This document shows, piece by piece, positions 1 through 64,000 of a stretch of 64,000 nucleotides of DNA (its first letter is position 1; each line of letters opens with the position of its first letter). Source of the DNA: Gracilimonas sp. GTDB taxonomy: Bacteria > Bacteroidota > Rhodothermia > Balneolales > Balneolaceae. A program made the translations under genes and the position numbers. The stretch lies in NCBI RefSeq assembly GCF_040218225.1, contig NZ_JAVJQO010000004.1, positions 1 through 64,000 on the forward strand. Direction: 5' to 3'. Under the pieces are notes generated by a model. That model was given only the letters and a program-made list of their open reading frames with translations. It ran no database searches and was not told where the DNA came from.

Positions 1-136
1 GTTTAGCTACCCCACCGTAGGTCTTCGCCATTACCGTGGTGATCGCCGCCGTCAAAGTCGTCTTGCCGTGGTCTACGTGTCCTATCGTTCCCACGTTCAC
101 ATGGGGCTTGTTCCGTTGAAAGGTCTCTTTTGCCAT
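1..136 (-). CDS. tuf: Elongation factor Tu, N-terminal fragment (runs off the window)
   Basis: The minus strand encodes the first 45 residues of EF-Tu, the GTPase that delivers aminoacyl-tRNA to the ribosome. The opening [20 protein letters not shown] is followed by the P-loop [10 protein letters not shown], both diagnostic of EF-Tu. The start ATG is the complement of 134-136. The rest of the gene lies before base 1. The gene follows four tRNA genes on the same strand, the well-known Thr-Tyr-Gly-Thr-tuf arrangement (as around E. coli tufB), so it is probably cotranscribed with them. Confidence 0.97.
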
Positions 137-194
137 GATTAAGCTGTTTTGTTAAGTATTATTTTAAAATTCACATCAATAAAATTTCGACCTG

Positions 195-266
<72 letters not shown>

Positions 267-273
267 GTCGTTG

Positions 274-346
274 AGCGAGCGACCGGAATCGAACCGGCAA
301 CATTCACCTTGGAAGGGTGACGCTCTACCAATTGAGCTACGCTCGC
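274..346 (-). tRNA. tRNA-Gly (anticodon TCC)
   Basis: On the minus strand the acceptor GCGAGCG pairs with CGCTCGC. The anticodon stem TCACC/GGTGA encloses CTTCCAA, so the anticodon is TCC. The T-loop GGTTCGATTCC is canonical. CCA is not encoded. Confidence 0.95.
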
Positions 347-353
347 TTACGCG

Positions 354-436
354 TGGGGAGAGTAGGATTCGAACCTACGAAGTCTCACGACAACAGATTT
401 ACAGTCTGCCCCAGTTGGCCGCTTTGGTATCTCCCC
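354..436 (-). tRNA. tRNA-Tyr (anticodon GTA)
   Basis: This is a class II tRNA of about 83 bases with a long variable arm. The acceptor GGGGAGA pairs with TCTCCCC. The anticodon stem CAGA/TCTG encloses CTGTAAA, giving anticodon GTA. The long variable arm fits bacterial tRNA-Tyr. Confidence 0.95.
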
Positions 437-465
437 AGATAAAATCAATAAATTAAAGATCGCTG

Positions 466-538
466 AGCCAGTGACCGGATTCGAACCGATGACCGACGGT
501 TTACAAAACCGTTGCTCTACCAACTGAGCTACACTGGC
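466..538 (-). tRNA. tRNA-Thr (anticodon TGT)
   Basis: The minus-strand acceptor GCCAGTG pairs with CACTGGC. The anticodon stem ACGGT/ACCGT encloses TTTGTAA, so the anticodon is TGT. It is the first tRNA of the cluster and lies directly downstream of a strong promoter match at 555-585. Confidence 0.95.
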
Positions 539-554
539 TTTTCGCGAAAGACTT

Positions 555-585
555 CAAAATTAAGTATGATAGCTTTGATTGTCAA
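555..585 (-). promoter_or_regulatory. Promoter of the tRNA-tuf cluster, Bacteroidota-type
   Basis: On the minus strand TTGACA (585-580), a 17-base spacer and TAATTTTG (562-555) lie about 17 bases before the first tRNA. TAATTTTG matches the Bacteroidota -7 consensus TAnnTTTG exactly, while TTGACA also fits a general -35 box. The expected start site is near 548. Confidence 0.7.
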
Positions 586-605
586 TAATGTTTTGTGAAA
601 AAATT

Positions 606-1256
606 TCACTCTTTTTCATCTTTTACGACTTGTCTCTTTCTGCGATAGGAAAAGTAGGCCTTAAGCCCTATAAACAGTGCTATCAATGCTAAAATGACCT
701 TTCCATAGTTGGACAGATACTCCCCGATAATTTGCCAGTTATCACGAATGACCCAGCCCATCGCCAATAGCAGGGTATTCCATAAAACCGAACTGACCAA
801 TGAACTCAGAATTGTGGGTGTAATTTTGAGGTGAGACATGCCAGCTGTGAGCGAGATCACCGACCGGGTTCCCGCCAAAAAACGATTCGCTATCACCACG
901 CCTTGCCCCCATCTTTCCATCCACTTTTTGCCTTTTGCAAAATATTTATAGTCTATAAAGCGAAGCAAAAAATGGCTGTCACGATTTTCTTCAATTTGAG
1001 CTCCCCACCGATGACCAAGCCAATACATTGTCATAAAGCCAGCCACAGAAGAAATAACCGTAAGGCTCCATACCGGAAATAATTCAATGAGTCCTTCGGC
1101 AGCTAAATATCCACCAAAAGCCACAATTACATCTCCCGGCATTGGCGGGATTAGATTTTCGATATAGGCTATTCCAAAAAATATCAGGTAAACACCAATA
1201 GGTGGCACCACGCTAATCCAGTCAACAATACTTTGTACAATTTGATCAGCCATCAT
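606..1256 (-). CDS. DedA/VTT-family membrane protein
   Basis: A 216-residue polytopic inner-membrane protein of the DedA (SNARE-associated, VTT) superfamily, some members of which flip undecaprenyl phosphate or phospholipids. Visible family features are the re-entrant [10 protein letters not shown] segment at 33-42 and a conserved-type ANRFLAGTR segment at 123-131 with two arginines; where most DedA proteins have a proline after RF, this one reads LAG. Four to five hydrophobic stretches follow, then a basic tail. The ATG overlaps the ispF stop as ATGA, so it is translationally coupled as the last gene of queA-ispD-ispF-dedA. A second ATG three bases later is equally possible. The substrate cannot be told from sequence. 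Confidence 0.9.
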
Positions 1257-1738
1257 CCTGCTCTTTGCATAAGAACTACAGCATGGGCTATGATTCCCTC
1301 TTCCCGGCCCGCAAACCCCATTTTTTCTGAGGTGGTCGCTTTAACAGATATATCTTCAATAGCACATCCCAGGTCTTCTGCTATGGTTTTGCGGATATCA
1401 TCTATATGTGGGCGCAATTTTGGCCTTTCTGCTACAACTGTAGCATCAAGGTTCGCCAACTCATATCCTTTTTGAGTTACCAGATCATAGCTTTTTCTAA
1501 GCAGTACTCTGCTATCTGCATTTTTGAATTCAGGATTTGTATCAGGAAAATGGGCGCCAATATCCCCCAAAGCCAGGGCACCAAGAATCGCATCAGTTAC
1601 AGCATGAAGCAGCACATCTGCATCGGAGTGGCCGAGAAGTCCTTTCTCATAAGGAATCTCAACACCGCCGAGCATAAGTTTTCGACCTTTGCTGAACCGG
1701 TGAACATCATAGCCATATCCTATTCGTATTCCCTTCAT
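1253..1738 (-). CDS. ispF: 2-C-methyl-D-erythritol 2,4-cyclodiphosphate synthase
   Basis: IspF converts CDP-methylerythritol phosphate to the 2,4-cyclodiphosphate with loss of CMP in the non-mevalonate isoprenoid pathway. The 161 residues are the usual length. Metal ligands Asp11, His13 and His45 sit in the expected GYDVHRF and [10 protein letters not shown] contexts. The C-terminal [21 protein letters not shown] block, including the conserved KATT(T/S)E motif, is intact. Its ATG overlaps the ispD stop (ATGA), so it follows its pathway partner directly. The pair shows that the organism uses the MEP pathway. Confidence 0.97.
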
Positions 1739-2424
1739 TTTTCCACTCCAAGAATTAATTCCGCAATTTTGAGATCTATAGGATAGGTAATCTTCAAATT
1801 CTCCCGATCCCCTTCAACCATTTGAATGACTCCGCCAACACGTTCAACCAGTGAAGCATCATCGGTTCCAACAAAATGATCTTTAAGTGCCGATTCGTAA
1901 GCCTTCATTAATAAAGCTTTTTGGAAAACCTGAGGGGTTTGAGCTTGCCATAAAAAAGAACGATTTGGGGTATCCTCGATAACCTTATTCTTATCTACTC
2001 TTTTGATGGTATCCTTGGCAGGAACACCCAACACTGCCCCACCAACTTTTGAGGCGACGCTACAGCATTCTTCGATTAGCTGCTTGCGTACAAAGGGCCG
2101 AACTGCATCATGCACGGCAACCAATTCACTGTTTGGGGAAACGAGTTTAAGCGCATTATAGATCGAAAATTGCCGCTCTTTTCCTCCCTCCACTACTTGT
2201 ATATCCAAGGTAGTGGGAACCTGATCAAATATAGATTTAATCTCGGGAATATATTTTTTTGATGTAGCTACTATGATCTGAACTACATCAGGAACCTCAA
2301 GAAACCTGGAAATGGTATGTTCGAGAATGGTTTTACTCCCCACCTTCAAAAAAGGCTTAGGGATATCAGAAGCCATTCTCTCGCCCGACCCTGCCGCCGG
2401 TATTATGACCGACAGTTTCGACAT
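1735..2424 (-). CDS. ispD: 2-C-methyl-D-erythritol 4-phosphate cytidylyltransferase
   Basis: IspD joins CTP and methylerythritol 4-phosphate to make CDP-methylerythritol in the MEP isoprenoid pathway. The 229-residue protein starts with the nucleotide-binding signature PAAGSGERM and a PKPF segment in place of the more common PKQF. The central [11 protein letters not shown] and the later [11 protein letters not shown] and [10 protein letters not shown] motifs are characteristic. It lies two bases downstream of queA and overlaps ispF, forming one transcription unit. Confidence 0.96.
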
Positions 2425-2426
2425 TT

Positions 2427-3482
2427 CTAAAGAATCAGCATTGCATCACCGAATGCAAACATACGGTAATCATTTTTCTTGGCTTCTTCGTAAGCTTCCA
2501 TCAGGAAGTCGTAACCTGCAAAAGCCGCTGCCAGCATAAGTCGCGTAGATTCTGGCTGATGGAAATTGATAACCAATCCTTCAGTGATTTTAAAATCGTA
2601 AGGGGGATAAATGAACTTATCAGTCCAGCCGGTACCAGCTTTAGACATGCCACTGGCCATCACACTCGTTTCAATTGTTCGGCAGGAACTTGAACCAATG
2701 GCAATTACCCGGTTCTTTTTCTTCTTCAGAGTCTCATTAATTTTATCAGAGGTATCTTTAGAAATGAAGTAATTATCTGAATCCATGCGGTGCTTGGTCA
2801 GATCTTCTACCTCAACATTGCGGAAGATTCCCCAGCCAATGTGAAGAGTGGTTGGCAAGAACTCAACACCTTTCTTTTTGATTTTCTCAACTAACTCTTC
2901 AGTAAAATGCATACCAGCCGCTGGAGCAGCAACTGCGCCACGTTCGGTAGCAAAAATCGTTTGGTAGCGTTCTTTATCTTCCTCAACAGGCTCACGCTCA
3001 ATATATGGAGGCAAAGGCATCTTGCCGAGCTCATCCAGCCTGTTATATAGCTCTTGATTTGGCCCTTCATATAAAAACCGAATGGTGCGTCCACGGGATG
3101 TAGTATTGTCTACTACTTCAGCCATCAGCTCTTCGTCTTCTTCACCGAAGTACAATTTATTACCAATTCGGATTTTACGGGCAGGCTCAACCAACACATC
3201 CCAAAGCATATTTTCAGGCATCAATTCCCTTAACAGAAAAACTTCAATATCAGCTTCTGTTTTCTCTTTCTTACCATTCAGGCGAGCGGGGAACACTTTG
3301 GTATTGTTGTAGATCATGACATCATCTTTGTTGATGTATTCATGAATCTTATCAAATGTAGTATGCTCGATAGTTTTTTCAGCACGATTAAGAACCATCA
3401 ATTTGGCTGAATCTCTTTTCTTCAGTGGTTCTTCAGGAATGTTTAAATCGTCGATTTCAAATTTAAAGTCGGTGAGCTTCAT
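2427..3482 (-). CDS. queA: S-adenosylmethionine:tRNA ribosyltransferase-isomerase
   Basis: QueA transfers and isomerises the ribosyl part of SAM onto 7-aminomethyl-7-deazaguanine in tRNA, giving epoxyqueuosine. The 351-residue length is typical. Diagnostic blocks are the N-terminal KRDSAKLMVLNR, YNNTKVFPARL, the very conserved RYQTIFATERGAVAAPAAGM, HIGWGIFR and IAIGSSSCRTIE. It is the first gene of the minus-strand operon with ispD, ispF and dedA; no functional link with isoprenoid synthesis is implied beyond cotranscription. Confidence 0.97.
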   Translation of the reverse strand: MKLTDFKFEIDDLNIPEEPLKKRDSAKLMVLNRAEKTIEHTTFDKIHEYINKDDVMIYNNTKVFPARLNGKKEKTEADIEVFLLRELMPENMLWDVLVEPARKIRIGNKLYFGEEDEELMAEVVDNTTSRGRTIRFLYEGPNQELYNRLDELGKMPLPPYIEREPVEEDKERYQTIFATERGAVAAPAAGMHFTEELVEKIKKKGVEFLPTTLHIGWGIFRNVEVEDLTKHRMDSDNYFISKDTSDKINETLKKKKNRVIAIGSSSCRTIETSVMASGMSKAGTGWTDKFIYPPYDFKITEGLVINFHQPESTRLMLAAAFAGYDFLMEAYEEAKKNDYRMFAFGDAMLIL

Positions 3483-3650
3483 TTAGCTATTTATCAGGTT
3501 ATTCAGTACTGTTGGAAAAGTTGAATAAGATAGAGTTTTTTTTATGGGATTTCAAAGCAACTCCCCATTGTCTGTTGTTTATTATTATAGGCCAATTCAT
3601 TATACTTAAGGAACTGCTCTTACGTTCAACAGTAAACTTTTACGAGCAAT

Positions 3651-4157
3651 ATGAAAAAATTATTCACACTCACTTTTGCATTCGCAATTATTTTTAGTGT
3701 ACAACTTTCTGCCCAGCTGAGAGAAAATCTCCCTACGTATTATGATTATTCAGGGCCGATTGTTAATTCACAATCTTCAACTGTTCAAGGATGGCTTAAC
3801 AACTTTTTCCAGAACAATGTGACCATGAGTCATTCTTATTCAATGAGTTTTGGTGCTGTGGGTGGCTCTTACCAAAACGTAAATGCATACACCAACACGC
3901 TCAATTTTATGTTTAGCCCAGATCTCACAGGGCGCCTTGATGTATCTTTTCTTCACTCTCCTTTCGGAGGCACTGATTTTGTTAACACCAACAATAACCT
4001 CGGTGGACAGGTATTAATCCGTAACGCAGAGCTGAACTATAAGATTAGTGATAACGCGCACATTCAGTTGCAGTACCAGCAGTTGCCTGCTTACGGTTTT
4101 CATAATCCCTATGGGCTTGGGTCTTATGGATACAACCGATTCAACCCTTGGTATTAG
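3651..4157 (+). CDS. Small secreted protein of unknown function
   Basis: A 168-residue protein with a clear Sec signal peptide (MKKLFTLTFAFAIIFSVQLSAQ, cleavage after about residue 22). The mature part is rich in Asn, Ser, Tyr and Gly with alternating hydrophobic residues (for example GRLDVSFLHSPFGG and IQLQYQQLPAYGF), which suggests beta strands, perhaps a small outer-membrane or periplasmic beta protein. It ends in an aromatic-rich tail finishing NPWY. No named family is recognised. Only about 20 bases separate it from the LytR_C gene, so the two may be cotranscribed. Confidence 0.7.
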   Translation: MKKLFTLTFAFAIIFSVQLSAQLRENLPTYYDYSGPIVNSQSSTVQGWLNNFFQNNVTMSHSYSMSFGAVGGSYQNVNAYTNTLNFMFSPDLTGRLDVSFLHSPFGGTDFVNTNNNLGGQVLIRNAELNYKISDNAHIQLQYQQLPAYGFHNPYGLGSYGYNRFNPWY

Positions 4158-4176
4158 GAGTATTAACCTTTAGTTG

Positions 4177-4641
4177 ATGGCAGATACAAACGGCAAGAGC
4201 TCTTCCGGTACTAACGAACTTTTTTTAAACGCCGCCATTGGATTTTTAAGTGTACTCCTGTTGGTTTTGTTTGCTGCACTTTTTACCCGCATTGTTTACC
4301 CGCGTATTTTTAATGAAAGGGCTGAACTTCAATCAGAGCTTATAAGCGAAATAATCCAGATTGAGGTTTTAAATGGCTGTGGGATATCAGGCATAGCCAA
4401 TTCCTACACCGGACTTCTTAGAAAAAATGGATTTGATGTAGTTGAAACCGGAAACTTTGAAACGTTTGACCTCCAGGAAACCCTTATAATATCACGAAGC
4501 GGAGTAATGGATAACGCTTACCGGGTAGCCAATGCACTTGGCGTTTCTGAACAAAATGTAATACGGGAGTCTTCTCCCGACTTCTATCTTGACGTAAGCG
4601 TAATTATAGGCCACGACTTTGAAAAACTAAACACTGATTAA
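4177..4641 (+). CDS. Membrane-anchored LytR C-terminal domain protein
   Basis: About 154 residues. The ATG at 4177 is preferred over a TTG three bases earlier. A transmembrane helix spans roughly residues 15-40 (AAIGFLSVLLLVLFAALF). It is followed by an extracytoplasmic LytR_C-type domain beginning IEVLNGCGISGIANSYTGLL, the signature of that family, and ending in the typical LDVSVIIGHDF. The LCP phosphotransferase domain found in full LytR proteins is absent. It sits three bases before rsfS. In many Gram-positive genomes rsfS is also next to a LytR gene, so the neighbourhood looks ancient. Its molecular role is unknown. Confidence 0.8.
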   Translation: MADTNGKSSSGTNELFLNAAIGFLSVLLLVLFAALFTRIVYPRIFNERAELQSELISEIIQIEVLNGCGISGIANSYTGLLRKNGFDVVETGNFETFDLQETLIISRSGVMDNAYRVANALGVSEQNVIRESSPDFYLDVSVIIGHDFEKLNTD

Positions 4642-4644
4642 TTT

Positions 4645-5064
4645 ATGACCGACATCAAACAACCAGCAAAAAAACAATTTGAAAACGCCTTTACGGATGA
4701 CACTCCCGATTCACAGGAAATGGTAGAAGTGATCACGGAAGCCCTGCTTAGCCGAAAAGGTAAAGACATTACGGTGCTGGATGTTTCTGAGCTCACTACG
4801 CTTACCGATTATTTCGTAGTGTGCCATGGTAATTCAGATGTACAAATTAAGGCCCTTGCTGATGTAGTGGAAGACGATGTTCGTGAAAAAATGGGCGAAA
4901 AGGCCTGGAAGAAAGAAGGCCTGCAAGGGCGCTCATGGGTAATCCTGGATTTTGTAAACATTGTAGTACATGTAATGAGTAAAGAAAAACGCGACTTCTA
5001 CGGGCTCGAACGCATGTGGAATGATGCTAAGGTTACCTATATTGAAGATTCTGACGAAAAATGA
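4645..5064 (+). CDS. rsfS: Ribosomal silencing factor
   Basis: RsfS (Iojap family) binds ribosomal protein uL14 and blocks subunit joining when nutrients are scarce. The 139-residue protein carries the family core: DITVLDVSELTTLTDYFVVC, then the GNSDVQIKALADVV segment, the WKKEGLQGRSWVILDF block and VVHVMSKEKRDFYGLERMW. An N-terminal extension of about 25 residues precedes the domain. The stop overlaps the next gene's ATG (ATGA), indicating coupled translation. Confidence 0.95.
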   Translation: MTDIKQPAKKQFENAFTDDTPDSQEMVEVITEALLSRKGKDITVLDVSELTTLTDYFVVCHGNSDVQIKALADVVEDDVREKMGEKAWKKEGLQGRSWVILDFVNIVVHVMSKEKRDFYGLERMWNDAKVTYIEDSDEK

Positions 5065-5498
5065 ACGTTCTTAAATCCTTACTCTTATCGTTAACTCTTT
5101 TTCTTTTCATCATGGGTTGCGCCGCCAATCAACCTACACTAGAAGAAACGTATCCGAATTTAGTTAAAGAAAACCCTCCAGAGCGCATACCATATGTAGA
5201 GAAAGGAGTAACCATTGATAGTATTGCTTTTATCAGAGTACAAAAGCAAAAAACGTTGCTCATCGAAGGAACTTTCCCAAATCCATGCACCCAAATACTG
5301 CGGGTTGATGAACGTACTGTTCCTGAAATTCTATATATAGATATCATAGGATGGCAGAGATATCAGCAGAGCTGTGCCGAAACTATTGCTCCTTTCACCT
5401 ACGTTCATAAAGGTATCAGTGCTGAACAATGGGCTAATATGAAATTGATTGTAATAAATGGAATCGAATTTGAACTACCCTTAGGTTCCAACAACTGA
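5061..5498 (+). CDS. Putative lipoprotein, unknown function
   Basis: A 145-residue protein with a lipoprotein signal peptide: a hydrophobic stretch ending FIMGC, with the lipidated cysteine at about residue 20. The mature part has a proline-rich stretch followed by a compact domain with two later cysteines (in NPCTQIL and QQSCAETI) that could form a disulfide. No family is recognised. The ATG overlaps the rsfS stop by four bases and the next gene begins 10 bases after its stop, so it belongs to the rsfS operon. Confidence 0.75.
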   Translation: MNVLKSLLLSLTLFLFIMGCAANQPTLEETYPNLVKENPPERIPYVEKGVTIDSIAFIRVQKQKTLLIEGTFPNPCTQILRVDERTVPEILYIDIIGWQRYQQSCAETIAPFTYVHKGISAEQWANMKLIVINGIEFELPLGSNN

Positions 5499-5508
5499 AT
5501 AACCCGGC

Positions 5509-6480
5509 ATGCCCAAAATCCTTATTACAGAGCCAATTCCTGATGAAGTAATTGCATATTTGGAGAGCTTCGCATCCGTCACGATCGGCAAAAAAGGAAC
5601 CTACCAATCAGAAGAAGCACTGGTCAGGGACATCCCGGATTATGACGGCTTGCTTTCTATGCTTTCAAACCCTGTATCTGATACTGTTTTGAAGGCTGGA
5701 AAAAATCTGAAAGTGGTAGCAAATTTCGCGGTTGGATATGATAATATTGATGTTGAAACAGCTCATAAGCTGGAAATAAAAGTAGCTAATACTCCGGATG
5801 TACTAACCGAAGCATGTGGAGATTATGCAATGGGTTTGCTGCTTGCTCTTTCACGTAAGTTTAAGGAAGCCGAGCAGTATCTTCGCGATGGCAAATTCAC
5901 AGGATGGGAACCGCTTGGTTTTTTGGGAATGGAATTGCGGGACAGAACCATCGGAATTATCGGCATGGGAAGAATTGGGCAGGCCTTTGCAAACCGGGCT
6001 CGTGCTTTTGGGATGAATATCATCTACCACAACCGAGCAAAGTTAGCCGAAGAAATAGAAAAAGAACTTGAGGCAGAATTTATTTCAGACCATAAAGAGC
6101 TGGCCAAACGTTCTGATGTCCTCAGCCTGAACTGCCCTCTTACAAACGAGACACATCACCTGGTGAATCAGGAGCTGCTTGAATTAATGCCGGAACATGC
6201 ATTATTAATAAACATTTCAAGAGGTGCTGTTATTGATGAAGCTGCTTTGGCTCAGGCCTTACATTCAGAAAAAATAGCAGGCGCTGCTTTGGACGTATTT
6301 GAAAAAGAGCCTGAAGTACATCCTGATTTGTTATCCGCTCCGAATACTATTTTACTTCCACACATCGCCAGTGCCACCCATCGCACCAGAGAGGCTATCG
6401 GAATGCTTGCCGCTAAAGCCATTTTATCTGTACTGGAAGGCAAGCCCGATCATGAAATACCAAACTTGATTAGCCGTTAA
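5509..6480 (+). CDS. D-2-hydroxyacid dehydrogenase (glyoxylate/hydroxypyruvate reductase-like)
   Basis: A 323-residue NAD(P)-dependent dehydrogenase that reduces 2-keto acids to D-2-hydroxy acids. The Rossmann motif GMGRIG is at 152-157. The catalytic triad is Arg238 (in NISRGAVIDE), Glu267 (in FEKEPE) and His285 (in LLPHIASAT). The substrate-binding VGYDNID block is at 76-81. Length and motifs fit the GyaR/GhrB subgroup better than SerA, because the ACT domain of phosphoglycerate dehydrogenase is missing. The exact substrate remains uncertain. It ends the rsfS transcription unit. Confidence 0.93.
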   Translation: MPKILITEPIPDEVIAYLESFASVTIGKKGTYQSEEALVRDIPDYDGLLSMLSNPVSDTVLKAGKNLKVVANFAVGYDNIDVETAHKLEIKVANTPDVLTEACGDYAMGLLLALSRKFKEAEQYLRDGKFTGWEPLGFLGMELRDRTIGIIGMGRIGQAFANRARAFGMNIIYHNRAKLAEEIEKELEAEFISDHKELAKRSDVLSLNCPLTNETHHLVNQELLELMPEHALLINISRGAVIDEAALAQALHSEKIAGAALDVFEKEPEVHPDLLSAPNTILLPHIASATHRTREAIGMLAAKAILSVLEGKPDHEIPNLISR

Positions 6481-6507
6481 TTTACGCTCATATTCGTTCT
6501 TAACTTT

Positions 6508-9500
6508 ATGAGTAGAGCTATATTGAAATCCCCCATAAAAAATAGAACCTGGGCTCTTGCCTTTCTGCTGACTCTGATCGCTCTGGTCTATGGAATATTC
6601 GAAATTTGGACTGAACAAGGAGAGCTTTCTGAAATAGAACAGGTTCAACTGGCAAACCAGTCTGTCTATAAAGCGCTACAAAACTATAGCGAATTTGAAG
6701 AGAATTTTATCAATGAAAGCGAACGGTTTTCTGCATTTGCGAAACGGCACTTAGAGAGCAATAGTCCTTTAAATGAATTAGCTGATGAAGCTGAGAAAGG
6801 CTTTGACTTCTGGGGACTTTCCCTGTTTCGGGATAACGAGCTGATGCTATGGACCGGGTTTGCGACAAAAACACTTCCTGCTAAACCTGATAGCAGCAGC
6901 AATGATGTGTTCGTAAGCGTTGAGCAAAATAATAACGTCACCTTCTTAAATCTGCGTACTTCCCTGGAAGTTGATCAGAATGATTCCTTATTACATTATG
7001 AACTCATTACCCGGAAAAGAATTAAGCAGGAGAATATTTTACCCATTGGGAGTAATGCTGAGCTTAGTCCTTCGTTGCTTTTTCAATCAGAATCAGAATA
7101 TCCTGTCCATTTTAGCTTTTTTGAAAATCCTCCACAGAACGTTCAGTTCAAGACAAAAATATCTACTCAAAGTATAGATTCGGCCGGGGTAATTTATACG
7201 CTTGCTGAAGACTATGGAAGCTACAGATCAACCCAACAAAATCGCTACTTTTTATACAGGGCTATTTTTTATGCGGTCTTCATTTGCCTTGTGACTCTAT
7301 TTTTAATCTCCGTTTCCAGGGAGTTGAGTATATGGAAATCATTATTGCTCAAGCTTTTTGCCATCACGCTGGCCTGGGCCTTCTTTTCCAATATAGAATA
7401 TGGTGTAGGCTGGATTGAAATTTTCTATGCCTTAGGGCAGGAGGATTTCCTGCTCCTAAAACCAATGGCTAAATACGGCGTGCATTCTTTATTCATTCTG
7501 TTACTAACCATCGTTTGTTTTCGTCCGTTGGTTTTTTCAGAGATAGAGCTTCGGGAAAAGCCTAAAATTATTGTACCAATAATGGTGGTCTTCTTTGGTT
7601 TTTTATGTGCCTTTTTGCTCCACTTTTATATTATAGAGACCTACAACCTCTTCACACAAACTTCAATTCCGGTTTTAGATCTTGAAGTATTTCCAAAATG
7701 GGATACCTTCGTTTTTTATATCATTTCGGGCGTTTTTTCCATCTCGTGTATTACCCTATTAACACTGCTTGGCTGGTTTATCTTAAAGCTGACATTTAAC
7801 CCTACTATCATATCTTTCTTATTTATTCTCTCAGGGTATATAGTTGGGATGTTTATCCTGTTCGAATTAAGTGCGACTACTCATATTGCAGGCTGGATCA
7901 CTCTGACCACAGGAATTTTCTTCGCCACCATTCTTACTTTCATTTTTCTGGCTTATAAGAATCCTGCGTTATTCACTTACGCATCTCGCTTGCGGTTACT
8001 GCTATTATTCAGCTACATCTCGGTTTGTATAACATATATTGCTGTTTATAAAGGGTATTCTGAGCGACTAAATGGGCAAATGCAGCGTGCGGCCGAGTTA
8101 TTTGTAGACGAGGAAGCTACTCAAGCTGAAAACATTGCGAGAAATTTGTTAACCAGCCTGGAACGGTCGGTATCAAACCTTACCGAGCAGGATTTAAACC
8201 AGCGCCCATCTTTTGTAGAAAACTATTTCACCCAGCAAACACAACAACTCATCACGGAAGAGTGGGAGCGGTTTTCGATTTCTACCCAACTCGTTAACAA
8301 TAACGGCGATATTATCGGTGAATATTCGTCTGATTTGGATTCTCCGGCATGGACCCGTGCTTTCAACATTTTGTCTCTTGTTATTCCGTTCGAAGAAGAA
8401 CAAATAAGATTAGCAAACCTGAGACCTATTGTACGTGAGAGGCCACTGAATGAGACAAATTCTAACTACTCCTCATTTCGGCGTGCATGGATTCCACTTT
8501 ATGAAAATCGAGCCGCCCCGCAACGGATAGGATGGATATTATGCTCTGTTTATCGCGAACGCCCTCAATTTGAAAAGCCATTACGTGCTGTTATTGCCTC
8601 AGAGTGCAGTGAGAACTGGAATGCGTCTATCAGCATCACAGAATATGTAGATAAACTCGCCTCTCGCAGAAATATCGTTGGTATTCCTTTGGAAATACCC
8701 AGCTATTTGCGGCTTCCTGATGAGTTAACTGAGGAAATCATGATGGAACAGGATTCCTCGATGTTCCGAACATCAGGGCTGGGAGATCAACAAATCCGGG
8801 AATTCTTTATTGCAACTTCCGGTGAGAAAATTATTCGGGCGGCCACGAACCATCCTGGTTTTGACAACCATCTTTTTTCCGTTCTTCGTTTTTTCTTTAG
8901 TGTATTGATTACCGGGTTACTCGTTCTGGGCTCTCTTTTCTGGAAAAAAGACCTGAATATTCTTGGTCATAACAGACGATTCCGGGACCGGTTGATTGAT
9001 CGGTTCGTTTTTGCCTCCCTGCTCTGCCTGATGGCATTAATTGCCACCACGTATTATGCCATCAAGAGCCAAAACCAGAAAAGCGTACAGGATCAGCTGC
9101 TTGATAAACTCGGCAATCTTACTGATGCCATTTCTCTTCAGGAGACACAATCGCCCAACGCCTCTGTAATACCCCTGAATGAACTGACATCCACACTCGA
9201 TGCTGATGCCGCTCTTTACAGGGATAAAACTATAAACACATCTACCACCAGCCAGATTTATAATCAACATCTTCTGCCAAGAATATTGCCCTGGGATGTA
9301 TATGAATCTATTTACAACAGGGGTAACCAGCAGGTTACAAGGAAAGCGATACTTGGTAATCAGCAACTGTTGATAGGTTATCAACCCTGGCTCAACAGTG
9401 AAGCAGAAATTGCCGGAATTGTAGCGATCCCAACATTCCTTGAAGCTCCTAAATTCAATGAACAGCTGCTTTCTACAACCAGCTATTTACTTGGCTTTTA

Positions 9501-10419
9501 TGTAATTATTTTCGGGCTTTTCATTATCGGAGCTGCTTTAATCTCTACCCAATTAACCTCACCCCTTGAAGCACTCCGTGAGGGACTGAAGAAAATATCC
9601 GGCGGGGATTTGGAAACCACGCTACCCGTGAAAAGCAAAGATGAAATTGGCTCTCTGACAAATGCCTACAACGTCATGGTGTATAAGTTAAAAGATCTGC
9701 AGCAAGATCTGGCCCGTGCCGAACGAGAAGCCGCATGGAAAGAGATGGCCCAGCAGGTTGCCCATGAAATTAAAAATCCGCTTACTCCAATGAAGTTAAA
9801 CTTGCAGCACCTGGAACGTCAGCTTAATGTGCCAGAGGAAGAGTTCAAACTGATGAAGCCAAAAATAGAGAAGATAGCTGCTAATATGATTGAGCAAATT
9901 GAATCTCTGAATCATATTGCTTCAGACTTTTCTAAGTTTGCAAAACCATCCAGTAAAGAATTCAAAGAGATTGAAATAAATAGTTTACTGGCTTCTGTAG
10001 CAGAGCTCTATCAACCTGAAGATGACCTTAGAATTAAAACAGAACTGTATTCTGAAGAATTATATGTAATGGGTGTTAAGGAGGAACTTCGCAGGGTACT
10101 TGTTAACTTAATGAAGAATGCTTCAGAAGCCATGCCCAATGGAGGGACTGTCACTTTATGCTCATTGACCGATAAAGACAAACCATTTGTGCTCATAGAA
10201 GTTGTAGACACCGGCGAAGGCATCCCAAAAGAAAATAATGAGGATATTTTTGTCCCTAACTTCTCTACAAAATCAAGTGGCACTGGCTTAGGGTTGGCTA
10301 TCTCGAAAAAAATCATTGAAGAACATGATGGTAAAATATCCTTTGAATCTACCCCTGGTAAGGAAACCATCTTTAGAATAACTCTTCCAATCCATAGCAG
10401 AGAATCAGGGAATGCCTAA
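6508..10419 (+). CDS. Giant NtrY-like membrane sensor histidine kinase
   Basis: A 1303-residue hybrid-free sensor kinase. The N-terminal half has one helix near residues 10-30, a periplasmic segment, a polytopic block of about eight helices between residues 245 and 510, and a second extracytoplasmic sensor region ending at a helix near 800. A last helix near 1000 leads into a HAMP domain. The H-box (QQVAHEIKNPLTPMKLNL) places the phospho-acceptor at His1086. N-box NLMKNASEAM, the DTGEGI motif and GTGLGLAISKKI complete the ATPase. The H-box is of the NtrY type. No response regulator is nearby, so it is an orphan or works with a distant partner. Most of the sensor region matches nothing I recognise. 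Confidence 0.9.
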   Translation: MSRAILKSPIKNRTWALAFLLTLIALVYGIFEIWTEQGELSEIEQVQLANQSVYKALQNYSEFEENFINESERFSAFAKRHLESNSPLNELADEAEKGFDFWGLSLFRDNELMLWTGFATKTLPAKPDSSSNDVFVSVEQNNNVTFLNLRTSLEVDQNDSLLHYELITRKRIKQENILPIGSNAELSPSLLFQSESEYPVHFSFFENPPQNVQFKTKISTQSIDSAGVIYTLAEDYGSYRSTQQNRYFLYRAIFYAVFICLVTLFLISVSRELSIWKSLLLKLFAITLAWAFFSNIEYGVGWIEIFYALGQEDFLLLKPMAKYGVHSLFILLLTIVCFRPLVFSEIELREKPKIIVPIMVVFFGFLCAFLLHFYIIETYNLFTQTSIPVLDLEVFPKWDTFVFYIISGVFSISCITLLTLLGWFILKLTFNPTIISFLFILSGYIVGMFILFELSATTHIAGWITLTTGIFFATILTFIFLAYKNPALFTYASRLRLLLLFSYISVCITYIAVYKGYSERLNGQMQRAAELFVDEEATQAENIARNLLTSLERSVSNLTEQDLNQRPSFVENYFTQQTQQLITEEWERFSISTQLVNNNGDIIGEYSSDLDSPAWTRAFNILSLVIPFEEEQIRLANLRPIVRERPLNETNSNYSSFRRAWIPLYENRAAPQRIGWILCSVYRERPQFEKPLRAVIASECSENWNASISITEYVDKLASRRNIVGIPLEIPSYLRLPDELTEEIMMEQDSSMFRTSGLGDQQIREFFIATSGEKIIRAATNHPGFDNHLFSVLRFFFSVLITGLLVLGSLFWKKDLNILGHNRRFRDRLIDRFVFASLLCLMALIATTYYAIKSQNQKSVQDQLLDKLGNLTDAISLQETQSPNASVIPLNELTSTLDADAALYRDKTINTSTTSQIYNQHLLPRILPWDVYESIYNRGNQQVTRKAILGNQQLLIGYQPWLNSEAEIAGIVAIPTFLEAPKFNEQLLSTTSYLLGFYVIIFGLFIIGAALISTQLTSPLEALREGLKKISGGDLETTLPVKSKDEIGSLTNAYNVMVYKLKDLQQDLARAEREAAWKEMAQQVAHEIKNPLTPMKLNLQHLERQLNVPEEEFKLMKPKIEKIAANMIEQIESLNHIASDFSKFAKPSSKEFKEIEINSLLASVAELYQPEDDLRIKTELYSEELYVMGVKEELRRVLVNLMKNASEAMPNGGTVTLCSLTDKDKPFVLIEVVDTGEGIPKENNEDIFVPNFSTKSSGTGLGLAISKKIIEEHDGKISFESTPGKETIFRITLPIHSRESGNA

Positions 10420-10473
10420 ACAGGACTGACATTTTTTACTTAAACTTTATCCGAATTGATAAATATTTGTCCG

Positions 10474-10481
10474 TACCTTTG
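10474..10481 (+). promoter_or_regulatory. TAnnTTTG promoter box just before the MATE gene
   Basis: TACCTTTG matches the Bacteroidota -7 consensus and ends only 8 bases before the ATG at 10490. A start site the usual 6-7 bases downstream would give a nearly leaderless mRNA. A TTG at 10456 is closer than the usual 19-21 base spacing, so support is partial. Confidence 0.4.
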
Positions 10482-10489
10482 CTTCCCTG

Positions 10490-11839
10490 ATGAAAATCCC
10501 TCGTAGAGAAATAAAGAAAGAAGGCCTGAAATTACTGGCCATTGGAAGCCCCATTATTGCCACCCAGCTTTTGCGCATGGGACTTAATTTTACCGATACC
10601 GTGATGGCAGGTAATCTTTCTGCTCTTGATCTTGCTGCCGTTGCCATAGGGAATGCTATTTATATGCCCATCGGGATTTTTTGCATGGCTACACTCATTG
10701 CCGTTAATCCGGTGGTTTCTCAGCTTTTGGGAGCCCGTAAGTTTGAGGAAATAGGTAAGAGTGCCCGGCAGATGTTCTGGCTTATCCTCATGCTTACCAT
10801 CCCGGCCTTCTTCCTGATACGCAATCTGGATTTGGTGATGCACCTCATGGGTGTTACTCCGGAAATTATTCCCTTAGCCGATGGATACCTGAAAGCTATT
10901 TCCTGGGGGATTTTACCGCTGCTTGCCTATGCTGGCGTGCGTTATTTTAGTGAGGGACTATCCGTCACCAAGCCGGCTATGTATATCGCAGCCGCGAGCC
11001 TTGTACTCAACGTTGGAGCCAATTATGTGCTGATGTATGGAAAATTAGGGTTTCCTGCGTTGGGGGCGATAGGAACCGGCTATGCGACTTCAATTATTAA
11101 CTTTTTCGGAGCCGTGATTTTTATCGCCTTTACTGCCTCATTCAAACCCTTCAAACGATTTAATATTTTTGAACGAACAACCGGACCGGAGTGGAAATAC
11201 ATTGGAGAACTCATTAAAGTCGGGGTTCCAAACGGAATCAGCTCTTCAATGGAAGTACTGCTTTTTGCTACCGTCAGCTTATTAATGGGAACACTTAGTG
11301 TAAAAGCAGCAGCAGCTCACCAAATCGCCATTAATGTAGCTGCCACTATGTTCATGATTCCCTTTGGGCTTTCTATGGCAATATCTCAGCGAGTAGGGTT
11401 TTCGTGGGGACAGGGATCGATGGCCAAAGCCCGATTTCGTGGATTTGTGGGAATTATCATTTGTGCAGGAGTGATGACGCTTACCGCCATTTTATTATTT
11501 CTGGCCCCCGAATTTATCATCAGTATTTACACCGACGATATTGATGTAGCAACCGTTGCCGTTTCCCTGCTTTTTATGGCTGCCATTTTCCAGATTTCAG
11601 ATGGATTACAGGTAGGTGCTTTTGGAGCGCTGCGAGGACTGAAAGACACCCGTGTTCCCATGATTGTGAATTTCATTTCCTACTGGCTGATTGGTTTTCC
11701 AACGGGATATCTGTTAGGAATTCATCTCGGATACGGGCCCGAAGGCCTTTGGATTGGGCTGATTGGGGGACTGAGTGTAGCAGCCGTTCTCCATAATTAT
11801 CGATTTAATAAGCTTACTAAAGCCAAAAACACAATCTGA
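10490..11839 (+). CDS. MATE-family multidrug/sodium antiporter
   Basis: A 449-residue efflux transporter of the MATE (NorM) family with about twelve hydrophobic helices in two similar halves. Family signs are the N-terminal SPIIATQLLRMGLNFTDTVM segment and the repeat-start segment VGVPNGISSSMEVLLF in the middle. It probably exports an organic cation or drug in exchange for Na+ or H+. The downstream polyketide locus is on the same strand with only about 55 bases between, so export of that product is possible but not shown. Confidence 0.92.
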   Translation: MKIPRREIKKEGLKLLAIGSPIIATQLLRMGLNFTDTVMAGNLSALDLAAVAIGNAIYMPIGIFCMATLIAVNPVVSQLLGARKFEEIGKSARQMFWLILMLTIPAFFLIRNLDLVMHLMGVTPEIIPLADGYLKAISWGILPLLAYAGVRYFSEGLSVTKPAMYIAAASLVLNVGANYVLMYGKLGFPALGAIGTGYATSIINFFGAVIFIAFTASFKPFKRFNIFERTTGPEWKYIGELIKVGVPNGISSSMEVLLFATVSLLMGTLSVKAAAAHQIAINVAATMFMIPFGLSMAISQRVGFSWGQGSMAKARFRGFVGIIICAGVMTLTAILLFLAPEFIISIYTDDIDVATVAVSLLFMAAIFQISDGLQVGAFGALRGLKDTRVPMIVNFISYWLIGFPTGYLLGIHLGYGPEGLWIGLIGGLSVAAVLHNYRFNKLTKAKNTI

Positions 11840-11894
11840 ATGAAGCCCTGATTCAAAAGGTTTGGATAACACACCCAAATTGTTATCCTACTGC

Positions 11895-13001
11895 ATGGCC
11901 ATTTTTATTCATGATATAGCAACTTCAGTTCCTCCTTTCTCAAGTGATCAGCAGCACATCCGCGAAGTCATGAAAAAGCATGTAGGAACCGATCGAAAAA
12001 CCAAATCCATTATTCATCGCATCTATACGCAGTCTGGGATAGAAAAACGGCATTCTGTAGTACAAGATTTTGAACCCAACCAACATGGCAAATTATTTTT
12101 CAATGGTCAGGTTAAAACAGAACCGGGTACCGCAGCCCGAAATCAGGTATACGAGAAAGAATCAAGAAAGCTTTTTGTGGATGTTGGTCGGAAACTGCTT
12201 GCTGATAATCCTCATATTTCTTCTGAAGAAATTACACACGTAATAACCGTTTCATGTACGGGTTTTTACGCTCCCGGGCCAGATTATGAATTAGTAAAAG
12301 CTCTGGGGCTTAAGCCCTCAACCGAACGCTTTCATGTTGGTTTTATGGGGTGCTATGCTGCTTTTCCAGCTATGAAAATGGCACAGTCTTTTTGCAAGGC
12401 CGACCCGGATGCCGTTGTTTTATTGGTAAGTGCAGAACTATGCACCCTCCATTTTCAATTTAAGAACGACACAGACAATTTACTATCGGGTTCTGTATTT
12501 GCAGATGGTGCTGCCGGAATGATTATCTCATCAAAACCACCAAAGAAACAAAGTTTTGAGATTCAGCAATTTGCATCTTCACTGGTTCCTAAGGGAGAAA
12601 AAGATATGGCCTGGACGATCGGCGATTCTGGCTTCAACATGGTGCTTTCCACCTATGTGCCGGATATCATCAAGGAAAACCTGGAGTCGGTCGTGAAGCC
12701 CCTCTATAATAAGTACAATCTCAACAACCAAGACATAGACTATTGGGCTCTGCATCCGGGAGGCCGGGCCATACTGGATAAAATTGAAGACAGCCTTAAG
12801 TTGAGTCCTGAGCAAATTTCTGCTTCCCGAAGTGTCTTGGCCGAATTTGGAAATATGAGCAGCGCTACGGTTTTATTTGTACTTAAGAAGTTACTCGATT
12901 CTGAGTTATCGGCCGGACAAAATGTCCTATCGATGGCTTTCGGCCCTGGCCTGACTATAGAAAGCGGTCTTTTGAAAGTAATCCACCCAAAGCAGAACTA
13001 A
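11895..13001 (+). CDS. Type III polyketide synthase (chalcone/alkylresorcinol synthase family)
   Basis: A homodimeric ketosynthase-fold enzyme of about 368 residues that extends an acyl-CoA starter with malonyl-CoA and cyclises the product. The catalytic triad is visible: Cys153 in FMGCYAA, His287 in LHPGGRAIL and Asn320 in FGNMSSATVLF, counted from the ATG at 11895. The TGFYAPGPDYEL block is also family-typical. That ATG is preferred over an upstream TTG at 11862 because family members start close to the IHDIATSVPP strand. Four bases separate it from a methyltransferase, and a FAD monooxygenase follows. This resembles PKS, methyltransferase and hydroxylase sets that make methylated resorcinols and quinones (such as srsABC of Streptomyces). 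Chain length and cyclisation mode cannot be read from sequence. Confidence 0.93.
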   Translation: MAIFIHDIATSVPPFSSDQQHIREVMKKHVGTDRKTKSIIHRIYTQSGIEKRHSVVQDFEPNQHGKLFFNGQVKTEPGTAARNQVYEKESRKLFVDVGRKLLADNPHISSEEITHVITVSCTGFYAPGPDYELVKALGLKPSTERFHVGFMGCYAAFPAMKMAQSFCKADPDAVVLLVSAELCTLHFQFKNDTDNLLSGSVFADGAAGMIISSKPPKKQSFEIQQFASSLVPKGEKDMAWTIGDSGFNMVLSTYVPDIIKENLESVVKPLYNKYNLNNQDIDYWALHPGGRAILDKIEDSLKLSPEQISASRSVLAEFGNMSSATVLFVLKKLLDSELSAGQNVLSMAFGPGLTIESGLLKVIHPKQN

Positions 13002-13004
13002 ACT

Positions 13005-13700
13005 ATGCCTGTATTTCTATCAAAGCGCCGGCCAAACCTGATAGAATACATGGATCACAAAGATTGTGATCCTGCTCTTTTAGAGAATACCTATCGTCAA
13101 TTTGCAACCATCAACCTGCTGCTATCACAGTGGAAAAGCATCTATAAGAATGAACTCCGGCCTCTGATGCATGAAAGCAAAACCTACACCCTCCTTGATA
13201 TTGGATTTGGTGGAGGCGATGTTCCGATACAACTAACGGAGTGGGCTAAGAAGGATGGGATTGATGTAAAGATTACAGCCATAGAAACAGACAAACGCGC
13301 CTTCGACTACGTTCAAAAAATCGACACTCCGAATGAGATTACATTTAAGTACTGTTCTTCTACCGATCTGCTTTCCGAATCCGTCTCATTCGATTTTGTG
13401 ATTTCCAATCACGTGCTTCATCATCTTTCTGAACATCAAACCAACCAGATTTTAAAAGAAGCTAAAGCGCTGGCTTCTCAAAAAGTAATCTTTAATGATA
13501 TTGAGCGAAGTGATATAGGGTTTGCTCTCTTCACTACTTTTGCCCGATTGATTTTCAGAAACTCTTTTATCGTTGCCGATGGATTAACCTCCATAAAACG
13601 CAGCTATACAAAAGCCGAGATTAAAGAAATGATTCCAAAAAATTGGACGGTAAAACGATTATTTCCCTTTCGCCTATTATTGATACATGACAAAAGCTGA
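13005..13700 (+). CDS. Class I SAM-dependent methyltransferase
   Basis: A 231-residue Rossmann-fold methyltransferase. Motif I is LLDIGFGGGD (63-72), the acidic residue after beta-2 lies in AIETD, and the post-motif FVISNHVLHHLSE is typical of small-molecule methyltransferases. It starts four bases after the polyketide synthase and overlaps the following monooxygenase by 14 bases, so it is firmly part of that operon. The likely role is O- or C-methylation of the polyketide product. It is soluble in type and does not resemble the membrane-bound isoprenylcysteine-type methyltransferase next to some Bacillus type III PKS genes. Confidence 0.9.
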   Translation: MPVFLSKRRPNLIEYMDHKDCDPALLENTYRQFATINLLLSQWKSIYKNELRPLMHESKTYTLLDIGFGGGDVPIQLTEWAKKDGIDVKITAIETDKRAFDYVQKIDTPNEITFKYCSSTDLLSESVSFDFVISNHVLHHLSEHQTNQILKEAKALASQKVIFNDIERSDIGFALFTTFARLIFRNSFIVADGLTSIKRSYTKAEIKEMIPKNWTVKRLFPFRLLLIHDKS

Positions 13701-14865
13701 TGTTGACATACCCGTCGTAATTGTGGGCGGAGGTCCCGTAGGACTTTTTCTTGCCATATGCCTGATCAAAAAAGGAATTAAGTGCCGGGTATTGGAGAAA
13801 AGGCAAGAACCTGTACCTGATTCACGGTCATTGGGCATTCACCCTGTATCTCTTGAGCTTTTTGATGAAGTTGGGATCACGGAGCCATTCTTAACTTCCG
13901 GTTTAAAAATCAGGAAAGGTCTTGCGCTTACCGAAGACAAAAAGCTGGGTGAAATTTCATTCGAATACTGCCCCAAACCTCACAATTATATTCTGGCTTG
14001 TCCACAATTCACCACAGAAAAAATCTTGCGTAATGAACTGCAAAAGCTTGATGAAGATGCCCTTATAACCGGAGCAACTGTAAAACACTTTGATGAACAT
14101 GAGCAGTTTGTGGAAATTACCTATTCAATTGATCAGCAAACAAATCAACAAATAACGGCTAACTACATCATCGGTTGTGACGGGAAAAACAGCGCCGTCC
14201 GTCAACAAGCCTCTATCCACTATTCCGGAAAGCGATATAACGATACCTACATTATGGGCGATTTTGAAGACACCACCGACTTTGGCGCTGATGCAGCTGT
14301 ATTCCTTCCAAACGGCGGACTTATTGAGTGTTTTCCTCTTCCTAACGGAATGCGGCGATGGGTAGTAAAGACCAACCAATATATTTCGGAACCCAGCCAG
14401 TTAAAGCTGGCGACATTGGTTCAAGAAAGGCTTGGTTATGATTTGTCCGAAATCAAAAGTACCATGCTCAGCAGCTTTGGGGTTCAACATTTTATGGCAG
14501 AGACATTTGCAAAGGGAAGGGTTTTATTAGCCGGCGACGCAGCTCATGTTGTCAGCCCCATTGGTGGTCAGGGAATGAACCTAGGCTGGCTGGATTGCCA
14601 GAATTTGGCAAAGCGGTTACATACACTTACTGATGACAAAGGCGAATTAAACTATGACCCTGCCACTCTTAAAAAATATTCTCTCCGCCAAAAGAAAATA
14701 GTCAAAAAAGTGGGCCGCCGGGCTGAAATCAACATGGCTTTGGGCAGAAAACCCGGTATTCCGTTTCTTAGGAATCTCTTTGTTAAAGGCATATTACAAT
14801 CACCCCTGAGAAACAAGGTGGCAGAGATTTTCACTATGCGCGGGTTAAACGACTGGTGGATTTAA
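13687..14865 (+). CDS. FAD-dependent aromatic monooxygenase (PHBH/UbiH fold)
   Basis: A 392-residue flavoprotein hydroxylase. The FAD motif VIVGGGPVGL is at 12-20. A DGKNSAVRQ segment near residue 166 corresponds to the DG motif, and LAGDAAHVVSPIGGQGMN near 281 is the GD motif that binds the flavin ribityl chain. Enzymes of this fold use NAD(P)H and O2 to hydroxylate phenols. It overlaps the methyltransferase by 14 bases, which suggests it oxidises the resorcinol-type product toward a hydroxyquinol or quinone. Its end overlaps the convergent GAF gene by four bases. Confidence 0.93.
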   Translation: MTKADVDIPVVIVGGGPVGLFLAICLIKKGIKCRVLEKRQEPVPDSRSLGIHPVSLELFDEVGITEPFLTSGLKIRKGLALTEDKKLGEISFEYCPKPHNYILACPQFTTEKILRNELQKLDEDALITGATVKHFDEHEQFVEITYSIDQQTNQQITANYIIGCDGKNSAVRQQASIHYSGKRYNDTYIMGDFEDTTDFGADAAVFLPNGGLIECFPLPNGMRRWVVKTNQYISEPSQLKLATLVQERLGYDLSEIKSTMLSSFGVQHFMAETFAKGRVLLAGDAAHVVSPIGGQGMNLGWLDCQNLAKRLHTLTDDKGELNYDPATLKKYSLRQKKIVKKVGRRAEINMALGRKPGIPFLRNLFVKGILQSPLRNKVAEIFTMRGLNDWWI

Positions 14866-16004
14866 ACATGAAAGGAAAGAATACTGGTTGAACCAATCTC
14901 CGGGTTCTGAGTATAGGTTATATCGCCTTCCAGTTTTTCTACCAGTTTCTGAACTACTGATTTGGGACTTTTCTTAACCTCATCACCCTTCTCTTCTACT
15001 TCAGTTCCTCGCCCATTGTCTGTCACAATAATCACAATTTTGTCTTTGCTGGTCTGCTTCAGGCTTACAATTACTTCGCCGATTTCTTTACCAGAAGAAG
15101 CTTTTTTGTATGCATTGGTCATTAACTCATTCAGAATTAATCCGCATAACATGCTTCGATTACTATCCAGACTCACCTCTTCAAAGCGTAAATTGAGTCG
15201 AACATCTTTCTCTGAATCTTCAAATGCATGTTCAACCTGACTTGCAACCAACCCCAGGTATGCAGGTAAGTCTATAGCGTCAGGCTTTTCTCTGTCAGGC
15301 AAAAAGGACTGCACTTCCATCACCGATTTGATCCGGGAGTTTGCAGAATGCAAAATCCTTCGTGATTTAAGATCTCTGATTTCTTCTAAATCAAATTCCA
15401 GAAGATCAGAGATTGCCGACAAGTTATCATACAGTTGCTGACGAATATCAAGAAGCTGTTCATCCCGTTCGGAAAGTTTTCTCTCCACCTCATCAAATTT
15501 TTTGGACCGCTCGATGGCGGAAGCAACATGAAGGGCCAGCGACTCAAACACAGGTACATCTTCGTTCACGAACATCTGCCCATCCTTTTTGTTGATGGCC
15601 TGTAGTACACCGAATGCCTGTCCCTCATTATCCTGCAAAGGCACACAAATGATATTCCGGGTTGTGAAGCCTGTAGATAAGTCTTTCCAGAAAATATCAC
15701 TTTCTACTACATCATTTGAAATAAAGGGCTGGTTATAGGAAATCACCCATCCGCCAATTCCCTTACTTTTCGGAACAGCCATCCCCATAATTTCATCTTT
15801 TACGGGGCCGGTGGGTATGCTCACATTTAAGTCACCGGTAAGTTCATCCAAAAGCATGAGAGAACTTGCTTCCGAATTCATCACTACTTTGGCAGCTTCC
15901 ATACATTTCCGAAGCACTTCTTTCAACTGCAACGTTCTGTTTATTCCATCTACAACATGCAGTAAAAGTCCTTCATGGCCAGAAGTCTTTATACCTTCTC
16001 TCAC
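14862..16004 (-). CDS. GAF-domain sensor protein with degenerate HisKA_2-type kinase region
   Basis: 380 residues, no membrane segment. A GAF domain covers roughly residues 15-165 (ASSLMLLDE, GIGGWVI, NIICVPLQDNEG and FGVLQAINK are typical). A two-helix dimerisation region (185-235) and a GHKL ATPase region (245-380) follow. The ATPase N-box LNELMTNAYKKA and the DNGRG motif are present. The H-box is not: where related kinases read EIHHRVKNNL, this protein reads DIRQQLYDNL (186-195), so neither histidine remains. The G2 lid is also poorly conserved (KSPKSVVQKL). It is probably a pseudokinase or a signal-binding scaffold. Convergent with the monooxygenase, four bases overlapping. Confidence 0.85.
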   Translation of the reverse strand: MREGIKTSGHEGLLLHVVDGINRTLQLKEVLRKCMEAAKVVMNSEASSLMLLDELTGDLNVSIPTGPVKDEIMGMAVPKSKGIGGWVISYNQPFISNDVVESDIFWKDLSTGFTTRNIICVPLQDNEGQAFGVLQAINKKDGQMFVNEDVPVFESLALHVASAIERSKKFDEVERKLSERDEQLLDIRQQLYDNLSAISDLLEFDLEEIRDLKSRRILHSANSRIKSVMEVQSFLPDREKPDAIDLPAYLGLVASQVEHAFEDSEKDVRLNLRFEEVSLDSNRSMLCGLILNELMTNAYKKASSGKEIGEVIVSLKQTSKDKIVIIVTDNGRGTEVEEKGDEVKKSPKSVVQKLVEKLEGDITYTQNPEIGSTSILSFHV

Positions 16005-16118
16005 TATATTTTTGTCCTCGTCTTTAATAACTATATACCCGAAAATTGTCTTTATAAGAGGCTAAAACTGAGAAATTTAGCTCCCCTTTTTGCACTCCAA
16101 TAATAATCATTATAGAAA

Positions 16119-16150
16119 ATAAAAAAAGCACAGAATAAAATTCTGTGCTT
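16119..16150 (-). terminator. Rho-independent terminator after acnA
   Basis: A perfect 11-bp stem (AAGCACAGAAT, AAA loop, ATTCTGTGCTT at 16126-16150) is followed on the minus strand by a run of seven T residues. It separates acnA from the GAF gene downstream. Confidence 0.85.
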
Positions 16151-16172
16151 TAGACTCATTTAACCAAGTTGA

Positions 16173-18884
16173 TTAGTTTTCTGCTTTGCTCTTTTTAAGG
16201 TAATCAAGCAGTACCGTATGCAGAATCCCTCCATTGCGGTAGTAATCTACCTCAACAGGAGTATCAATTCTACAATCCGTCACAAACTCAACAACTTCTC
16301 CATTGGTTTTGGTTGCCGTCACTTTGATCTCGTCACGTGCTTTCACATTGTCATCCACGTGGATATCAAATGTTTCTGAACCGTCTAAGCCAAGCGTGTC
16401 AGCACTTTCGCCTTCTTTAAACTGAAGGGGAAGTACACCCATTTGGATCAGGTTTGATCGGTGAATACGCTCATAAGAAGTCGCAATTACCGTTTTGATT
16501 CCGAGCAGCGCTGTACCTTTTGCCGCCCAGTCACGTGATGAACCGGTTCCGTACTGCTTACCAGCTAAGGCAACCAGAGGCGTATTTGTTTCTTTGTATT
16601 TCAGTGATGCATCATAAATCGTTGTGATTTCATCATCAGGGAAATACTTGGTAAACCCGCCTTCTTTTCCGGGAGCCAGCTGATTCTTAAATCGAACGTT
16701 GGCAAAGGTACCACGCGTCATCACACGGTCGTTACCGCGGCGTGAACCGTAGGAGTTAAAGTCTTTTTTCTCCACTCCATGTTCTTTAAGGTAAATTCCT
16801 GCCGGAGCGTCTTCTTTAATATTACCAGCTGGAGAAATATGATCAGTGGTGATGGAGTCGCCAACTTTCACCAAAGCTCTCGCGCCTTTAATGGGCTTGA
16901 TGGGCTCCGGCTCTTCATTCATATCCATGAAAAATGGAGGTTCCTGAATGTAGGTTGATTCTTCACTCCAGTTGAACAAATCCCCACCAGATACCGGAAT
17001 TTCTTCCCAGGTCGGTGATTCAAAAATATCACCATACATTTTCTCGAACAGCTCCGGACGAATAGCTGCATCCAGATGTTCAGCAATCTCAGCCGTTGAT
17101 GGCCAGATATCTTTCAAATAAACATCATTGCCATCTTTGTCTTTACCTAAAGGTTCGGTGGCAAGATCGATATCAACGCTTCCGGCCAGTGCATAAGCTA
17201 CAACCAGCGGCGGTGAAGCCAGGTAATTTGCTTTCACCCATGGGTGAATTCGGCCTTCAAAGTTACGGTTTCCGGAAAGTACACCAGCGGCAATCAGGTC
17301 GCCTTCTTTTATGGCTCGCTCAACCGGTTCGGGTAACGGGCCTGAGTTTCCGATACAAGTTGTACAGCCGTAACCGACCAGGTTAAATCCAAGTTTATCC
17401 ATGTACTCGGTCAAACCGGCTTCTTTCAGATACTCAGTTACCACACGTGAACCGGGAGCGAGTGAAGTTTTCACATAAGCAGGTACTTTAAGTCCTTTTT
17501 CATATGCTTTTTTCGCAACAATTCCGGCACCCAGCATTACGCTTGGGTTGGAAGTGTTGGTACAGGATGTAATCGCGGCAATAACCACATCACCGTGCTT
17601 CATCTCAATTTCCTGTCCGTTCTTATACAATCCTTTGTTGGCCAGTTTTTCCTGCGCCAGGTTGAAACCCATGGTTGGGTTGTCGCTGGTCAGCGAGTTT
17701 TCGAACGCCTTCTTCATATTACCGAGGGTAATCCGGTCGTGAGGAAGTTTTGGGCCTGCAAGTGAAGTCTCAACGGTACTCAGATCAAGTTCCAGTGTAG
17801 AAGAGAATTCCGGATCAGGAGTATCATCCGTTCTGAATAAGCCCTGAGCTTTGGTGTAATTTTCAACCAGTTGCACCAACTCTTCGGAACGTCCGGTTCT
17901 TCTCATATATCGCAATGACTCTTTATCAATTGGGAAGAAGCCCATGGTAGCTCCGTACTCAGGAGCCATGTTTGCGATGGTAGCCCTGTCAGGAAGACTC
18001 ATGTTGCTGAGCCCATCCCCGTAAAATTCAACAAACTTACCCACTACGCCATGCTCACGGAGCATTTGAGTAACCGTAAGCGTCAGGTCGGTAGCGGTAA
18101 CCCCTTCGCGAAGTTTGCCTGTCAGTTTCATTCCGGTTACTTCAGGAACCAACATGGAAATAGGCTGGCCCAGCATGGCTGCTTCCGCTTCAATTCCACC
18201 AACGCCCCAGCCGAGAATACCGAGTCCGTTAATCATGGTTGTGTGAGAATCGGTTCCAACCAGCGTATCAGGATAAGCAGTTGTAGATCCGTCTGCTTCT
18301 TTCCGGGTGAAAACACCGCGGCCTAAATACTCAAGGTTTACCTGGTGCACAATTCCACGTCCCGGAGGTACCACGCGGAAGTTATCAAAAGCTTCTTTAC
18401 CCCATTTCAGGAATTCGTAGCGCTCGTTGTTACGCTCCATTTCTTTTTCCACGTTGAACATCAGCGCGGCATCTTGCCCGAACATATCAACCTGTACAGA
18501 GTGGTCAATCACCAGGTCTACAGGAACCTGTGGGTTGATGTCGGTAGCTTTACCACCCATGCGTTTCATCGCAGACCGGAGGGCAGCCAAATCAACTACA
18601 GCCGGAACTCCGGTAAAATCCTGCAACACTACCCGGGAAGGTTTAAAAGGAATTTCACCCTGTGGATCTTTGGCATTATAATTAGCCAGTGCCTCAATAT
18701 CTTTTTCAGTAACAGCGTATCCGTCAAATTCGCGGAGTACGGCTTCCAACAATATTTTTACAGAGAAGGGGAGTTTATCAATACTCTTATAACCCAGCTC
18801 TTTCAGTTTTGGAAGGCTATGCAAGTAAGCCTTGCCCGAACCGGTTTCAAATTCAACTCTGGTTTGCTTCAGTTTGTCGCTCAT
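16173..18884 (-). CDS. acnA: Aconitate hydratase A
   Basis: A 903-residue [4Fe-4S] enzyme that interconverts citrate and isocitrate in the TCA cycle. Length matches AcnA/IRP1-type aconitases rather than AcnB. The cluster cysteines appear in [17 protein letters not shown] and in [14 protein letters not shown]. The [15 protein letters not shown] block and the C-terminal swivel-domain signature [13 protein letters not shown] are intact. It appears monocistronic, with its own terminator and a possible TAnnTTTG promoter box upstream. Confidence 0.97.
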
Positions 18885-18920
18885 TTTTTACTCGATTTAG
18901 ATTTTCTTTCTCCTAATACC

Positions 18921-18928
18921 CAAAGGTA
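18921..18928 (-). promoter_or_regulatory. Possible TAnnTTTG promoter box of acnA
   Basis: The minus strand reads TACCTTTG about 36 bases before the acnA ATG, matching the Bacteroidota -7 consensus. No clear -33 TTG is seen at the expected distance. A purine-rich AGGAG lies a few bases downstream of the box. Confidence 0.4.
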
Positions 18929-18956
18929 CAAATCTTTTTGGGCTTTGTCTTTATGA

Positions 18957-19282
18957 AGTATCTATGAGATTTATTGAATCCGGTGATTGATTCAACGTTA
19001 CCGATTACACTGGTCTCGCTGGTCCATAACCTTGGTGGTGCATTGTAGAACAGAGCGTTAAAACAAGATAAACTTCTTCAATACTAACAAACCGATCATT
19101 TGGTTAATCTCTGTTGATAAGTGCAGGAACTATTCCAAAACCTGTACCCGACTTAGTTAATTTAACAGGCGTTACTTCGAATAAATTTTATCTGCTGCAA
19201 AAATTAATTTGTAACAACCGATAAGTTTATATATCTATTACTTAGTAACTAAACTCAAAAAAAAAAAATAGTTAAGAGAGAT
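18957..19282. other. Gene-free divergent intergenic region
   Basis: The region between acnA and the 19283 lipoprotein gene. It holds no open frame worth calling. Visible items are an 11-base palindrome (TTACTTAGTAA near 19237), a run of 12 A residues (19257-19268) and an AAGAGAG ribosome-binding site just before the ATG at 19283. Nothing else stands out. Confidence 0.5.
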
Positions 19283-19990
19283 ATGCGAAAGATAACTTTC
19301 ATCTATATGTTCATCGCCTCTGTATTAGTATTGTTTTCAGGATGCAGTTTGTTAGGTGGTGAGGATGAGAAAAAAATAAAAGAACTGATCCCGCCCCAAC
19401 AAGAACTTATTCCCCTTGAAGTAGGTAATTACTGGGTGTATGAACAGTGGTACTTAGATCCCTCCAATAAGGATACTGTCCGAGAAGAGATTATTGGAAC
19501 CCGAAGAATTATTGCGGAAGACATTATGGTAGATGCTTTCGAATCCGTACGGTTCCGATATGACAGCCAGCCAGCTGATGATGCGTTAATTGCCCTGAAA
19601 GCAAACGGACAGGATGGGCATTATTTCCTGGGCGGCTGGACAGATATTGATTCGCTTTACATTAATAATCGCCGATACGCATATCCCGCTGAAGCGGGGG
19701 ATACTCTGAGTTCCCGGCAAATTTTATTTGATACGGAAACGAAAGAGTACAAAATAGGCAGCACCCGCACCATTGAATTAATGGAGACCAACCGCACAAT
19801 TACCACTCCAGCCGGAGTTTTTGAAAATTGCTACGTGTACAGACATCAAGACTATAATCGTCTATTCCCATATTATCAATACATATATGTAAAGCCAGGA
19901 ACTGGAATTGTCGGAGGTAAAACAGTCGGGACAAATGATTCTACCAATTATGCCGGTGAATATTTCTTAATGGATTACAGAGTTAAATAA
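19283..19990 (+). CDS. Putative lipoprotein, unknown function
   Basis: A 235-residue protein with a lipoprotein signal (hydrophobic stretch ending VLFSGC, lipid cysteine at about residue 21). The mature part begins with a charged linker and LIPLEVGNYWVYEQWY, a start seen in many uncharacterised Bacteroidota lipoproteins. The rest looks all-beta, with TTPAGVFENCYVYRHQ and PGTGIVGGKTV near the end. Function is unknown. The interrupted metalloprotease gene follows 44 bases later with a strong ribosome-binding site, so the two are probably cotranscribed. Confidence 0.75.
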   Translation: MRKITFIYMFIASVLVLFSGCSLLGGEDEKKIKELIPPQQELIPLEVGNYWVYEQWYLDPSNKDTVREEIIGTRRIIAEDIMVDAFESVRFRYDSQPADDALIALKANGQDGHYFLGGWTDIDSLYINNRRYAYPAEAGDTLSSRQILFDTETKEYKIGSTRTIELMETNRTITTPAGVFENCYVYRHQDYNRLFPYYQYIYVKPGTGIVGGKTVGTNDSTNYAGEYFLMDYRVK

Positions 19991-20034
19991 TGAGGTTTTT
20001 GGGGATTATCCCAATTAATAAAACAAGGAGAAAT

Positions 20035-20562
20035 ATGTTAAAGAAATCAAGATTAACCATTATAATTTTGAGCTTACTATTCACATCAACATTGTATGCT
20101 CAAGAGGAGAGTAATTTGTTCACATATTCTACTGTGGAACGAAACTCACTTTCTAATACAGCAAATGAATTGCTGAATAAAATTGAAAGTGCTAAACAAG
20201 TAAAAAGTGTACGATTGATTGAAATTCATGAATTGCAATCTCAATCTGAGAAACTATCCATTTCTGTACGTCTTCCAAATGGGGATTCTTTTAATTTTTT
20301 GAAGACATCTGCAAAGTCAATAAAAGAAGGATACCACTATTGGAAAGGGGTTGATGAGGAAAATAGCGCAAGTTTTAGCTTGGTAATTTCCGAAAATGAT
20401 TTAACCGGCATGATCCGCGCAAAAGGTATAATGTTTGACATTGGCCCCTTGCAAAACACCACATACCATATCCTAAAAGAAATTGATTCCTCTGAGTTAG
20501 ATCATGAATTAGCCCCTATTGAAGTGGAGAACAATAACACTGATACGAGTAGAAAGCATTAA
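20035..20562 (+). CDS. N-terminal fragment of the interrupted metalloprotease (signal peptide and propeptide)
   Basis: 175 codons from the AAGGAG-preceded ATG to the in-frame TAA. It has a signal peptide ending TLYAQ and a propeptide-like domain with VRLIEIHELQ and DLTGMIRAKGIMFDIGPL, as seen in reprolysin-type precursors. Alone it would be secreted without a protease domain. An ATG at 19990, overlapping the previous stop, lacks a ribosome-binding site and would spoil the signal peptide. Confidence 0.6.
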   Translation: MLKKSRLTIIILSLLFTSTLYAQEESNLFTYSTVERNSLSNTANELLNKIESAKQVKSVRLIEIHELQSQSEKLSISVRLPNGDSFNFLKTSAKSIKEGYHYWKGVDEENSASFSLVISENDLTGMIRAKGIMFDIGPLQNTTYHILKEIDSSELDHELAPIEVENNNTDTSRKH

Positions 20563-20682
20563 AACGCAGGTAAAAACAAAATCAGCACTCCAACAATTAA
20601 TATACTTGTAGCTTATACGACTAATGCAAAAAATAATCATTCAGGAAATATTGAAAGTTCAATAGTATTAGCTGAAGGAAAT

Positions 20683-21864
20683 ATGGATAATTCATTTTCT
20701 AATAGCGGAATCAATGCAGATGTGGATGTCGTGCATACCATGGAGGTAAATTACTCTGAAAGCTCTGACTCGTTCCTCAATCTTTGTAGATTAACTACTT
20801 CAGAAACTGATACCCCAACTGAATGTAGTTCCTATTCTTCTTTGAATGGATATATTGATCAAATACACGAAAAGAGATATGATTATGATGCACAAGTAGT
20901 CGTTCTCATAACCGGTTCAGGAGGGGCTGGAATTGGATGGCTAAGATCTGATACAGATTATGCATTTTCAATAGCCCGAGAAGATCGTTTTGTTTCTACT
21001 TATACCATGGCACATGAAATAGGCCATAACATTGGCGCTCAACACAATAAGAGTCAGGATCAAAACCCATATTACCCCTATGGTCATGGGTATAATTACA
21101 ACCCTGCAAACTGGAGTACCATTATGGCCTATCCCCCAAGCGGAAGTTCAAGAATTAACCACTTTTCCAATCCAGATGAAACGTTCGCAGGGGTAGCAAC
21201 AGGAACAGCATCAGATGAAGATAATGCCAGAGTTTGGGATAACAGGGCGGGAATCGTTTCAAATTTTAATCCTCCTGCTCCTCCTCCTGTCGTTAATCTT
21301 TCAGGCCCATCCTCAATTGAAACCAATCAGAACTATACCTATAGTGCCAGTGTTACCGGCGGTGTTACTCCTTACTCTTACCAGTGGGCCAAAAAAACCT
21401 CCAGCACCAGCCCGTGGGTAAACATTGGAACCGGCAGTTCCATTACCTATAATAGCGCTACTGCCGGTCAGGTTAGTTTGCGGGTAACGGTAACTGACAA
21501 CAACTCAAACACGGATGAAGACCTCAAAAATATTCTCATTACAGACGGAAGTGGGTGTATAATCTGTAAAGCCATCACCCTTCCTGAGCAGTTTGAGCTT
21601 AGCCAAAACTACCCCAATCCCTTTAATCCGTCTACCCAGATAAACTATGCCCTGCCGGAAGCTGCTGACGTGACGCTGAAGGTGTATAACATTATGGGAC
21701 AGGAAGTAGCAACCCTGGTAAATACCTCCATGAGCGCCGGATTCCATGAATACACTTTTGATGCCGGAAACCTGTCCAGCGGTATCTATATTGCTCGCTT
21801 GGTTGCGACAGGCCAAAGCGGGGAAACTTTCACTCAGGAACTGAAAATGCAATTGATTAAATAG
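20683..21864 (+). CDS. C-terminal fragment of the interrupted metalloprotease (zinc site, PKD-like, sorting domain)
   Basis: 393 codons from the first ATG after the stop. It contains the complete zinc-binding [11 protein letters not shown] motif, a PKD/Ig-like module (about residues 200-285) and the C-terminal sorting module from [10 protein letters not shown] to the end, which ends in basic MQLIK. Started here it would lack a signal peptide and the first strand of the catalytic domain, so independent function is unlikely. Confidence 0.6.
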
Positions 21865-21899
21865 TCGTTTTCTCTGAATTGTCATTAATTCTACACTAT

Positions 21900-21931
21900 A
21901 GCCGGAAAGCTTCTTCTTTCCGGCTTTTTTT
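21900..21931 (+). terminator. Rho-independent terminator after the metalloprotease
   Basis: A 10-bp perfect stem AGCCGGAAAG / CTTTCCGGCT with a 6-base loop is followed by seven T residues. It isolates the protease from the ribosomal operon. Confidence 0.9.
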
Positions 21932-22012
21932 ATTCATTCTCATGTTGATATCTACAAGAATTACTTCTATCTTATTCGACTTTCCAATTTGACGAAATAA
22001 AAGAGTTTAATC

Positions 22013-22456
22013 GTGGACACATTAAGTTTTAAAACATACTCAGCTAAACCCAGCGATATTGAAAAGAACTGGGTACTCATTGATGCTGAAGATCAGCCTT
22101 TGGGTCGCCTGAGTAGCGAAGTAGCAAAAATTTTGAGAGGTAAAACAAAGCCTACCTTCACCCCACATATGGATACAGGCGATAACGTAATTGTTATCAA
22201 TGCTGAAAAGGTGAAGCTGACTGGTAAGAAAATGACGGATAAAACATACTTCCGTCACACCTTTTACCCGGGCGGAGAGCGATTTGAAACAGCAGCTGAG
22301 ATGTTGGAGAAGGATCCAACTTCTTTAGTAACTACTGCTGTGAAGGGCATGCTTCCTAAAACCAAGTTGGGCAATAAAATTGCTACCAACTTGAGAGTTT
22401 ATGCCGGCCCCGTACATCCGCATACTGCACAAGAACCAGAAATCATTGAGCTTTAA
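22013..22456 (+). CDS. rplM: 50S ribosomal protein L13
   Basis: 147 residues, usual length, with the L13 signatures NWVLIDAEDQPLGRLSSEVA, GDNVIVINAEKVKLTGKK and AVKGMLPKTKLG. The start is GTG at 22013; no ATG in frame lies upstream or near. The following rpsI is six bases after the stop, the universal rplM-rpsI pair. Confidence 0.97.
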   Translation: MDTLSFKTYSAKPSDIEKNWVLIDAEDQPLGRLSSEVAKILRGKTKPTFTPHMDTGDNVIVINAEKVKLTGKKMTDKTYFRHTFYPGGERFETAAEMLEKDPTSLVTTAVKGMLPKTKLGNKIATNLRVYAGPVHPHTAQEPEIIEL

Positions 22457-22462
22457 TCAATA

Positions 22463-22849
22463 ATGGCACAAGCGAATTACATAGGACGACGAAAAACTGC
22501 AACAGCCCGTTTGTACATCAAGCCGGGTAAAGGCGAAGTTCTCGTTAACCACAAACCCATTGAAGAATATTTTCCAGTAAAAGCACGCCGTAATATTGCG
22601 CTGTTTCCAATGAGCGTAACGGAAACTGAAGGCAAGTATGACATTAAAATCACCGTTCGCGGTGGTGGAAGTACCGGACAAGCCGGTGCGATCTCTCATG
22701 CTCTTGCACGTGCTCTGGACGGAGAGAATGAAGATCTCCACGATGTTCTTAAGGGACATGGACTTCTTACCCGAGACGACAGAATGGTAGAGCGTAAGAA
22801 ATACGGTCAGCCTAAAGCTCGTAAGAAATTCCAGTTCTCTAAGCGTTAA
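22463..22849 (+). CDS. rpsI: 30S ribosomal protein S9
   Basis: 128 residues. YIGRRKTATARLYIKPG at the start, GGGSTGQAGAISHALARAL in the middle and the C-terminal RKKFQFSKR tail that reaches the P-site are all diagnostic of S9. Cotranscribed with rplM. Confidence 0.98.
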   Translation: MAQANYIGRRKTATARLYIKPGKGEVLVNHKPIEEYFPVKARRNIALFPMSVTETEGKYDIKITVRGGGSTGQAGAISHALARALDGENEDLHDVLKGHGLLTRDDRMVERKKYGQPKARKKFQFSKR

Positions 22850-22887
22850 TATTTACGCGACCAATTTTTTCAAAACACAATCACACA

Positions 22888-22955
22888 TGTGTGGCGACCC
22901 TGCGTTTGGTGTCTTGGGCTTGACTCAGGATTAACGTTCGGGGAAGACCCACACA
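22888..22955 (+). ncRNA. Candidate structured leader RNA upstream of rpsB
   Basis: The 138 bases between rpsI and rpsB contain nested complementary segments. TGTGTGG (22888-22894) pairs perfectly with CCACACA (22949-22955). GTCTT (22911-22915) pairs with AAGAC (22944-22948), which abuts the outer strand. ACC/GGT forms a small side hairpin between, and CTTGA with TTCGGG can form the inner hairpin using wobble pairs. This fits a multibranched leader that could bind S2 for autogenous control, as known S2 leaders do elsewhere. No known Rfam motif is recognised; the call rests on pairing alone. Confidence 0.35.
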
Positions 22956-22987
22956 GAGGATTAACCTAAACTTACATACTTATTACA

Positions 22988-23887
22988 ATGCCAAAAGCTG
23001 CATCCATACAAGACCTGCTTAAGTCAGGCGCACACTTCGGTCACTTAACCCGTCGATGGAATCCAAAAATGAAGGATTTCATCTTCATGCAACGAAACGG
23101 GATTCACATCATTGACCTGAAGAAAACTCAGAAATATTTACAAGAAGCCCTCGACGAAGTTCAAAAACTTTCTCGTGCCGGTAAAACTATTCTTTTTGTA
23201 GGTACCAAAAAGCAATCTACCGAAATCATCAAAACCGAAGCGTTACGATGTGGTATGCCACACATTACGCATCGCTGGTTAGGCGGTATGCTTACCAACT
23301 TCAGTACCGTTCGCAAGAGTATTTCCCGAATGGAGGAAATTGAGCGCATGAAAACTGACGGTACTTTTGACGAGCTTACCAAGAAAGAGGGTTTGATGCT
23401 GCAACGAGAGCAGGACAAACTGAATGACACTCTTGGTGGTATTAAAAACATGGGTCGTCTTCCCGGTGCTATTTTTGTAGTAGATATTATTAAAGAGCAC
23501 CTTGCCGTTAGTGAAGCGATTAAACTTCACATCCCAATCATTGCAATGGTTGATACCAACAGTGATCCGGATATTCCTGACTACATCGTTCCTTGTAATG
23601 ACGACTCAGCGCGTACCATCCAGCTGGTAGCAACTCAGGTTGCCGATGCCATTATCGAAGGTTCAGCCGAGCGTGAAGCACAGCAGGAAGAAGACGTGAT
23701 GGAACAAGCTGCTGCTGAAGCCAAAGGCGATGATAAAGATGACGATGTTGATGTAAAAGACGCTGCTAAAGGAACCAAATTACGTTCCCGTCGCAAGAAA
23801 AAGTCTTCTAAAAAAGATGACGACAAGAAAGCTGACAAAGCCGAAGCGAAAGCGGATGCTGACGACAGCAATGATGAAGAAGAATAA
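22988..23887 (+). CDS. rpsB: 30S ribosomal protein S2
   Basis: 299 residues. The core carries SGAHFGHLTRRWNPKM, FVGTKKQ, HRWLGGMLTNF and the GRLPGAIFVVD segment typical of uS2. After about residue 225 comes a 70-residue low-complexity extension rich in Asp, Glu, Lys and Ala with an RSRRKKKSSKK patch, longer than in E. coli (241 residues). Followed 33 bases later by tsf. Confidence 0.98.
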   Translation: MPKAASIQDLLKSGAHFGHLTRRWNPKMKDFIFMQRNGIHIIDLKKTQKYLQEALDEVQKLSRAGKTILFVGTKKQSTEIIKTEALRCGMPHITHRWLGGMLTNFSTVRKSISRMEEIERMKTDGTFDELTKKEGLMLQREQDKLNDTLGGIKNMGRLPGAIFVVDIIKEHLAVSEAIKLHIPIIAMVDTNSDPDIPDYIVPCNDDSARTIQLVATQVADAIIEGSAEREAQQEEDVMEQAAAEAKGDDKDDDVDVKDAAKGTKLRSRRKKKSSKKDDDKKADKAEAKADADDSNDEEE

Positions 23888-23920
23888 AAATTTCCAACTC
23901 CAAAAATACTATTCAGAATA

Positions 23921-24754
23921 ATGAGCATTTCTGCTGCTGACGTAAAAAAACTTCGTGACATGACCGGAGCGGGTATGATGGACTGTAAGAAAGCCCTCTC
24001 CGAAGCAGATGGTGATTTCGACCGTGCTGTTGAAATCCTGCGTAAAAAAGGACAGCAAGTTTCCGAGAAGAGATCTGATCGTGAAGCAAATCAGGGATTG
24101 ATCCTGAGCCGTATCAATGATGACAAAACCAAGGCTTGTCTGCTTGAAATTAACTGTGAAACCGATTTCGTAGCCCGAAATCAGGAATTTCAGGATGATG
24201 CTGAGTCTTTCCTAAACGCTGCTTTCGATAATGACATCGATAATGTAGACGACCTTCTGAAAATCGAGGTTAATGGCCTTACCATCGAGAAGCATCTCGA
24301 AGAAATGGTAGGCAAGATTGGTGAGAAAATTGAAATCAACAACGTTGTTTTGGTTACTACTGAAGGAACGCTGATTTCTTATATCCACCCAGGCAACCAA
24401 TTAGGAGTATTGGCTGAATTTGACGGTGATCTTACGGATGATGAAATCGGTAAAGATGTTGCCATGCAGGTAGCGGCTATGAAGCCTCTTTCTGTAACCC
24501 GTGATGGTGTTGATTCTTCACTGGTAGAGAAAGAGCTTGAAATCGCTAAAGACCAGCTTCTGAACGAAGGAAAGCCTGAGCACATTGCTGAGCAAGCTGC
24601 TAAAGGCAAACTTCGTCGTTTCTATGAAGAACGTGTTCTTCTGGAACAGAAATTCGTAAAAGATAACAGCGTTTCGGTACAGCAGTACCTCGAGCAAAAT
24701 GATGCTCCGCTCGTTAAGTCGTTCTACCGGCTTCAACTCGGCGAAAACGACTAA
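23921..24754 (+). CDS. tsf: Elongation factor Ts
   Basis: EF-Ts recycles EF-Tu by catalysing GDP release. The 277-residue protein begins with the UBA-like domain LRDMTGAGMMDCKKALSEA and has the conserved core INCETDFVARNQEF that contacts EF-Tu. The C-terminal module ends SVQQYLEQNDAPLVKSFYRLQLGE. It follows rpsB as in most bacteria and ends at a terminator. Confidence 0.98.
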   Translation: MSISAADVKKLRDMTGAGMMDCKKALSEADGDFDRAVEILRKKGQQVSEKRSDREANQGLILSRINDDKTKACLLEINCETDFVARNQEFQDDAESFLNAAFDNDIDNVDDLLKIEVNGLTIEKHLEEMVGKIGEKIEINNVVLVTTEGTLISYIHPGNQLGVLAEFDGDLTDDEIGKDVAMQVAAMKPLSVTRDGVDSSLVEKELEIAKDQLLNEGKPEHIAEQAAKGKLRRFYEERVLLEQKFVKDNSVSVQQYLEQNDAPLVKSFYRLQLGEND

Positions 24755-24771
24755 TAAATTTTCTTTACATT

Positions 24772-24801
24772 AAGGCTGTCAAAATTGACAGCCTTTTTTT
24801 T
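24772..24801 (+). terminator. Rho-independent terminator between tsf and pyrH
   Basis: An AAGGCTGTC / GACAGCCTT stem closes on an AAAATT loop, followed by eight or nine T residues. It should reduce readthrough from rpsB-tsf into pyrH. Confidence 0.88.
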
Positions 24802-24810
24802 GTCTTATAA

Positions 24811-25548
<738 letters not shown>

Positions 25549-25557
25549 TTTTTTATG

Positions 25558-25643
25558 GAACGCGGATGATGTGGATTCTGCGGGTGTTCGCTGTTTTAAA
25601 CACTTATCAGTGAAGATTCGCAGTATCTGTGATATCCGTGTTC
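25558..25643. repeat. Imperfect inverted repeat, REP-like
   Basis: The left arm 25558-25582 begins GAACGCGGATGATG and ends TTCTGCG. The right arm 25619-25643 is its near complement (17 of 25 positions identical, and most mismatches are transitions that still pair as G-U in RNA). Similar GAACNCGGATNA arms occur in dispersed palindromes of other bacteria, from memory. Confidence 0.5.
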
Positions 25644-25717
25644 TGTTTCAGTAGTTCAATCTTGCCCTAGTCATTCTGAATACTATGACTTAATCAAGGT
25701 AATCTTTCAATCCCTTA

Positions 25718-25748
25718 AATCAAGGTTCAAAACTAAGGAACCTTGATT
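25718..25748 (+). terminator. Perfect inverted repeat, possible terminator of pyrH
   Basis: AATCAAGGTTC and GAACCTTGATT flank a 9-base loop; all 11 pairs match. The following sequence has only a short T run (GATTTTTGG, 7 bases on), so termination is uncertain. Confidence 0.45.
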
Positions 25749-25917
25749 GGCTTGATTTTTGGATAGCCATGATTGTTATTCAAAACAGAGCAGTGAGGAA
25801 TTATTTGCCAAGCATTTTGTGGCAAAGATCCTTCGCTATTACCACCCCAGCCCTACTTCAACAATCTTCGGCTCGGGAAGACTCGGACTCTGCTTTTCTC
25901 TCACAACCCCGCCAATA

Positions 25918-25995
25918 TCATTCTGAACGGAGTGAAGAATCTTCACAAGTGTACTTAGCTCTCTTACTCTTGAAGATCCTTCGGGAGTACCCTCA
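25918..25995. repeat. Inverted pair of dispersed palindromic repeat units
   Basis: One unit begins TCATTCTGAACGGAG and ends GAAGAATCTTCA. A second, in reverse orientation (from TGAAGATCCTTCGG to CCTCAGGATGAC), follows about 25 bases later. Paired, opposite units like this resemble BIME-type arrangements of REP elements. Confidence 0.55.
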
Positions 25996-26003
25996 GGATG
26001 ACT

Positions 26004-26990
26004 TCAACCAAAAAGGAATCGAAAAACTATTTGCGCAGCTAAGTTAACCGTGCGGTTATCGATATCATACTTGGGGTTGACCTCCGTGATTTCAAACACC
26101 CTCAGGTTCTCTTTTCGGCGGGCCTGCTGAACACATCTCATCACTTCTCTGCCAGAAAAGCCCACCGGTGAAGATGCGCTCACTCCCGGAGCATCTGAAG
26201 CCTGAATGGAATCCATGTCTAAGCCAAGGAAAAAAGGGCGATTCCCAATTTGCCCCAGAATATGCTGAAAAGCAGGACTCACTCCCTCTTTCAACACTTT
26301 CTTCAAATAGTGAACATTCACCCCCAATTCTTTTGCATTTTCCAGGTAAAAAGCTCCGTTTGATTCCGGCCGGATGCCAAACTCATAAAAACGATGCGGA
26401 CTCAGGTAATGATCTTCAATCAATTTCCGATAAGGAGTACCGCTGGTCATTTCATCGGCCATACGCATATCCAGATGGGCATCAATATTAATGGCAGAAA
26501 TTTCACGCTCTGTTTCAGCCAATGCTCTTACGTCCGCATAGGAAATGTCATTTCCGCCGCCCAGCACAATTACTTTCTTTCCATCCCTCAAAAACTTCGA
26601 AACTGCCGTGCTTAACCTGTTATGAATTTCTTCCAATGCATCCGGATTTTGATTGAGGTTTGGAAAATCTGTGACTTCTGAAGAATCGAACAGATCGGTA
26701 CTCACATTACCGGCATCAAATAGTTTTATGGTTGACTTCTTTTCTACCTGTAGTTTATACAGCTGCTCCCGGATTTTATTAGGGGCTTCTGCTGCTCCGG
26801 TCCTTCCGTTATTTCGAAGGACACCTTCATGCTGGGGACAGCCAATCAACACATGAGTCGAATCGAAGTATTCCTTTTCTTCAAACCCTATTTCCTGCAC
26901 CAGCCAGTGATCATTCTTGTCATGCGAATGCACAGACTTATACCCTTCAGGAACGGGCTTCAGAATATCTTTCAGCCTCTCGATTCCCAT
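26004..26990 (-). CDS. hutG: Formimidoylglutamase-type arginase-fold hydrolase
   Basis: A 328-residue ureohydrolase-family enzyme, probably hydrolysing N-formimino-L-glutamate to glutamate and formamide, the last step of histidine breakdown. Mn ligand motifs are INIDAHLDMR (Asp170, His172, Asp174) and LDMDSIQASDAPG. The first ligand motif reads GGGND (144-148) where arginase and agmatinase have GGGHE or GGGHD. From memory an Asn at this place occurs in some formiminoglutamases. It is third in hutU-hutI-hutG and its start overlaps hutI by 19 bases, which supports the assignment over arginase. Confidence 0.85.
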   Translation of the reverse strand: MGIERLKDILKPVPEGYKSVHSHDKNDHWLVQEIGFEEKEYFDSTHVLIGCPQHEGVLRNNGRTGAAEAPNKIREQLYKLQVEKKSTIKLFDAGNVSTDLFDSSEVTDFPNLNQNPDALEEIHNRLSTAVSKFLRDGKKVIVLGGGNDISYADVRALAETEREISAINIDAHLDMRMADEMTSGTPYRKLIEDHYLSPHRFYEFGIRPESNGAFYLENAKELGVNVHYLKKVLKEGVSPAFQHILGQIGNRPFFLGLDMDSIQASDAPGVSASSPVGFSGREVMRCVQQARRKENLRVFEITEVNPKYDIDNRTVNLAAQIVFRFLFG

Positions 26991-28201
26991 ACCTTTTCTC
27001 CTTTTTTGATGACGGTGTGCACATGATTCTCCCCGAAAAAATAAGCCAGATCTTTATAATTGTCCGTGTCCAGTAACAGGATGTCAGCCTGGAAACCCGG
27101 AGCGATACAGCCCAGTTTATTCTTTTCTATAGCTTTTGCGCTGTTTTGGGTAGCACAGCTCAGTGCTTCTTCCACCGACATGCCCATTTTTGTACAAGCC
27201 ATACTCATCAATAACTGCATAGATATAGTCATGGATGAACCGGGATTGAAGTCTGTAGCCAAAGCGACCAACGCCCCTTTGTCAATCAGTTTACGCGCCG
27301 GCGAATAAGAAATATTCAGAAAGTAGGAAACACCGGGCAACACCGTAGCAACCGTATTTGATCTTGCAATCAACTCCACATCGTCTTCACTCAACACTTC
27401 CAGGTGATCAACCGAAACAGCATCCAACTCCAGCGCCATCTTCACACCGCCAATATCATTGAATTGATTGGTGTGAATTTTAGGTTTGAGACCATGTTCG
27501 ATTCCCTTTTCTAATACTTTTCGGGATTCTTCAGCCGTAAAATATCCGTCTTCACAAAATACATCACAGTAATCTGCCAGCTCAGCGATTTCCGGAATCA
27601 TAGCTAATACATCTTCCAGATACTTTTCCTTAGTAGAGTTTTTAGGAACCGCATGAGCTCCTAAAAAAGTAGCCGTTAGTTCAATGGGCTGTTCTTCTTT
27701 CAGCTCGTTGATGACTTCCAGCATTTTTCTTTCGTTATCAAGATTCAGCCCATATCCACTTTTAATTTCCATGGTGGTGATTCCCTGCTTCAATGCTTTT
27801 TGCAACCGAATACGGGCTATGTTCTTTAGCTCTTCTTTGGTGGCTAATTGAGTAGCCTCAACTGTTGAAACAATTCCCCCACCCTGTTCTGCAATTTCTT
27901 CATAACTCATACCGGCTGATCGCATTGCAAATTCATCGGCACGATTCCCGCCAAATACCAAATGGGAATGAGAATCAACAAAGCCGGGAACCGCAGCCTT
28001 ACCTTCAGCATCCAAAATTGTGGGATGACCTTCGACCTGTTCAAGAACCTCTGAAAGTGGGCCAACCGCTTTAATCACTCCCCCCGAAATAAACACGGAA
28101 GCATTTTCGATTACATTCAGACTGCGTAATTCCGGCCCGCGGGTGACCCCTGGCTTAGGCGTAGCAATTTGAGATATGTTTTGAATCAGAAGATCAGGCA
28201 T
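26972..28201 (-). CDS. hutI: Imidazolonepropionase
   Basis: A 409-residue amidohydrolase that opens imidazolonepropionate to formiminoglutamate. The metal motif is VDSHSHLVFGGNR, followed by MEIKSGYGL, IHTNQFNDIGG, SVDHLE and ATDFNPGSS, all characteristic of HutI. It lies three bases downstream of hutU and overlaps hutG, so the three are one operon. The protein is cytoplasmic. Confidence 0.96.
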   Translation of the reverse strand: MPDLLIQNISQIATPKPGVTRGPELRSLNVIENASVFISGGVIKAVGPLSEVLEQVEGHPTILDAEGKAAVPGFVDSHSHLVFGGNRADEFAMRSAGMSYEEIAEQGGGIVSTVEATQLATKEELKNIARIRLQKALKQGITTMEIKSGYGLNLDNERKMLEVINELKEEQPIELTATFLGAHAVPKNSTKEKYLEDVLAMIPEIAELADYCDVFCEDGYFTAEESRKVLEKGIEHGLKPKIHTNQFNDIGGVKMALELDAVSVDHLEVLSEDDVELIARSNTVATVLPGVSYFLNISYSPARKLIDKGALVALATDFNPGSSMTISMQLLMSMACTKMGMSVEEALSCATQNSAKAIEKNKLGCIAPGFQADILLLDTDNYKDLAYFFGENHVHTVIKKGEKVWESRG

Positions 28202-28204
28202 AAA

Positions 28205-29860
28205 TTAATCCAGGAATGGCAATTTTAGTTGATGTTCTTTCGCGCAATCGATGGCGATTTCATAACCGGCATCGGCATGACGCATAACGCCACTCGCCGG
28301 ATCATTCCATAGCACACGATTCAGCCTTGCTGCTGCATCGTCGGTTCCATCGGCTACAATTACCAGTCCGGCATGTTGAGAGAATCCCATTCCCACACCT
28401 CCGCCATGATGAAAGGAAACCCAGGTTGCACCGGAAGACGTATTCAGCAGGGCATTTAGTAACGGCCAATCAGATACCGCATCCGAGCCATCTTTCATAC
28501 CTTCGGTCTCCCGGTTTGGACTGGCTACCGATCCCGAATCCAGATGATCCCGACCAATAACCACCGGTGCTTTCAGTTCTCCATTCTTCACCATTTCGTT
28601 GAATGCCAGTCCAAGTTTATGGCGCTGACCCAATCCTACCCAGCAAATGCGGGAAGGCAATCCCTGAAAGTGAATCTGATCTTTGGCCATATCCAGCCAG
28701 TTGTGCAGGTGGGGATCGTCAGGTATAATCTCTTTTACTTTCTGATCGGTCTTGTAGATATCTTCCGGGTCGCCCGAAAGAGCCACCCATCGAAACGGAC
28801 CAATACCCTTACAGAAAAGTGGACGAATGTACTCCGGTACAAATCCCGGAATATTAAAGGCATTTTCCACACCCTGATCATAAGCTTCCTGCCGGATGTT
28901 ATTTCCATAATCAAAAACGGGGATGCCCTTTTCCTGAAAACCTAACATAGCCTGCACCTGAACCGCAATGGACTCTTTCGCTCGTTGCTCCACTTCTTTT
29001 GGGTTCGACTTTTGCTTGCTTTCCCATTCGGTAACACTCATACCCAGTGGTAAATATCCATTCAGCGGATCGTGCGCGCTCGTTTGATCCGTTACCGCAT
29101 CCGGCATAATTTTTCGATCCAATAGTTTAGGATAAATGTCTGCCGCATTTCCGTGAAGGCCAACGGTAACTGGCTTTTTCTCTTCCACTGACTGGTTTAT
29201 GATTTCAAGTGCCTCTTCCAGTGAAGTTGCTTTTCTGTCTACGTACCCGGTTCGGATGCGCATATCAATCCGGTCTTCCCGGCATTCTACCGCAAGCATA
29301 CTGGCACCAGCCATCTTGGCTGCCAGCGGCTGAGCACCACCCATTCCCCCGAGTCCACCCGTAAGAACCCATTTACAAGATAAATCCCCACCAAAATGCT
29401 TTTTACCCATTGCCACAAAGGTCTCATAAGTTCCCTGAACAATACCCTGACTTCCGATATAAATCCATGAACCGGCCGTCATCTGTCCGTACATCATCAG
29501 GCCTTTTTTATCAAGCTCGTTGAAATGATCCCAGTTCGCCCATTTGGGAACCAAGTTGGAATTAGCAATCAAGACCCGGGGTGCGTCCTTATGCGTTTGA
29601 AATATCCCGACTGGCTTGCCAGACTGAACCAGCAGGGTTTCCTCATCACTCATGGACTTCAGGGATTCCAGTATTTTATCGAAGCTTTCCCAATTTCGGG
29701 CAGCGCGGCCAATGCCGCCATATACAACTAATTCTTCCGGCTTTTCAGCTACATCGGGATCCAGGTTATTCTGAATCATACGGAAAGGAGCTTCCGTCAG
29801 CCAGCTTTTACAGTTCAGATTGGTTCCCGTTGGTGCTTTAATTGTTCTTCCCATCTCCAT
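28205..29860 (-). CDS. hutU: Urocanate hydratase
   Basis: A 551-residue NAD+-dependent enzyme that hydrates urocanate to imidazolonepropionate. Length and blocks are typical: [70 protein letters not shown] and the C-terminal [16 protein letters not shown]. First gene of the operon. Histidine ammonia-lyase (hutH), which makes urocanate, is not in this window, so it must be elsewhere or the cell imports urocanate. Confidence 0.97.
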
Positions 29861-30036
29861 CTGGTTTTATTCCTATAATCAACTCCACGGCAGGAATGTA
29901 CAGGATTTTGAGGGAAGACTCATATTCAGAAACACGATTTCAAAAACACTTTGAAAACAATTTCTTATTAAAATTTGTAACGAATGGGTTTGTTTTAACT
30001 CTCTTTAGGTGGGTACTCTAATAAATTCGGGCTTTT

Positions 30037-33000
30037 ATGACACGACTTTTATCAAAATTCTTTCTTTTGGGGTTGATGATATTTCTTTCATTCTCTATAC
30101 AACAATCCAAGGCCCAAGTTGTGATAAAAGATAAAGTCGAGATAAAGCCCGTCGGTCAACAAACTCTAGCTCCTGGTACTGAATCTGCTGTATCAGGGCC
30201 AAATTCATTTTATTATCCTGTTTTACGACGCGTTGACTATGGAAAGTATGTAGTGGTAAAGTCCGGCGAATTGAAATTCTACTTTAAAGAGGCAACAAGT
30301 TACGGGATAGAAAATGCTGACGACCTTGTACTCACCTATTCCATTAATGGACCAAATTTCAATACTCAGGATTCTATAAAAATAGCCGATATACTCGGAG
30401 ACCCAATTATTATAAAGGAAAATGCTGACATCTCATGTTCTGAAACCCAAATGTATTTTAGTCCAAATCTGAGTTATGGGGTATCACCAACCGATGATAC
30501 ATTTATAGTACACAGTGAGCCTGGCCAAACGCCCAACACCCAAAACTTTGGGGATGACCAACGATTAGTTGCAACCGGACACTACAACCCTTCCGATCAT
30601 CCCGACTCTGCTAACACATCCACTTATATCAAGTATGGTATTGGACAACTTGAAACTAATGCTGAACTTGAAGAAGCAATTTTTTCAATTATAGCTGAGA
30701 TAAGCGGAACAAAGACTAATGGAAATTTCAGAATCTATAAAGTAAATGGTTATTGGGATGAAGAAAGTCTTAGTTATGCAACAAGACCAGCAACCTACCT
30801 GCCTGCTACAACTACCTTAACACCCGATGACATTCTAGAAGTTGATGGAGTAGGGTATGACTACTCAAAGGGTATTACTTCATTAGTAAATGACTGGATA
30901 AATGGTAACACAGATGATCATGGGATAAGAATATCCTCAGATAGCAGTCATTATTTTGTTAGCAAAGACAACCTGTTTGAGGCTACTTCGCAGTCAACGA
31001 TTACCCTTAATCTTACCAACAATGCCAGCACCCAGAGTTCGCCTGTATTATCCCTTGGCTATGTAGAAGCCGGAGACACTCTAAGCCTAGACTATTTGGA
31101 TTATGACGTCGCTTTGAATCATGTTTTTACAACAAATCCTGCTGATGCTGAAGAAATAGTTTCTTTTGGGGAAAGGACAAATTGCCAAACAGACAATGGT
31201 TTAAGTTTTTACCCCTTCATAGAAGAAGATACTACACAGGCTCCCTACTTTGAGTTTGTATTGAACAGAGACCTGGAATTAACCGATCTCGACATAGACA
31301 CTACTCAATACATCTATTACCAGGATGTTTATATAGAACCGAGAATTAAATTTGATAACGGGAGTTCTCCCATTCCCGAATTCCTGTTCGACTTTTCTTA
31401 CCGAATGGAGCTCTATGATGTACCATCAGTGGCGTTATCCAATTCATCTCAGGAAAGGTTCGTAGCACTTTTGGATGGCGATCCGGATGGAGGCGAAGCC
31501 CTTTATGACGACGCCGGAGCAGATATTCTGGTCCTTAACCGCCCGGAAACACAAGGAAAAAAATTCAAGCTGCGGGTAATGGGAGAATTCAAAAAGGGAT
31601 TCACCCTTGGAAAAGGCAAACCGGGTGACTATAGCACTTCAGAAGTTAAAGATGCAGTACAAGAAATTTTCCCGGGTAAAGCCGTAAGCAATATTGCATC
31701 CGATCCATACTGCGGGCTAACGGAAGCGTATGTTTCCAGAAATGGGGTGTTTGTAAATTGCTTTGAGTTTACGATTGGGAGTAGTTCCGAATTAGTTGTA
31801 AAGGGTCAGCCAGAAACTATAGCCCCTGCTGATACCACGCTCATTGCTTTGAACTATATCGATGGAAATGGTGACACCCTTAACTTTCCATCCGACCAGA
31901 TGTTTTCTACAGGTATTGACGAAGCCCATCAGCAGTTTGGAACCTTGTTGACTCCTGATGAAACAGATACAGCTGATGTATTTCAGGAAACCTTTCAGGG
32001 ATTTAGCTTCATCGCAAGCCCCACCTCTCCTGATACCACAATTCCTGTAATTGTTACTACAGATTTTAATGGACAAACACTCATTGATACTGCTCAAATA
32101 ACCATACGTTCGGAATCTTTGGAGATCATGCTCGGAGAATCAAAATACTTTTATACCGCGGAAGATCCTGAGGATAACACCAAGCTGCTGATCAAAGAAT
32201 TAGAAATAGATGCACAATCCGAAGACCCCGTAACCCTGCCTTCCGGTGGTTTAGCCGATGCTTTTTCCAGTGACGATCTCATTGAAGTGATTTCCGGTGG
32301 AAAGTCGGGAGTATATTGGGAACGGAAACGGGCTTTGATTGACAACAACGGCTCTATAACCGTACAGGATTTGCCCGATGGAATAGTACGTGTCATAGGC
32401 CGGTATTGGGAAGACGGGAAGGATTACAAAGTGAAATTGAAGGCCTCTTCCGGAAGTCGTATCGGGAAGTTGAAAATTACGGTGGTGAAGCCAGATAAGT
32501 TGGGTGAAAATGACAATCAGCGCATTTATACCGATGCTCTTGAAAGTGAGTATAACCTTGACAGCCTATCTATAGCCTACGGTGGTAGAACCGGAATGCC
32601 GCCACAGTTTCTAAAGGGTATTATCTCACAAGAATCATCCCGGCTTGCTTCTTATAGATATGAGCCAGGTACAGATTTAAAGTACAACGCATGGAGATCT
32701 GGTCGCTATGCTGAATCTGACTCAGTAGTTTCAAGTAGTATGCAAGATAACCAGTATTGGATAACTGATGAGAATGATGAAGGAGATCCTGCGATTCCAT
32801 TAAATCATATAGTTAACGAACAACAAGGTAATAATGGTCGTTATCCAGGGTATAATGGAACAATGTATGATTTGTTTAACCAGAATAGAGAAACCGAGAT
32901 AAATAGAAGAGATCAGGTAATCATTCAATTAGAAAGTTTTAGAATTCAAGCTTATGACCAATTAACGTTGATTGGCAATCCTAGTTCTGAAGAGGTTGAG

Positions 33001-33423
33001 AATTTAGCTCAAGATTTATTGAGTGAGTGGCTGCAAAATACCTACAGAGGAGGGCTCTCAAATATTGCTAAACAAACCAGAATAATAGCCTCCTATGGTC
33101 CTATGCAGTTGATCTATCTATACGCCTATTATGATGGTGGATTTCCCGTAAACGATAGCAATTACCCGGAATATTTGAATGATGATGTTGATCTGGCTTT
33201 AGATTATTCAATACGTTTTTATATCCGAAATAAGTTTAATCCGACTACTTTTTCCACTAATAACGTAAGGTTTTCGGTAGCATCCAACTGGCCAAATGGA
33301 TTCGAAGAATCTTTAAAAAGAGCTGCTAATGCCTACAATGGAAAATCCGGGGCTGATGCAGAAACATGGCATTATGGAAAAGAGGTATGGCTAAAGGCAC
33401 TAAATTATCTACCAAGCAAATGA
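30037..33423 (+). CDS. Large secreted protein with DNRLRE-like and lysozyme/SLT-like domains
   Basis: 1128 residues with a Sec signal peptide (MTRLLSKFFLLGLMIFLSFS, cut near residue 27). Residues about 165-330 resemble a DNRLRE carbohydrate-binding-like domain (NGYWDEESLSYATRP, GITSLVNDWINGN, DDHGIRISSD). The middle (350-830) is beta-rich and not recognised. Residues about 850-1128 resemble a lysozyme or lytic transglycosylase: FLKGIISQESS with catalytic-type Glu866, a YRYEPG segment shortly after, SYGPMQLIY near 1020 and ANAYNGKSG near 1099. No C-terminal sorting domain is present. Its TGA overlaps the next gene's ATG (ATGA). Peptidoglycan cleavage is an inference from these motifs. Confidence 0.75.
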   Translation: MTRLLSKFFLLGLMIFLSFSIQQSKAQVVIKDKVEIKPVGQQTLAPGTESAVSGPNSFYYPVLRRVDYGKYVVVKSGELKFYFKEATSYGIENADDLVLTYSINGPNFNTQDSIKIADILGDPIIIKENADISCSETQMYFSPNLSYGVSPTDDTFIVHSEPGQTPNTQNFGDDQRLVATGHYNPSDHPDSANTSTYIKYGIGQLETNAELEEAIFSIIAEISGTKTNGNFRIYKVNGYWDEESLSYATRPATYLPATTTLTPDDILEVDGVGYDYSKGITSLVNDWINGNTDDHGIRISSDSSHYFVSKDNLFEATSQSTITLNLTNNASTQSSPVLSLGYVEAGDTLSLDYLDYDVALNHVFTTNPADAEEIVSFGERTNCQTDNGLSFYPFIEEDTTQAPYFEFVLNRDLELTDLDIDTTQYIYYQDVYIEPRIKFDNGSSPIPEFLFDFSYRMELYDVPSVALSNSSQERFVALLDGDPDGGEALYDDAGADILVLNRPETQGKKFKLRVMGEFKKGFTLGKGKPGDYSTSEVKDAVQEIFPGKAVSNIASDPYCGLTEAYVSRNGVFVNCFEFTIGSSSELVVKGQPETIAPADTTLIALNYIDGNGDTLNFPSDQMFSTGIDEAHQQFGTLLTPDETDTADVFQETFQGFSFIASPTSPDTTIPVIVTTDFNGQTLIDTAQITIRSESLEIMLGESKYFYTAEDPEDNTKLLIKELEIDAQSEDPVTLPSGGLADAFSSDDLIEVISGGKSGVYWERKRALIDNNGSITVQDLPDGIVRVIGRYWEDGKDYKVKLKASSGSRIGKLKITVVKPDKLGENDNQRIYTDALESEYNLDSLSIAYGGRTGMPPQFLKGIISQESSRLASYRYEPGTDLKYNAWRSGRYAESDSVVSSSMQDNQYWITDENDEGDPAIPLNHIVNEQQGNNGRYPGYNGTMYDLFNQNRETEINRRDQVIIQLESFRIQAYDQLTLIGNPSSEEVENLAQDLLSEWLQNTYRGGLSNIAKQTRIIASYGPMQLIYLYAYYDGGFPVNDSNYPEYLNDDVDLALDYSIRFYIRNKFNPTTFSTNNVRFSVASNWPNGFEESLKRAANAYNGKSGADAETWHYGKEVWLKALNYLPSK

Positions 33424-35711
33424 AAATGATCATGAACTATGTAAAAATTCTAAGCTTCACCTTTCTATTTACCGTTGTTTTTTCCACAGTAATATGGGCT
33501 CAGTCTGACTATTTCAACCAATTTAAAGACCCAATCGAAACCCAGTTAGAGCAAAGCCTGAACCGGGCATATACGTTGGAACAGGTGTACGAAGTCAATG
33601 AATTCGTTGGGTCAACAAGAGTAAGCACCTATCCGCTGGACGTTCCCTATGGTACGTTATCGGACTACGTATTATTTGCTGCCCGAAATGAAACAACTAA
33701 TTGGGTTTTTGGGCTATTTAAAAATGGAGCTGTGGAGTGGCATACACCCGAAGCGCTACAATGCAGCGATATCAAAGTATATGGCAGTATGGATCTAAAC
33801 CTCGATGGTCAAGTTGATATTATGGTCAACTGCGCCTTATTTGGTAGGGACAATTTTAGGGGATTCATGTATATCTATTCATGGAATGGGATTCAGGCTG
33901 AACTCATTAGCCATATTGAAAACACCCAGGGGGGGGCTCAAAATACCATTGAAACGTATGAGGCCGATTCATTTGGGGTTTTGGATTTAAATGGAGACGG
34001 CATTATGGAAATTAGGGGACTTGACAGAGATGATCCCGACCAAAGGAGCTACTGGAGCTGGAATGGGAGTGCATATGGGAACTGGTCAACCACACCTTCT
34101 CCACCCTCAGAAGGTTTCTATCCTGCGGATATGGCTGAGGGAGAAGTTGAAGCCCAGATCGCTAAAACTGATACAGGATTTACCTATCAATACACCATTA
34201 TAAGTAGTCCATCAAGTAAAAGAAGAATTACGGAATTATTCATTGATCACGGAAAACCCGAAAAGGTCGGCAATCCACCTATGGGGTGGAGGTTCAATGG
34301 AGTAGGGTTATCAAAATACCCCTTTAATTGGAAATATGACGGTGATAATACAAAATTTATGATTAGTCCGGGAGATTCTTTATCCGAATTTGAACTTTAT
34401 TCCAACACTCCACCAAGAGTCTACAATTCTTATATCCGTTCTGAGCATAAGTTACCAGATTATAATATTGCCTTCTCGGTTGAAAAATATTTGATAGACA
34501 TTCGCACCAACAGCCATAAAGGCATTACTCTGGCGCCCGGGCCTGACTTGACCGGGTTCAATAATAATCAGTTAACCGATTCCCTGTACAATTTCTTAGG
34601 TCGCTCCTGCTCCGAACTTGGCTGGGCCACTGACTCTACCGTGTGCGGCCAACTGGAGCAGCAGGTGAACGATGTCGGGGATTTTCTTTCTGCTCAGGAC
34701 ACCGTACAAGCCGCCAATGCTTTAAAAGAGTTCATTGATCTGGTGGAAGCCGAAAAAGACGCCAGCCTCACCAGCGAGGGATATGCCCTGTTGTATTATA
34801 ATGCCCAGTACCTGGCGGCCCGTCTTCCGGAGCCCGGTCCGGCCTCCGGGATTACCTGCGGGTGCAATAACCCCGTAACTCAGTCTTCAGGCACCATTAC
34901 TATCCGGAATGGAGAAACAAAATGCCTGAATACTTCTTTTTCTGGCTCCGTGTTCTTTGAATCCGGCGGTACATTAAACGTATGCAGCACTGCGAGCCTT
35001 CAAAATATTTATGGCAATCAGCCCGGACAAATTAATGTGAGCGAATCCGGGGATGTGACGGTCGGCAACTGGAATAATAATTACGCCGAAGATGGATTAA
35101 CCAACTGGGGAACAACGGTGTTTTCAAATCAGGCTACCGTCAATAACGGCTCCCTGACCAATCATGGAGGCATGATGGTGAATGGTGGACTGAACCAAAA
35201 CAACGGTTTGATAACAAACCATGGACAACTTGAAGTTGGCAACGACCTGAATATTAATACTTCCGGTAATGCTAATACAGGTTCGCTTACCGTGGAAGGC
35301 CGGTTTACTCTCAACAGCGGTAGTTTCCAGAATGAATGCCACATGCAGGCCGGTTCATTTATGATCAATGGTTTGCTTGATAATTCGGCCGGCTCCTCCG
35401 TTATTTCCGGCGGGCAATTAACACTTAACTCCAGCGGAGAAATTATGTTGGCTGGCGGTAAAGCCATGCTTTCGGTGGGAAGTGCTATGCTCAACGGAAC
35501 GGTAACTTCTGAAGGAGAAAACCTTTTTGTCTCGCAAAATATGATCAATTACAACTCGGGGGCGTCTATTAATGCTGCTGGTCAGCCTTTGTATGTGGTT
35601 GCCCCAAACCTCAGTAGCCTCACCCAGGATTTTGCAGTCGCTGATGGTTCAGTCTTGGTAATTCCTGCTACGACCTGCAACCCTCAGGGATATAATGTTT
35701 CCGGAAATTAA
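33420..35711 (+). CDS. Secreted repeat-rich beta protein, unknown function
   Basis: 763 residues from the ATG at 33420 (ATGA overlap with the previous stop); an in-frame ATG 54 bases earlier would bury the signal peptide. The signal peptide ends near VIWAQ. The first half contains two calcium-loop-like segments, DLNLDGQVD and DLNGDGIMEI, as in FG-GAP or VCBS-like proteins. The last 270 residues form short repeats rich in Asn, Gly and Ser (TVNNGSLTNHGG, LNQNNGLITNHG, LTVEGRFTLNSG), which suggests a right-handed beta-helix. There is no sorting domain. A run of eight G residues at 33929-33936 lies inside the gene. Coupled to both neighbours. Confidence 0.75.
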   Translation: MKMIMNYVKILSFTFLFTVVFSTVIWAQSDYFNQFKDPIETQLEQSLNRAYTLEQVYEVNEFVGSTRVSTYPLDVPYGTLSDYVLFAARNETTNWVFGLFKNGAVEWHTPEALQCSDIKVYGSMDLNLDGQVDIMVNCALFGRDNFRGFMYIYSWNGIQAELISHIENTQGGAQNTIETYEADSFGVLDLNGDGIMEIRGLDRDDPDQRSYWSWNGSAYGNWSTTPSPPSEGFYPADMAEGEVEAQIAKTDTGFTYQYTIISSPSSKRRITELFIDHGKPEKVGNPPMGWRFNGVGLSKYPFNWKYDGDNTKFMISPGDSLSEFELYSNTPPRVYNSYIRSEHKLPDYNIAFSVEKYLIDIRTNSHKGITLAPGPDLTGFNNNQLTDSLYNFLGRSCSELGWATDSTVCGQLEQQVNDVGDFLSAQDTVQAANALKEFIDLVEAEKDASLTSEGYALLYYNAQYLAARLPEPGPASGITCGCNNPVTQSSGTITIRNGETKCLNTSFSGSVFFESGGTLNVCSTASLQNIYGNQPGQINVSESGDVTVGNWNNNYAEDGLTNWGTTVFSNQATVNNGSLTNHGGMMVNGGLNQNNGLITNHGQLEVGNDLNINTSGNANTGSLTVEGRFTLNSGSFQNECHMQAGSFMINGLLDNSAGSSVISGGQLTLNSSGEIMLAGGKAMLSVGSAMLNGTVTSEGENLFVSQNMINYNSGASINAAGQPLYVVAPNLSSLTQDFAVADGSVLVIPATTCNPQGYNVSGN

Positions 35712-35728
35712 TGAATCAGGAGCCTGTC

Positions 35729-36391
35729 ATGAATTATTTTAAATCCATTGTTTCGGCACTAGCATGTATTTTGTACCTGGGATTTTTGAGTACCTCACCA
35801 GCCTTGGCACAGGTATATGATATTCCGTTTGGCAGTAAAGGAAATACCATCGAATTGGAGGTAGTTAATTCCGGAGAGCAAAGCGGCTCGGATTTAAAAG
35901 TGGTGGTTACAGAGATTCCTGATTGGATCCAAATAAATCAAACCGAACTATCAATTAACAGTCTTTCTCCGCAACAAACTCATACCGCCGTTTTCACCTT
36001 TGATGCCAGCGAACAAGCAAAAGTCGGGCAGACGGCTCCACTAACATTTCATATCCTGGAGAACGGCAAAGCAATTGGAACCCGGGAATATTCCCTCAGA
36101 AGCGAAGCACCGGCAACCTTTGAGTTATTCAATAATTATCCCAACCCGTTTAATCCTGCCACCACTATTTCTTATCAGCTGCCGGAAGCGATGGAAGTGA
36201 AAATCCTTATCTATAATATTTTGGGACAACAGGTAGCCACACTTATAAATACAAATCAGGAGCCAGGGAAATATGCTTTCCGGTGGGATGCTTCTGCTCA
36301 ATCAAGCGGTATGTATTTATATCGTTTCCAGGGAACGGCACAAAGCGGAAAAACCTATATCGATGAACAAAAAATGCTGCTTATAAAGTAG
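35729..36391 (+). CDS. Small secreted protein with C-terminal sorting domain
   Basis: 220 residues. The ATG at 35729 is preferred because AGGAG lies 6 bases before it and a signal peptide starts there (MNYFKSIVSALACILYLGFL, ending ALAQ). An earlier ATG at 35711 overlaps the previous stop. A single Ig-like beta domain (about 30-130, with VVTEIPDWIQINQTELSI) precedes the sorting module [19 protein letters not shown] that runs to basic KMLLIK at the end. It is the only one of the three operon products with this module, so it may be the surface anchor or adaptor for the other two. Confidence 0.8.
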   Translation: MNYFKSIVSALACILYLGFLSTSPALAQVYDIPFGSKGNTIELEVVNSGEQSGSDLKVVVTEIPDWIQINQTELSINSLSPQQTHTAVFTFDASEQAKVGQTAPLTFHILENGKAIGTREYSLRSEAPATFELFNNYPNPFNPATTISYQLPEAMEVKILIYNILGQQVATLINTNQEPGKYAFRWDASAQSSGMYLYRFQGTAQSGKTYIDEQKMLLIK

Positions 36392-36415
36392 AGCCTAAGG
36401 GAAGACTCATCCCTT

Positions 36416-36916
36416 CTAATTCTCTGCTTCTATGTCCGCAAACTCGCTGAAGCTTTGATCTAGGTAAGCATCAGTACCTACAAATTCGAGGATCTGCAGA
36501 TACATTTCTTCCGGAATAAACCCAGGCTGACCGGCTATAATCTCACCTTCTGAATCAAAGAAAATGAAGGTAGGTGTTCCAGTGATTCTCATCGCACGGC
36601 TGAACTGAATCTGGGTCATCTCCTGATCGCGGAACGTCAGCTTTTCATCTGACTCAATATCCATCCACACGGAATAGAAGTGCTCGTTGGTGATTTCCTG
36701 TACGGATTCCTGCGTAAACACTTCTTTTTCCATCTTCTTACAATAGGTGCACCATACAGCATTCGCATACACCAGCACTTTTTTATCATTTTGCTCAGCC
36801 AGTTCCAGTGCTTCCTCAAGAGGCTTCCAGTCAAACATATCAGGTCGGTTCTGAGCCTTTGCCATAGAGATAGCCGTGATATAAATCAGAAATACAGAAA
36901 AAATCTTATTGATCAT
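36416..36916 (-). CDS. Periplasmic thioredoxin-fold protein
   Basis: 166 residues with a signal peptide (ending AISMAKAQ). The thioredoxin fold has active site WCTYC (Cys56, Cys59) and the cis-proline in ITGTPTFIFF. The following SEGEIIAGQPGFIPEE completes the fold. It belongs to the thioredoxin_7/DUF255-like group, and may reduce or isomerise disulfides in exported proteins. It is convergent with the secreted-protein operon, with only about 25 bases between. Confidence 0.88.
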   Translation of the reverse strand: MINKIFSVFLIYITAISMAKAQNRPDMFDWKPLEEALELAEQNDKKVLVYANAVWCTYCKKMEKEVFTQESVQEITNEHFYSVWMDIESDEKLTFRDQEMTQIQFSRAMRITGTPTFIFFDSEGEIIAGQPGFIPEEMYLQILEFVGTDAYLDQSFSEFADIEAEN

Positions 36917-37020
36917 GAATATGGTTTTAAATGGTACACTCTTTTGATGAATCCAACGGAAGTTCTATTACGGAAAGTGTAATATTAAATTACATTTTAA
37001 TTCATTAAAAAAAGAAATTG

Positions 37021-37047
37021 AGTCATTCCCGTGAAAACGGGAATCTT
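37021..37047. repeat. dRS3-like palindrome
   Basis: GTCATTCCCGTGAAAACGGGAATC contains ATTCCCGT and ACGGGAAT around a GAAA loop. It resembles the ATTCCC-N8-GGGAAT unit known as dRS3 in Neisseria and similar units elsewhere. Its GTCATTC edge is shared with other palindromes in this window. Confidence 0.55.
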
Positions 37048-37166
37048 ATTGTCGACAGTAACTCGCGTTCAATGCCTATCCAAACAACTTGATTTCGGGC
37101 GTACGCCGCGAAATGACCGGCTAGTAACACAGAGATGAACCCTTATCTTAATCACTTGTTGTTTTT

Positions 37167-38294
37167 CTAAGATAAGGCTAATTCCAGGTCCGAAATAATA
37201 TCATCCGGATGTTCCAGCCCTACACTTAACCGGATCAGGTTATCCGGCGTCGGTGATTCTTCCCCCTCGCTGCTTTTTCGGTGCTCCCAGATGCTTTCAA
37301 TGCCCCCCAGACTGGTAGCCGCCTTAATCATTTCAGCTTTAGAAACAACTTTAATAGCATCTTCAGCCGTTCCCTTAATCAAAAATGAAATCATCCCTCC
37401 AAAATCATCCATTTGGGATTTTGCTATTTCATGTCCGGGGTGAGATTCTAATCCGGGATAGTAGACCACTTCTATTTTGGAGCGATCATTCAGAAACCGG
37501 GCTATTTTCCGGGCATTTTCGTTATGTGCTCTCATCCGGTAGGGAAAAGAACGAATACTACGGCTCAGCAGCCAGCAATCCTGAGGAGAAGGAACCGCTC
37601 CCTGCACCACTTGTATGGTTCTGATATGCTCAAATAGTTTCTCATTTCCTTTTGTAACCACCGCACCTCCTAAAATATCGCTATGTCCGCCCAGGTATTT
37701 TGTGGTAGAATGAATGACCACATCTGCTCCAAGTTCCAGCGGTCGCATATTGAAAGGCGTGGGCCAGGTATTATCCACAGCAGCAATCGCACCGTGTTTT
37801 TTGGCCCTCTTGCTGACCTCTACTACATCGGTAATCAGTAGTCTGGGATTTGATGGCGTTTCCATCCAAACCAGTTTTGTGTTTTTCTTCAGGGATGATG
37901 AAACCATCTCCAAATCCGTCATGTCAATAAAATCTACCTCGAGGTTCCAGCGCTCGGCAAATTCCCAGATCAGCTTGCGGGTGCCGAAATATACATCCTC
38001 GGGAACCAGCACATGCGCTCCCGATTCCATTGACTGAAACACCGACGATATGGCTGCGATCCCGGACGAAAAAGCCGCACAATGATCACCACTTTCCAAA
38101 TCCCTTATTACATTCTCGAGCTGAGCACGATTTGGGTTCGAATGACGGGTGTATTTCCAGTCGTCTTCCTGTCGGTCTGTTTTCCGATGCTCGTAAATGG
38201 TAGACATTTCAATTCCGGGGACAATCGGTTCATTTTCACCCTTCTGCTTTTTCATACTACCATGAATGGCTATGGTCTCAATATGCTTTTTCAT
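37167..38294 (-). CDS. Cystathionine gamma-synthase/lyase family PLP enzyme
   Basis: A 375-residue PLP-dependent enzyme of trans-sulfuration. The Schiff-base lysine is Lys199 in HSTTKYLGGHSD. SSGIAAISSVF, LVWMETPSNP and the C-terminal SLGGIESIWEHR are family hallmarks. The N-terminal YTRHSNPN contains the conserved Tyr/Arg phosphate-binding pair of the neighbouring subunit. MetB, MetC, CTH and MGL types cannot be separated with certainty by eye. It appears monocistronic. Confidence 0.92.
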   Translation of the reverse strand: MKKHIETIAIHGSMKKQKGENEPIVPGIEMSTIYEHRKTDRQEDDWKYTRHSNPNRAQLENVIRDLESGDHCAAFSSGIAAISSVFQSMESGAHVLVPEDVYFGTRKLIWEFAERWNLEVDFIDMTDLEMVSSSLKKNTKLVWMETPSNPRLLITDVVEVSKRAKKHGAIAAVDNTWPTPFNMRPLELGADVVIHSTTKYLGGHSDILGGAVVTKGNEKLFEHIRTIQVVQGAVPSPQDCWLLSRSIRSFPYRMRAHNENARKIARFLNDRSKIEVVYYPGLESHPGHEIAKSQMDDFGGMISFLIKGTAEDAIKVVSKAEMIKAATSLGGIESIWEHRKSSEGEESPTPDNLIRLSVGLEHPDDIISDLELALS

Positions 38295-38387
38295 TGCTGA
38301 TCTAAACTTTTCTGATTCAGTTTAAAATAAACAAAACTCTGGCACTCTCCGATTTGTTATCACAAGTAAAGTTTCCAAAAATTTCTA

Positions 38388-38516
38388 ATGAATACAGCTA
38401 ATTCGCCGATAAATGAACAAAATCAGAAATCAATGCAGACTGACTATTTTCGTTTGATTTTGGCCTGTGGTTTTGTTTCTATAGTCATCTGCTTTCTACT
38501 AAACAGGCTGAGGTAA
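38388..38516 (+). CDS. Small single-span membrane peptide (42 residues)
   Basis: A short frame of 42 codons begins MNTANSPINEQNQKSMQTDY. It continues into one hydrophobic helix (LILACGFVSIVICFLL) and ends NRLR, the positive-inside pattern expected of an N-out, C-in single-pass peptide. No strong ribosome-binding site is visible. It sits 49 bases before a membrane histidine kinase on the same strand. Unknown function; it may be a chance frame. Confidence 0.35.
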   Translation: MNTANSPINEQNQKSMQTDYFRLILACGFVSIVICFLLNRLR

Positions 38517-38565
38517 AAAAATATACTGTTGGTCGGTTTCATCATTTTTTATTGAATAAGGTTTA

Positions 38566-39861
38566 ATGACAAAGCTTTGGGAAAATTATAAACTGAGGGT
38601 GCGAAAAAACTGCATGGGCAGCGTTACGCGTTCTGATGGGTTAGATTATTGGCGGAATAAATTATTTGCCAATATTATCTTTTACCTTTTTCCTTTAGGA
38701 TTGACGGTCCTCATTGCTTCCGCTTTCGTGGTTTACTCACTTAATATTTGGTTTCTGACCATTGCATATATCGCTTTTGGTTTAGTCATTACCATTATCG
38801 CCTTGTTTCGAGGACTTAAAATCACCCATCGAAAATACCTTTTCATGACGCTCATTTATTCGGTTGCAACCATACTTATTTTCTTTATGGGAGAACTTGG
38901 AGCCGGACTTACTTACTTATTTGGAGCTACTGTATTTTCATTATTGATATTGCCCGCGAAAGCAGGTGTACTTACCATCTTCATCAATATTTTCATCTGC
39001 CTGATTCAAGCGGCCTTCATTCATAATCAGCTTGTGGATTATCCTCTCCGTGAAAGTCATCAGGTAGCTTCATGGCTGGCTATATCAGTCAATTCCATTT
39101 TACTGAGTATTGTTGCAGTGGTTTTTATGCCTAAACTCTTCAGCGGACTCCAGGAAACCATAGAAGTACAAAAAGATTTAAAACAAAATCTGTTGAATCA
39201 TCAGGATGAACTGGAGAATTCCCTGAAAGAGAAGAATATATTGCTTGCTGAAATTCATCATCGTGTTAAAAATAATCTGGCGGTGATTTCAGGGATGTTG
39301 CAAATACAGTCTTTTAAAGAAACGGATGATCGTATTCAGAAAAAGCTACTCGACAGTACGCTTCGAATTAAGTCGATGGCAAATATCCACGAGCAGCTTT
39401 ATCAATCCAACAGTTTTTCAAATATGGACTTTGACTCGGGGCTAAGAAATCTGGTTCATACCATTCTTGAAACGCTGGATAATCATTCCAAAATTGAACC
39501 TGAATTTAATATCGAGCCTATAAATCTAAATATAAATCAGGCCGTGCCGTGTTGTTTGATTGTTAATGAAGTGTTGACCAATTCAATCAAGCATGCATTC
39601 ACTGATAAACAGTCTGGATTGATTTCCATCAATCTCCATAAAAACAGACAGCACATTACGCTGAAAATTATGGATAATGGAGTTGGATTTACTGAAAATA
39701 CTGAGCAACAAAATCAGGATTCCCTGGGCATGGTTTTAATCCAAACTCTGGCTCAACAACTAGAAGCCGAGTATGAGTACAGATCCAGAGAATCAGAGAA
39801 TGGGGTTCTATTCAATTTAACCTTCAAGCTTATAGATATATCAGATGACCACCTTTCCTGA
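38566..39861 (+). CDS. Membrane histidine kinase of the HisKA_2 family
   Basis: 431 residues. About six transmembrane helices occupy residues 33-190 with short loops. A coiled linker follows (195-225). The HisKA_2 H-box is canonical: LLAEIHHRVKNNLAVISGML with His231 and His232. The ATPase has NEVLTNSIKHAF, DNGVGF and a SLGMVLIQTL lid. This class typically signals to ANTAR or PhyR-type or single-domain regulators. No regulator is adjacent. The membrane block may sense ligands within the bilayer. Confidence 0.9.
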   Translation: MTKLWENYKLRVRKNCMGSVTRSDGLDYWRNKLFANIIFYLFPLGLTVLIASAFVVYSLNIWFLTIAYIAFGLVITIIALFRGLKITHRKYLFMTLIYSVATILIFFMGELGAGLTYLFGATVFSLLILPAKAGVLTIFINIFICLIQAAFIHNQLVDYPLRESHQVASWLAISVNSILLSIVAVVFMPKLFSGLQETIEVQKDLKQNLLNHQDELENSLKEKNILLAEIHHRVKNNLAVISGMLQIQSFKETDDRIQKKLLDSTLRIKSMANIHEQLYQSNSFSNMDFDSGLRNLVHTILETLDNHSKIEPEFNIEPINLNINQAVPCCLIVNEVLTNSIKHAFTDKQSGLISINLHKNRQHITLKIMDNGVGFTENTEQQNQDSLGMVLIQTLAQQLEAEYEYRSRESENGVLFNLTFKLIDISDDHLS

Positions 39862-41097
39862 TCAGCTTCCTTTTCTGAGCGCTTTTATTCGCTCTAACAC
39901 CGGTGGGTGCGAATAGTTCAGAAAAACATAGAAAGAATGAGGAGTCAGGTTACTCAGGTTGTCTTTGGATAGTTGTTTTAGCGTTGAAACCATACTCTCA
40001 GGTTCACCGGTTGTTACTGCCGCGAATGCGTCGGCTTCAAATTCATGCTTACGCGAAATCATCTGCATAAACACAGATAATATCATATCAATAGGAGCGT
40101 ACAGCATCCCAAAGAAAATCAGACCAGCATATACTGACATTTGCTCCATATAAAAAGCATCAAACAGTCCCTGTGCATTCAGAAATACGGAAAGCAAAAA
40201 GAACAGCACTCCTGTCTGGGCTACGCTGGTAATCATCCCTTTGATAATGTGCTTTTTCTTGTAATGACCGATCTCATGAGCCAACACCGCCACTAATTCC
40301 TGAACGGTGTGATTTTCGATCAGCGTATCGTAGAGAGCAACCCTTTTATTTTTTCCAAAGCCTGTAAAAAAGGCATTGGATTTACTCGAGCGCCGGGAAC
40401 CATCAATCACAAATAAACCCTGAAGCGGAAAATCTACTTTCTCGGTATAATCTTCGATGGCAGTTCGTAACTCGCCCTCCTCAAGCAGAGTGAATTTGTT
40501 GAATAGCGGCATGATCCATGTCGGTGCCACATACTGCATAATCAATGTAAAGGCTGTTACCGCTCCCCAGGCATATAGCCAGGCTAAGTCTCCGGCATAC
40601 ATAAAAAACCACAAGATACCTGCCAGAAGGGGTGTTCCTATCAGCAGGCCAAGCCCCAGCCCTTTTACCATATCCAGAACGAATGTTTTTGGAGTCGTTT
40701 TGTTGAATCCGAATCGCTCTTCAATCACAAAGGTGGAATAAATACTAAAAGGCAGATTCAGGATGGTTTTGGCCATCAATAAAATCCCGATGTAGATAAG
40801 CCCGGTAATCAGCTCCCCAAAACCCCAAGCCCGTACAATTTGATCCAGCCAGTTGAAACCACCGGAAAACCAAAAACCTAAAACCAGCGCCAGGTCAAAA
40901 CCACCAGTAAGAAACCCAAATTTTGTTCTGACTTTCGTGTATTGCTGTGACTTGGCATACGTCTCTTCATCATATACTCCTTCAAATTCATCCGGCAGCT
41001 TTTTTGACAGAGATTTAAGATTCAGATAGTTGGACGTGATATCAAGAATAAAGTCGACAGCAATGGTTGCCAGTATAATAATAGCGTAAATATTCAC
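39862..41097 (-). CDS. M48 (Ste24/CAAX-type) membrane metalloprotease
   Basis: 411 residues with several transmembrane helices and the zinc motif VLAHEIGHYKKKH near residue 275. A third-ligand glutamate sits in SRKHEFEADAFAA. The N-terminal helices and the GSRRSSKSNAFFTGFG segment before the zinc motif are characteristic of Ste24-type CAAX prenyl protease 1, not HtpX. In bacteria such enzymes take part in membrane-protein quality control. It is convergent with the preceding kinase, stop to stop. Confidence 0.92.
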   Translation of the reverse strand: MNIYAIIILATIAVDFILDITSNYLNLKSLSKKLPDEFEGVYDEETYAKSQQYTKVRTKFGFLTGGFDLALVLGFWFSGGFNWLDQIVRAWGFGELITGLIYIGILLMAKTILNLPFSIYSTFVIEERFGFNKTTPKTFVLDMVKGLGLGLLIGTPLLAGILWFFMYAGDLAWLYAWGAVTAFTLIMQYVAPTWIMPLFNKFTLLEEGELRTAIEDYTEKVDFPLQGLFVIDGSRRSSKSNAFFTGFGKNKRVALYDTLIENHTVQELVAVLAHEIGHYKKKHIIKGMITSVAQTGVLFFLLSVFLNAQGLFDAFYMEQMSVYAGLIFFGMLYAPIDMILSVFMQMISRKHEFEADAFAAVTTGEPESMVSTLKQLSKDNLSNLTPHSFYVFLNYSHPPVLERIKALRKGS

Positions 41098-41172
41098 AGA
41101 TAATACTTTTTGAGTTCAGGCTAAAAATAGTCTGGCTAAAGATACTGATGTTTTACTGAGTTGACTAACTCT

Positions 41173-41622
41173 CTATTCTTTCACTGCGATTAAAACAGCC
41201 ACGTACTCTTTTTTTGAGGTCGCTTTTTCGGCCGATTCAGGATATGGATTTAATTCAATCAGGTTAAAGGTTATCCCGTTTATTGTTTCACTGTTTTGAT
41301 CATCGGGATGGGTATTTAGTTCTCTCACATATTCGACATTATCTATACTTACCACTAGCGTTACTTTTCCATTACCTTCCCAAACACAGTTCACATCAGC
41401 TGGGCAACGACTATCAGTTACACCTTTAAACTCAACGGTAATAGAATTGTCTGTATTGGAAAGGGCTTCTCCAAACGAAAGATTAAACGGTTCTCCTATC
41501 TCAAAATCAGTTTTGGACACCTTTGCGTTAGATGCTTCATCATTGCCAAAAAATGAACTTTCACAGGAATAAAGAACAACGCCTAGCACAAGCAGAATCA
41601 GTGTAACAAATATTTTTTTCAT
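41173..41622 (-). CDS. Putative lipoprotein with DSRCPxDVNCVWEG motif
   Basis: 149 residues from the ATG at 41622, preceded by TTGGAG; a TTG in frame four codons upstream is less likely. The lipoprotein signal peptide ends VVLYSC. The mature domain contains the two-cysteine segment DSRCPADVNCVWEGNG, which I recall in many uncharacterised Bacteroidota lipoproteins, followed by beta strands. Function is unknown. Confidence 0.75.
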   Translation of the reverse strand: MKKIFVTLILLVLGVVLYSCESSFFGNDEASNAKVSKTDFEIGEPFNLSFGEALSNTDNSITVEFKGVTDSRCPADVNCVWEGNGKVTLVVSIDNVEYVRELNTHPDDQNSETINGITFNLIELNPYPESAEKATSKKEYVAVLIAVKE

Positions 41623-41682
41623 GGGTGTCTCCAAATTTTAGAACTCAATAATATTAACGTTTCTGTAACCCATTTCATATGT

Positions 41683-42180
41683 CTACTCAGCATACGGGCT
41701 TTCATAATCTGAAGCCTTGTAAATCATTTTGTTTAGTTTTGTGAATAAGAAATTAATGGTTACCAGTATAAAGGTGGCTCCAACTCCCAAGATATATTGC
41801 TTAAGCGCAATGCTGATTCCGATACCTGCCGCCATCAAGATAGTGGCAGACGTTGTAAGGTACCGAACCCTGGTTTTTGACGTACTTTTGAGGATCGTCC
41901 CAGCTCCTATGAAACTTACTCCAACAATCACAGCGTGAAGCATTCGTATCGGGTCTACCCCAAAACTTTCGGTCCCCGCAAGTGTGCTGAAATCATTAAC
42001 CACTACTCGCCCCAGCGACACCAATAACGCTGCAGAACCAGCAATAATCATGTTCGTTCTAAGTCCTGCTGGCTTCTGCTTCCATTCCCGCTCCAGTCCT
42101 AATATGCCTCCTAATACCAAAGCGATACTCACGTCCATCAATATATACGATTGTGCCAGTAAATCCATAATTCTAATCAC
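41683..42180 (-). CDS. MgtC/SapB-family membrane protein
   Basis: 165 residues with four to five helices. The family signature is visible: ALVLGGILGLEREWKQKPAGLRTNMIIAG at 20-47, then HAVIVGVSFIGAGTILKS around residue 90. Only the membrane domain is present; the C-terminal ACT-like domain of Salmonella MgtC is missing, as in many short SapB-type members. The proposed role is in Mg2+ homeostasis or pH stress. The first five codons could be skipped, starting at MDLLAQSY. Confidence 0.88.
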   Translation of the reverse strand: MIRIMDLLAQSYILMDVSIALVLGGILGLEREWKQKPAGLRTNMIIAGSAALLVSLGRVVVNDFSTLAGTESFGVDPIRMLHAVIVGVSFIGAGTILKSTSKTRVRYLTTSATILMAAGIGISIALKQYILGVGATFILVTINFLFTKLNKMIYKASDYESPYAE

Positions 42181-42362
42181 TTAAGGTTGCTGATTTGTTT
42201 CCTATTGTTATAAAACACTGAACCCGGCATTTGTTCCTTAATACTGGAAAATGCCTATTGGAGCTATAGAGAATAACAAATTAGTTTAATGTTAAACTAT
42301 TGAATGATTAATTGTATCTTATGGTTGAGATAAGCAAACGAAACAATTAAAACTTCAGAACA

Positions 42363-43310
42363 ATGAAACATCACAAAGGAATACATCACATTACGGTGCT
42401 TGCAGGAGATGCTCAACGAAATGCAGAGTTTTATACTCATATACTTGGAATGAGGCTGGTCAAGAAGTCAGTAAATCAAGACGATCCGGGAACCTATCAC
42501 CTGTTTTATGGAAATCAATCAGCTAATCCGGGATCAAGCTTAACTTTTTTCCCCTGGCCTAATGCTGTACAGGGTAAGCCTGGAACAGGAGAAGTTGTGA
42601 ATGTGGGACTTCAGGTTCCAGAAGGAACACGAGATTACTGGGAAGTTAGGTTGAGTGAAAATGATGTTAAGTATAATGTGGTAGATGTATTCGGAAGAAC
42701 GGCTCTTCGATTCCAGGATCCGGATGGATTGGAACTGGATTTGGTGTTTGAAGGTGATGCCAAAGACAAAGTTGATAATGTAGATTATGTGGTTCCTTTC
42801 GACAAAACCATCCAGGGTTTTTGGGGAGCACGCATGAAACTGACTGAGCGGGAGCACACTGAGAAACTCATTTATGAGTTATTTGAGTTTGAGGAAAAGG
42901 CTCAGGAAGGAAATCAGTATTTATATCAAACTGATGCCCCAATAGGTCATTCTGTAATCATTGAAGTTGTAAATGCCCCTGTTCATGGTCAAAATGGACG
43001 CGGCATTGTACATCACATTGCATTTCGCGCAGAGAATAAAGAAGAACTGGATCAGCTTCGACAAGAAGTAGGCGGACGTGGTTTACACCCAACTCAAATT
43101 ATTGACCGGCATTGGTTCAATTCCGTGTACTACAGAATCCCAGCCGGAGTGCTTTTTGAAATGGCATCTGATGACCCGGGTTATACCGTAGATGAAGAGT
43201 TCGAACAATTGGGTGAACACCTGATTCTTCCTCCATGGCTGGAGAATAAGCGGGATCGTATTGAACAAATACTGCCGGAAATTAAGGTTCACAAACAATC
43301 GGCATCTTAA
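42363..43310 (+). CDS. Ring-cleaving dioxygenase / glyoxalase-superfamily protein (MhqO-like)
   Basis: 315 residues made of two VOC (vicinal oxygen chelate) modules, about 1-150 and 150-300. Metal-ligand positions are GIHHITVLAGD at the start, LRFQDPDGLELDLVFE at the end of module 1, VHHIAFRAEN in module 2 and a carboxylate in GVLFEMASDDPG. This is the layout of MhqO/MhqA/MhqE, Fe-dependent dioxygenases linked to hydroquinone resistance in Bacillus. The next gene is an MhqD-like esterase, the same pairing. A terminator follows, so it may form its own transcript. Confidence 0.88.
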   Translation: MKHHKGIHHITVLAGDAQRNAEFYTHILGMRLVKKSVNQDDPGTYHLFYGNQSANPGSSLTFFPWPNAVQGKPGTGEVVNVGLQVPEGTRDYWEVRLSENDVKYNVVDVFGRTALRFQDPDGLELDLVFEGDAKDKVDNVDYVVPFDKTIQGFWGARMKLTEREHTEKLIYELFEFEEKAQEGNQYLYQTDAPIGHSVIIEVVNAPVHGQNGRGIVHHIAFRAENKEELDQLRQEVGGRGLHPTQIIDRHWFNSVYYRIPAGVLFEMASDDPGYTVDEEFEQLGEHLILPPWLENKRDRIEQILPEIKVHKQSAS

Positions 43311-43326
43311 TTCAATTACATGTTTA

Positions 43327-43362
43327 AGCAGGGGCATAAGATTTTGTGCCGCTGCTGTTTTT
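43327..43362 (+). terminator. Likely terminator after the MhqO-like gene
   Basis: AGCAG-G-GGCA and TGCC-G-CTGCT form an interrupted stem around a 10-base loop, followed by GTTTTT. It lies just after the stop of the dioxygenase gene. Confidence 0.65.
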
Positions 43363-43399
43363 AAAAGGAAACAAAGTTTAATTCTACCAAATCACATCC

Positions 43400-44068
43400 A
43401 TGAGTTTATTCAGAGTAAAAGATGACACCAATTTTGATGGGCCTCATCAGGCCACACAAATAGCCACAGCTGGCGTACCTGCTTCTGAAGCCGATACAGC
43501 CATGATTATGATTCACGGCCGGGGCGCGAGTGCCCCCAGTATATTGGAACTGGCTTCTCATTTCGAAACTGATCAGAAAATAGCCTACCGTGCCCCTCAG
43601 GCAAACGGACATACGTGGTACCCTTATTCATTTATGGCGCCCACTAACCAAAATGAGCCGGGATTATCTTCAGGCCTCCAAAAAATCTTTGATATCATCG
43701 AAGAGCTGGAATCCGAAGGTATATCTAAAGAGCATATTTACCTGCTCGGTTTCTCTCAGGGCGCATGTCTGGCTTCAGAATTTATAGCCCGACATCCTTC
43801 AAAATATGCCGGACTCATTGCACTTAGTGGAGGCGTTATTGGTGACTCTGTCGACTACGACCAATACACCGGAGACTTAAACGGAACTCCTGCATTTTTG
43901 GGATGCAGTGATGTAGATCCACATATTCCCAAAGAGCGCGTCAATGAAACGGAAGAAGTGTTGAAAAAATTAGGCGCAAGAGTTACGAAAAAGCTCTACC
44001 CGGGCATGGGACACCTTGTGAATGAAGATGAGATCAAGCATATTAATGCCTTATTAAATTCAAAATGA
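43400..44068 (+). CDS. Alpha/beta hydrolase, phospholipase/carboxylesterase family (MhqD-like)
   Basis: 222 residues. The nucleophile elbow is LLGFSQGACLA (Ser about residue 118). The family's MIMIHGRGASAPSIL start provides the oxyanion hole, and the catalytic Asp and His lie in GCSDVDPHIP and YPGMGHLVNEDE. No signal peptide, so cytoplasmic. In Bacillus, MhqD-type esterases are induced by hydroquinones alongside MhqO. Here it directly follows the MhqO-like gene. Confidence 0.9.
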   Translation: MSLFRVKDDTNFDGPHQATQIATAGVPASEADTAMIMIHGRGASAPSILELASHFETDQKIAYRAPQANGHTWYPYSFMAPTNQNEPGLSSGLQKIFDIIEELESEGISKEHIYLLGFSQGACLASEFIARHPSKYAGLIALSGGVIGDSVDYDQYTGDLNGTPAFLGCSDVDPHIPKERVNETEEVLKKLGARVTKKLYPGMGHLVNEDEIKHINALLNSK

Positions 44069-44071
44069 AAG

Positions 44072-44116
44072 ATGAAAAATTAAAAATTGACCGGAAGCCT
44101 ATTTTTAATTTTTCAT
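44072..44116. repeat. AT-rich perfect palindrome, first copy
   Basis: ATGAAAAATTAAAAAT at 44072-44087 and its exact complement at 44101-44116 flank a 13-base GC-richer loop (TGACCGGAAGCCT). An outer ATTCAAAATG / CATTTTGAAT pairing is also available. It sits in the 70-base gap between the esterase and the antiporter. A related palindrome is at 47881-47959. Confidence 0.7.
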
Positions 44117-44138
44117 TTTGAATCTTTAATTCACAAAA

Positions 44139-45707
44139 ATGGAAATTCTTTGGCTGGCGGCAGCTTATATTTTAGGGATGGCTGTATCGCGACTTAAGCT
44201 GCCGCCGTTGGTAGGTTTTTTAGGCGCTGGTATAGCCTTGTCTCTTTTCGGATTTGAAACCACTGATACGCTCCACGAAATCGGACACCTGGGCGTATTG
44301 TTTTTACTCTTTACTGTTGGGTTACATCTTCGGCTAAAGAGTATTTTACGACCTGAAGTATTGGGTGCGGGAGGAATCCATCTGGCACTGACCGCAGGTA
44401 TTTTTGCGCTGATTGCATCATTCTTTGGGTTCGACCTTACACAATCTATCATCATCGGTATCCTGCTTGGTTTTTCGAGTACCGTACTTGCAGCCAAGGC
44501 TTTGGAAGATCGCGGTGAGTTAGGAGCATTCCACGCAAGGGTTTCCATAGGTATTTTGATTTTGCAGGATATCGTAGCCATTGCTTTGCTTGCTTTAACT
44601 GGCGGAGGCGCTCCTTCAATCTGGGGTTTAGCCCTGCTGGCTCTGCCTCTTTTCCGGCCACTATTAATTAAAGCACTCGTTGCCAGCGGACATGATGAAC
44701 TTCAGCTTTTATTCGCCCTTATTTTAGCTATTGGAGGAGGCGCGCTTTTTGAAGTAGTTGGCCTTTCATCTGAATTGGGAGCATTGGTTGCTGGTGCTTT
44801 GCTTTCCGGACATAAGTTAGCCGATGAGCTTACTCATAAATTATGGGGGCTTAAAGAAGCCTTCCTCGTTGGATTTTTCCTGGAAGTAGGGCTTGCCGGT
44901 TTGCCCGGGTATAATGAGCTGATTTTCTGCCTGGTGATTTTGGCTTTACTCCCCATTAAATCTGTACTGTACTTCTTTTTGCTGGTGGGCTTTAAGCTGC
45001 GTTCCAGAAACTCATTTTTAGTAACCACAACTCTGACCTCATACAGTGAATTTACCCTGATTGCCGGAATTGTGGCTGTCTCGGGAGGCTTCATCCCTGA
45101 AACCGTTGTAACCAGTTTTGCCCTGCTTGTGGCTGTTTCCTATGCCATCAATGCACCACTTTCTGCTAATGTAAATGCATTATGGAGCCGTTTTGAACTC
45201 TCACTTCTTACATACGAACGTGATGTCAAGCATCCCGGGCAGCAAGTCATATCACTTGGGAGTGCCAATTATCTTGTAGTCGGAATGGGACAAGCCGGTT
45301 CATCAGCCTACGAATACTTAAAATATTATGGACATAAAGTAATCGGAATGGATGCTGACCCGGCCAAAATCGAAGAAAACATTCAAAGCAAAAGGCGAGT
45401 GGTTTATGGTGATGCCCGTGACCCTGAGCTTTGGGAAAATATCAATCTTTCTAATGTGAAAGCTATCATGCTGGCCATCCCAAATCCCGGCACAAAAGTA
45501 GAAGCCACTAAATTACTGCGTCAATATGGCTATCAGGGAGATGTTGTAGCGTTGACCATGAGAAGTGATGAGCACAAGGCTCTTCGTGAAGCCGGGGCAA
45601 CAGCCGTTTGTCTGCCTATGTCTCAGGCTGGTAAAAAACTGGCTGAACTTAGTCTTGAAGAAGGTCGCTCAGAAAGCACTTCCTTAAACCTGACTTTCGA
45701 CCGATGA
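44139..45707 (+). CDS. Kef-type cation:proton antiporter with TrkA-N domain
   Basis: 522 residues. About twelve helices (1-345) form the Na+/H+-exchanger core, starting with a LKLPPLVGFLGAGIALSLFG segment and including LLFLLFTVGLHLRLKS-type sequence. A RCK/TrkA-N nucleotide-binding domain (about 370-505) has VGMGQAGSSAYEYL and acidic MDADP at the end of strand 2. Layout matches the KefB/C and YbaL families. KefB/C release K+ and acidify the cytoplasm when electrophile-glutathione adducts bind, which fits the MhqO/MhqD neighbours. Its stop overlaps the next ATG (ATGA). Confidence 0.92.
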   Translation: MEILWLAAAYILGMAVSRLKLPPLVGFLGAGIALSLFGFETTDTLHEIGHLGVLFLLFTVGLHLRLKSILRPEVLGAGGIHLALTAGIFALIASFFGFDLTQSIIIGILLGFSSTVLAAKALEDRGELGAFHARVSIGILILQDIVAIALLALTGGGAPSIWGLALLALPLFRPLLIKALVASGHDELQLLFALILAIGGGALFEVVGLSSELGALVAGALLSGHKLADELTHKLWGLKEAFLVGFFLEVGLAGLPGYNELIFCLVILALLPIKSVLYFFLLVGFKLRSRNSFLVTTTLTSYSEFTLIAGIVAVSGGFIPETVVTSFALLVAVSYAINAPLSANVNALWSRFELSLLTYERDVKHPGQQVISLGSANYLVVGMGQAGSSAYEYLKYYGHKVIGMDADPAKIEENIQSKRRVVYGDARDPELWENINLSNVKAIMLAIPNPGTKVEATKLLRQYGYQGDVVALTMRSDEHKALREAGATAVCLPMSQAGKKLAELSLEEGRSESTSLNLTFDR

Positions 45708-46228
45708 GCAATTTATTCAACCAAATATCAGAGGAGGATTACGCCCGGGGGGCATCTGATGCTAAAATCACCCTCTTGGAATATGGGGATTATGAATGCC
45801 CTTACAGCCGCATGGGATATCGGTTTGCCCAGATGTTACTCAGAAATTATTCCGACAGTCTGAAATTTGTATTCCGAAACTTTCCGCTCCGTAAAAAACA
45901 CCCGAATGCACAGCTGGCCGCTGAAGCAGCTTTATGTGCCGGTGCACAAGATCGTTTCTGGGAAATGCACGACCTTCTCTTTGAACATAACCGAACACTT
46001 AGTGAAAGCAGAATCCTTGATTTTGCAGAAGACATCGGGCTGGACTTGTACCGGTTCAAAGTAGATTTAACCACCAATGAATATGCCAAACGTGTCACTA
46101 CCGATTTTCGCGGAGGTGTTCGAAGCGGAGTTGACGACACCCCTGCTTTTTTTGTGAACGGGGAGCGATATTCCGGCGAACTGGATTATAAACAACTGAA
46201 GGCTTTTGTTGATACATTCCTAAACTAA
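45704..46228 (+). CDS. DsbA-like thioredoxin-fold protein with a CPYS active site
   Basis: 174 residues, no signal peptide, so cytoplasmic. The DsbA/FrnE-like fold reads LLEYGDYECPYSRMGYRF, with Cys32 and Ser35 in place of the second cysteine, and the cis-proline lies in VDDTPAFFVNGERYSG. A monothiol site cannot form the internal disulfide needed for dithiol exchange. Such domains are also found fused to NhaA antiporters. Coupled to the Kef-type gene by a 4-base overlap, so it may serve as the antiporter's redox or adduct sensor; that is an inference. Confidence 0.9.
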   Translation: MSNLFNQISEEDYARGASDAKITLLEYGDYECPYSRMGYRFAQMLLRNYSDSLKFVFRNFPLRKKHPNAQLAAEAALCAGAQDRFWEMHDLLFEHNRTLSESRILDFAEDIGLDLYRFKVDLTTNEYAKRVTTDFRGGVRSGVDDTPAFFVNGERYSGELDYKQLKAFVDTFLN

Positions 46229-46238
46229 ATAAACTCCT

Positions 46239-46496
46239 ATGGCTTGTTCACACAAAGATATGATCAAGGTTACCAACACCTCTGCCGATGTATGTCAGGA
46301 TTGTGTGGAACAGGGAAGTTCGTGGGTTCACCTGAGAATGTGCATGACCTGTGGGTATGTGGGCTGTTGCGACTCATCTCCAAACAAACACGCCCGTGCC
46401 CATTTCGAAGAATCAAAACATCCCATCATCCGTTCTGTGGAGCCGGGTGAGGAATGGCGCTGGTGTTATATTGACGAACAATTCGTGAGGCCCTGA
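46239..46496 (+). CDS. UBP-type zinc-finger protein
   Basis: 85 residues that form one ZnF-UBP domain. Ligand-type residues are Cys3, His5, a CQDC pair, CMTCGYVGCCD, and the histidines in KHARAHFEESKHP. The eukaryotic domain binds the C-terminal tail of ubiquitin. Bacteria lack ubiquitin, so the target here is unknown. Its TGA and the following kinase ATG share one base (TGATG), which indicates coupled translation with the kinase. Confidence 0.92.
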   Translation: MACSHKDMIKVTNTSADVCQDCVEQGSSWVHLRMCMTCGYVGCCDSSPNKHARAHFEESKHPIIRSVEPGEEWRWCYIDEQFVRP

Positions 46497-47881
46497 TGAA
46501 CGACTATATCGTAAAAGGCATTAAATCTTTTCCTCAGTTTGCAGAGGTTCCTGAAGACCAGCTTCGGGCTTATGTAGAACTTTCTGAGATCTGCACCTAT
46601 CAACCTGATGAAGTCATTATTAAACCCGGGGATGAGATTAACAAGATGTACCTGGTGCTGGAAGGAAATATCCGTCTCCAGCTCAAGCGCGGAGAACAAT
46701 TCACCGTAATTGATTCTTTTGAAGCCGGAGACCTGACGGGAAAACTTCCTTTTTCAAGACTTCAATCTTCCCTCGCCTATGTTACTGTTATGGAAGAATC
46801 TACCGTTCTGATTACACATGAAGATAAATTCCCGGACGTAGCATCTCATTATAAATTAATTGAGTCGTTTGTGCATGCGCTTTCCGACCGTATTCGCCAT
46901 TTCACAACTCAGCAACAGCAAAATGAAAAATTACTGGCGCTTGGGAAACTTTCAGCCGGACTGGCACATGAATTAAACAATCCGGCTTCAGCTATGGTTA
47001 GAAGTGCTATTTCGCTGAAGGAAAACCTTCATGCCAAACCGGAGAAATTCAAGGGCATGATGGAACTCAATCTTGCCAGCGAACAGGTAGATGCCATTAA
47101 TAAAGTGATTTTTGATAAGCTGAATACCCAGACTCCCTCCCTCTCTTTGATGGAGCGAACCTCTCTCGAAGACGAACTGGCCGACTGGATGGAAGAGCAC
47201 GGTATTGATGAAGCTTATGAGCTTGCAGAAACATTTGCCGAACATGGATTTGATGAGGAGGCACTGGAAAGAATCAAGGATATCGGGGATGAAGCCATGC
47301 TTTCACCTGTATTCAAATGGATTGAAGATGTGTTTGTAACTGAGAAAATGATTGCAGAAGTAGAAGATGCTTCCCGCCGGATTTCTGACCTTGTTTCTTC
47401 TGTAAAAACCTATTCTCATATGGATCAGGCAAATGAAAAAGAACCGGTTGACCTTGATAAGTTGTTGAAAAGTACCCTCAGCATTTTGAATCATAAGATT
47501 AAGGAAAAACAGATTTCTGTAGATGTCAGCATTCCTGATGATTTGCCTGAATTTTGTGGTTTTGTGAGTGAACTAAATCAGGTTTGGATGAATTTACTCG
47601 ACAACGCGGTGGATGCTTCTGAGAAAGAAGGCCATATCGAGATTTCTGCCAAAACGAAAAACGGCGACCTCCGAATTTTTTTTAAAGATCATGGTGCCGG
47701 AATTCCGGAAGACATCCAAACAAAAATTTTTGATCCTTTCTTTACAACCAAAGGAGTAGGACAGGGAACCGGACTTGGGCTCGATTTTGTACGGAAAATT
47801 GTGAATAAACACGATGGAACTATTTCAGTTCAATCCAAACCCGGAGAAACTATTTTTGAACTCTGTTTCCCACTCAAGTAA
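46496..47881 (+). CDS. Soluble histidine kinase with cyclic-nucleotide-binding-like domain
   Basis: 461 residues, no membrane helices. Residues 8-130 form a cNMP-binding-like beta roll (VIIKPGDEINKMYLVLEGNIRL split over two strands; DSFEAGDLTGKLPF in the phosphate-cassette region, lacking the canonical RxA arginine). A long helix leads to the H-box GKLSAGLAHELNNPASAMV with His158. An inserted helical segment of about 100 residues separates it from the ATPase (NQVWMNLLDNAVDAS, DHGAGIPEDIQ, GTGLGLDFV). It is likely the partner of the following response-regulator fusion. Confidence 0.92.
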   Translation: MNDYIVKGIKSFPQFAEVPEDQLRAYVELSEICTYQPDEVIIKPGDEINKMYLVLEGNIRLQLKRGEQFTVIDSFEAGDLTGKLPFSRLQSSLAYVTVMEESTVLITHEDKFPDVASHYKLIESFVHALSDRIRHFTTQQQQNEKLLALGKLSAGLAHELNNPASAMVRSAISLKENLHAKPEKFKGMMELNLASEQVDAINKVIFDKLNTQTPSLSLMERTSLEDELADWMEEHGIDEAYELAETFAEHGFDEEALERIKDIGDEAMLSPVFKWIEDVFVTEKMIAEVEDASRRISDLVSSVKTYSHMDQANEKEPVDLDKLLKSTLSILNHKIKEKQISVDVSIPDDLPEFCGFVSELNQVWMNLLDNAVDASEKEGHIEISAKTKNGDLRIFFKDHGAGIPEDIQTKIFDPFFTTKGVGQGTGLGLDFVRKIVNKHDGTISVQSKPGETIFELCFPLK

Positions 47882-47959
47882 TTCAAAATTAAAGATGAAA
47901 AACTTAAAATTAGTCTCAACAATTTTATACCGTTTCGTCTTTAATTTTTAATTTTGAAT
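47881..47959. repeat. AT-rich palindrome, second copy
   Basis: ATTCAAAATT at 47881-47890 pairs with AATTTTGAAT at 47950-47959, and AAAGATG pairs with CGTCTTT further in (one G-U pair). It shares the ATTCAAAAT and AAAGATGAAAAA segments with the palindrome near 44072 and sits in the gap between the kinase and the response-regulator fusion. Confidence 0.6.
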
Positions 47960-47976
47960 TTTTAATTCCCGCAGGG

Positions 47977-49644
47977 ATGAGTAAACCGATAATTTTTGTA
48001 ATTGATGATGATGCACAGGTCCTCCGTGCGGTGACGAGAGATTTGCGCAACCAATACCGCAGCGATTACCGGATTATGAGCACCGACTCCTGCAAAGAGG
48101 CGTTGGAATCTTTACCCAACCTGAAGAAAAAAGGAGAAACAGTAGCGCTCTTTCTCAGCGATCAGCGGATGCCCGAAATGATGGGCGTTGAATTTCTGGA
48201 GAAGGCCAGAAAAATATACCCCGAAGCCAAGCGGGTGTTGCTAACCGCTTACTCTGATATGGAAGCCGCTATCAAAGCCATAAATGAGGTGCAGCTTGAT
48301 TATTATTTACTGAAACCCTGGGATCCTCCCGAAGAAAAACTATACCCCATTCTCGACGATCAGCTGGATGAATGGCTGGCGAACTTCAAACCCGAGTTTC
48401 ACGGAATCCGCCTCGTTGGTTATCAATACTCGCCTAAATCACATGCTGTAAAGGATTATCTTTCAGGGAACCTGATTCCCTATCGCTGGCTCGATATTGA
48501 AACCAATGACAAAGCCTCCGATCTGCTGAAGGATTATGAAATCAGTAATGACGACCTTCCGGCTATCTTTTTTGAGGATGGAAGTCATTTTATTGAGCCT
48601 TCTCCCAAAGCCATTGCCGAGAAACTTGGCCGTAGTCCTACCGCGAATGAAAATATCTATGATGTGGCTATTATCGGCGCCGGCCCGGCCGGACTTGCCG
48701 CAGCCGTTTATGGAGGTTCCGAAGGGTTAAAAACACTGCTCATTGAAAAACGGGCCCCCGGCGGACAAGCGGGTACAAGCTCCAGGATCGAAAATTATCT
48801 CGGATTCCCAAAAGGACTTAGCGGTTCTGATTTAGCCCGACGAGCCATCACCCAGGCCAAACGTTTTGGCGTTGAATTTCTATCGCCACAGGAAGTGGTC
48901 GACATATCCCTCACCGATCAATACAAAACCGTAAAAATGGCCGATGGTTCTGAGATTAATGCGAAGGCAGTGGTGGTAACCACCGGCGTAAATTATCGCA
49001 AACTGGAAAGCAAAGGAATTTCAGATTTTACCGGAGCTGGCATTTATTATGGCGCTGCGATGACGGAAGCCCATGCTTTCAAAAACAAGCAGGTATATAT
49101 CGTGGGGGGAGGAAACTCAGCCGGACAAGCTGCTATGTATTTATCCACTTTTGCTAAAGATGTGAAAATCCTGATTCGTGGGGAATCTTTGGTTTCCAGC
49201 ATGTCTTCCTATCTCATTCATCAGCTTGATGATACAGAAAACATCACGGTCATGGCCCACACTGAAGTGAAAGAAGCCTGTGGTGATGGAAAACTTCAAA
49301 AACTGGTTTTATATAATAATCAGGAAGATTCACATAGCGATGTGGAAGCTGACGGACTTTTTATTTTCATTGGCGCCCGCCCATATACCGACTGGATTAA
49401 AGCGAATGTGATTAAAAGCGAACGCGGTTTCATAGAAACCGGCAGAGATCTTCAGCGATATGATAACTTCAAAAAAACATGGAAGCTGGACCGTCAGCCT
49501 TATCTGTTAGAAACCTGTTCTCCTGGTATTTTCGCTGCTGGTGATGTACGAGCTGGTGCCATGAACCGGGTAGCCTCGGCTGTGGGCGAAGGCTCGATGG
49601 CCATCAAGTATGTGCATGAGTATCTGGCCGACTCAAACACCTGA
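47977..49644 (+). CDS. Response regulator fused to glutaredoxin-like and thioredoxin-reductase-like domains
   Basis: 555 residues in three parts. A receiver domain (1-125) has VIDDDAQ, Asp62 in LSDQRMPE and Lys113 in LLKPWD. A glutaredoxin-like domain (140-218) reads VGYQYSPKSHAVKDYL, where Ser and His stand in for the active-site cysteines. A FAD/NAD(P)H flavoprotein domain of thioredoxin-reductase type (228-555) has VAIIGAGPAGLAAAVY, PGGQAGTSSRIENYLGFP, YIVGGGNSAGQAA and FAAGDVRAGAMNRVASAVGE. The redox CATC motif of thioredoxin reductase is replaced by GAAM (359-362). It probably reduces another acceptor under control of the adjacent kinase. Confidence 0.93.
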   Translation: MSKPIIFVIDDDAQVLRAVTRDLRNQYRSDYRIMSTDSCKEALESLPNLKKKGETVALFLSDQRMPEMMGVEFLEKARKIYPEAKRVLLTAYSDMEAAIKAINEVQLDYYLLKPWDPPEEKLYPILDDQLDEWLANFKPEFHGIRLVGYQYSPKSHAVKDYLSGNLIPYRWLDIETNDKASDLLKDYEISNDDLPAIFFEDGSHFIEPSPKAIAEKLGRSPTANENIYDVAIIGAGPAGLAAAVYGGSEGLKTLLIEKRAPGGQAGTSSRIENYLGFPKGLSGSDLARRAITQAKRFGVEFLSPQEVVDISLTDQYKTVKMADGSEINAKAVVVTTGVNYRKLESKGISDFTGAGIYYGAAMTEAHAFKNKQVYIVGGGNSAGQAAMYLSTFAKDVKILIRGESLVSSMSSYLIHQLDDTENITVMAHTEVKEACGDGKLQKLVLYNNQEDSHSDVEADGLFIFIGARPYTDWIKANVIKSERGFIETGRDLQRYDNFKKTWKLDRQPYLLETCSPGIFAAGDVRAGAMNRVASAVGEGSMAIKYVHEYLADSNT

Positions 49645-49740
49645 TCATTCCTTAACAAAAGTTTTATCCTACTCACGCTTATAAATCTTATATTGTGAAT
49701 AATGTGTAATTCCCGGTAATAAGGACAGGGAAGCTTCCAC

Positions 49741-49763
49741 CGGCACAACCGTAAATCGTGCCG
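49741..49763 (+). other. Hairpin in the leader of the endonuclease gene
   Basis: CGGCAC and GTGCCG flank an 11-base loop about 40 bases before the ATG. There is no T run, so it is not a terminator. Role unknown. Confidence 0.35.
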
Positions 49764-49803
49764 TCACCACTTCTTTAAATCATTATCATCAAATCCGGAA
49801 GGA

Positions 49804-52689
49804 ATGGCATACCCAAAATCCATCATTCAAAAAGCAGTATCTCTAATTTTTGTGTTCTCGGTGTTTTTCTCCACTACAGCATTCTCTCAAAGCTGTCCCG
49901 CTCAAGGCACTCAAATTTTTCCTGAACTTTCAGGTCAGGAACTATTGGACGCACTGGTTCAGGAATATGGAACCACCGACAACATCAGCTACGATAATGC
50001 ACGGGATATCCTTTATTCCCAGATTGATAATAAAAATGATACACTACTAACCGGTATTTACACAGGATATACTATTGTTTTAGACCCCAATGCCGATCCC
50101 AGTACGGATGCATTTAACAAAGGAATTAACGCCGAACACAGTTGGCCGCAAAGTAAGGGAGCTTCAACAGAGCCTGCTCGTTCCGATATGCATCACCTCT
50201 TTCCAGCTTACTCGCGAGCTAACAGCGCCAGAGGAAATCATCCGTTTTATGAAATTCCAGACCAGGAAACTGAAACCTGGTGGCGACTTGATCAGGATGT
50301 TTCCAATCCCGATGGTAATGTAATTGATGAATACAGCGAGTACAGAAATTCACATCCCAATGCTTCCTATTCGGCCAGCTGGGAACCGCGAGAAGTTTCC
50401 AAAGGTGATGTCGCACGAGCCGCTTTCTATTTCTACACCATGTACAAAACTCAGGCTGACAATGCAGACCCTATTTTCTTTGAAATCCAGAAAGACTTTC
50501 TTCGCAACTGGAACTCTGTAGATGCTGTTTCAACAACTGAATACAATAGAACCTGTGCCATCGCAGAAATTCAAGGCAATGAAGTCAATCCATTTGTGAT
50601 TGACCCTACACTTATTGAACGCGCTTATTTTGAAGGCGATATTAGTCAGACCAATGTTGAATTTTCAGCAACGGTACTTTCTTTTGACGAAGGTCAGTCT
50701 TCGGTTGAAATTGAAGTTTCCATCACCAATCCAAATGCAGATACGGCTACCACTGTTGACGTAGTTTATTCCGGCGGAACGGCTACTTCAGGGGAAGATT
50801 TCCAGGCATTCACCAGCCAAACACTTACCTTCCCGGCCGGCTCTCTGGATCGGCAGTCCGTCACCCTCACCTTAACCGACGATGAGATTGAGGAAGGTAA
50901 TGAAACCATTATTCTGGGATTGGAAGACGTTTCCGGGCCTCAGAACGCGGTTGTAGGTCCTGCTAATTCTGCTGAAATCACGATTCGGGATAACGACGGA
51001 GAAACACCGTCTGCTGCATGGATTAACGAAATGCATTACGATAATGATGGCGGTGATCAGGGAGAATTTGTGGAAATCGCGGTAAATGCAGAATTCGCAG
51101 ATCTGACCGATGTCACGCTTAGTCTTTACAATGGAAATGGGGGTTCTGTTTACGCCACGTACTCAGGCAATGATTTTACGGCCGGAGATGCTGAAAACGG
51201 TATTTCATTCTTTTATGTAGATCTTCCGGTTAATGGATTACAAAATGGGAGCCCGGATGGCATGAGCCTGGATATCGGAGGCGAACTCATTCAATTCCTT
51301 TCTTATGAAGGCACTTTTACCGCTGCCGATGGCCCCGCTCAGGATGTGGAAAGTACGGACATCGGAATTGAACAGCCCGGAAACAGCTCTGCTGGAAGCT
51401 CGCTTTCTCTGGCCGGCACCGGTTCCGGTTATGCTGATTTCAGCTGGGAATTTACTGAAACGAACACTAAAGGATCGCTAAACACCAATCAAACAATCGA
51501 AGGTACAGGCTCAGGTAATGAAACAACCTTCGTTGATTTCACTGCGGCCGAGCAACTTGTTCTTGAAAGTGATGGCACGGTACAAGTCTCTTTAAGCATT
51601 ACCAATCCTGATTCCGAAACCGCTACATCCGTTCAGGTTTCGCAAGCAGGCGGAACGGCTACCGAAAATGACTTCGAGAGTTTTACCACTCAAAACCTGA
51701 CATTCCCGGCTGGTTCATCAGCTAATCAATCGTTCTCTATCACCATTACCGATGATGATGAATATGAGAAAAACGAAACCATTTTACTGGCAATTGAAAG
51801 TATCAGCGGCCCTTCCAATGCGGAAATTGGAATCATCGACACGCTTTCCGTTACCATTCGAAATGATGATGAGCCTCAATTTGAATTAATGGACTTTTGG
51901 ATCAATGAATTTCATTATCAGAATGCAGGTGCTGATAGCAACGAATTTGTAGAAATTGTAGCAAACTTGGGTTCAGTAACTAAAACTCAAAACGAAGATG
52001 ATATACTAATTACTTTATACAATGGAAATAACGGTGAGCAATATTCATCCTTCTCCGGTGATGACATTTTAGCTGAAGAAATTAACTATGCTGGTTTTCA
52101 GATCTATTATGTAGAAACCGAAGGACTACAAAATGGAGATCCTGATGGTATCAGCCTGTCTATACAAGGGGAGGTTGTTCAATTTATTTCCTATGGCGGA
52201 ACTTTTGTTGCCGCAGATGGGCCTGCCAAAGATTATGAAAGTATCGATGTTGGGGTGATAGAAACGGAATCTACTACAAACGGATCAATTTCATTAACGG
52301 GAACAGGACAGTTTTATAATGAGTTTTCATGGGCAATAACTGATTCTTCAACAAAGGGTTCAGAGAATAAAGGACAAGAATTGCAGATTACAACCTCCAA
52401 CGAAGACGAAAACCCAACTATCGCCGACGACTTCAAACTCCATCAAAACTACCCGAACCCGTTTAACCCAACTACCAATATCACCTATGAGCTGAAGGGT
52501 GCGGTGAATGTGACCCTGACCGTTTACAACGTGCTGGGACAAAAAGTTGAAACTCTGGTAGACGGGATGAAAAGCGCCGGTTCACATATGGCTACTTTCG
52601 ATGCCTCCGGCCTTTCAAGTGGCGTTTATTTCTATCAACTAAGAGCAGGTGAGCGCACCTTCACACAGAAGATGTTGCTGTCGAAGTAG
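49804..52689 (+). CDS. Secreted endonuclease I with two Calx-beta/lamin-tail-like units and sorting domain
   Basis: 961 residues with a signal peptide ending near AFSQ. The EndA/NucM-type nuclease domain (about 40-270) carries NAEHSWPQSKGAS and DMHHLFPAYSRANSARGNHPF, with the catalytic-type histidine and metal-binding asparagine. Calx-beta domains follow at about 285-395 and 575-690 (each with NPdsdTATtVxV and GTATxxxDFxxFT patterns). A lamin-tail-like domain follows each of them (AAWINEMHYDNDGGDQGEFVE and a second WINEFHYQNAGADSNEFVE). The sorting module with [16 protein letters not shown] ends the protein. It probably degrades extracellular DNA at the cell surface. Confidence 0.92.
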   Translation: MAYPKSIIQKAVSLIFVFSVFFSTTAFSQSCPAQGTQIFPELSGQELLDALVQEYGTTDNISYDNARDILYSQIDNKNDTLLTGIYTGYTIVLDPNADPSTDAFNKGINAEHSWPQSKGASTEPARSDMHHLFPAYSRANSARGNHPFYEIPDQETETWWRLDQDVSNPDGNVIDEYSEYRNSHPNASYSASWEPREVSKGDVARAAFYFYTMYKTQADNADPIFFEIQKDFLRNWNSVDAVSTTEYNRTCAIAEIQGNEVNPFVIDPTLIERAYFEGDISQTNVEFSATVLSFDEGQSSVEIEVSITNPNADTATTVDVVYSGGTATSGEDFQAFTSQTLTFPAGSLDRQSVTLTLTDDEIEEGNETIILGLEDVSGPQNAVVGPANSAEITIRDNDGETPSAAWINEMHYDNDGGDQGEFVEIAVNAEFADLTDVTLSLYNGNGGSVYATYSGNDFTAGDAENGISFFYVDLPVNGLQNGSPDGMSLDIGGELIQFLSYEGTFTAADGPAQDVESTDIGIEQPGNSSAGSSLSLAGTGSGYADFSWEFTETNTKGSLNTNQTIEGTGSGNETTFVDFTAAEQLVLESDGTVQVSLSITNPDSETATSVQVSQAGGTATENDFESFTTQNLTFPAGSSANQSFSITITDDDEYEKNETILLAIESISGPSNAEIGIIDTLSVTIRNDDEPQFELMDFWINEFHYQNAGADSNEFVEIVANLGSVTKTQNEDDILITLYNGNNGEQYSSFSGDDILAEEINYAGFQIYYVETEGLQNGDPDGISLSIQGEVVQFISYGGTFVAADGPAKDYESIDVGVIETESTTNGSISLTGTGQFYNEFSWAITDSSTKGSENKGQELQITTSNEDENPTIADDFKLHQNYPNPFNPTTNITYELKGAVNVTLTVYNVLGQKVETLVDGMKSAGSHMATFDASGLSSGVYFYQLRAGERTFTQKMLLSK

Positions 52690-52718
52690 ATCCTAAGTTA
52701 CCGTAAGGGCCTATTCAG

Positions 52719-52739
52719 ATGCTGAATCAAGTTCAGCAT
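52719..52739. repeat. Perfect hairpin between convergent genes
   Basis: ATGCTGAA and TTCAGCAT flank a TCAAG loop, followed by GAC. It resembles dispersed CTGAA...TTCAG...ATGAC palindromes and lies between endonuclease I and the convergent AsmA-like gene. No T run is present. Confidence 0.5.
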
Positions 52740-52802
52740 GACAACACAACTATTTTAGAAAAAGGAATTCGCTTTCTATAGACTTGTAAAATTAAGGACA
52801 GA

Positions 52803-54647
52803 TTAAAAATCGATGCCAATCTTGTCTTTGATTTTATCTTTCACTGAGTCTTCAAGCTCTTTCTTACGCTCTTCGAGTTCTTTCTTTTTCTCTTCAACTA
52901 CTTTTAGTTGTTCGTCCACTTTAGCCTGAAGCTCTTCATAGCGTTTACGGAGTTCAGCTTCTTTCTGAGTCTTGAATCTCTCCAATTGCTCTTTTTTACC
53001 GGCTACTTGTTTCTGTACTTCTGCTCTGATTTTACGCTTCGCATTTTCCACTTCTTGGCTTACGGTTTGCTTCAGCGCGTTCATGAATAAGTCATCTACG
53101 TTGGATCGTACCCGAACCCGCAATGGGCCATTAATATTATCAACCAAAGCAGCTACATCAATTTGATTTGTACTGCCAATCGCATTTCGGATCAGGGATT
53201 CTACCCGGTTCTTCGGCTTGCCTGCAGCGGCAAAATCAAAGCTGATATTTCTGGCTATATAATCAATGCGACTGTCAATTCTCTTATCAATGATATTCAT
53301 CTCCACATTCAGCTCACCCTTTCCGGTTTTCAGTTCATAGGGGAGTAAATCAGACCCGGACAGCCTGGCCTTTGAAAGCGTAAAACCGGCATAATTCACC
53401 CTGAAGCTTTCTTTTGGATCTTTTTCCAGGTAATTAAACTCCCCGTTTACCGTCAGTGCGACTTCATTTTCATCCTGACCCTGCACATTAAACTTCACAG
53501 GCTTGCCGGTCTTTTTCTGGCTGCTGCTGATGTCGGTTACTGTTCCGGAGATATTGATATCCGATTTCGTTTTTCCGGAAAGCTCGATATTCTTAAACCA
53601 AAATCCCGGATAATCATATTTATCTGAAAAATGGTAATCGAGGCCTTCATACCTTGGAATATCCTGAACCGAATCCTCTTCACCCACCAAACGACTGCCA
53701 TACTCTCTGGCAATAGCCACGTATTCAAGATAGGCTGCATAATCCCCTAACAGGTTTTGCCCGAACAAGGCTTTCCCAATATTCTGAACGTCCAAATCCG
53801 GTAGTTTGGCTACACTAAGTGCCCGCTGGTAGTCTTCCCTGATCCAGTTGTCTACTTGACCCAGGTCATTGCGGGTGGTTCCGTAATCCTGCTCAAATTC
53901 TTTCTTCAGGTTTTCAGCACGTGTTTTGAGCGAGTCTACCTGCTTCCGAAGCTTCTGCACATTTTCAATGGCTTCCACTACCTGCTTTGGATTTTTTATT
54001 TCCTTAGGCTTGATGGATTCAACGGTAGTGCGAACTTTGGCAACTTCTTCATTCACCTTGGTATTCTTGAAGGTGCTGTCCCACTTTGTGTATGTCCTCT
54101 GAATTCCCTGCCGTAGTGAATCAATTTTATCAACTGATTGAATATTAACCTTAGCCATCAGGCTGTCTACATTCAGGTCGTCTCTTACATCTGTGAATTT
54201 AACCTCGGCATTCTTTTTGGCTTCGCTTGTCACCTGACTAACCACACTATACAAAAAGCCGGGTTCTTCATTCTTTACATCTTCCGGTATTTCAAAATAG
54301 CCATCCGTTTCCCGTTCGGTATCCATTTGAAAGCCCGTCATCTTTACATTATCAACGATCACTTTACTGCGAAGGATTAAAGGCCAGAATTCCATACTGA
54401 ATTCAGTTTCACCAGTCTCAAAAGTATTCTGCATCGTATTGTTGGAATTAGCCACCTGCAACCGGTTCCACTTAATGTGCAGATCCAGCAAGCTGAAGTC
54501 AAAACCATCAAGCTCTACTTTAGCTTCGTTTAGAATGCTCCCCTGATATTCAATTTGCTCTTCCACCCAGTCATCAGTAATAAAAAATACAGCGGCAAAG
54601 CCGATTCCAACCAATACTAAAACCGTAATTATTCCACCTATTCTCAT
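52803..54647 (-). CDS. AsmA-like membrane-anchored protein (TIGR03545-type)
   Basis: 614 residues. One N-terminal helix (about 5-25, IITVLVLVGIGFAAVFFI) anchors a long periplasmic region with short DUF/AsmA-like beta segments (IVDNVKMTGFQMDTERETDG; GLDYHFSDKYDYPGFWFKNIELSGKTKSD split over strands). The last 90 residues are a highly charged coiled coil rich in Lys and Glu. This matches my memory of the TIGR03545 family, which is found next to a TIGR03546/DUF2062 gene, as here, five bases downstream of it. It may bridge membranes like other AsmA-type lipid-transfer proteins; that is inferred. Confidence 0.75.
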   Translation of the reverse strand: MRIGGIITVLVLVGIGFAAVFFITDDWVEEQIEYQGSILNEAKVELDGFDFSLLDLHIKWNRLQVANSNNTMQNTFETGETEFSMEFWPLILRSKVIVDNVKMTGFQMDTERETDGYFEIPEDVKNEEPGFLYSVVSQVTSEAKKNAEVKFTDVRDDLNVDSLMAKVNIQSVDKIDSLRQGIQRTYTKWDSTFKNTKVNEEVAKVRTTVESIKPKEIKNPKQVVEAIENVQKLRKQVDSLKTRAENLKKEFEQDYGTTRNDLGQVDNWIREDYQRALSVAKLPDLDVQNIGKALFGQNLLGDYAAYLEYVAIAREYGSRLVGEEDSVQDIPRYEGLDYHFSDKYDYPGFWFKNIELSGKTKSDINISGTVTDISSSQKKTGKPVKFNVQGQDENEVALTVNGEFNYLEKDPKESFRVNYAGFTLSKARLSGSDLLPYELKTGKGELNVEMNIIDKRIDSRIDYIARNISFDFAAAGKPKNRVESLIRNAIGSTNQIDVAALVDNINGPLRVRVRSNVDDLFMNALKQTVSQEVENAKRKIRAEVQKQVAGKKEQLERFKTQKEAELRKRYEELQAKVDEQLKVVEEKKKELEERKKELEDSVKDKIKDKIGIDF

Positions 54648-54651
54648 GGCC

Positions 54652-55176
54652 TTATCCCCTCACCCTGCTTACTGTTTGATAAATACTGTAGAACTTCGTG
54701 CCCTTAAAAGCCTGTACAACCTTCCACTTCTGAATTTTGGCGTGAATATGCTCCCGGTACTGAACAACTCCATATGTGGCCAATGGAAAAACCGGAATAC
54801 AAAGCAGAATTGCAGTGACAAGACTCCCGATTACAACGGTGTTATAGAATTCTGTTAATGCGATCCACTCATTATTGTACATATTCGTCCAGGTTTGCTG
54901 CATACTTTCCAGTTCGAGCAGCCAAATTCCGAAACTATGAAATAGAGGGTCCGCCAGATATGCTATTCCGCTAAAAATGGTGAACGAGAGAAGAGCCATG
55001 CCGATATTCACTTTTAACATCAAAATCAGAATCACTATAAACAGATTATGCAGTGAAGAGACCGGGGTCAACCCTATAATCATTCCAAGAATAATTCCAC
55101 CCGCTATTTGGCTCGGAGATGCCTCCGATGCCAACGCCTTTAACAGCTTGGCGATGTATCGCATTAACAAGAACAT
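54652..55176 (-). CDS. DUF2062 family membrane protein (TIGR03546-type)
   Basis: 174 residues with four to five helices. The DUF2062 core lies near the start: EASPSQIAGGIILGMIIGLTP is followed by LHNLFIVILILMLKVN. The N-terminus has an amphipathic basic helix. It precedes the AsmA-like gene on the same strand with four bases between, a partnership conserved in several phyla from memory. No function is established. Confidence 0.82.
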   Translation of the reverse strand: MFLLMRYIAKLLKALASEASPSQIAGGIILGMIIGLTPVSSLHNLFIVILILMLKVNIGMALLSFTIFSGIAYLADPLFHSFGIWLLELESMQQTWTNMYNNEWIALTEFYNTVVIGSLVTAILLCIPVFPLATYGVVQYREHIHAKIQKWKVVQAFKGTKFYSIYQTVSRVRG

Positions 55177-55374
55177 ATTTGCTCCTTACATTAATTTATT
55201 CAACCCGAAAGTAATTGAAATAACAGTCAAAATCTTATCGGGTACTTAAACAGAATATTATTTTTTAGAATAAGTTATAGCATATGATTGCTTTTATCTG
55301 CTATAATTGAACATGTTTTTCGAATGTTTAACGTTTATATTTCTGAGAATATCAGGTCACTAAAGTTCCACTCT

Positions 55375-56742
55375 ATGTCTAATCAAGTATCTATACCTAT
55401 TTTAGTTGCCGTTTTGGGTTTATTTTTTTCTGGCTGTGATCTTTCCAGCTCCAAAGATAAAAATGATGCTCCCTTTCCATGCAAAAATGGAACTGCGCTA
55501 GATTATGCGTGTGACAACGTTGATTTGTTTGCACATCTTTCGGTATTCGAATTGAGTGGAGATTCTTCCGGTGTTTATCTAAATGATATTTGGGGCTGGA
55601 GCGATCCTCAAACCGATAAAGAATATGCATTAGTCGGGCTGACAAACGGAATGTCTTTTGTCGATATTTCCGATCCTGAGAATCCTGTTGTAGTAGGCCG
55701 GCTTCCAGAGTCAAATCTGAATGCAAAATATAAGGCTCTTCCTCTCGACCAATACCCTGCTTGTAATTTGGGTCTTGGCACTACAGCACGATCCAAGTCC
55801 ATAGCTCAAGGCTCTTCGTGGCGGGATGTGAAAGTGTACGACAATCACGCATTTGTGGTAAGTGATGCCCAGCCTCATGGAATGCAGGTGTTGGATTTGA
55901 CTAAATTAAGAAGTTATGATGGAGAGGTGTTAGATCTCCAACAGGATGCTTTATATGACCAATTTGGTCCTGCACATAACATTGTAATTAACGAAGAGAC
56001 CGGGTTTGCCTATGCAGCAGGGGTAACGCAGGCAGAAATATGTGGAAGCCGAAATGGCTCAGGTCTTCATATTATTGATATCAGAGATCCAAAAAACCCA
56101 ACTTATGCAGGTTGCTATATCGACCCGGAAACTGACGCCCCATCTTCTCCCAATATCGCACCCGGTTATATCCATGACTCCCAATGTGTCATATATGATG
56201 GTCCAGACACTGAACACCGCGGTAAAGAAGTTTGCTTTAGTTCTGCTGAAGGCAATGTAGTTATTGCGGATGTCACCGATAAGCAGAATACTCAAACTAT
56301 CGGTTTTAATGGGGTTTCAGATATGTACTACTCTCATCAGGGATGGTTAACGGAAGATCATTCATATTTTTTGATGAATGATGAAAATGATGAAAACAAC
56401 CTTGGAAGAGAAACTAAAACATATATTTGGGATGTTCGCGACCTGCAGAATCCGGTTTTTATTGGTCATTATACTCACGATACTTTTTCTATCGATCATA
56501 ACTTATATGTGAAAGGTAAATACGTATACGAAACCAATTATAACTCTGGCCTTCAAATTCTTGATATTTCTGAGATTGAAAATGCCCATCTCGAACGCGT
56601 CGCTTATTTTGACACCCAGCCACAAACCGACCTTTCCTCCTTTAAAGGCACCTGGAGCAATTACCCGTTTTTTGAAAGCGGAATGGTTGTATTGAGTGAT
56701 ATAGAAACAGGCTTATTTATCGTTCGTCCAAATCTGGACTGA
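55375..56742 (+). CDS. Lipoprotein of the choice-of-anchor B (LVIVD repeat) family
   Basis: About 455 residues from the ATG at 55375. A TTG-started upstream extension to 55288 would place the signal peptide internally. The lipoprotein signal ends LFFSGC. Repeats of the LVIVD/beta-propeller type follow: ALVGLTNGMSFVDISDPENP, GLHIIDIRDPKNP, NVVIADVTDKQN and GLQILDISEIEN. Histidines are regularly placed before several repeats. It is likely a surface-attached seven-bladed propeller. Its ligand or partner is unknown. Confidence 0.82.
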   Translation: MSNQVSIPILVAVLGLFFSGCDLSSSKDKNDAPFPCKNGTALDYACDNVDLFAHLSVFELSGDSSGVYLNDIWGWSDPQTDKEYALVGLTNGMSFVDISDPENPVVVGRLPESNLNAKYKALPLDQYPACNLGLGTTARSKSIAQGSSWRDVKVYDNHAFVVSDAQPHGMQVLDLTKLRSYDGEVLDLQQDALYDQFGPAHNIVINEETGFAYAAGVTQAEICGSRNGSGLHIIDIRDPKNPTYAGCYIDPETDAPSSPNIAPGYIHDSQCVIYDGPDTEHRGKEVCFSSAEGNVVIADVTDKQNTQTIGFNGVSDMYYSHQGWLTEDHSYFLMNDENDENNLGRETKTYIWDVRDLQNPVFIGHYTHDTFSIDHNLYVKGKYVYETNYNSGLQILDISEIENAHLERVAYFDTQPQTDLSSFKGTWSNYPFFESGMVVLSDIETGLFIVRPNLD

Positions 56743-56957
56743 TTCTTACTGATACCACTTCAGACTTTACATTTATATCTGGATCGTCCCTCATTTTGCG
56801 CATCGTACGGTTAAGGCACAAGCCATGTTAACTACATGTTACCGAAGTGTTGGTTCTTTTGAGATAAAAGGATATTTGCGTACCTTTAGCACGCTTTTAT
56901 GCATGGCCAATTCGGCCACTCTAATCAAAATTACAGAGAAAATCTCAGCGTATATAT

Positions 56958-58184
56958 ATGGATTTATTTGATAAGCTAGAGGGCCGACCAAGTCCACTTG
57001 GCCCATTCACCTCGGAAGGATACGGGTACTATACTTTCCCAAAATTAGAAGGACCTTTAGGGCCGGAAATGCAGTTCAACGGCAAAGATATGGTCGTGTG
57101 GAGTATTAACGACTATCTGGGCATTGGCAGTAATGAAGAAATTAAAAAAGTAGACACTGCTGCTACAGAAAAGTATAGCTTAAGTGCCCCAATGGGAGCA
57201 CGACTCATGACGGGTAATTCAACCGAGCATGAAAAACTGGAAGAAGAACTGGCAGCTTTTGTTCACAAAGAATCAGCTCAGCTTCTGAATTATGGCTACC
57301 AGGGAATCATGAGCACGATTCATTCCCTGGTTGATCGCAATGATTTTCTCATTTATGATGAGTTGAGTCATGCTTGTATTGTAGATGGAAAGCAGCTGGC
57401 GATGGCTGACAAATCCGTATTCAAACACAACGATATTGAAAGCTTCAAAAAGCAACTTTATCGTGCGGATAAGAAAAGAAAAGATAATTCCTCTATTCTT
57501 GTAGTAACTGAAGGTGTTTTCGGTATGACCGGAGACCTCGGTATCCTTAAAGAAATTATCGAGCTTAAGAAAGAAGTGCCTTTCCGCCTGCTTGTTGATG
57601 ATGCCCACGGCATCGGAACAATGGGTAAAGATGGTTCTGGTACAGGAACTCACCTGGGCGTTCAGGATGGTATTGATATTTACTTCGGTACTTTTGCAAA
57701 ATCATTTGCTTTAATCGGAGCTTTTATAGCTTCTGAACCACGGGTTATTGAATTCCTGAAAGCAAACTCTCGCAGTCAGGTATTTGCAAAATCACTTCCT
57801 CTGCCAATGGCAGTTACCGCTCGTAAGCGCCTGCAGATGATTAAAGATCATCCGGAGTGGAGAGAGCAACTTTGGAATAATACACTGAAGCTCCGCGAAG
57901 GGCTTCGTGACCTGGGTTATACCGTATTGCCATCTGAAAGTCCGGTTACCCCGGTTCTGACTAAAGGTAGTACCGATCTCTGCCAGGATATTATGCGCAA
58001 GCTTCGTGAAGAGCATGGCGTATTTGTAAGTGGTGTGGCGTATCCGGTAGTTCCAAAAGGAACGGTACTGATTCGCCTCATTCCTACCGCTGCTCATAAC
58101 GATGTGCACATCGAGAAAACACTCAAGGCTTTTGATGCCATTAAAGAGTTTGTTTTTGAAGCTGCTGAGAAACTCAGCGCTTAA
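56958..58184 (+). CDS. Alpha-oxoamine synthase, probably serine palmitoyltransferase-like
   Basis: A 408-residue PLP enzyme that condenses an amino acid with an acyl-CoA. Lys248 in FGTFAKSFALIGAF binds PLP; LLVDDAHGIGTMG and GNSTEHEKLEEELAAF are family blocks. It resembles KBL and BioF but the sequence MGARLMTGNSTEHE and the C-terminal PVVPKGTVLIRLIPTAAHN fit the serine palmitoyltransferases of sphingolipid-making Bacteroidota at least as well. No biotin or threonine-degradation genes are adjacent, which also favours the lipid role. A TACCTTTA box about 80 bases upstream may be the promoter. Confidence 0.85.
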   Translation: MDLFDKLEGRPSPLGPFTSEGYGYYTFPKLEGPLGPEMQFNGKDMVVWSINDYLGIGSNEEIKKVDTAATEKYSLSAPMGARLMTGNSTEHEKLEEELAAFVHKESAQLLNYGYQGIMSTIHSLVDRNDFLIYDELSHACIVDGKQLAMADKSVFKHNDIESFKKQLYRADKKRKDNSSILVVTEGVFGMTGDLGILKEIIELKKEVPFRLLVDDAHGIGTMGKDGSGTGTHLGVQDGIDIYFGTFAKSFALIGAFIASEPRVIEFLKANSRSQVFAKSLPLPMAVTARKRLQMIKDHPEWREQLWNNTLKLREGLRDLGYTVLPSESPVTPVLTKGSTDLCQDIMRKLREEHGVFVSGVAYPVVPKGTVLIRLIPTAAHNDVHIEKTLKAFDAIKEFVFEAAEKLSA

Positions 58185-58208
58185 TAAAAATACCGTTTTA
58201 GACAGCAA

Positions 58209-58241
58209 AGCCCGCTTGTTCATTCAAGCGGGCTTTTTTTT
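58209..58241 (+). terminator. Rho-independent terminator after the alpha-oxoamine synthase
   Basis: AGCCCGCTTG / CAAGCGGGCT forms a perfect 10-bp stem with a TTCATT loop and is followed by a run of seven T residues. Confidence 0.92.
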
Positions 58242-58295
58242 ATTTGATACTATCCCGCTTTTGTCATCCCAGGATACGCTACGGAATGACCTTGA

Positions 58296-59075
58296 TTAAA
58301 TATTAACCCGCACTTGCTCGTGAGAAAAGGTTCGGATATCAAAATCTTTATTGAGTGCAATCAGAGACCCGGCTTCATTCACCCCGAGAAACTTATATTC
58401 TTCTTCCAGCTTTTCGTTATTCACTTCCAGATGCGTCCATTGCCCAAAGCCTATTAGCGCCCGGTTTATTTGTTTTACTAAATCCGTGTTGAACTGATTC
58501 CATAACCGATACCGATATTCAATCTTTTGAAGTATATCAGCCATCACTTTCTCTCTGGAAAACGCCTCTCCACATTCATTACACAAAGAAGTGGCTTTGG
58601 CTGACAACTCCCCGTCAAATTTTGTTTGATTTACATTTAGCCCAATACCTACAACCACCCGGTCTAGCCTGTTTCCATAGAACTGCGTTTCCGTTAAAAT
58701 ACCACACAGTTTTTTATTGTCACAGAGAATATCGTTGGGCCATTTCAGTTTGGTTTCAACCTCAGCGCAGGAATTAACAATTTCTGAAACGGCAAGAGCA
58801 CAGGCTAAAGTAAGAAGGGTAAAACGCTCGGCTTTTTGAGGTTCAAAAACGAGACTAAAGGTTAGGTTTTTCCCGGGTTCTGCTTTCCACTTTCGATCAT
58901 ACTGACCTCTTCCCCCGGTTTGATGATCGGTCAAAACCAACGCTCCGTGGTATACGGATTCACCATTTAATTGCTTGGCGTAAGAATTGGTTGAGGGCAA
59001 TTCCTCAAAAAAATAAAAGCTACGCCCCAGCCAGGACGTAGCTAAATGCTTTTCAAATAGTTCTGTATCGAACAA
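58296..59075 (-). CDS. birA: Biotin-[acetyl-CoA-carboxylase] ligase (class I)
   Basis: 259 residues. BirA makes biotinyl-AMP and attaches biotin to the carboxyl carrier protein. The biotinyl-5'-AMP loop reads GGRGQYDRKWKAEPG, the conserved Lys lies in LKWPNDIL, and SLVFEP plus VGIGLNVNQ complete the site. The N-terminal helix-turn-helix of bifunctional BirA is missing, so it is a monofunctional ligase without repressor activity. The convergent side has the terminator at 58209. Confidence 0.95.
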   Translation of the reverse strand: MFDTELFEKHLATSWLGRSFYFFEELPSTNSYAKQLNGESVYHGALVLTDHQTGGRGQYDRKWKAEPGKNLTFSLVFEPQKAERFTLLTLACALAVSEIVNSCAEVETKLKWPNDILCDNKKLCGILTETQFYGNRLDRVVVGIGLNVNQTKFDGELSAKATSLCNECGEAFSREKVMADILQKIEYRYRLWNQFNTDLVKQINRALIGFGQWTHLEVNNEKLEEEYKFLGVNEAGSLIALNKDFDIRTFSHEQVRVNI

Positions 59076-59171
59076 AATATAATTCCGAATTAGTGAATAC
59101 TAACCTGTCCCGGTTCATACAAAGTAAAATAAACTCAGTAATGTTCCAGCAAAAATATTCAGGCCAGATGC

Positions 59172-59471
59172 TCACTTACCAATCGAAACTACAGAATCTT
59201 CGGTGCCAAATTCATTGGGGACATATTTATCGGCAGCGTCGTCGTTTACCCAATGATCGCCATCGATGTAATACTTGAACTTATACTCGTGCTCAGGTTT
59301 CAAGCGCAGGGTGGTTGTCCAGGTATCTTTTTTCCTTTCGAGCTTCTCAGAAGCGGTGTCCCAGTCGTTAAAGTCGCCGGCAACAGCCACTTCTTTTTCT
59401 GCCCATTCAGCAGGCAGTGTCAGGGTTACTTTACAAACGGTTCTTTTTGGAGTGAATTCTTTGGAAATCAT
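59172..59471 (-). CDS. Small CBM48 glycogen-binding domain protein
   Basis: 99 residues forming one isoamylase N-terminal/CBM48 early-set domain: VAVAGDFNDWDTASEKL, then TWTTTLRLKPEHEYKFKYYI, the DGDHWVNDDAADKYVPN loop and a C-terminal FGTEDSVVSIGK. This is the AMPK-beta-like glycogen-recognition fold without any catalytic domain. Free-standing copies of this domain occur in many Bacteroidota. A GGAGG-type ribosome-binding site precedes the ATG. Confidence 0.9.
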   Translation of the reverse strand: MISKEFTPKRTVCKVTLTLPAEWAEKEVAVAGDFNDWDTASEKLERKKDTWTTTLRLKPEHEYKFKYYIDGDHWVNDDAADKYVPNEFGTEDSVVSIGK

Positions 59472-59862
59472 AACAGGAGGATTTATTCATAGAGATTTAG
59501 AACACTTGAAATCTATTTATAAAATTAAATCTAAACAAGAATAATTCAGTAATTATGTAACTCATATTTTTTATAAAACTAAATTATTTAAGTTAATTTA
59601 ATTAAGTAATTAAATAAAAACACTCTGAAAGCGATTCTAATACTAATCTATTGTAAAGCATAACGTGTTTAGATTAACAAATTAAAAACCTATTAAAGGT
59701 ATATTATTAAGTGTGCAAGGAGCAATTCCCCAGCATTCCTGTCAAAATTAATTATGGCAGGATATTTGTAATCATTAACGTGCAAACAGTTGAACCGCCC
59801 TTGATATAAGGTTAACTTCAACCCACACAAAAAAATTATTCGCAGAGTACGAGTACCCCATT
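59472..59862. other. AT-rich gene-free region upstream of secA
   Basis: 391 bases without a credible gene. The first half is extremely AT-rich with TTAATTTAATTAAGTAATTAAAT-type tracts. A weak hairpin with CCTG and CAGG (about 59738-59761) and TTGAACCGCCCTTGATATAAGG before the gene could be promoter parts, but nothing certain was found. Confidence 0.45.
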
Positions 59863-62800
59863 ATGGATATATTAGAAACTGTCGGTAAAGTCATTACCAA
59901 AGTCTTTGGTTCCAAGAGTGAGAAGGACATCAAAAAAATTCAGCCTATCGTAGATGAAATCAAGAGCTACGAAGAGCAAATGAAGCAGCTCAGTGATGAT
60001 GAATTAAAGGCTAAGACGGAAGAATTCAAGCAAAAAATTAAAGATGCTACTGCTGAAACGGTAGCTGAGATCAAAGAGATCAAGAAGCATCTGGATGATA
60101 TTGAAAATCTCGCCCCCGGCGAACACCGCGAAATGGCCGAACATCTGGATGTACTGGAACAGCAGGAACTGGATATCATTGAAGAGGTTTTAGATGACAT
60201 TTTGCCTGAAGCCTTTGCTGTGCTTAAAGATACCTGCCGACGATTTGTCGGAAAGTCATGGAAAGTAGGTGGTAATGAGACTACCTGGGAAATGGTTCCT
60301 TATGACGTTCAGCTAATTGGCGCTATTGTACTGCATCAGGGGCGTATCGCTGAGATGAAAACCGGTGAAGGTAAAACACTGGTTGCCATCTTCCCGGCTT
60401 ACCTGAATGCGCTAGCCGGAAAAGGCGTCCACATTATAACGGTAAACAATTACCTGGCAATGCGTGATGCTGAGTGGAATGAACCGATTTTCAATTTCCA
60501 TGGATTGCATGTGGATTGTGTAGACCGCTACCAACCGAGTACAGAACAGCGCCGAAAAGCTTATAAAGCCGATATTACTTACGGAACCAACAATGAATTT
60601 GGCTTCGACTACCTTCGGGATAACATGGTGGTTGAACAGGAGCAACTGGTTCAGCGTGACCATCATTACACCATTATTGATGAGGTGGATTCCATCCTGA
60701 TTGATGAAGCCCGTACACCGCTTATTATTTCAGGTCCGGTTCCCCAAGACAATAAATCCGGCAAATACGTGGAAATGAAGCCTCGTGTGGAATCGCTGGT
60801 AAATGCTCAAAAGAAATTGGTCGCCAATCTTGTGAAGGAAGGAAAAGATCTGCTGGATGAAGGTGATGAGGAGAAAGCTGGACTGGCCCTTTTCCGTGCC
60901 GTCCGGGGTTTCCCTAAAAATTCACAGCTCAGAAAGCTTCAGCAGGATCCCAAGATTCAGAAACTGATACAAAGCACTGAATCTTTCTATCTGCAGGATA
61001 ATGCCAAAAACATGCCTGTGGTGGATGAGTATCTGTTCTACGCCGTCGATCCCAAGATGAACTCCATCGAGATGACTGAAAAAGGTCGTGAATTCATCAC
61101 CAAAAAGGGAGAGGATGAAGACTTTTTCGTTATTCCGGATTTAGGGGAAGAAACGGCTGTTATTGAAAAAGAGATTGAAGAGCTCGAAAAAGAAAAACTG
61201 GATGAAATAAAGAGAAATGATGAGTTCAGTGAAGAGTATAAAGAGAAAAAAATCTCCGAAACCAAGCAGGAAGTACGACAGGAACGTGAACGTAAGTTCA
61301 ATGACCTGCATCGTCTGTTTGCAGAGCGCGGAGATCGTATTCATACCGTAAACCAGCTATTAAAAGCTTATACCAACTTTGAACGTGAAGAAGAGTACAT
61401 CGTTCAGGATGGGAAGGTAAATATCGTTGATGAGCACACCGGACGGGTACTTTCCGGCCGTCGTTATTCGGATGGCTTGCACCAGGCAATTGAGGCTAAA
61501 GAGGAAGTAAAAGTTGAGGCTTCCACTCAAACCTATGCCACCATTACCCTTCAGAATTATTTCCGTATGTACAACAAACTTGCCGGTATGACGGGTACTG
61601 CAGAGACGGAAGAGGGAGAATTCAATGAGATTTACGAACTCGATGTAGTGGTCATTCCTACCAACAGACCCATTGCCCGGGATGATAAAGAAGATCTCGT
61701 TTTTAAAACGAAGCGGGAAAAGTTTAATGCCGCTATAGAGAAGATCCGTGAGTACCATGAAAGCGGACAACCCGTTCTGGTAGGTACTACCAGTGTGGAT
61801 GTATCTGAGAAGCTTAGCCGCATGTTGCAGCGAGCAGGAATTCCTCATAACGTGCTTAATGCCAAACAGCACGCCAAGGAAAGTGAAATTGTAAAACAGG
61901 CCGGTGAGATCGGAGCTGTAACCGTAGCTACCAACATGGCTGGTCGTGGTACCGATATCAAACTGGCTAAAGGTGTCAAAGAAAAAGGCGGACTCGCGAT
62001 TTTAGGTACCGAACGACATGAATCGCGTCGTATTGATTTGCAGCTTAGAGGGCGTGCCGGTCGTCAGGGTGATCCCGGTGAATCACAGTTTTATGTATCT
62101 CTGGAAGATGACCTGATGGCATTGTTTATGAGCGACCGGGTTGCCAATGTAATGGACAAACTCAACTTTGAAGAAGGCGAAGTAATTACCCATCCGTGGA
62201 TCACCAAATCGCTGGAACGAGCTCAGGGGAAGGTAGAGCAGAATAACTTCAGTATTCGTAAGCGACAACTGGAGTATGATGACGTGCTTAACAACCAGCG
62301 TAATGTAATTTATGCGCGCAGAAAGCATGCCTTGTCAGGAGATCAGCTTCGAACTGATATTATGGATATGCTGGATGACCTGGTTGAGTCACTGGTTGAA
62401 CAGCATGTGGCAGCAGGCGACTACGATGGTCTTCATGAATCCGTTTTACGACACCTTGCTGTAGATGTAGATTATGATCGTGAGAAGTGGTTCAACATGA
62501 ACGAACGAGATCTTGCAGATCATATTATTGAAAAGGCTATTCAGGCTTATAGAAAGAAAGAAGAACGCATGGCCAAACCGCTTTATCAGGTTATGAAGCG
62601 AATTACAGAAGCCAAACCGGAAAACCGGCCTGACAAAGTACAGGTTATTTTCACGGATGGTATTCGCCGCATGCGTATCGTGGTAGGTGTTGAGTCTGCC
62701 CTTGAAAATGAAGGTCGCGAAGTAGCCCGCTCGCTTGAGAAAAGTGCCATCTTGTCTATCATCGACCAGAAATGGATGGAACATCTTCGTGAGCTGGATT

Positions 62801-63255
62801 CTGTTAAAGAAGGTATTGGACTGCGTTCTTTTGCACAAAAGGATCCGCTGCTGGAATACAAGCGTGAAGCATTTGATATGTTCAAAATGCTGCTGGATGA
62901 TATCAATCAAGAAGCGATCTCATTAATCTGGAAAGCTGTGCCTGAAGTGCAGGCAGAAGATTCCAAGCTGGAGACTGCTCAAAAGCAAAAGTCACGTTTT
63001 GATACTTCCTCCATGGAAACTCAGCATGCAGATTCTACCGGCATGGGGCTCAAAGCTCCTCAACCCCAACAAAATGGTGGTCAGAAACCGCAGGGCGGAA
63101 ACGCTAAGCGACAGCCTGTGGAAGTTGCTGATGAACCCGGCCGAAATGATTATGTAACGGTTCAGAATATGAATAGCGGCGAAACCAAGGAAATAAAATG
63201 GAAATACGCTAAGCGTATGGTGGATGAAGAAGGCTGGGTTGTAGTCGAGAAATAA
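59863..63255 (+). CDS. secA: Preprotein translocase ATPase SecA
   Basis: 1130 residues, longer than E. coli SecA (901) mainly from acidic, coiled insertions near residues 60-115 and 400-480, as usual in Bacteroidota. SecA drives Sec-dependent export by ATP hydrolysis. Walker A is MKTGEGKT (about 165), the DEAD-type box is IIDEVDSILIDEART, and MAGRGTDIKLA plus QLRGRAGRQGDPG are helicase motifs. The tail after GRND lacks the CxCxxxxxxxxCH zinc motif that binds SecB; it ends in a GETKEIKWKYAKRMVDEEGW module instead. Confidence 0.97.
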   Translation: MDILETVGKVITKVFGSKSEKDIKKIQPIVDEIKSYEEQMKQLSDDELKAKTEEFKQKIKDATAETVAEIKEIKKHLDDIENLAPGEHREMAEHLDVLEQQELDIIEEVLDDILPEAFAVLKDTCRRFVGKSWKVGGNETTWEMVPYDVQLIGAIVLHQGRIAEMKTGEGKTLVAIFPAYLNALAGKGVHIITVNNYLAMRDAEWNEPIFNFHGLHVDCVDRYQPSTEQRRKAYKADITYGTNNEFGFDYLRDNMVVEQEQLVQRDHHYTIIDEVDSILIDEARTPLIISGPVPQDNKSGKYVEMKPRVESLVNAQKKLVANLVKEGKDLLDEGDEEKAGLALFRAVRGFPKNSQLRKLQQDPKIQKLIQSTESFYLQDNAKNMPVVDEYLFYAVDPKMNSIEMTEKGREFITKKGEDEDFFVIPDLGEETAVIEKEIEELEKEKLDEIKRNDEFSEEYKEKKISETKQEVRQERERKFNDLHRLFAERGDRIHTVNQLLKAYTNFEREEEYIVQDGKVNIVDEHTGRVLSGRRYSDGLHQAIEAKEEVKVEASTQTYATITLQNYFRMYNKLAGMTGTAETEEGEFNEIYELDVVVIPTNRPIARDDKEDLVFKTKREKFNAAIEKIREYHESGQPVLVGTTSVDVSEKLSRMLQRAGIPHNVLNAKQHAKESEIVKQAGEIGAVTVATNMAGRGTDIKLAKGVKEKGGLAILGTERHESRRIDLQLRGRAGRQGDPGESQFYVSLEDDLMALFMSDRVANVMDKLNFEEGEVITHPWITKSLERAQGKVEQNNFSIRKRQLEYDDVLNNQRNVIYARRKHALSGDQLRTDIMDMLDDLVESLVEQHVAAGDYDGLHESVLRHLAVDVDYDREKWFNMNERDLADHIIEKAIQAYRKKEERMAKPLYQVMKRITEAKPENRPDKVQVIFTDGIRRMRIVVGVESALENEGREVARSLEKSAILSIIDQKWMEHLRELDSVKEGIGLRSFAQKDPLLEYKREAFDMFKMLLDDINQEAISLIWKAVPEVQAEDSKLETAQKQKSRFDTSSMETQHADSTGMGLKAPQPQQNGGQKPQGGNAKRQPVEVADEPGRNDYVTVQNMNSGETKEIKWKYAKRMVDEEGWVVVEK

Positions 63256-63266
63256 TCTATCTGCAC

Positions 63267-63301
63267 CATAGCAGGGCGCAAAATCTTGCGTCCCTGCTAT
63301 G
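63267..63301 (+). terminator. Strong hairpin after secA, likely terminator
   Basis: CATAGCAGGG plus CGCAA pairs with TTGCG plus CCCTGCTATG (one bulged T) around a short AATC loop. A T run follows only 10 bases later (CTTTTTTTCG), so termination is plausible but the spacing is unusual. Confidence 0.6.
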
Positions 63302-63320
63302 TACCTAAACTTTTTTTCGC

Positions 63321-63328
63321 TATGTTTG
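63321..63328 (+). promoter_or_regulatory. Possible TAnnTTTG promoter box of the polyphosphate glucokinase
   Basis: TATGTTTG matches the Bacteroidota -7 consensus and would start transcription near 63335, about 20 bases before the GTG at 63355. No clear -33 element. Confidence 0.35.
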
Positions 63329-63354
63329 TCGCGAACTAATTAAACACCGGATTT

Positions 63355-64000
63355 GTGGAAGTTTTAGGGATCGATATTGGGAGTTATGGCATCAAAGGTG
63401 CTATTGTGGATACAGAGAAGGGAGAGATTGTATCCAAGAAGCGCACTACCGACAAAATTGAAGATACCCGCCCCCACAAACTCATCTCTAAGTTACATAA
63501 GGTCGTTAAGAAATTCGATTGGGAAGGACCTATCGGGTGCGCTTTCCCTGCAGCAACCAGTAAAGGCATTGTACTTTCTACTACCCGCATGGATCAGGGT
63601 TGGGTTGATGCAGATGCGGACCATCTTTTCACTGAAATAACCGGGTGTAATGTGAGTGTGATTAATGATACCGATGCTGTCGGCTTAGCCGAAATGAAGT
63701 TTGGCGTAGGGAAAGAACAGCGCGGTACCGTTATTGTTTTGACAGTTGGCACCGGAATTGGCTCCTCCTTATTTGTTGATGGAACACTGGTACCCAATAC
63801 CGAACTTGGACAGATAGAAATCAAAGGCATCAGCATTGAAGAGAGAGCCTCAAACCGGGTTCGTAAAGAAGAAGGAATCCGAAAGAAAACCTGGGGAAAA
63901 AGACTACAGTTAGTTTTAGAACAGTATGAACGACTTTTCCATCCTGACCTTTTTATACTGGGAGGGCAGCTTTCCAAAAAAGCCGATAAAACTTTTCCTT
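63355..64000 (+). CDS. ppgK: Polyphosphate-dependent glucokinase (ROK family), 3' end beyond window
   Basis: 215 codons are visible from GTG at 63355. The ROK ATP/phosphate-binding start reads VLGIDIGSYGIKGAIVD, followed by VINDTDAVGLAEMKFG with the catalytic-type Asp, VLTVGTGIGSSLFVDG and ELGQIEIKG. This arrangement is that of PPGK enzymes, which phosphorylate glucose with polyphosphate or ATP. The chain continues past base 64000, so the end and the last helix are unseen. GTG is the only suitable start near the conserved beginning. Confidence 0.88.
   Translation, partial: MEVLGIDIGSYGIKGAIVDTEKGEIVSKKRTTDKIEDTRPHKLISKLHKVVKKFDWEGPIGCAFPAATSKGIVLSTTRMDQGWVDADADHLFTEITGCNVSVINDTDAVGLAEMKFGVGKEQRGTVIVLTVGTGIGSSLFVDGTLVPNTELGQIEIKGISIEERASNRVRKEEGIRKKTWGKRLQLVLEQYERLFHPDLFILGGQLSKKADKTFP

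Follow-up and report, generated by a model that had tools for sequence, protein, structure and literature searches.

Why does a response-regulator-like flavoprotein gene lie in one run with quinone-detoxification genes and a cation:proton antiporter, and do these genes form one system? We addressed this question in a window of 64,000 nucleotides (the whole stretch of DNA analysed, positions 1 to 64,000 of contig NZ_JAVJQO010000004.1 of Gracilimonas sp.). An earlier note had read seven genes at 42363-49644 as a single electrophile defence and signalling island. The ORF check found all seven open reading frames on the plus strand and in the order claimed, and the Pfam searches bore out the domain calls for all seven proteins. 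The features are as follows:

42363..43310, plus strand: MhqO-like ring-cleaving (VOC) dioxygenase, 315 aa (Pfam Glyoxalase twice; 3oaj)
43400..44068, plus strand: MhqD-like phospholipase/carboxylesterase, 222 aa (Pfam Abhydrolase_2)
44139..45707, plus strand: CPA2 cation:proton antiporter with an RCK/KTN domain (TrkA_N, aa 378-493), 522 aa (Pfam Na_H_Exchanger and TrkA_N)
45609..45611, plus strand: Cys491 of the antiporter RCK domain (Cys in 24 of 31 antiporter homologues)
45704..46228, plus strand: DsbL, a cytosolic-looking DsbA/Thioredoxin_4 protein with a monothiol CPYS site (Cys32), 174 aa
46239..46496, plus strand: UBP zinc-finger protein, 85 aa (Pfam zf-UBP, 56.9 bits, cut-off 22.7)
46496..47881, plus strand: soluble histidine kinase with a CNB-like sensor (aa 34-116), H-box His158 and HATPase_c (aa 359-460)
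47977..49644, plus strand: RRTR, a fusion of receiver, glutaredoxin-like domain and thioredoxin-reductase-like (TrxR-like) flavoprotein, 555 aa (Pfam Response_reg and Pyr_redox_2)
47977..48351, plus strand: RRTR receiver with acidic pocket D10-D11, phosphoacceptor D62, T90 and K113 (alignments A1 and A3)
48406..48630, plus strand: RRTR glutaredoxin-like domain, active site SPKS (no Cys)
48655..49626, plus strand: RRTR TrxR-like FAD/NAD(P)H domain, CxxC site changed to YGAAMTEA

The gaps between successive genes are +89, +70, -4, +10, -1 and +95 nucleotides. The earlier count of four junctions that overlap or span no more than 11 bases is therefore too high by one: there are three. The promoter/terminator scan was uninformative, yielding 9 promoter-like sites against 15 expected and 12 terminator-like sites against 7.8 expected.

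The claim that the genes belong together would have failed if the neighbourhood were not conserved in relatives, and it is conserved. In all 16 fusion-bearing Balneolaceae loci the antiporter, kinase and fusion genes are neighbours; the UBP gene accompanies them in 14 and MhqO and MhqD in 13. Because the arrangement recurs in this way, it is not a product of chance.

The same genes reappear in other families of the class Rhodothermia, in altered form. In one of them (L211), RRTR, MhqO, MhqD, an antiporter::UBP fusion and the kinase form one run on one contig, with gaps of 5, -4, 20 and 22; its MhqD-like protein and kinase are 48% and 41% identical to those of the window. Two further loci (L207 and L208) carry RRTR, MhqO, MhqD and antiporter::UBP in one stretch. 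A single antiporter+TrkA_N+zf-UBP protein is encoded beside kinase and RRTR in L120, L125, L126 and L211, and an antiporter+UBP fusion also occurs in Deinococcus ficus. In L118, L119, L218, L219 and L221 the antiporter beside kinase and RRTR is fused to a monothiol glutaredoxin (CxLT). The antiporter itself can be replaced, that of L125 being 25% identical to the one in the window. Shuffled order, fusions and antiporter replacement all argue for one system. Thus, distant relatives keep the set with its genes rearranged or joined, and the set probably makes up a single, apparently undescribed stress-defence system: literature searches on the fusion, UBP and CNB-TrxR proteins returned no paper on a kinase–flavoprotein–UBP core.

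The most unusual member of this set is RRTR. Its FAD and NAD(P)H Rossmann folds are intact (GAGPAG, GGQ, GGGNSA and GDVR motifs), and the AlphaFold2 model (pLDDT 86) matches the TrxR fold with a TMt of 0.93 to 5mh4, the Lactococcus lactis enzyme. Its relatives keep the FAD and dinucleotide motifs without variation but have lost the disulfide site; none of the aligned sequences, whether RRTR relatives or CNB or receiver-less variants, has the redox-active CxxC. No conserved Cys stands at the glutaredoxin position (CxxC or CxxS) in 54 homologues, and of HRRxxxR, the NADPH motif of TrxR, a single Arg is left. Both CATC and HRRxxxR are still present in the genome's own TrxR (C6:585731). RRTR scores 239.9 against the thioredoxin reductase family, below the curated cut-off of 343. 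In its receiver, D10-D11, D62, T90 and K113 are nearly invariant.

Loss of the redox cysteines, with the FAD/NAD(P)H motifs, the receiver Asp and the kinase His all intact, argues that RRTR is, as judged from its residues, a phospho-controlled flavoprotein and not a thiol reductase. With the glutaredoxin and TrxR active-site cysteines missing, the redox signalling proposed earlier cannot, in this protein, be thiol exchange, and neither a redox enzyme nor a thiol sensor finds support in a fusion protein that lacks them. We also considered a bacillithiol disulfide reductase of the YpdA type and rejected it, the match being weak (69 bits against a cut-off of 340); where YpdA would have its catalytic Cys, as we place it, RRTR has the Ala of GAGPAG, which also speaks against it.

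With thioredoxin reductase and AhpF, RRTR shares the two-domain FAD/NAD(P)H fold and, as in AhpF, a thioredoxin-fold N-terminal domain. It differs from them in having neither CxxC nor glutaredoxin cysteines, in the reduced NADPH motif and in the receiver or CNB domain placed in front of the module. The proteins that NCBI names 'Cyclic nucleotide-binding domain-containing thioredoxin-disulfide reductase' have the same cysteine-less glutaredoxin-TrxR-like module and a UBP neighbour. In these, found in ClpB-trxA loci, CNB replaces the receiver, which makes a kinase partner unnecessary. Our literature search found no functional paper on them.

The adjoining kinase and the RRTR receiver have the residues expected of a two-component phosphorelay: H-box His and ATPase in the kinase, Asp, Thr and Lys in the receiver. 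His158 is invariant in 46 kinase homologues, and the conservation of kinase and receiver catalytic residues favours one system. The sensor scores above the family cut-off for the CNB fold (PF00027, 43.8 bits against 27.5), and alignment to cAMP/cGMP proteins is weak. Where cAMP receptors presumably carry the canonical phosphate-binding Glu/Arg motif, the kinase pocket reads GxLPxSR, which is 98% conserved. Kinase and RRTR genes adjoin in 43 of 47 loci (16/16 in Balneolaceae and 27/31 in other Bacteroidota). The pair also occurs on plasmids in Nostoc, Caballeronia, Streptomyces, Tsukamurella and Deinococcus. Outside the class, it has no recurrent neighbours of note beyond kinase and UBP/antiporter genes.

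UBP zinc fingers read ubiquitin tails in eukaryotes. The protein of the window has the zf-UBP fold, its closest PDB relative being the bacterial 2ida (102 bits), and CDSS stands where HDAC6 has CGRY, whose GRY residues we take to line the pocket for the ubiquitin C-terminus; that pocket is thus missing here. UBP genes co-occur with RRTR/Grx-TrxR genes in 31 of 34 UBP genomes among 394 genomes of the phylum (Fisher p 9e-29), in 28 of 34 in a 218-genome sample (p 2e-22) and in 9 of 10 among 58 relatives (p 9e-9), p values that ignore phylogeny and come from overlapping samples.

The first two genes of the run belong with known quinone-resistance enzymes. The MhqO-like protein is a two-domain VOC enzyme whose best PDB relative is Bacillus subtilis MhqO (3oaj, 231 bits, residues 3-310), a full-length match, and it is predicted to cleave the ring of quinone adducts. 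Bacillus and Staphylococcus carry the Mhq quinone-resistance genes MhqO, MhqE and MhqD (PMC6798810). The dioxygenase and carboxylesterase pair is common to both settings; here, in contrast, no MhqR-type MarR regulator is adjacent, and an antiporter and a two-component pair are coupled to the enzymes.

Some observations count against a single system. MhqO-MhqD and MhqO-MhqD-antiporter sets also occur without the kinase and RRTR genes, and one relative (G015) has MhqO-MhqD-antiporter-DsbL-UBP with neither of them, so UBP and DsbL can work without the signalling pair. MhqO is present in 52 of 58 relatives, and its phyletic profile does not correlate with that of RRTR (p 0.30); as a co-evolving partner it was dropped, since a nearly universal gene gives no signal in such a profile.

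The antiporter keeps the K+-site aspartate (KefC D156 in the alignment to 8bxg) together with the CPA2 and RCK/KTN domains. KefC coordinates glutathione through R409, Q412, R416, R498, D499 and R516 and a helix with N551 (PMC10224563, PMC11150392). All six residues are replaced (by Q, S, E, M, R and L), and the protein ends before the N551 helix. Its score against NCBIfam KefC is 139.8 bits, the cut-off being 752. The earlier proposal of KefB/C-like glutathione gating is therefore unsupported, and by alignment the antiporter is RosB/YbaL-like rather than KefB/C. Like antiporters of the RosB/YbaL type it has an RCK domain without the Kef C-terminal extension, its RCK part aligning best with 3c85, in our reading the VpRosB structure to which PMC10224563 refers; its operon partners set it apart from them. 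The physiological role of YbaL itself is not well established (PMC10224563).

Escherichia coli KefC-KefF and KefB-KefG resemble the locus in the CPA2 antiporter with RCK, D156, a companion flavoprotein and the electrophile context. Here, however, there is no glutathione site, and no flavodoxin-like gene of the KefF/KefG type lies among the antiporter's neighbours; monothiol thioredoxin-fold and UBP partners and a kinase–flavoprotein pair are found instead. Some Kef systems also lack such an ancillary gene (PMC10224563).

The DsbL gene overlaps that of the antiporter by 4 nt, and its product, as the earlier note had seen, is monothiol: the DsbA-type CxxC is replaced by CP[YF]S in 15 of 15 relatives. 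Its proposed partnership with the antiporter has gained support from the monothiol glutaredoxin fused to the antiporter C-terminus in three further families of the class. Fusion and adjacency support the assignment of DsbL- and UBP-type subunits to the antiporter, which they would then gate. Cys491 of the RCK domain was tried as the counterpart of DsbL and rejected, as it is also kept where DsbL is absent.

Taken together, we give slightly better than even credence to the reading that the seven genes together make up a single defence system against electrophiles and quinones, with layers of destruction, ion response and signalling. MhqO would open the ring of quinone- or hydroquinone-thiol adducts and MhqD would cleave ester products, as their families suggest. 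The antiporter would exchange K+ (or Na+) for H+ and acidify the cytosol, protecting thiols. Gating of the antiporter may run through its RCK domain and involve two subunits: a monothiol thioredoxin-fold protein, which is DsbL here and a fused monothiol glutaredoxin in other loci, and the UBP protein, separate here and fused elsewhere. The kinase would read a cytosolic ligand in its modified cyclic-nucleotide-type pocket and phosphorylate the RRTR receiver. RRTR, with no thiol chemistry left, would then change state and act on the UBP protein or through it, and in Rhodothermia on the antiporter too; it would stand to the antiporter as the flavoprotein KefF stands to KefC. More tentatively, we propose that the receiver (CNB in relatives) controls the thiol-less flavoprotein as a nucleotide/flavin-state switch working through a UBP adaptor, which in Rhodothermia is docked on or fused to the antiporter, so that stress phosphorylation might set cytosolic pH.

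The strongest competitor, in our view still unlikely, holds that kinase, RRTR and UBP form a general module for NAD(P)H/flavin stress signalling that has targets of its own, which in Rhodothermia shares promoters and loci with detoxification and antiporter genes and does not act on the antiporter. The kinase-RRTR pair indeed turns up with no antiporter or Mhq neighbours in Cyanobacteria, Burkholderiales, Actinomycetota, Deinococcota and most Bacteroidota; outside the class this is mostly so, and antiporter control was therefore not its ancestral job. UBP and cysteine-less flavoprotein genes likewise adjoin in Rhizobiaceae, Burkholderia, Rhodococcus and Streptomyces (Proteobacteria and Actinobacteria); in Rhodococcus and Streptomyces the neighbours are ClpB and trxA, not antiporters. 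Yet several families have UBP joined to an antiporter in one protein, which co-transcription alone leaves unexplained, and two types of antiporter fusion lie beside kinase-RRTR. A further, improbable alternative is that RRTR serves chiefly in catalysis: as an NAD(P)H:quinone (or ferredoxin-type) oxidoreductase switched by phosphorylation, it would itself detoxify quinones, in the manner of KefF, and send no signal to the antiporter. The invariant FAD and dinucleotide motifs beside a lost disulfide site, the adjoining Mhq genes and the precedent of KefF, a quinone reductase adjoining KefC (PMC10224563), fit it; an HRRxxxR motif cut to one Arg and the lack of quinone-related neighbours in most relatives do not.

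We think it more improbable still that the system serves pH/ion or osmotic homeostasis with Mhq genes as incidental neighbours. The antiporter is constant in Balneolaceae (16/16) and MhqO/D are missing from the stretch in 3 of 16, which fits this reading, but the MhqO-MhqD-antiporter adjacency recurs in several genera at differing genomic positions, and L207-L209 and L211 have it too, their antiporter being a different one. A chance neighbourhood with no shared function is hardly credible. Modules are gained and lost separately, AsmA directly following MhqO-MhqD in G002 and G006, for example; the neighbourhood data nevertheless contradict chance: the tight spacing is conserved, genes are fused, other families have the set re-assembled in shuffled order, and co-occurrence is strong.

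Under the reading as one defence system, three annotations that are very common yet unstudied gain a predicted partner and context: the 'UBP-type zinc finger domain-containing protein', the 'FAD-dependent oxidoreductase / thioredoxin-disulfide reductase' fused to a receiver or CNB domain, and the adjoining kinase. If it is true, the output of a bacterial phosphorelay can be a flavoprotein instead of a DNA-binding or cyclic-di-GMP domain, Kef-like electrophile defence can operate without glutathione, and the zinc-finger family acquires a testable role. The glutathione synthetase family was uninformative as a test for glutathione, as it also matches B. subtilis and archaea; the bacillithiol gene BshC is encoded in the genome with a clear match.

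The seven genes of the locus at 42363-49644 (plus strand) are all present in the order proposed in the earlier note, and every domain assignment made there is upheld at the Pfam level. They encode an MhqO-like protein, an MhqD-like protein, a CPA2 antiporter with an RCK domain, a DsbA-like monothiol protein (DsbL), a zf-UBP zinc-finger protein (UBP), a kinase and a fusion protein. Judging by the intergenic gaps (89, 70, -4, 10, -1 and 95 bases), packing is tight from the antiporter gene through those for DsbL and UBP to that for the kinase. An MgtC-family gene (41683-42180, minus strand) is divergent from MhqO and occupies the same place in several relatives.

The neighbourhood is conserved within Balneolaceae. 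Antiporter and kinase are adjacent in 16/16 loci of the family that carry the fusion, accompanied by UBP in 14/16, DsbL in 11/16 and, within the stretch, MhqO and MhqD in 13/16. In many genomes, conserved M48 peptidase and AsmA-like genes flank the locus. Two genomes (G003 and G004) have MhqO–MhqD–antiporter, and a third (G015) has MhqO–MhqD–antiporter–DsbL–UBP without the kinase and fusion. In G002 and G006 (loci L146 and L145), MhqO–MhqD is followed directly by the AsmA-like gene. The island is modular, with its pieces gained or lost separately. L145 and L146 represent a natural empty site, where relatives hold the antiporter-to-fusion block.

The fusion protein, which consists of receiver, glutaredoxin-like and thioredoxin-reductase-like domains in that order, has lost its thiol chemistry. 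SPKS stands at the cysteine position of the glutaredoxin-like domain, YGAAMTEA replaces the thioredoxin reductase CxxC, and no cysteine is conserved among 54 homologues (where Cys is commonest, at two positions, about half have it). CxxC is likewise absent from other-phyla variants of the flavoprotein that have a cyclic-nucleotide-binding-type (CNB) domain or nothing in front. The ordinary thioredoxin reductase of the same genome (C6:585731) has both CATC and HRRxxxR. The fusion's FAD and dinucleotide motifs do not vary, relatives preserve the catalytic residues of its receiver, and its structure model (pLDDT 86) superposes on thioredoxin reductase (TM 0.93). We therefore read it as a flavoprotein whose fold is live but which has no thiol chemistry and is probably controlled by phosphorylation. 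The soluble kinase carries a CNB-like domain at its N-terminus as well as an ATPase domain, and its H-box His is invariant. Its sensor pocket has a conserved signature of its own, GxLPxSR; the usual cyclic-nucleotide motif is not obvious there, so the ligand may be something other than a cyclic nucleotide.

E. coli KefC (8bxg) can be aligned along the antiporter's length, with D156 kept. However, the glutathione site is lost: the antiporter retains 0/6 aligned glutathione-coordinating residues (as given in PMC10224563 and PMC11150392) and stops short of the helix with N551. In lacking these elements it resembles RosB/YbaL. As the genome encodes BshC, bacillithiol is the likely low-molecular-weight thiol of the organism. 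MhqO-type enzymes are described as acting on the adducts that quinones form with thiols, bacillithiol among them (PMC6798810).

Other families of the class Rhodothermia have a different CPA2 antiporter (25% identity to the window's antiporter for the L125 copy), which occurs in fused forms.

Antiporter fusions, by locus
C-terminal UBP domain: L120, L125, L126, L181, L207, L208, L209, L211, L212, L213, L215, L217, L220
C-terminal monothiol glutaredoxin domain (CxLT): L118, L119, L218, L219, L221

Two thioredoxin-fold types, DsbL and the glutaredoxin domain, each down to one active-site cysteine, go with the antiporter in different families. In many cases kinase and/or fusion genes lie beside the UBP- or glutaredoxin-fused antiporters. 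The L211 run is fusion–MhqO–MhqD–antiporter::UBP–kinase (gaps of 5, -4, 20 and 22 bases; Pfam-confirmed), and pairwise comparison with the window's proteins also confirms it, with identities of 37% for MhqO, 48% for MhqD and 41% for the kinase. L207 and L208 each hold fusion, MhqO, MhqD and antiporter::UBP in a single stretch. For at least 3/18 such genomes with MhqO no more than 10 kb from the fusion, p lies between 1e-4 and 5e-3 under a simple model uncorrected for phylogeny. A Deinococcus ficus plasmid (L195:4171-6207) carries an antiporter with a C-terminal UBP domain and no kinase or flavoprotein nearby. Another antiporter and thioredoxin-fold pairing is found at L138:8267-10500 and L140, where a Kef-type antiporter gene is followed by one for a FrnE-like DsbA protein with CGWC (overlaps of 4-11 nt).

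The window's genome holds a related locus (L036, C6:280000-298000), apparently decayed in part, with a phage-type integrase adjoining the module after UBP.

Second module version
L036:7109-15623 (G000 C6:287108-295622): receiver-less flavoprotein, LysR regulator, FrnE-type DsbA, FAD monooxygenase, Kef-type antiporter, DsbL, UBP

Here DsbL is shortened to 126 aa and UBP is reduced to a 50-aa ORF. A Gloeocapsa plasmid (L149) has a similar run of DsbA, flavoprotein and FAD-monooxygenase.

The seven genes of the window's locus probably form one response, in which UBP and the monothiol protein would be antiporter subunits, the kinase would phosphorylate the flavoprotein, and the flavoprotein would control UBP or the antiporter; the stress would come from quinones or from the adducts they form with bacillithiol. 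It is least certain whether the kinase–flavoprotein pair acts on the antiporter or simply belongs to the same regulon, since the pair occurs much more widely than its association with the antiporter does. In the phylum sample (Bacteroidota), the kinase adjoins the fusion in 27/31 further loci. UBP and the flavoprotein co-occur as well: 34/394 genomes of this sample encode UBP, and 31/34 of them carry a gene for the fusion too, either complete or receiver-less (Fisher 9e-29, no phylogenetic correction), often at a locus apart from UBP. The class sample, which overlaps with that of the phylum, gives 28/34 (2e-22, again without phylogenetic correction). On plasmids of Rhizobium, Agrobacterium, Burkholderia, Rhodococcus and Streptomyces, UBP adjoins the cysteine-less flavoprotein; this adjacency is missing from some plasmid records examined.

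In Streptomyces and Rhodococcus plasmids (L148:174-5302 and L201:146-6960), chaperone operons of the order ClpB-trxA-UBP-flavoprotein (in Rhodococcus also DnaK/GrpE/CbpM) include UBP together with a cysteine-less flavoprotein that is fused to a CNB domain, an arrangement that suggests a link with protein quality control. In Nostocales/Chroococcales plasmids (L046, L047, L052), glgX and an AGE-family epimerase gene precede the receiver-flavoprotein gene, and 'low temperature requirement protein A' genes are close by in Nostoc and Deinococcus plasmids (L046, L052, L051).
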